In this document: piece by piece, positions 1-21,221 of the stretch | Numbering within the stretch: position 1 is the stretch's first letter | Layout: each line of letters starts with the position of its first letter | Origin: a virus | Virus record (IMG/VR): IMGVR_UViG_3300010354_000825 | Coordinates: 1 to 21,221 of that record | Length of the DNA stretch: 21,221 bases | Strand: one strand, 5' to 3' | Position numbers and translations under genes: made by a program | Notes under the pieces: generated by a model | The model's database searches: none | What the model was told of the DNA's origin: nothing | The model's input: only the letters and a program-made list of their open reading frames with translations

Positions 1-10
1 AAAGCCCTAT

Positions 11-44
11 AAAAAATCCCTACATGTATTTAGCATGTAGGGAT
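11..44 (-). terminator. Rho-independent terminator at the end of the minus-strand unit
   Basis: Bases 16-26 (ATCCCTACATG) pair perfectly with 34-44 (CATGTAGGGAT), giving an 11-bp stem and a 7-base loop (27-33). Read on the minus strand, the hairpin is followed at once by six T residues (positions 16-11, the first also counted in the stem). That is the classic intrinsic terminator layout for minus-strand transcription. It lies 17 bases past the stop codon of the small gene at 62-256, so it should end the transcript that passes through all genes of the window. The plus-strand side lacks a comparable U tract. Confidence 0.88.
27..33 (-). promoter_or_regulatory. Late-promoter-like CTAAATA in the terminator loop
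   Basis: The hairpin loop reads exactly CTAAATA on the minus strand. The same heptamer lies upstream of two other genes here (284-290 and 15408-15414), and it resembles the T4 late promoter core. If active, transcription would start about 6 bases downstream, inside the second arm of the stem. The new RNA would then lack the first arm and could not form the terminator. This is inference: a single 7-base match in AT-rich DNA can occur by chance. Confidence 0.4.
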
Positions 45-61
45 ATTGGTGCCTATTTATA

Positions 62-256
62 TCACTCAGCGGCTGCTTCTTCTGCTGCTGGTGCTTCTTC
101 TGCTGGTGTCTCTAGAAGAGCAAGCGTTTCGAGACCACCTTGTAGTTTTAGGCGATACTCTTTCGCTTTTGCTAGATTGTCTTCTAGGTCTGCAATCTGC
201 TTATCTGCAGCTGCTAGTTGTTCTTCAAAGTTCTTTTTGAGTTGTTCAGTGTCCAT
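62..256 (-). CDS. Small Ala/Glu-rich coiled-coil protein, function unknown
   Basis: A 64-residue acidic protein. Residues 1-45 are strongly helical with heptad spacing of Leu, Ala and Ile (EEQLAAADKQIADLEDNLAK), as expected for a coiled coil. The tail from about residue 49 is an Ala/Glu/Pro-rich low-complexity stretch that probably stays flexible. There is no signal peptide or membrane segment. It is set apart from the preceding oxygenase gene by a 30-base gap, has a CTAAATA late-type promoter about 28 bases upstream (284-290), and is followed directly by the terminator at 11-44, so it may be transcribed alone as well as by read-through. Its base composition (26 of 60 G+C in 121-180) is closer to the structural genes than to the AT-rich enzyme cassette beside it. 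The plus-strand reading frames across this gene are shadows. A virion-associated or scaffold-like role is possible but unproven. Confidence 0.8.
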   Translation of the reverse strand: MDTEQLKKNFEEQLAAADKQIADLEDNLAKAKEYRLKLQGGLETLALLETPAEEAPAAEEAAAE

Positions 257-283
257 GTGTTTATCTAGAATAATGTGACTTTT

Positions 284-290
284 TATTTAG
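284..290 (-). promoter_or_regulatory. Candidate late promoter CTAAATA for the 64-residue gene
   Basis: The minus strand reads CTAAATAAAAAG here, overlapping the stop codon (287-289) of the upstream oxygenase gene and lying 28 bases before the ATG at 256-254. T4-like late promoters consist of a single TATAAATA-type box with the start about 6 bases downstream. That would leave a leader of about 20 bases. Confidence 0.55.
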
Positions 291-895
291 TAGTGTTCTT
301 CTCCAACGTCATCTACATTCCAAGTAATATTTCCAGAAACAGTAATGCGTTCTTTGTCTGTAGAATTATATGGATAAACTGCGTGTTTAGTAGTGGAAGG
401 AAACATTAATATAACACCATTCCATGATTTGTCAACAGGCAAAACTTCATTCTCTAACTGAAATGTTCCATTACTAGAATGAATATTTCTTTCTTCCGAT
501 CCATATGGTATATCTATGAATATAACAAAACTTATAATTCCTGAATGATCATGTAATGGATTATACTCATTTTTTTGTTGATAGTTTACCCATAATTTTT
601 TTAACTTATAAAAAAATTTAGGATCTTTAATGAAATCAAAATCCCACGGGCAAGTTTTATATACATCTTTCCATAAAAATCTAGCACATGATAAAATATA
701 ATTTTCAAAATCAAAACTCCAACTATTTAAACTAGATTGTTGATTTAATGCTCCAGCTAATCTGTTGTTCATATTCCAAATTTGTTCTTTTCTTCTTTGT
801 TTTGTAGATTCAAACAAATCTTGATAAATTTTTTGTGGTATTTTTTCGGTGAAATAACTCAGATTGTTTTGATATTTTACGCCCACCATATCCAT
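287..895 (-). CDS. Putative 2-oxoglutarate/Fe(II) oxygenase (2OG-FeII_Oxy_5-like)
   Basis: A 202-residue soluble protein resembling the small 2OG-Fe(II) oxygenases common in marine T4-like phages. In order: an alpha-helical N-terminal half (about 1-100); the metal-site motif NPLHDHSG with H115, D116 and H117; a beta-rich segment; FPSTTKHAVYPY, whose H171 would be the distal iron ligand; and RITVSGNITW, whose R183 would bind the 2-oxoglutarate carboxylate. These enzymes couple oxidative decarboxylation of 2-oxoglutarate to hydroxylation of a substrate that cannot be predicted here. The near motif is HxH rather than the usual HxD/E, unless D116 takes part, so activity is not assured. It overlaps the end of the upstream oxygenase by 19 bases. 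An in-frame ATG at 889 is an equally plausible start. Very AT-rich. Confidence 0.72.
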   Translation of the reverse strand: MDMVGVKYQNNLSYFTEKIPQKIYQDLFESTKQRRKEQIWNMNNRLAGALNQQSSLNSWSFDFENYILSCARFLWKDVYKTCPWDFDFIKDPKFFYKLKKLWVNYQQKNEYNPLHDHSGIISFVIFIDIPYGSEERNIHSSNGTFQLENEVLPVDKSWNGVILMFPSTTKHAVYPYNSTDKERITVSGNITWNVDDVGEEHY

Positions 896-1446
896 CCAGT
901 TAAAATATATTTTTCGTTAGTTTGTGAAATTTGCCCTTTATGTAAATGAGTATATGATGCTGGAAATAAAACCGTATTTCCTTTTCTTGCAGTAGTAATA
1001 TAATCTTGATGATAAAATTCTGTTCCGCCATCTTCAACATCATTTAAATATGTAATATAAACAAAAGCTCTATCACAAGCATCTAAACTACCACCATCTG
1101 CGTGCCACGCATAATATCCTTGACCTTTTTCATAATATTGAATTTGAGGAAGAAATCTTGATGTAAATTTTTGATTTGTAAGTTTGTATTTTTTTAAGTA
1201 ATCATTTATAAAACTATCCAATTCTTTATGATACAAATCAAATTTGTAGTCTGATGGAGATCCTATTTCTAATGCTTTATTGAGAAAAAAATCTTTACTT
1301 TCTTTAAAATCTTTGTTTATATTTCCTGGTCCTCCAACACATCCTGGTGTAACTAATCCTCTTTTTTCTGCTTCGTGATACAACTCAATAAGAGCATCAC
1401 AAATAGATAAATCGGTTAATTGATATTCTTCAATAAAATTTGTCAT
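877..1446 (-). CDS. Putative prolyl-4-hydroxylase-like 2OG-Fe(II) oxygenase
   Basis: A 189-residue protein with a clear P4H-type 2OG-Fe(II) oxygenase domain (2OG-FeII_Oxy_3 type) in its C-terminal half. Numbering from this start, the motif YYAWHADGG gives iron ligands H115 and D117. FPASYTHLHKG supplies the distal His (H167, or H169), and K179 in KYILTGW is placed to bind 2-oxoglutarate. The strand DGGTEFYHQD between them is typical of the jelly-roll core. The N-terminal 90 residues are helical. I chose the ATG at 1446-1444 because it overlaps the stop of the upstream U32/methyltransferase gene as ATGA; the frame stays open upstream to 1482, which would add 12 residues and a 40-base overlap. 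Proteins of this family hydroxylate proline or other residues or small molecules; the substrate here is unknown. The neighbouring second oxygenase and U32-like gene suggest a joint modification module. Confidence 0.85.
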   Translation of the reverse strand: MTNFIEEYQLTDLSICDALIELYHEAEKRGLVTPGCVGGPGNINKDFKESKDFFLNKALEIGSPSDYKFDLYHKELDSFINDYLKKYKLTNQKFTSRFLPQIQYYEKGQGYYAWHADGGSLDACDRAFVYITYLNDVEDGGTEFYHQDYITTARKGNTVLFPASYTHLHKGQISQTNEKYILTGWIWWA

Positions 1447-3137
1447 TTTTCTAATACCATTATATAAAGACCATTCCACCAACTATTTTCATCTTCTGGG
1501 ATTGATGTTAATATTTTTCTATTAAACAAAACTTTTAAATTATTTTCTTGACAAAATTGATCTGCAGATTCTATAACTCCCATAAAGTTTGCATCATCCA
1601 ATATTAAAATAAATTTATTAGCAAAACATGGAAGCAAATGATTTAAATATAATTTTTGATTTTCTGGATCATGATCAGCATCATAAAAAATAATATTTGG
1701 TTTTGTTCCATAAAAATTACTTTGATCAACATCCAAAATAGATTTGTTTAATAAACATGTTTTGTTTGTTATTGCATTGGAAATAAAATAATCTTTTAAA
1801 TTTATATTTGGTAAATCAATATTCAAATCATCTCTAAATGGTTTAATATCTATCTGAGAAAAATCATCAACTGCAAATGACATACAATGATTATGATTTT
1901 CTATTGCAGCAAAAAATGTGCTTCCAGTATATAATCCCAGTTCAAGATAAACAGATCCAAATGAACCACATAAGTTATTTAAGAAATGTCTAACTTTATT
2001 TGATGATAAACCTCTAATATTAAAAGTTTTTTCGTCAAAAGAACTTTCATTTTTTGATGCTAAATCAATAGCATCCAATACAATTTTTACATATTCATCT
2101 AAAGTTCTATGTTCTTTCTTTAAACGTGATTCGATTACTGAATCACAGTATTTGCATTTCCAACAATCAAACCTACAAGTTTTGATTTTTTCTCTCCAAA
2201 TATCAATTGGTTTTTGCTCTATAGAAACATCTTCAATATAATCATTAAACTGTGGAAATAATATCTCTTCATTGGAAACCCAACGTTCAACTATATCCAT
2301 AGTTTCTTTTAAACGCATAGCATTTTCTCTGCCATGCATTTTAAAAACATCAATACCAAGATCGATAAATTCTTCCCAATCTTTTTTCCATGGAGGAAGA
2401 TTTGCTGCTTTTAAAGAAGTTGCTGGATCTTCTTCATCCCATTTGGAACAAGAAACTCTACTGATACTATCACTAAAATACTGTGGATTATTTGGTCTTC
2501 GTGAATTATTATAATGATAATGTTCGGTCATAATAGGGCATCCACCCCAACATCCTTCGTTTGCTAGCAAAGAAATCTTTACTGGGTTTCCAATAGTTTC
2601 ACAATAATCTTTAGCTTCTTTGATTCTGATAAGAGAATCCCTATCACGCATTAAATCTCTATCTAGATTGATGTAATTAAATCCTGCTTTTGCTAAAGAT
2701 ACTATTTCATTAGGTCTTGTTACTTCTCTGAGAATAGTATTTTTTACAAATAGTTCTGGAAATTCTTTCTGTATCTGCCCCGTCATCATCCATGATGTGT
2801 GGGGAATAGTTGCTATTCTTACACCTGCATCGTAGACTGGTTTAAAATGACTGATAAAAATATCTAAATTTTCCTGAGATGGAACAACTTGAATATTATT
2901 AAAAGTTGCTGATAGAGGTATTCCAGTTTGTTCCGAAATATACAAAGCATTTAGAGTGGTATCTCTAATATCTCCAATAAATGTATCGCCCATAGCATCC
3001 TGCAAAAACGGAGGCATACGGCATGTAAAATATAAATCGTAAATATAATTTTTATACTTTAAAAGAAATGGTATAAATGTATTGTCAACAAATTCCTCAT
3101 TCAACTTCGAGTTGATCGGGATCGAGAAAAGGCGCAT
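1443..3137 (-). CDS. Peptidase-U32-like domain fused to a class I SAM methyltransferase
   Basis: A 564-residue two-domain protein. Residues 1 to about 345 resemble the U32 family (UbiU/UbiV, RlhA, TrhP), TIM-barrel Fe-S proteins mostly involved in oxygen-independent hydroxylation of RNA or quinones rather than proteolysis. Visible signs are NEGCWGGCP with C196 and C200 followed by an H-rich EHYHYN stretch, C230, and DVFKMHGREN, matching the family's K-x-x-GR element. A further cluster C-x3-C-x2-C-x2-C (C321, C325, C328, C331) could bind another Fe-S cluster or zinc. Residues from about 365 to the end look like a Methyltransf_24/TylF-type methyltransferase: SVYLELGLYTGST is the SAM-binding motif I, followed by FYDADHDPE and FILILDD. 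It overlaps the 71-residue gene upstream by 41 bases and the P4H-like gene downstream by 4. No ribosome-binding site is obvious, so translation is probably coupled. The substrate is unknown. Confidence 0.75.
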   Translation of the reverse strand: MRLFSIPINSKLNEEFVDNTFIPFLLKYKNYIYDLYFTCRMPPFLQDAMGDTFIGDIRDTTLNALYISEQTGIPLSATFNNIQVVPSQENLDIFISHFKPVYDAGVRIATIPHTSWMMTGQIQKEFPELFVKNTILREVTRPNEIVSLAKAGFNYINLDRDLMRDRDSLIRIKEAKDYCETIGNPVKISLLANEGCWGGCPIMTEHYHYNNSRRPNNPQYFSDSISRVSCSKWDEEDPATSLKAANLPPWKKDWEEFIDLGIDVFKMHGRENAMRLKETMDIVERWVSNEEILFPQFNDYIEDVSIEQKPIDIWREKIKTCRFDCWKCKYCDSVIESRLKKEHRTLDEYVKIVLDAIDLASKNESSFDEKTFNIRGLSSNKVRHFLNNLCGSFGSVYLELGLYTGSTFFAAIENHNHCMSFAVDDFSQIDIKPFRDDLNIDLPNINLKDYFISNAITNKTCLLNKSILDVDQSNFYGTKPNIIFYDADHDPENQKLYLNHLLPCFANKFILILDDANFMGVIESADQFCQENNLKVLFNRKILTSIPEDENSWWNGLYIMVLEK

Positions 3138-3312
3138 AATCTTTTACCACTTTATTAATGAACTCTTGTTCTGTTTCTGGAACCATATCTTCGGCATGTC
3201 TCTTTGCAATTTGCAAGAGTGCATCTCTATTCAAATCTTTATTTTTATCTTTTAGATTATAGTATTGATAAACTTCATAATGAATAATTGGTAGTAACTC
3301 TAGATACCTCAT
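3097..3312 (-). CDS. Small protein of unknown function (71 residues)
   Basis: I do not recognise this gene. It encodes a 71-residue, mostly helical protein, aromatic-rich near the N-terminus (HYEVYQYYNL) and acidic at its C-terminus, with no membrane segment or cysteine. It starts in an ATGA overlap with the preceding gene (3309-3312) and has AAGG about 10 bases upstream of the ATG. Its last 41 bases also encode the first residues of the U32-like gene in another frame. Tight overlaps on both sides, and a frame that stays open between them, favour a real gene. It may work with the preceding 269-residue proteins, since the three form one overlapping block. Confidence 0.65.
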   Translation of the reverse strand: MRYLELLPIIHYEVYQYYNLKDKNKDLNRDALLQIAKRHAEDMVPETEQEFINKVVKDYAPFLDPDQLEVE

Positions 3313-4118
3313 TCTTCGCTACCTTTTAGTTTAAACTGACCATTATATTTATGAAACTCCAACTTGGGCAATGCAATACCTTCTTTTCCTAATTGATTTT
3401 GTATTTCTGGTAGTGTTAACTGATGCATTTTATCGATACCACCACCAATCATCCCAGAATATTTTACCGCAATCTCAAGTGTTTTTACTTGATCCTCTTC
3501 TCCCATTTCCATAATAGATGACATATTACCAGCACCTATTCTTCCATAGGAAATAATATCCATAGCAGCTTGTTTGCCCATCCTAGCAATCCAATAGATT
3601 CTTTCTTCTTCTTCATTCCTATTTGTATAATATTCTATTGGATGTTCTTCATCTACATATTGATCAATAATATCTAAAAATATTCTTATCTCTTCCTGAG
3701 CTTGTTTTAATTTTCTTTTCCAAATAGTGATATCATAATCATTTTTTTCTAAGTTAATTTGAGTTAACTCTTTTTCTAAATCATCTACAGAATTTTCAAT
3801 CTCTCTTAAAAATTTTTTTCTAATAACTTCTGCTTTTCTTAAACTTGTTCGTATTTCAATATAAGAATGATATCTAGTTTCCAACTCCATTAGTGCTTGT
3901 CTAGTTTTTCTCCATGGAGTTATTTGACTATCAGTAACAAAATGTTGACACTGATATTCAGTCATACCAGAATTAAAATGAAGTGCTTCTTCCATCCACT
4001 TCCATTCTTTTTCTGTTATGTTATATTCAGTAACAAAATCTTTACTAAGTTTAATATCACTTACGTCAGCACTAACTATTGCTTTAACGTTGTTGATAAA
4101 TTCAGAATTTAAAGACAT
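3309..4118 (-). CDS. Conserved-looking protein with a long coiled coil, function unknown
   Basis: A 269-residue charged protein not assigned to a family. Residues about 80-155 are a long helical, heptad-like stretch (KKFLREIENSVDDLEKELTQ) typical of a coiled coil. The C-terminal 75 residues contain small Gly-rich turns (SYGRIGAG, YSGMIGGG). The frame is open up to an ATG at 4226, but that start would give a 125-base overlap and a leader unlike the rest. The ATG at 4118-4116 is preferred because GAGG lies 9 bases ahead of it (4128-4131) and the overlap with the upstream gene shrinks to 17 bases. Its place in the late unit between adhesin-type genes and the enzyme cassette suggests a virion or assembly role, without direct proof. 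Confidence 0.75.
   Translation of the reverse strand: MSLNSEFINNVKAIVSADVSDIKLSKDFVTEYNITEKEWKWMEEALHFNSGMTEYQCQHFVTDSQITPWRKTRQALMELETRYHSYIEIRTSLRKAEVIRKKFLREIENSVDDLEKELTQINLEKNDYDITIWKRKLKQAQEEIRIFLDIIDQYVDEEHPIEYYTNRNEEEERIYWIARMGKQAAMDIISYGRIGAGNMSSIMEMGEEDQVKTLEIAVKYSGMIGGGIDKMHQLTLPEIQNQLGKEGIALPKLEFHKYNGQFKLKGSEE
3346..3353 (-). promoter_or_regulatory. Possible internal late promoter CATAAATA
   Basis: The minus strand reads CATAAATA, the same octamer as the well-placed site at 6215-6222, about 34 bases ahead of the 71-residue gene's ATG. It lies inside the coding region of the preceding gene, so it may be chance in AT-rich sequence. It would give the 71-residue gene and the enzyme cassette an entry point of their own. 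Confidence 0.3.
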
Positions 4119-4911
4119 AAGCATCAACCTCATACTCTGGTTTTCTATCCCAATCGGTTGGAGATTTAGTTCTTTCCAACTCAATTGCTTGAGAAGTTGG
4201 CATAATAATACCAAACATATCCTCATATAATATATTTAGATCCCATATTGTATCTGCTTCTTCAAACTGTTTGCATACTTTTTGGTAATCTACTAACATG
4301 GTAGAAAGTTTATCTTGATACTCTTCTGCTTTTTCTAAAATTTTAACAGCAAGATAATCTTTTTCCAATCCTCTTTCGTTAGCAATATAATCTAAAAATG
4401 GAGTGATGTGCCCATCAGATCCTTTATATGTTAACCACTCTCTAGCTTCATGCTTTTGAGTTTCCCATGACGCAGCTTCTAAATCTGTAGTATCTCTTAA
4501 AACTTTATAACGAGTATCAAATTCGTCTTGAACAATTTCAAGAGCAAAAATACGCATAAAATCTACAACTTCTTTTTTGATTTCATCTGTTAGAGGAACT
4601 TCTACTTTTAAAGTTCCTCCTGCTGGAGTATATGCTACTGCTTCTCCATTTACAGTTGCTAAAACTTTACCGTATGGTCTAACTTCAGCAAAAAAAGCAG
4701 CACCATTTTTTGCTTGTCTTTCCGTTACTTCTTTATATTTTTTATTCCATTGTTTGTGATAAATTTGAAATAAATTTTCACTTACTTCAATACAAGAAAA
4801 ATGCATGAGTTGAAACATTTCAACCATGTGGAGTCTTTCATCTCCAGTTTGGTTGGAGTTTAAATATAGATTAGGATTTACGTCGAATTCGTTGACGATT
4901 ATGTATCTCAT
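4102..4911 (-). CDS. Hypothetical late protein, 269 residues
   Basis: I do not recognise a named family. The protein opens with MRYIIVNEFDVNP and is rich in charged and aromatic residues. A beta-type segment around 70-105 (FFAEVRPYGKVLATVNGEAV) is followed by a mainly helical region from about 108 to 235, including a possible coiled coil around 185-220 (LEKAEEYQDKLSTMLVDYQK). There is no signal peptide or membrane span. The start is supported by a good ribosome-binding site, AAAGAGGA, with GAGG 7 bases from the ATG (4919-4922) and overlapping the stop codon region of the adhesin-like gene upstream. Its 3' end overlaps the next gene by 17 bases. The context suggests a tail- or fibre-associated function, such as an attachment or assembly factor for the preceding fibre proteins; this is inference. 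Confidence 0.75.
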   Translation of the reverse strand: MRYIIVNEFDVNPNLYLNSNQTGDERLHMVEMFQLMHFSCIEVSENLFQIYHKQWNKKYKEVTERQAKNGAAFFAEVRPYGKVLATVNGEAVAYTPAGGTLKVEVPLTDEIKKEVVDFMRIFALEIVQDEFDTRYKVLRDTTDLEAASWETQKHEAREWLTYKGSDGHITPFLDYIANERGLEKDYLAVKILEKAEEYQDKLSTMLVDYQKVCKQFEEADTIWDLNILYEDMFGIIMPTSQAIELERTKSPTDWDRKPEYEVDAYVFKF

Positions 4912-4918
4912 TGGTGTT

Positions 4919-4922
4919 CCTC
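4919..4922 (-). promoter_or_regulatory. Ribosome-binding site GAGG for the gene starting at 4911
   Basis: GAGG (within AAAGAGGA) lies 7 bases before the ATG at 4911-4909 and fixes that start. It directly follows the stop codon (4924-4926) of the upstream gene, so a terminating ribosome could restart here. Confidence 0.7.
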
Positions 4923-4923
4923 T

Positions 4924-6192
4924 TTATTGCATTGTTCTTGCGGTGATGGAAGCAGCTGCAGAGCAACAACCCCCAGATGATTGCCCATAATGTCCTTTTG
5001 GTCTAGAAGCAGCGCCTAAAGAAGTTTCCACATCAGTTGTATAATCCCATTTTGTAGTTTGATTGTTTTGTTGGTTATCATAGTTGCCTAACATATAACC
5101 CCAATCCTGACCCATTTCAAAATTTTCTTCTCCGTATGCACGAACTTTATTTCCGCTAGTTAATCCAGAACCAGTAGATCCACTATATTTGGTCCATGGA
5201 GTAGTTACGTTATTTCCAGTTCCAGCGTAAAAATGACCATACTTTGATGGAAGGAACTTACAAACTCCATCAGGTGCGGCATTAGATGACCAAGAAGACC
5301 AAGAATCATTTGAATGAGCCATCGAGTATCTAGCTCCACCAAATGATGCCCATGAATAGTTTTCATCACCACATGCAGCAGTTTGACCAGCGCCAGATGG
5401 TGAAGACCCACTTTGATACATAATTTCAGTTGGGAAATGTAGTTTTCCTACTGCAGCATTACCACCACCAAGATTATACCCTGCCTGTTGAACTTGGGCA
5501 GTAGCACATGCGTTAGTATCACGACCCACTGGCATATCCCAACCACCAGCAGTGTTATATCCCATTACGTTTTTTGGATCATCTCCATCATAACCATAGT
5601 TATGTGGTTGATATGTTCCATCCCCTTGCTGTCTCTTTACACCAGTGTGTAAACCAATGGATGAAGTGTGTGACGAATTACCACTAAAAGCATCAACAGT
5701 TCCGTGCATATAACCAAAATAATCTCCCCAAGTAGAATCCAAATAAGAACCTGCACGATCTAACTGTTCACCACAATAAAAAGTAGTATCTGTTGCGTGC
5801 CAAGTTTTATTTACTGTTTTCCAAGGTTGAGATCCTTTATATCCAGCTAATAAAAATCCATGAGTAATCAAACTTCTGTATCTAAATCCAGTTAGAGGAG
5901 CAGATGGAGGATTTGCCGCCCCAGGATATGCCCAGAAAGCAGCACCATCAGTTCCATCAGAAACGAGATAAGCACCTCTTGTAGCAGTAGATTGAGCAGG
6001 AAGACCACCACCAACTTCTTTCCAAGCACTACCATTCCAAATCTCTGCTTTATTATCTGTGGAGTTATAGATAACTTGACCGAGAGTTGGCGATGATGGT
6101 TTTGAATTAGAAGCAAATTGTGGAAGTCTGAGACCAACAGTGCTTAATTGAGCATTGCCCGTTACTACAGTTCCAACATTTAACTGCGACAT
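4924..6192 (-). CDS. Probable tail-fibre/adhesin-type virion protein
   Basis: A 422-residue protein rich in Gly, Ser, Asn, Trp, Tyr and His. The N-terminus (MSQLNVGTVVTGNAQLSTVG) resembles short fibre proteins of marine phages. Residues 27-63 hold a module common in phage fibres (KPSSPTLGQVIYNSTDNKAE then IWNGSAWKEVGGG), which recurs in the 1709-residue protein. From about residue 100 a long Trp/Gly/Asn-rich region (THGFLLAGYKG, NVMGYNTAGGWDMP, NYSWASFGGARYSMAHSN) probably forms beta structure; a kelch-like propeller is one option. Six or more cysteines, including a CC pair near the end (GGCCSAAASITARTM), are unusual for such a protein. It has its own late-type promoter (6215-6222) and follows a chaperone-like gene, which fits a receptor-binding fibre tip or short fibre. 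Evidence is compositional and contextual. Confidence 0.75.
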   Translation of the reverse strand: MSQLNVGTVVTGNAQLSTVGLRLPQFASNSKPSSPTLGQVIYNSTDNKAEIWNGSAWKEVGGGLPAQSTATRGAYLVSDGTDGAAFWAYPGAANPPSAPLTGFRYRSLITHGFLLAGYKGSQPWKTVNKTWHATDTTFYCGEQLDRAGSYLDSTWGDYFGYMHGTVDAFSGNSSHTSSIGLHTGVKRQQGDGTYQPHNYGYDGDDPKNVMGYNTAGGWDMPVGRDTNACATAQVQQAGYNLGGGNAAVGKLHFPTEIMYQSGSSPSGAGQTAACGDENYSWASFGGARYSMAHSNDSWSSWSSNAAPDGVCKFLPSKYGHFYAGTGNNVTTPWTKYSGSTGSGLTSGNKVRAYGEENFEMGQDWGYMLGNYDNQQNNQTTKWDYTTDVETSLGAASRPKGHYGQSSGGCCSAAASITARTMQ

Positions 6193-6214
6193 AATAGATA
6201 CCTATTTGTATTAT

Positions 6215-6222
6215 TATTTATG
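6215..6222 (-). promoter_or_regulatory. Candidate late promoter CATAAATA for the adhesin-like gene
   Basis: The minus strand reads CATAAATA, differing from the T4 late box TATAAATA at one base, about 22 bases before the ATG at 6192-6190. A start about 6 bases downstream leaves a leader of about 15 bases. The gap it occupies is 25 bases, otherwise unexplained by coding; the box overlaps the upstream gene's stop codon region. Only a weak TAGG ribosome site is present. Confidence 0.55.
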
Positions 6223-6547
6223 GTTTTGGATATGTTTCTTTCACTGCTTTTATGGCAGCAATCCAAGATCCAGATTCTAATGTTCCCTCTGTGATGTCAT
6301 GATATAACATATCAAGTTGATCTTGAATTGAAGGATATGCCATTTGTCTTTCTGGAACATACAAATGCTGATCATGAAGATCTTTTAATCTCGCACATTC
6401 ATCAAGAACTTCTTTTCTTGTTGGTTTTTGAACATCTGGAGAAAGCCACTGGATTGATTCATAATCCATATTACCTTCCATTTTCCATTCGCCTTCTGGT
6501 CTAAGAGATTCGAGAGCAGATGCGATATCGTATCTAAAAGTTTTCAT
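6218..6547 (-). CDS. Probable tail/fibre assembly chaperone (XkdW/TAC-like)
   Basis: A 109-residue soluble protein. Its C-terminal third, YPSIQDQLDMLYHDITEG followed by W and AVKETYP, matches the pattern R-x-x-YP-x-x-x-QLDMLYHD...V-K-x-x-YP seen in small phage tail or fibre assembly proteins that follow fibre genes (XkdW-like or tail assembly chaperone families). An earlier helical segment (RKEVLDECARLKDLHDQHLY) completes it. The start is well supported: AGGAG lies 8 bases upstream (6556-6560) and the ATG forms an ATGA overlap with the stop of the preceding fibre-like gene. Its position between two fibre-type genes agrees with a role in folding or attaching one of them. The family assignment is from remembered motif resemblance. 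Confidence 0.7.
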   Translation of the reverse strand: MKTFRYDIASALESLRPEGEWKMEGNMDYESIQWLSPDVQKPTRKEVLDECARLKDLHDQHLYVPERQMAYPSIQDQLDMLYHDITEGTLESGSWIAAIKAVKETYPKP

Positions 6548-7152
6548 GCTGTAAACTCCTGTGCAATAATGATATTAGGTGATACAAACCCATAAGTGCT
6601 ATTATCACCAGAACTATAATTAAAATAGATTGTTCCGCTACCACCACTTTCTCTACGATACTGCCACCCATAAGTTTGAGCAGTCGTAGTTCCTGGTGAA
6701 TCGTAACAAGTCCACATACAAGTCATTTGGTCATTTGAGTCATAACCGTTTCCTGGTCTTCCAACCCATTGAGCTTGCCATCTAGATCCAGAAGCAGCTG
6801 CTTCACCATTAACGTTTCTATTACCAGTAATATTTCTGGCTCTAAACATGTATAAAGTATTTGATGCTAATGCTGTATTAGCAGCAACATAATATGTGAG
6901 CATTATTATGCTATTTGATTTGATGGGTGTTATTGTTACTCTGTAGTTTGATGAAGCTTCTGTAAAATCAGTTACATTTAAGGTAGATTGAGTATCTGAT
7001 TTTGAAACAACAGTTTGAAGAAGAGTTCTTCCATATCCAGTGGAAGAAGCATAACTAACTGGTTGTGAAAAAGAAATTGTAGAACCATCAGATGACATGA
7101 CAGGAACTCCTGCTCCTGTTTGTATTTGATCAACTTTTAATATACTGGGCAT
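6544..7152 (-). CDS. Fibre-like virion protein, 202 residues
   Basis: The N-terminus MPSILKVDQIQTGAGVPVMS is typical of short fibre or tail proteins in marine phages. The rest (residues about 40-202) is predicted mostly beta strand: LLQTVVSKSDTQSTLN, YRVTITPIKSNSIIMLTYYV, then a Gly/Ser/Trp/Tyr-rich distal half (WQAQWVGRPGNGYDSND, SGTIYFNYSSG) ending in VSPNIIIAQEFTA. This looks like an N-terminal anchor plus a compact beta domain that could be exposed on the virion. GAGG lies 7 bases before the ATG (7160-7163). The gene begins 9 bases after the giant fibre gene ends and overlaps the chaperone-like gene by 4 bases, so the three are likely co-expressed. Confidence 0.75.
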   Translation of the reverse strand: MPSILKVDQIQTGAGVPVMSSDGSTISFSQPVSYASSTGYGRTLLQTVVSKSDTQSTLNVTDFTEASSNYRVTITPIKSNSIIMLTYYVAANTALASNTLYMFRARNITGNRNVNGEAAASGSRWQAQWVGRPGNGYDSNDQMTCMWTCYDSPGTTTAQTYGWQYRRESGGSGTIYFNYSSGDNSTYGFVSPNIIIAQEFTA

Positions 7153-7159
7153 TTTTTAT

Positions 7160-7163
7160 CCTC
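7160..7163 (-). promoter_or_regulatory. Ribosome-binding site GAGG at the junction of two fibre genes
   Basis: GAGG overlaps the TGA stop (7162-7164) of the giant fibre gene and lies 7 bases ahead of the next ATG (7152-7150), an arrangement suited to re-initiation. Confidence 0.65.
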
Positions 7164-10100
7164 AAACGATTGTCCAAGCAGCACCGTTTTGAACGGTAAT
7201 TGTTATGCCATTATTTATAGTTATAGGACCAGCACTAATACAATTAGTATTGGTAGGAACCGTAACATTTTCATTGATAGTATTTCTGTTTGCTTTGAAA
7301 ATACCATAAGTATCAATCCACATCTTATCTCCATTTGCATAAAGAACAGAAGTATTTTGATTATTATTATCTCCAGCAGTTGTCGAACCAAAAGTAGAAC
7401 CTTCAATATTTGCAGTTCCGTTTACATGTAATGTATACGATGGATCTGCTTTATTAATGCCAACTTTAGACAATCTATGAATGTCTGTGCCATTTGTGGA
7501 AGAAGTCCAACGAGAAGCAACGAAAATAGAACCATTTTGATATAGTGTTCCATTGAAGTTAAAGTTTCCATTAACATCAAGTTTGTATGCGGTATTGACA
7601 CTAGCATTTCCAATAGAAACATTACCACTTCCATCCATCAATAATCCAGGAGTGGTGAATGCAGATCCTCCATTTGTGGTAGATGGGGTGATTTCAAAAG
7701 CACCACCAACAGCAAGTTGATTACCGATTCTGAAGTTCTTTGCTGTAGAAGAACCTAAGAATAATAAAGGAGCTCCACCATTATCATTAGCAGAGTCAAT
7801 TTCGATTCCACTTTCAAATCTACCTTTACCTGCAACATCTAGATTATATCCAGCAGTAGGAGTTTTTCTTATACCAACTTCACCAGTTTGAATAAGTCTC
7901 AATGCTTCAGTTGATGCTGTTCCTAAAGCAACTCCATAAGTAGATCCAGATGGATTAAATTCAATATAACCTTGATCTGTTACATCAATTCTTTGCTGAA
8001 TCCTTGTAGAACTGGTTTGCCAATCAGATCCATTTGTGTGTCTTCTTTGCCATAAAAGCAATCTACTATAGTTATTAGTTGTAGATTCAAATGAAGCAAT
8101 ATAAGTAGCATTACCAGCAGTGGTTCCAAGAGCACCAGAGAACACCTGTAGTTTAGAGTTTACAGTTGCTCCTGTTGATGGAACCAAACCAATACCAACT
8201 AAGTTATCGGTTGACTGAACATATAGAGTGTTTGTATCAACAACTAAATCAGCAGTTAATGTAGTATTACCAGTAACTCCAAGAGTTCCGCCAACACTCA
8301 AGTTGCTGCTTGCTCCACTGATCGTTAGTGAACCAGTCATGGTGTCGCCAGTCTTCAATACGTTGAGAGAAGCAGCACCAGTTAAGCTAGCAGTGATTGT
8401 TCCTGCAGCAAAATTGCCAGAACCATCACGTTGAACTGCAGCATTCAATACATTATTAGAAGCAAATACAATGTTGCCAGCGTTCCATATGATGTTGTTA
8501 TTAACTTTAAATGAGTTGTTATCTACAACAGTAACATTTAAACTACCACTTCCATCTGTTCCATTACCACCAGATGCTTCAATTTTGGCATTATAATTTG
8601 TTGCTGCAGTTGAACTACTATTAAAGTAAATAGCTGGATTAGAAGCAGCACCATCCTTTCTACCCAGATATAATCTTGCTGTTCCAGTATCACTTTGAAG
8701 TTTTGCTACCTCATAAGTTCCGCCAACATTGATAGTGTAATCTTGGAAAGCAACTCTGATGCTTGCTGTTCCAATTGTTTCAGCGCCATTAAATGTTCCA
8801 CTATCAAGAACACCTGTGATGATTGTATAGTCTAATGTGTCATCATTATCGTTATATGTAACAACATTGGTTGTTTGAATAGTGCCAGTTGCCTGTGCAT
8901 TAGCATCATACAAGTTAATAAAACCAGTATTGCCAGTTCCTTGATTGCCAACAAGGAATGGAGCAGAGTTTAGAATCTGACCAGAAATATAAATGTCGTA
9001 GTAAACTTTATTAGTTACGGAACGAACACTAACACTAGTATTATATTGTTTTGCTGATTGGTATGTGGGCAATCTATTATCACTCAATAAACCAAAGTTT
9101 AGATTTCTAGCATCCTGGTAGAAACGACCTTGGCGACCATCAAGAACGTCAGCATCAAGACCAGTTCCAGAACCATCATTAAGACTTGTCCAGACTTTTG
9201 CCCAGGTTCCAAAATCGGATACGTTCGTTCCAGAACCACGCAACCACATATTGTTGTTGTCGGTGAATGCTAACTGTCTGACACCACCATAAGTAGCATC
9301 AAAACCAGAAGCACCATTTCTGAGGGTAAGAACTAAGTGTCTTGTGCCACCGTCAGAAAGACCATCAGCAGCGTTGTTTCTTGTGTCAGCAATAACACCT
9401 TCAGAGAAGTTATTGGGGTTTGGAGACGATGTTGGGTTGTTTGTAGAAGTAATCAGACGTAGTGTATTACCAGACTGACCAGAAACACCGATATTATATG
9501 TTCCACTCAAACGATCAGTTGGAACAATGCCAGAACTTAAGTTACCAGCATTTGTATAGTAAGCTCCCTGTGCTCCATCAAGTAAGTCAGCATCTAATCC
9601 ACTGTCAGCGCCAGTCTTTAGTTCAACTGAACCATTGCCAATCGTTCCAATGTTAAATTGAGATTTTTTAAATCTTGCAACACCAACAGTTCCATAAGGA
9701 TCACTTGAAACAGTAGCGTCAGTAACTCTCTTAATATCTACCGCAGTGTTAGCATAGTTTTTGAGAGAAGTATTTACTTTTGCTGCTAAAGATAACTGAG
9801 ATCCAGAACCAATAATAGATGGTGTTGAAGTAACCAAGAAATCTCCAGTATAATTTCTTCCACCATCAACTACTGTAACTGTTGTTACTGATCCCCCAGT
9901 AACAATAATATTAACGGATAATCCAGTTCCTGCTCCACCAGTTAAAGCAACGTTGAAATACGAACCATTTGTAAATCCAGTTCCCCCATTAACAATAACA
10001 ACACTATCAATAAAATTTCCTACTGTATAAGATGTATCCAAAACAAGTGGCGATTCTGGTCTTCCAAATTCAATAACAGTTCCAATACTAATATTAGCCG

Positions 10101-13100
10101 TAAGTGGATTATTTAATGTTACTGTAGTTGTTCCTGCTGCTGTTGATACTGATGAAACGGTAGTATTAGATTGAATGCCACCGTTGCTAGTTGGTATTGT
10201 ATGACCTTTTAAAATGATGCCATCATTCTGACCAGAGAATAATAGTGTTGATGATCCTACATTTGAAGATGCTGATGTTTTTGCAAAGTAACGAGTTTCT
10301 GATCCTTTTAGTGATTGAAGAACTGGTGCATATGATTGATCACCTCTAAGGAACGTATATGAATTTGCTTCTGAAGAGTTACTTGCTAAACGTGTGGTAG
10401 CAATAACACCAGAAGTAATAGCACCAGCGTCGATTTGATTTGAAGATAGAGATACCCAGTTTGATGCATTTGATGCTGAAGTATTAACTGCTCTTGTAAT
10501 GTTAACAACGTTTGGTGTTGGAGATGTGCTATCCTCAATATTATCTGTATCTTCAATCTTGATTTGATTTACAATATTTCCATACAATCTACTTTCAATC
10601 AAAGCATTTGCTGTAGCAGTAACACCACCAGCACCAGGAGCAGAAATAGTTACCGTTGGTTGTGATGTATAACCTTTACCTCCAATATAACCATTATTTA
10701 CAGTCAAAGTTAAAGTAACTACTTGACCATTTGCAATAGTTGCAACTCCAGTTGCAGAAACTCCACCACCTTGTTGTGGTGCTGTGATTGTTACTGTTGG
10801 AGACGATGTATATCCAGAACCAGCATTTGTAATATTTAATTTGTAAACAACACCTTCCCTGTATTCGGTGGATTGGATTTGACCTCCAGTTCCAGAACCA
10901 GTAAAAATATCTCCAATTGCAAAAGTTAAATCAGTATCTACAGCAAATCCTAAATATTGACTGCTTAGATCATTATTTAAAATGTAAGAAGTACTGGTAT
11001 TTGTTTCAATAGCAATATCTCCAGCAAGTGCTCCTTCTAATTCTAATCTCTCAGTTGTTCCAGGAACAGTATAGACATTAAATGGTCTTAGAGCAGGGAT
11101 TTGGTCAATAGAGATCTTGCCGCTGTCTGTGAGTTCTACAAGTGCTCTAGGAACAGCATTGGTGGAGTATGGTTTGTTGATGTATGGACCAAGGTTATTT
11201 GAAATATAATCTTTAACCGCTTTTTGGGTAGGTAACTGACTATTCGAAGAAGTGGCACCACCTAATGTATTATCAGCAGAGAATCCAGTAACAACAACAT
11301 CACCACCCTTCAGTTTGAGGAATTCAACTTCCGAGATGGTAACAGTTCCAGTAAAGGTAATGGCACCAGTTCTGTTTTCAATCTTAGCAAAATAACCTAC
11401 TTTGAAGTCACCAAGTTCATCGGTTCCAGAAGTATATACTCGACCATAGTTCTGAGAAACTTGCTCATTTGCTTCAATTTTAGTTCCACCGTTTTCTGGT
11501 AGTGCATTGTAGTTTGTTCCAGCACCAGCAAATTCCCATGTGTGAGATGAAGAGTTTACGATAGATGGTCTATGTAGTCGAATAGTTTTACCATTAAACT
11601 CTGCTCCAGTTGGGGGACTGTATACAGTGCCGTTTGATAGTTTTCTAAAGGCAGCAGAAGAATCTAATGTAATATTAGCACTGAAAGGAGGACCAACTGT
11701 TACACCACCAACTGTTTCAATAAAGTATTCGATGTTTGTATTTTGATTTTCGTATCCGTCAATCTTTACAATATAGTGCTCTAAAGGTTCTCTACCAAGA
11801 CCATCAACTCTAAAAATAGTTCTTCCAGTTGGAGTTTCTGTGACGTTTACAATTGTTCCAACGTCAAACGAATATGCTTCATCTCGATAACCAACAGCAC
11901 GAAGAGCATAGTTACCAAAGTTGGTAGCAGAGTTAGTAACAGAAGCATAACCACCAGATTCACAAAGAATACCATCTTCACAGAAAATAACAAAAACAGA
12001 AACTAACTGAGTATAACCATCGTTTTTAACAAGGTATCCAGTTCCACCAAAAGATACGATGGTAAATGCAGATGCAACCATCGATTTACCTTGATTGGGA
12101 TACGATGCAGATCCATCAAGTTCTAATCCTGGGAATGGTGAGTTTGGTTGAGTTACTTTAGCACCATCAACCTCACATCCACCACCCCCCAAGAAAGAGA
12201 TAATAGAAGAGTTTTGAATATATGGAGATGCTTCGATAACAGGAAGATCATCCCATACTGCTCTTGGCGTTACCCTTAGATTATTCGAATCATAGATGGT
12301 ATTTTCTGGATATGTAATAGTTGGATTATAAAGGGTTCCTGTTGTCTCTACTGGAAGAGTTCCACTATTAGCAAAGATATTATCAAGAGTTAAGAATGAT
12401 GCTGTAATAGCAGAAGCAACGTTGTTGCAGATTGGAGTAGAAGGATCTACTGCAATCGTACTATCTGTATATTTTGCAGTGGTTGCGTATAATGTAGTAT
12501 AAACAGGACCATCACCATTTACTCCTGTTTTGAAGTTACGCATTGCAAGGATTGCCAAATCTCTTGCTTTTTCAAATGCATATCTTGTTGCTGCAAGTTC
12601 TGATGACGGAATACCAACTAATGAATTACCACTGTAATATGCGCCACCAGCAGCACGCATACCTTTATTGCCACCAAGAGTAAGATCTCTTCTTAAGGCA
12701 GCGAGAATATATTTAATGTCTCTCTTACACTTGGTTTGATTATCATTTGATAATCCTAATGTAGGATACTGAACAAGTGTGTATCCTAGTGCTTCTTCTG
12801 CAATAAAATCATCGTTGCGTGCAATCAAATACGAAGCATCTAAATAACGATCTGCTACATTATTTGAGATAACTTCTTCAAATAAGTATCCAAGAGTATC
12901 AATAGCACTCTTGACATCAGCGCATGTGCCACCAGAACCAGCTCCAGCAGTATCTTCAGTTACTGATAAATCAAAGTATCTAGCAACAGCAGAATATAAT
13001 GGAGTATAGGTTGGTTGGGAATAACCACCATTACCAGTTCTCCAGTTACGCATTGCGAGAATACAGAGGCGTCTGGCAATATCGAATGCTCTGATTGTTT

Positions 13101-15366
13101 CAGTAATCTCGTTACCAATATAACCAATTTGAGTTCCTTGAACATATCTCTTTGCTGCTTCTACTGTATGATAGTTTCCGCCGTATTCAAGGTCTCTAAT
13201 GATTGCTTCGACAAAATGCCCGATGTCTCTACGACATTTTGTTGCATCTGGAGGAGTAAAGTTTGAAAACTCTGCTAGTGTTTGTAAATATGCTTCGTCT
13301 TTAATGAAAGGAATATTGTTGCGAATCAGATTACAAGCATCTTGATATCTTCTAGAAACGTATGGAGTTTCGCTAAACTTGTTTGGGGAGTTTAATAATG
13401 TTAGAGTAACATAATACGAATATGATTTTACTGTAGTATTTGTTGGTTGATAGTTACTATCAGTAAATGTTGATGAAATATTTTTTGGAATGACAAATCT
13501 TCTCGCTCTACCATCAGCATCTCTGATAATTTTGTAGATTCTTTGCTTGCCATTAAACATAGACAAGTCTGGATTTGAAGTTGGTAGACCAGTGATTTCT
13601 ATTTCTTGACCTTCTTTAAAATCATGAAATCCTGTTCTTCCTAAAAGTGGATTGGTGTAAAAAATAACTCCATCAATATTAGGATCATTTTGTAAAGAAC
13701 CATCAACTCTAGTGATAACTTGTGTAGATGTTATATCTTTTCCATTTGATACTACTTCACCTTCAGCACGAATGGAAATAACATCAGTAGAAACAAAAAC
13801 ATATGTTACAGTATTTGGGGCAGTTCCAACTTCATAATCAAAAGTTTCACCAGAGTTAAAAGAACCACTAGTAACTTCAACATCAACTGTTCCTGTTGTG
13901 TAAGCATTTGGTCCAGTAGTTGTAGTGAAGTTGATTGCTTTTACTATACCAAGAGCACCAGTGTTGACACCTCTTACTTGTTCTCCAACTAAAAGGTTAT
14001 TTGAACCAGTGTGATTCTGGAAAGTAACTCTGATTCTTTGAACACCAAATATTTGATGACCAACATTAAATGTTCTTCCATAATCACCACCAGTTGTGGG
14101 ATCATAATAAATTCTTTGTTTGTCGTCAAATGTTACAGCATAATCCCAAGTAAAAATAGGATCGCCATTACTATCAATCTGGTCTCTAAAAGTTATACCA
14201 TTAATATAGTTTTTATCAGAAAGCTTAAACATATGCTTTCTGGGATTAGCAGGTCTAACAATAACCAAACGAAGGTTATCACCAACAATTGAACAATCAG
14301 GTGGAAGTGAAATTGGGTTATCTTCTGTGTAATCTCCACCAGAAATAACTATGGTTTCTTTTACACCAACAGTTTGAGAAGCAATCTGACATGCTTTTTT
14401 AATCGTTCTAACTGGAGCAACCGCAGAACGACCGTCGTTTAAATCGGAACCAATCTGTTGAGAAACATAAACACGACCACCAACGTCATTAGTTGCAAGG
14501 TTAAGAACGTATTCAGTTGTGGCAACTTTATTGGAGCGATCTCCTTGCAACGGCGTTACAGAACGTGGAAATATACCATCGCCAGTAACACCATAATAAG
14601 GTAGATTTTGACTATTTACTCTAAATCCAACATGTTCTAATTCTACAGTGCCATTAGTTTCTATTCCATCATTATGAGTTGGAATAGAAGTTCCTGTAAT
14701 TCCAGTATTATTGGCACGATAGATATTATCACCATAATATCTAAATGAATTTTTTGTTAAAGAAACATTAGGAACAAATTGGGTTCCTGTTCCATTTGCA
14801 TATAATTTTAAATTTGGAGCACGAAAACTTGCATCTGGCGTAACAAAGTTATCAATATCAAGGTTTAAAATTCTTGCTGTATCAGAAATAATTGATGTTG
14901 AAGTTCTAATAGCACCATTAATATCTAACTCGTAATCAACTGTATCTAAAAATGCTGTTGCTGCAGCTCCAGATCCTCCTCCACCACCACTAATTGATAC
15001 AGTGGGAGCTGTAATATATCCATCTCCAGGATTATCAATAACAAATGAAACCACAGAACCATTACTTACAATTGCACTAGCTACAGCTTGAGTACCAGTA
15101 GCAAGATCAGGAGGGCTTATTGTTACTGTTGGAGTGCTCAAATAACCAGTTCCACCCGAGTTTGGATTGGTTCTGATACTTTCTACTTTTCTTCCAGTTC
15201 TATTGATACCAACACGGGGAAGAGCACTATTCGGATCTAACTGAACTCGTAGAACTTCTTTTTCATCTGTTCCAGATCCAGAGCGAACGGTAAATTCGTC
15301 AGTTCCTAAAATATATGGTCTTGAAGATTTGATATACTGCTTATCAGCATTAAATTCTAAACTCAT
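7162..15366 (-). CDS. Giant tail-fibre-type virion protein with split beta-helix
   Basis: A 2734-residue protein. In order: an N-terminal region with Gly-rich repeats (about 60-140); a pectin-lyase-type beta-helix start at about 297-410 (YVSQQIGSDLNDGRS then PVRTIKKACQIAS, the usual entry motif); a long insertion with a duplicated helical domain (670-835 and 840-1000); beta-helix-like sequence again at about 1045-1160 (SIISFLGGGGCEVDGAKV, ALRAVGYRDEAY); a fibre segment with LPTQKAVKDYISNN; more Gly-rich repeats (1510-1595, 1785-1830); two DADLLDG/DADVLDG fibre repeats (about 1917-1958 and 2062-2103); and a gp34/gp37-like shaft (VLKTGDTMTGSLTI at 2336). It ends ITINNGITITVQNGAAWTIV with no peptidase S74 chaperone. 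It has two late-type promoter boxes upstream and probably forms a long host-contact fibre or spike; a polysaccharide-cleaving role for the helix is possible. Confidence 0.88.
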   Translation of the reverse strand: MSLEFNADKQYIKSSRPYILGTDEFTVRSGSGTDEKEVLRVQLDPNSALPRVGINRTGRKVESIRTNPNSGGTGYLSTPTVTISPPDLATGTQAVASAIVSNGSVVSFVIDNPGDGYITAPTVSISGGGGGSGAAATAFLDTVDYELDINGAIRTSTSIISDTARILNLDIDNFVTPDASFRAPNLKLYANGTGTQFVPNVSLTKNSFRYYGDNIYRANNTGITGTSIPTHNDGIETNGTVELEHVGFRVNSQNLPYYGVTGDGIFPRSVTPLQGDRSNKVATTEYVLNLATNDVGGRVYVSQQIGSDLNDGRSAVAPVRTIKKACQIASQTVGVKETIVISGGDYTEDNPISLPPDCSIVGDNLRLVIVRPANPRKHMFKLSDKNYINGITFRDQIDSNGDPIFTWDYAVTFDDKQRIYYDPTTGGDYGRTFNVGHQIFGVQRIRVTFQNHTGSNNLLVGEQVRGVNTGALGIVKAINFTTTTGPNAYTTGTVDVEVTSGSFNSGETFDYEVGTAPNTVTYVFVSTDVISIRAEGEVVSNGKDITSTQVITRVDGSLQNDPNIDGVIFYTNPLLGRTGFHDFKEGQEIEITGLPTSNPDLSMFNGKQRIYKIIRDADGRARRFVIPKNISSTFTDSNYQPTNTTVKSYSYYVTLTLLNSPNKFSETPYVSRRYQDACNLIRNNIPFIKDEAYLQTLAEFSNFTPPDATKCRRDIGHFVEAIIRDLEYGGNYHTVEAAKRYVQGTQIGYIGNEITETIRAFDIARRLCILAMRNWRTGNGGYSQPTYTPLYSAVARYFDLSVTEDTAGAGSGGTCADVKSAIDTLGYLFEEVISNNVADRYLDASYLIARNDDFIAEEALGYTLVQYPTLGLSNDNQTKCKRDIKYILAALRRDLTLGGNKGMRAAGGAYYSGNSLVGIPSSELAATRYAFEKARDLAILAMRNFKTGVNGDGPVYTTLYATTAKYTDSTIAVDPSTPICNNVASAITASFLTLDNIFANSGTLPVETTGTLYNPTITYPENTIYDSNNLRVTPRAVWDDLPVIEASPYIQNSSIISFLGGGGCEVDGAKVTQPNSPFPGLELDGSASYPNQGKSMVASAFTIVSFGGTGYLVKNDGYTQLVSVFVIFCEDGILCESGGYASVTNSATNFGNYALRAVGYRDEAYSFDVGTIVNVTETPTGRTIFRVDGLGREPLEHYIVKIDGYENQNTNIEYFIETVGGVTVGPPFSANITLDSSAAFRKLSNGTVYSPPTGAEFNGKTIRLHRPSIVNSSSHTWEFAGAGTNYNALPENGGTKIEANEQVSQNYGRVYTSGTDELGDFKVGYFAKIENRTGAITFTGTVTISEVEFLKLKGGDVVVTGFSADNTLGGATSSNSQLPTQKAVKDYISNNLGPYINKPYSTNAVPRALVELTDSGKISIDQIPALRPFNVYTVPGTTERLELEGALAGDIAIETNTSTSYILNNDLSSQYLGFAVDTDLTFAIGDIFTGSGTGGQIQSTEYREGVVYKLNITNAGSGYTSSPTVTITAPQQGGGVSATGVATIANGQVVTLTLTVNNGYIGGKGYTSQPTVTISAPGAGGVTATANALIESRLYGNIVNQIKIEDTDNIEDSTSPTPNVVNITRAVNTSASNASNWVSLSSNQIDAGAITSGVIATTRLASNSSEANSYTFLRGDQSYAPVLQSLKGSETRYFAKTSASSNVGSSTLLFSGQNDGIILKGHTIPTSNGGIQSNTTVSSVSTAAGTTTVTLNNPLTANISIGTVIEFGRPESPLVLDTSYTVGNFIDSVVIVNGGTGFTNGSYFNVALTGGAGTGLSVNIIVTGGSVTTVTVVDGGRNYTGDFLVTSTPSIIGSGSQLSLAAKVNTSLKNYANTAVDIKRVTDATVSSDPYGTVGVARFKKSQFNIGTIGNGSVELKTGADSGLDADLLDGAQGAYYTNAGNLSSGIVPTDRLSGTYNIGVSGQSGNTLRLITSTNNPTSSPNPNNFSEGVIADTRNNAADGLSDGGTRHLVLTLRNGASGFDATYGGVRQLAFTDNNNMWLRGSGTNVSDFGTWAKVWTSLNDGSGTGLDADVLDGRQGRFYQDARNLNFGLLSDNRLPTYQSAKQYNTSVSVRSVTNKVYYDIYISGQILNSAPFLVGNQGTGNTGFINLYDANAQATGTIQTTNVVTYNDNDDTLDYTIITGVLDSGTFNGAETIGTASIRVAFQDYTINVGGTYEVAKLQSDTGTARLYLGRKDGAASNPAIYFNSSSTAATNYNAKIEASGGNGTDGSGSLNVTVVDNNSFKVNNNIIWNAGNIVFASNNVLNAAVQRDGSGNFAAGTITASLTGAASLNVLKTGDTMTGSLTISGASSNLSVGGTLGVTGNTTLTADLVVDTNTLYVQSTDNLVGIGLVPSTGATVNSKLQVFSGALGTTAGNATYIASFESTTNNYSRLLLWQRRHTNGSDWQTSSTRIQQRIDVTDQGYIEFNPSGSTYGVALGTASTEALRLIQTGEVGIRKTPTAGYNLDVAGKGRFESGIEIDSANDNGGAPLLFLGSSTAKNFRIGNQLAVGGAFEITPSTTNGGSAFTTPGLLMDGSGNVSIGNASVNTAYKLDVNGNFNFNGTLYQNGSIFVASRWTSSTNGTDIHRLSKVGINKADPSYTLHVNGTANIEGSTFGSTTAGDNNNQNTSVLYANGDKMWIDTYGIFKANRNTINENVTVPTNTNCISAGPITINNGITITVQNGAAWTIV
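8900..9618 (-). repeat. Tail-fibre DADLLDG repeat pair within the giant fibre protein
   Basis: Residues about 1917-1958 and 2062-2103 share the pattern GADSGLDADLLDG(A)QG-x-YY/FY-x-x-A-x-NL followed by a decaying DRL/NRL motif. This repeat is widespread in phage long tail fibres. Together with the following TGDTMTGSL shaft element (residue 2338 onward) it marks the distal part of the protein as fibre shaft. Confidence 0.75.
9877..10839 (-). repeat. Gly-rich GSGYTS-type repeats, second cluster in the giant fibre gene
   Basis: Residues 1512-1595 hold two copies of an AGSGYTSSPTVTITAP-like unit (the second is GKGYTSQPTVTISAP). Residues 1793-1830 hold a related GGTGFTNGSYFNVALTGG unit. The same family occurs near this protein's N-terminus (nucleotides 14947-15189) and at least four times in the 1709-residue protein. 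Confidence 0.8.
12367..13359 (-). repeat. Duplicated helical domain (two copies of about 160 residues)
   Basis: Copy 1 spans residues about 670-835, copy 2 about 840-1000. Shared landmarks in the same order: RY-x-DA-x-x-LI-x-x-N-x-x-FI-x-x-EA; TKCRRDI / TKCKRDI; RDLEYGGN / RDLTLGGN; ILAMRNWRTG / ILAMRNFKTG; YT-LY; a second Cys (TCADV / ICNNV) before an SAI-x-TL-type helix. Unlike the rest of the protein this region is charged and helical. The two conserved cysteines per copy may pair or bind metal. Function unknown. Confidence 0.85.
14137..14478 (-). other. Pectin-lyase-type beta-helix entry domain
   Basis: Residues 297-410 of the giant fibre protein begin GRVYVSQQIGSDLNDG, then PVRTIKKACQIA, IVISGGDYTEDNPISLPPDC and SIVGDN. 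This is the standard opening of pectin-lyase/DUF1565-type right-handed beta-helices, found in phage tailspikes and surface polysaccharide-acting proteins. No catalytic residues can be assigned confidently. Confidence 0.7.
14947..15189 (-). repeat. Gly-rich repeats near the N-terminus of the giant fibre protein
   Basis: Residues about 60-140 contain two units: GGTGYLSTPTVTISPP and PGDGYITAPTVSISGGGGGS. Each is a short Gly turn plus a TVTIS strand, separated by an Ala/Val-rich strand pair, and they resemble the units at 9877-10839. Confidence 0.75.
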
Positions 15367-15393
15367 TTGCCCTTCGTGCTCCGAGAGTTCTGA

Positions 15394-15401
15394 TATTTAT
15401 T
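15394..15401 (-). promoter_or_regulatory. Candidate late promoter AATAAATA for the giant fibre gene
   Basis: In the 51-base gap before the giant fibre gene, the minus strand reads AATAAATA 28 bases ahead of the ATG at 15366-15364. It differs from the T4 late box TATAAATA at one base. Confidence 0.55.
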
Positions 15402-15407
15402 CTTTAC

Positions 15408-15414
15408 TATTTAG
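15408..15414 (-). promoter_or_regulatory. Second late-type box CTAAATA ahead of the giant fibre gene
   Basis: CTAAATA lies 14 bases upstream of the AATAAATA box, just after the stop codon (15418-15420) of the preceding gene. The two boxes form a tandem pair in this gap, the largest between genes in the window. Confidence 0.5.
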
Positions 15415-15417
15415 CGA

Positions 15418-15924
15418 TCAGGTCCATGTTACCTGAACAACATCAACTTGTGCAATCCATTTAATAGCAACGGTTGTTCCAGCTCTAACTCCAGAATAAC
15501 TAAACGTATTTACTGCCGCAGAATAAGGAGTAACAGACCAAGATTCTCCAAATGGGATACTATCTTTAATTACAGTCTCTAGAGATGATAAAATATTTGT
15601 AGATCCATTAGAAGCACAGGTAACAACTGTTTCAATTTTAGTCGAATAATGACCACTACCACTAGCATTTACACCCACTATATGTGCAGTAACAAAGTTT
15701 ACGGTATTATTTTCTAATGGAATCAACCCACCAACTTCATCAAGATCCAAAATTGCAGTATTTGTTCCTTTTAATATATACTCTTTTCTTTTTGCATCAG
15801 TATAATTTGAGTTTTGTATTTCAAAAGTATTTACATTCTTAATATCTCTAAGTTCATTTACTACGGTAACTTCGTTAACCGCAAATCCTCCTACAGAACT
15901 TAATGTTTTTTTAGTTATTGCCAT
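15418..15924 (-). CDS. Probable virion structural protein, 168 residues
   Basis: A 168-residue protein, MAITKKTLSSVGGFAVNEVT at the start, with alternating short beta strands (FVTAHIVGVNASGSGHYSTK, VVTCASNGSTNILSS, TTVAIKWIAQVDVVQVTW) and no membrane segment or catalytic motif. Composition and position between two giant fibre-type genes suggest a structural or fibre-joining protein. I do not recognise a named family. The ATG begins 6 bases past the stop of the 1709-residue gene, with no clear ribosome-binding site, so translation is probably coupled. The start codon is closely followed by a run of seven A residues (codons ACT AAA AAA ACA), which has no evident frameshift consequence. Confidence 0.75.
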   Translation of the reverse strand: MAITKKTLSSVGGFAVNEVTVVNELRDIKNVNTFEIQNSNYTDAKRKEYILKGTNTAILDLDEVGGLIPLENNTVNFVTAHIVGVNASGSGHYSTKIETVVTCASNGSTNILSSLETVIKDSIPFGESWSVTPYSAAVNTFSYSGVRAGTTVAIKWIAQVDVVQVTWT

Positions 15925-15930
15925 GATGGA

Positions 15931-18900
15931 TTACTTTTTGATAACGGTGGATACTACGGTTATATTTACAATATTACCATTAGAAAGACTTGATACTAAA
16001 CTATTATTTAATCTAACATTATTACTTGCATCAAAATCAAAGGAAGGTATTATCAAATCAACTCCAGTAGTCACATTTCCATATTCTGTGTGGAAAATAT
16101 CAGTTCCTTTTGCAATCACAGTGAACTCAATCATATCTCTGTGATTTGTTGTTGTGTTGTCAGCAATAACAGCAACTTTAGCTCCAGAATGAATAGTTGG
16201 ATCAAATATAACAGAAGCACCAGAGTTTGTTGTTCCCTTTGTTAAAGTGTATTCTGAAGTTTGTATTAAAACATCATCCATTTCAAACTTTTTCAATTCA
16301 TTATCTAAAACTTTTATTAAAGTATTGGTGCCAGTGCCATAAGTTTTATTAATATAAATGTCACCAGAATTATTTAATCTAATCAATGGATCTGTAGTGA
16401 GACCAGATGATAGTGCAAAATCAAGATTTGTTTTTGTTGTTAAAAACTTAGCAATAGCAAGATCAGAAGTATCTAGAGTAACTGCAAGTGAGTTAAATGT
16501 TACTGTTTGAGCTTGAAGATCTAAATTATTATTTGTAGATCCAATTTGATCAATAGTATTAAATAATAATTCTGTATTATTCAGTCTTAAAGTATTGCTA
16601 CCGTTATTATAAAAATATAAAGTATTTTCATTAGCTCCAGGTTCTGTTTCTGGAATAATATAAGTATTTCCATCAACATCCCTTACTCCACCAAGACTTG
16701 TCCAGTTTGTTCCATTGTATCCTTCAAACTGAGATAAATCAGTGTTATAACGAACAGAACCTTGACCTGGGATTCCTCTTTGAGCCGTTGTTCCATTTGG
16801 CAATACAAGAGAAGTATTGGTGTTAATATCTACTTTTTTACCCGAGAAAGGTTCCAAAACAAGATCAGAAAGTAGAGTTGTAATTTTATTATCAAATAGT
16901 TTTAACTCTCCGTTTAAAACAAGATTATTTTTTATATTTACATTTGCAACTCTATCAAATGTAATATCGGAAGCATAGATTGAATACCAAGTAAGTTGTG
17001 CAGTTCCGTTTGTTGCAACTCCAGTAGTGTGTGTAGGTTCATTGCCAGAACTACCAGTAGTTCCTGCAGTGGTTACTTGATATAAATTTAAACCATAAGA
17101 AATATAAGTGCCAATAGAAACAGGGGTATTAGAAGACCATGGCACTGATGGTGGGTTTAATGGATCTGGAGAATCAATATATTTTAAAGTATTAAATGTA
17201 AATCTAGATGGAGTTATTTTTACAGTGTTATTTCCATCATTAAAGAAATATAATGTATTATCATTTGCCCCAACAGAAGCTTCTGCAGAAATATAAGTAT
17301 TTCCATCAAGATCTCGCACCCCACCTAAAGAAGACCAAGAAGATGTTGAAGCACTATAACCTTCATATTGACCAGTATCAGTGTTGAATCTTATAGATCC
17401 ATTGCTTACTACGCCACTGGTAGGTCTTTGGGCAGTGCTTCCTGCGGGAATTGTTAGGGCAGTATTGGTGTTAACTTTTAAAACTCTTCCTGAAGCAGGG
17501 GAAGCAATAATATCATTACCAGAAGAAGAAGCAATAGTATTATTTGTTATAGTTACATAATCATTTACATTCAAAGAATTTGTTGTTTTTAGAACACCTG
17601 TGGTGGTTAAGTTACCACTAGCAACACCCAAAGTGAAAGTAGTTCCAATCTTTACATTAGTTCCGCTGGTTTGAGCAATTTTTATTTCTCCACCCGCATC
17701 GATCGTCATATCTCCAGTTGATGCTATAGCAGGAGAAATGATATCGTCTATTGTTGCAGTTGTGGCGTCAAAACTTGTTGAATTTAAATTTGTAATAGTA
17801 CCATTAGTTCCTGTAAATATAGTTGCTGATAGCTCACCCGTTAGAAGATCGGTTTCAATTACATTTGATGAAGTTACATTTGTTACTACTATTTGCAATC
17901 CACTTCCAAAAGTTTTTGGATTATTTGGATCTATTGTTATTACTGCTTCGTCATTATCAAATCCTCCTTCATCAGCATGAGATGCATTTTCAGTGCCACA
18001 ATAATAATATAAAGATGGTGTGTTTGATGTTACCTTAACAACAAGTGCTTCTGGATTTGTTTCTCTAGTAACACCATCCGTATATTCACCACCATAAATT
18101 TTTAAAGTAATAGATCCAGAAGTTATTGGAGTTTTATCTAAAGTAATTTGTGTTCCACTATCTACAGTTAATATTTTTGTATCTGAAGCTAACTGCCCGT
18201 TTCCTAAACCAGTTTCTTCAACAATCATTCCTGGATAAAGACCAGTAGTGCTTGATACAGTAACTTGGGGTGATAACGCAGAAACGTTTGTGGATATATT
18301 CTGCACCAAACTTGGTGCCCATCTACCATCTCTAAATTTACTCAATGCAAAAATATGACCACTGTTGCTTGCATCAGATAAATTAAATTTATATGTATTA
18401 CCTACATAGAAAGTTAAATCTGGAGAAATTTGTTCTCCACTTCCTGTGTCAATGAAATATCTATAAATGTTGGATGTAGAAGCAACTTGGTATAATGTAG
18501 AACTAGTTGTCTTTACAATATATGAGTTGGCGTTTACATTAATGCCACCAGTAACAATATTCGTTACATATCCACCTGAAGTATTTACTTCGTAAATATA
18601 AGTATCAGTTCCTGGAACAGTTACTGATGTGACAGTAATGGTTAAATTATCTGCAGGAGCAGATCCACCAATAGATGTTCCTAAAACTGTAACAGTGTCA
18701 TTTTGTGCATAATTAACACCAGCATTTGTTACTGATACTTGTGTTACTGCTCCACTATTATTTCTGAAAATTGAAAAAACTGCCCCAATTCCATTTCCAG
18801 ATGTAGAACTTGGAGTTATATTTGTATATGATGCATTTGCTTGCCCAGCAATAGTGGTAGCACTAGTTGGTGCTGCTGAACCTATTGAACCTCCAGGTGT

Positions 18901-21060
18901 TTTTATGTATTGTCCTACTGCAAATGTATTCGCTGGGAGAGTAGCACTAGTAAAAACAACCTTAGATAAAGTTTTATTTGTTACTGTATACTCTATTGGT
19001 TGAATTAAATCTGTGGCGGATACTGTTAAGATATCTCCAACAGAATAACCATTTCCACCATCATTAACTGAGATATCTTTAACAGGTCCAATATCATTTA
19101 AAGTAAATGCAAAATTAGATCCATTACCATATGAAGGTGTGAAATCAAGAACAACATTTCCTGGGGTGGTTGGTTGTTGAGATAATGTTAAAACTGTTGC
19201 ACTATCAATAGCAGTAACTGATGTTCCATTTGCTAATACACCAGTTCCACTTACCTTTGAAACAGACCAACCAACTTTAATTCCACTTGTACTTGTTACA
19301 GTAATTTTACTTCTGTTTGCATTGGTAATTTTTAAATCTGCTGTTCCGCTTGCTTGTGGCGCTGATGATAAAGTTATTTGAGTGCCATTTACAATACTTG
19401 CTACTGTTGTGCCACTAACTAACGCTCCAGTATTTGCTGGATTACCTGGAACAGTTTCTACAGTATCTCCTACAAAAACTCCTGTTGTAGTCGTTAAAGT
19501 TACTGTAGTGGAAGCAGAGTTTAAAGTTCTACCATTATCAAATATGATACCTTTTAAATATGTTGAAACATTGTTTACAGATGATGGTAATGTTAAAACA
19601 TCTCCTGTTTGGTATCCTGTTCCATATTCATCGAAAGTTGTTATTGCCTGAATTTGACCAGCATTTGCTGCTAACGTATATTGAAATCCAGAACCAGATC
19701 CACCTAGATTAGTATTTGCTGCTGATAGAACGTCATTAGCAGAATATCCATTTCCAGAAGATTGTATAGCAACTGATGAAACAGTTCCAGATAGAGCAGT
19801 AATAGTTGCAGCAAAATCAGATCCCGTTGTTGAAGTTACTAATGTTAAACTTCCTCCCATATTAGGATGAAGAGAACAGTTATAATAAACTGGCGAAGCA
19901 GCAGGATTTAACGGAACTACAAAAGTTACAGTTCTAGTTGTTGCTGTAGCAAAATTTGCCAAATAATTTGCTGGAGTTACTACAGATCCATCTAATCGGT
20001 ATGTGACTCCATCTGCTGTTCCTAAAATACTATTTGTGTCATTTAATGCAGATCCTATGTATAATGGATGACCAGGAGCTCCAGATGCATCAAAAACATA
20101 TGTTTTCCCTTTTAATAATGAAAAATTACCTCCCTGAACACCATCCAAATAATAAAGACCGCCAGAAGCAGTTACTGTATATGTAATAGTTCCTGCTGTT
20201 GGGAATGTAGTTGTTAGAACGTCACCAACAATATATCCAGAACCAGCAGTAGTTAAACTACTACCAGCACCACCAAAAGGTTGAACCGAACCTCCATTTA
20301 CTATTAACTTTGCTTTAGCACCAGATCCAGTTCCTCCAGTTAATGGAACACTCAAAAAAGTTCCATCTGGATAACCAGCACCATTTACAACATTTGCTGA
20401 AAATGATGATACTGTAATATTTGCAGTTATACCTGTACCAGTTCCCCCAGTTAAAGGAACGTTGGTGTAAGTACCACCAACATATCCAGATCCAGCATTA
20501 GTTATTGAACCACCAATATTAGGAATAGTGAATGAAGCAGTTGCACCGTTACCACTACCTCCAGATAAAGGAACAGATAAGTATGATCCAGATGTATATC
20601 CGCTTCCAGTATTTGTAATAGTTCCTGTAAAACCAGCTACTTCAATATTTAAAGTTCCATTTTCGCCACTGCCACCAACGACTGCAATATCACTATAAGT
20701 TCCTGCGTCATAATTACTTCCATCGTTGGTTATTTGTAACCCTAAACTATCTAAAGATTTTTTTTGAACTACAATGTCTCTATAAAAAACCGAAGAATCT
20801 GATTTAAAATCTAGTAATTTTTTATCGTCACTTACTATTCCAATTACTTTATTTGATGGTTTGTATATACCTAACTTTTCATCACTAACAAATGCCAAAC
20901 TGGGGGAAGATATAGTTCCGTCGCCTAGTTTTAAATTGCCAGTAGATAAATCACTACCACCCGAAGATATGGTGTAAACATCTGAAGCGATCTGATTTAT
21001 CTTCTGCCTCTGAGTTTCCAGAGTATCGGTTTTTGCTACATTTCTAAGTATTGCTGGCAT
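15931..21060 (-). CDS. Large multi-domain virion protein with cupredoxin-like segments
   Basis: A 1709-residue protein. In order: an N-terminal region (1-100) probably used for attachment (MPAILRNVAKTDTLETQRQK); Gly-rich repeats at 145-290 (GSGYTSGSYLSVPLSGG type); a cupredoxin-like domain at about 300-408 with H331, C395, H398 and M401; further Gly-rich repeats; modules of about 60 residues at 512-580 and 585-642; a second cupredoxin-like segment at about 876-1045 interrupted by a third copy of that module; then a fibre-type part with a 90-residue duplication (1195-1285 and 1412-1502). The first copy is followed by a WSSNTPVSIGTYISYG module at about 1307-1360 that resembles small carbohydrate-binding modules. 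There is no signal peptide. The protein probably forms an elongated, exposed virion structure. The start overlaps the end of the upstream gene by 17 bases; a weak AGAGA lies ahead of it. Confidence 0.85.
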   Translation of the reverse strand: MPAILRNVAKTDTLETQRQKINQIASDVYTISSGGSDLSTGNLKLGDGTISSPSLAFVSDEKLGIYKPSNKVIGIVSDDKKLLDFKSDSSVFYRDIVVQKKSLDSLGLQITNDGSNYDAGTYSDIAVVGGSGENGTLNIEVAGFTGTITNTGSGYTSGSYLSVPLSGGSGNGATASFTIPNIGGSITNAGSGYVGGTYTNVPLTGGTGTGITANITVSSFSANVVNGAGYPDGTFLSVPLTGGTGSGAKAKLIVNGGSVQPFGGAGSSLTTAGSGYIVGDVLTTTFPTAGTITYTVTASGGLYYLDGVQGGNFSLLKGKTYVFDASGAPGHPLYIGSALNDTNSILGTADGVTYRLDGSVVTPANYLANFATATTRTVTFVVPLNPAASPVYYNCSLHPNMGGSLTLVTSTTGSDFAATITALSGTVSSVAIQSSGNGYSANDVLSAANTNLGGSGSGFQYTLAANAGQIQAITTFDEYGTGYQTGDVLTLPSSVNNVSTYLKGIIFDNGRTLNSASTTVTLTTTTGVFVGDTVETVPGNPANTGALVSGTTVASIVNGTQITLSSAPQASGTADLKITNANRSKITVTSTSGIKVGWSVSKVSGTGVLANGTSVTAIDSATVLTLSQQPTTPGNVVLDFTPSYGNGSNFAFTLNDIGPVKDISVNDGGNGYSVGDILTVSATDLIQPIEYTVTNKTLSKVVFTSATLPANTFAVGQYIKTPGGSIGSAAPTSATTIAGQANASYTNITPSSTSGNGIGAVFSIFRNNSGAVTQVSVTNAGVNYAQNDTVTVLGTSIGGSAPADNLTITVTSVTVPGTDTYIYEVNTSGGYVTNIVTGGINVNANSYIVKTTSSTLYQVASTSNIYRYFIDTGSGEQISPDLTFYVGNTYKFNLSDASNSGHIFALSKFRDGRWAPSLVQNISTNVSALSPQVTVSSTTGLYPGMIVEETGLGNGQLASDTKILTVDSGTQITLDKTPITSGSITLKIYGGEYTDGVTRETNPEALVVKVTSNTPSLYYYCGTENASHADEGGFDNDEAVITIDPNNPKTFGSGLQIVVTNVTSSNVIETDLLTGELSATIFTGTNGTITNLNSTSFDATTATIDDIISPAIASTGDMTIDAGGEIKIAQTSGTNVKIGTTFTLGVASGNLTTTGVLKTTNSLNVNDYVTITNNTIASSSGNDIIASPASGRVLKVNTNTALTIPAGSTAQRPTSGVVSNGSIRFNTDTGQYEGYSASTSSWSSLGGVRDLDGNTYISAEASVGANDNTLYFFNDGNNTVKITPSRFTFNTLKYIDSPDPLNPPSVPWSSNTPVSIGTYISYGLNLYQVTTAGTTGSSGNEPTHTTGVATNGTAQLTWYSIYASDITFDRVANVNIKNNLVLNGELKLFDNKITTLLSDLVLEPFSGKKVDINTNTSLVLPNGTTAQRGIPGQGSVRYNTDLSQFEGYNGTNWTSLGGVRDVDGNTYIIPETEPGANENTLYFYNNGSNTLRLNNTELLFNTIDQIGSTNNNLDLQAQTVTFNSLAVTLDTSDLAIAKFLTTKTNLDFALSSGLTTDPLIRLNNSGDIYINKTYGTGTNTLIKVLDNELKKFEMDDVLIQTSEYTLTKGTTNSGASVIFDPTIHSGAKVAVIADNTTTNHRDMIEFTVIAKGTDIFHTEYGNVTTGVDLIIPSFDFDASNNVRLNNSLVSSLSNGNIVNITVVSTVIKK
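16555..17478 (-). repeat. 90-residue fibre-module duplication with an inserted module
   Basis: Residues 1195-1285 and 1412-1502 align along their length: NTNTALTIPAGSTAQR / NTNTSLVLPNGTTAQR; IRFNTDTGQYEGY / VRYNTDLSQFEGY; SLGGVRDLDGNTYI / SLGGVRDVDGNTYI; GANDNTLYFFNDG / GANENTLYFYNNG. After the first copy only, residues about 1307-1360 (WSSNTPVSIGTYISYGLNLY then TTAGTTGS and PTHTTG) form an extra module. The TAQR...YNTD...EGY element is a common phage fibre repeat. Confidence 0.85.
17926..18423 (-). other. Second, interrupted cupredoxin-like segment
   Basis: Residues about 880-1045 start like domain 1 (LTFYVGNTYKFNLSDASNSG with HIFAL, H902) and end like it (SLYYYCGTENASH, C1021 and H1028, then AVITID). 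Between the halves, residues 927-990 are a copy of the repeat module found at 512-580. Spacing is C-x6-H and there is no axial Met, so copper binding is doubtful. Confidence 0.55.
19135..19527 (-). repeat. Two tandem copies of a 60-residue TxTTGVxxGD module
   Basis: Residues 512-580 and 585-642 share V-T-x-T-(S/T)-G-(V/I)-x-V-G-(D/W)-x-V, then G-x-x-V-(S/A)-(G/N)-T-x-V, then G/A-T-x-(I/L)-T-L-S-x-x-P and a final strand. A third copy at 927-990 (TTGLYPGMIV, GTQITLDKTPITSG) sits inside the second cupredoxin-like segment. Confidence 0.75.
19837..20163 (-). other. Cupredoxin-like (type 1 copper) domain with full ligand set
   Basis: Residues 300-408 show the plastocyanin/amicyanin-type order: FSLLKGKTYVFDASGAPGH with H331, a central segment, then TVTFVVP and VYYNCSLHPNMGG with C395, H398 and M401. 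The C-x2-H-x2-M spacing equals that of amicyanin (CTPHPFM). All four ligands expected of a type 1 copper site are present. This is a motif call without a structure or alignment. Confidence 0.65.
20281..20628 (-). repeat. Tandem Gly-rich GSGYTSGSYLSVPLSGG repeats
   Basis: Residues 145-260 carry three consecutive units of about 37-40 residues: GSGYTSGSYLSVPLSGGSGN, GSGYVGGTYTNVPLTGGTGT and GAGYPDGTFLSVPLTGGTGS, each followed by an Ala/Ile/Val strand. A partial unit (GSGYIVGDVL) follows at about 273. Related single units recur at about 434-445, 480 and 668-680. Confidence 0.88.
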
Positions 21061-21221
21061 TTCTGATAAATTCTCTTAGAAGATTTTTGATGTCTGATAA
21101 TTCATTTTTTAGATCTTCAACATCAGTTTGAAGTTGTTTAATAGATGCACTGCCGTTACGCAGTTTTCTAGCATCTTCAAATACACTTTTATCAGTATTT
21201 ATAATGGCACCAGTAGTTTGA
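21044..21221 (-). CDS. C-terminal part of a small coiled-coil protein (5' end outside window)
   Basis: The minus strand is open from the window edge to a TAG at 21046-21044, giving 58 residues that start QTTGAIINTDKS. The later part, SIKQLQTDVEDLKNELSDIK followed by NLLREFIRN, has heptads of Leu/Val/Ile typical of a coiled coil. The stop overlaps the start of the 1709-residue gene by 17 bases, so translation is probably coupled. The start and total length are unknown. Such short coiled-coil proteins in a late structural unit are often fibre or baseplate connectors, but I cannot name this one. Confidence 0.7.
   Translation of the reverse strand, partial: QTTGAIINTDKSVFEDARKLRNGSASIKQLQTDVEDLKNELSDIKNLLREFIRNASNT
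21196..21203 (-). promoter_or_regulatory. Exact T4-type late box TATAAATA
   Basis: The minus strand reads TATAAATA, identical to the T4 late promoter consensus, about 136 bases upstream of the 1709-residue gene and inside the preceding coding region. Either it drives the downstream structural genes or it is a chance match. Confidence 0.4.

Follow-up and report, generated by a model that had tools for sequence, protein, structure and literature searches.

Does a phage tail protein carry a genuine copper site? Copper proteins are unexpected in virus particles, and the question was raised by the window, i.e. the entire stretch of 21,221 nucleotides, a virus record from IMG/VR, that was analysed. 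In it, the initial annotation had picked out H331 in APGHPLYIG and C395, H398 and M401 in YYNCSLHPNMGG as a complete type 1 copper ligand set. All four residues could be found in the translation of a 1709 aa ORF (positions 15931–21060, minus strand), and the amicyanin-type C-x2-H-x2-M spacing that had been claimed for them is indeed present at C395-H398-M401. The first His ligand, H331 of the GHPLY motif, is encoded at 20068–20070, the Cys ligand C395 at 19876–19878, the second His ligand H398 at 19867–19869 and the axial ligand M401 at 19858–19860, all on the minus strand. They lie in domain 1, which comprises residues 291–412 (19825–20190, minus strand) and was recognized by AlphaFold2, Foldseek and profile homology. 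We read domain 1 as a true cupredoxin domain, probably copper-binding, that serves as a tail or baseplate module, and we give this reading as a whole a probability of about two in three.

The 1709 aa ORF matches phrog_6005 (virion structural protein), and a match to phrog_708 (baseplate wedge) covers domain 1. Its best named relatives are from T4-like Synechococcus phages, among them S330809_093 of S-CAM4 (41% identity over 98%). The protein, which has two cupredoxin-like domains, thus appears to be a tail or baseplate part of a T4-like marine cyanophage, with its location in the virion following from the family annotation. It contains only two Cys residues (C395 and C1021), together with 8 His and 6 Met. 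We also noticed tandem GSGY...GTY..VPLTGG-TG modules at residues 135–265 or so (window about 20260–20660, minus strand), immediately ahead of domain 1. Promoter and terminator scans gave no signal above shuffled sequences.

The AlphaFold2 model of domain 1, for which the A2 alignment (53 virion copies) served as input, is all-beta, with a pLDDT of 96.4 and a pTM of 0.90. When it was compared with the PDB by Foldseek, cupredoxins led the matches among compact proteins, namely AcoP (E 3e-4), Anabaena plastocyanin (8e-4), rusticyanin (1e-3) and small laccase (1e-3). The probability was 1.00 for AcoP, plastocyanin and rusticyanin; the TM-scores of the PDB matches were modest (0.46–0.52, rmsd 5–7 Å). 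Peptidyl-arginine deiminases were the other frequent matches, and we take their N-terminal domain to be cupredoxin-like as well. The predicted structure therefore agrees with the cupredoxin fold that had been proposed for this region. Among predicted viral proteins, the best Foldseek matches were cyanophage virion and tail-fibre proteins. Beta-sandwich proteins from Marseillevirus and Pithovirus metagenome entries (A0A481YVH3, A0A481Z6J5 and others) also matched the fold of domain 1 in this search.

On its own, the domain 1 sequence has no cupredoxin match in Pfam or the PDB (phmmer), as might be the case if a chance motif had arisen in an unrelated beta domain. We built profiles of the window family (A4) and of the virion copies of the L090 type (A6). 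With the A6 profile, 41 PDB sequences were retrieved at E<=0.1, and every one of them is either a type 1 copper protein or a copper enzyme that contains such a domain. The two profiles were aligned by hhalign with a probability of 96.8% and an E-value of 2.4e-10, and their columns for HP, C, H and M coincide. In addition, two virion copies pass the curated cut-off of 21.2 bits for PF00127 Copper-bind (L050 with 23.8 and L090 with 21.5 bits). Of all Pfam matches of the virion copies, the one to PF25489 has the lowest E-value (2.2e-7), and 7 of the 53 members match this At5g54830-like domain, which is named after a plant protein. Judged by these profiles, domain 1 shares ancestry with the type 1 (blue) copper proteins, the link running through paralogous virion copies.

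The closest known proteins are amicyanin, pseudoazurin and plastocyanin (PF00127), which share the cupredoxin fold and the His...Cys-x2-His...Met arrangement with domain 1. However, they are small secreted electron carriers, whereas domain 1 is embedded in a large virion protein, and their first His is followed by Asn (HN) instead of Pro (HP). The C-x2-H-x2-M loop has the same length as the CTPHPFM loop of amicyanin, but the amicyanin model TIGR02657 is matched weakly by only 4 of the 53 virion copies, and domain 1 of the window is not among them; we therefore do not regard it as amicyanin proper. Plastocyanin could be dismissed as well. Two virion copies match TIGR02656, while for domain 1 the profile probability is 0.6% and the loop is two residues shorter than the C-x2-H-x4-M of petE. 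Some relatives of the window protein have an axial Gln, as do stellacyanin and Gln-type T1 copper proteins from unrelated contexts, such as TsNirK; Gln is known to occur naturally as the axial ligand of type 1 sites (PMC6400189). The likeness concerns the axial residue of the relatives; the window protein itself has Met and so lacks the axial Gln of stellacyanins and phytocyanins.

The ligands do not vary freely among homologues. Dereplication at 90% left 16 sequences of the window family, with pairwise identities as low as 41%; H331, C395 and H398 are invariant among them (16/16), and the axial position is Met in 11 and Gln in 5. All four ligands are present in 20 of 20 members of the L090 group, whose mean identity is 56% and lowest identity 32%, and they are likewise invariant in the C-terminal domains of gp9 (34/34). 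By composition, C-x2-H-x2-M would be expected 3.3e-5 times in the 1709 aa protein. Given this low expectation, the invariance of H, C and H and the restriction of the axial position to Met or Gln, the motif is not a product of chance; together with fold and profile homology, these data refute a coincidental motif, to which we assign a negligible probability.

A wider set of 179 unique virion copies (36 clusters at 60% clustering) showed how the site is lost. Where H, C and H are complete, the axial residue is Met in 87 copies, Gln in 15 and another residue in 2; copies without the full H, C and H set have Y, D, H, V, L, A and more in this column. Among the 60% clusters, the ligands co-occur with Fisher values of 5e-6 (H1/C), 8e-5 (H1/H2) and 2e-5 (C/H2) within an overall range of 5e-6 to 1e-2, which are indicative only, since the sequences are related. 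Across the 179 aligned copies, the ligands are thus retained or lost jointly. They are absent from about a quarter of the virion copies, so the fold is independent of copper, and the ligandless copies retain the fold residues G28, T30, Y31, F33, G61, Y64, Y102 and G112 (domain numbering). Joint loss with retained fold residues is the pattern that would be expected from a metal-selected site whose fold can outlive the metal.

The same ligandless paralogues could also mean that phages merely reuse the cupredoxin fold as a binding or spacer module, with the ligands forming a hydrogen-bonded or metal-free core that holds no copper in nature. The repeat-rich character of the 1709 aa protein, with its other beta modules, would suit such a use. 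However, all-or-none ligand loss and an axial Met or Gln in 102 of 104 copies are hard to explain without a metal, and it would be unusual to keep a free Cys in a protein of this size that has only two. We consider metal-free reuse unlikely, though worth keeping in mind, and it is probable that domain 1 binds copper. According to this copper-binding reading, one copper ion would be held by H331, C395, H398 and M401, and its main job would be to lock or rigidify the loops that carry the ligands in a tail or baseplate module, while the metal site would also be free for host contact. Copper is scarce in the cytoplasm, which makes copper loading inside the host uncertain.

Judged by homology, most marine myoviruses of cyanobacteria have related domains in their tails. 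Searches of whole genomes with A2 detected 3–5 copies each in S-CAM4, S-SSM5, P-RSM6, P-SSM2, Syn9, S-SM1 and P-SSM4; the P-RSM6-like copies have Gln at the axial position. No copy was detected by these searches in T4, the pelagiphage HTVC008M, the podoviruses P-SSP7 and Syn5, the freshwater phages S-CRM01 and Ma-LMM01, or phiM12. The C-terminal domain of gp9 (L123–L126, from P-SSM4, S-SSM5, S-SM1 and Syn9) is a ligand-complete cupredoxin-like domain and is shared by about 340 phage records, nearly all of them from marine cyanophages, in which gp9 is labelled only as baseplate wedge connector. An L090-type query matched 353 phage records, among them a Prochlorococcus podovirus and a pelagiphage (one each). 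The complete ligand set is present in gp9 (baseplate wedge/tail-fibre connector) and in copy A of the adjoining wedge protein, and has been lost from copy B; Syn9 and P-SSM4 have complete sites in both proteins. Giant ORFs of about 2,900–3,300 aa on marine viral contigs (L041, L048, L051, L054, L056 and L073) contain up to seven cupredoxin-like copies, with complete and erased ligand sets within one chain. A contig binned as Rhodopirellula sp. (L140, NZVD01000020.1) encodes cyanophage gp9 and wedge proteins and is evidently a misbinned phage contig.

This near confinement to marine cyanophages, together with a full type 1 set tuned by Met or Gln, could point to a copper site with redox activity, which would sense or exchange electrons where the tail meets the host envelope, for instance to gate tail contraction or to contribute to the light-dependent adsorption reported for several marine cyanomyoviruses (PMC2984593). 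We regard such a function as very improbable. S-PM2, a standard marine cyanomyovirus, has only one partial copy according to the A2 genome search and no complete H-C-H-M copies, and its orthologue of the window protein has domain 2 and lacks domain 1, which argues against a general requirement for a redox or light-linked role. Moreover, an electron partner was not found. The initial annotation had suggested a link to host plastocyanin, but this idea found no support. The same phages do encode a type 1 copper protein, the petE plastocyanin, but as a small exported host-like protein whose gene is separate in 6 of the 8 cyanomyoviruses examined. Since the window family profile gave no significant match to phage petE plastocyanin, a direct derivation from petE was dropped.

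A genome scan yielded two bacterial homologues with complete ligand sets (L138 and L139). One, from a Trueperaceae MAG, is small, consists of a single domain and has an apparent signal peptide; the other, from a Flavobacteriaceae MAG, is a CHRD-cupredoxin protein. They make a secreted bacterial cupredoxin plausible as ancestor. Such a protein was probably acquired by the phages and then duplicated across the tail proteins (gp9, the adjoining wedge protein and the giant fibres), with some copies dropping the site and retaining the fold as a plain beta-sandwich module.

The second cupredoxin-like domain of the 1709 aa protein, which the initial annotation had not mentioned, comprises residues 850–1050 or so (17911–18513, minus strand), with the copy itself at about 858–1025 or 858–1035. 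It is related to the virion cupredoxin family by iterated profile search (E 1e-23) and to the domain 1 family by hhalign (91.7%), and it contains an inserted module of roughly 70 aa; its AlphaFold2 model is poor (pLDDT 72). Alignment A3 places its first His at H902 in GHIFALS (18355–18357). Comparison of the copies and the composition of the protein single out C1021 in YYYC, the only other Cys (17998–18000), followed by H1028 (17977–17979) and by E1031 (17968–17970), which takes the position of Met or Gln in domain 1 (all on the minus strand). The resulting motif is H...C-x6-H-x2-E-G-G. Its Glu and its second His are conserved in 23 of 23 copies, including those of S-PM2 and S-CAM4, although these two residues played no part in selecting the copies. 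Domain 2 may therefore have a candidate metal site of a different kind. A comparison with the red copper site of nitrosocyanin (His2-Cys-Glu) suggests itself, since H, C, H and E are invariant in domain 2, but the loop order of nitrosocyanin is a different one, and the domain 2 model is poor.

Cupredoxin Cys/His sites can accept zinc, and the virion might therefore hold another metal of this sort instead of copper, with the invariant H...C-x6-H-x2-E of domain 2 as the better candidate site. For domain 1 this is at odds with the Met/Gln rule at the axial position, which is a copper pattern, and with the fact that the close homologues of known structure are all copper proteins. A different metal in the virion seems to us improbable, and we retain copper as the likely occupant of domain 1.

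In the open-licence literature searched, we found no description of virion cupredoxins, and the annotation of these proteins in PHROGs and phage records does not go beyond virion, baseplate or tail fibre. Cupredoxins as a class are well known; what appears to be new is the virion setting of one that has a type 1-like site. Iron in phage tails has already been discussed, unlike copper within the literature searched: T4 gp37 binds iron, and iron-binding HxH sites have been proposed for tail fibres of marine phages, cyanophages included (the 'Ferrojan Horse', PMC11705849). These tail-fibre metal sites set a precedent for structural metal in the proposed copper module, but they hold iron on histidine pairs in a trimeric fibre and involve neither the cupredoxin fold nor copper. 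If the cupredoxin sites do contain copper, the infection machinery of an abundant group of ocean viruses is copper-bearing, and this would matter both for cyanophage attachment and for the marine copper pool. One may go further and picture marine cyanophage virions as copper particles, in which gp9, the adjoining wedge protein and the fibres each have type 1 sites, dozens per tail, in addition to the His-Cys-His-Glu site of the window family, and in which copper acts in adsorption or tail triggering. This extension is doubtful; if true, it would parallel the Ferrojan Horse idea, with copper in place of iron.

A few other genes of the window deserve mention. The minus-strand ORFs at 3309–4226 and 4102–4911 (phrog_1409 and phrog_1604) overlap by 125 bases, and the mechanical start of the first is probably too far upstream. 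Two 2OG-Fe(II) oxygenase genes (PF13759 and PF13640) are adjacent and overlapping at 287–895 and 877–1482 on the minus strand. This pair is adjoined by an ORF of 564 aa (1443–3137), which has a weak match to Methyltransf_24 and several Cys residues in its middle part.
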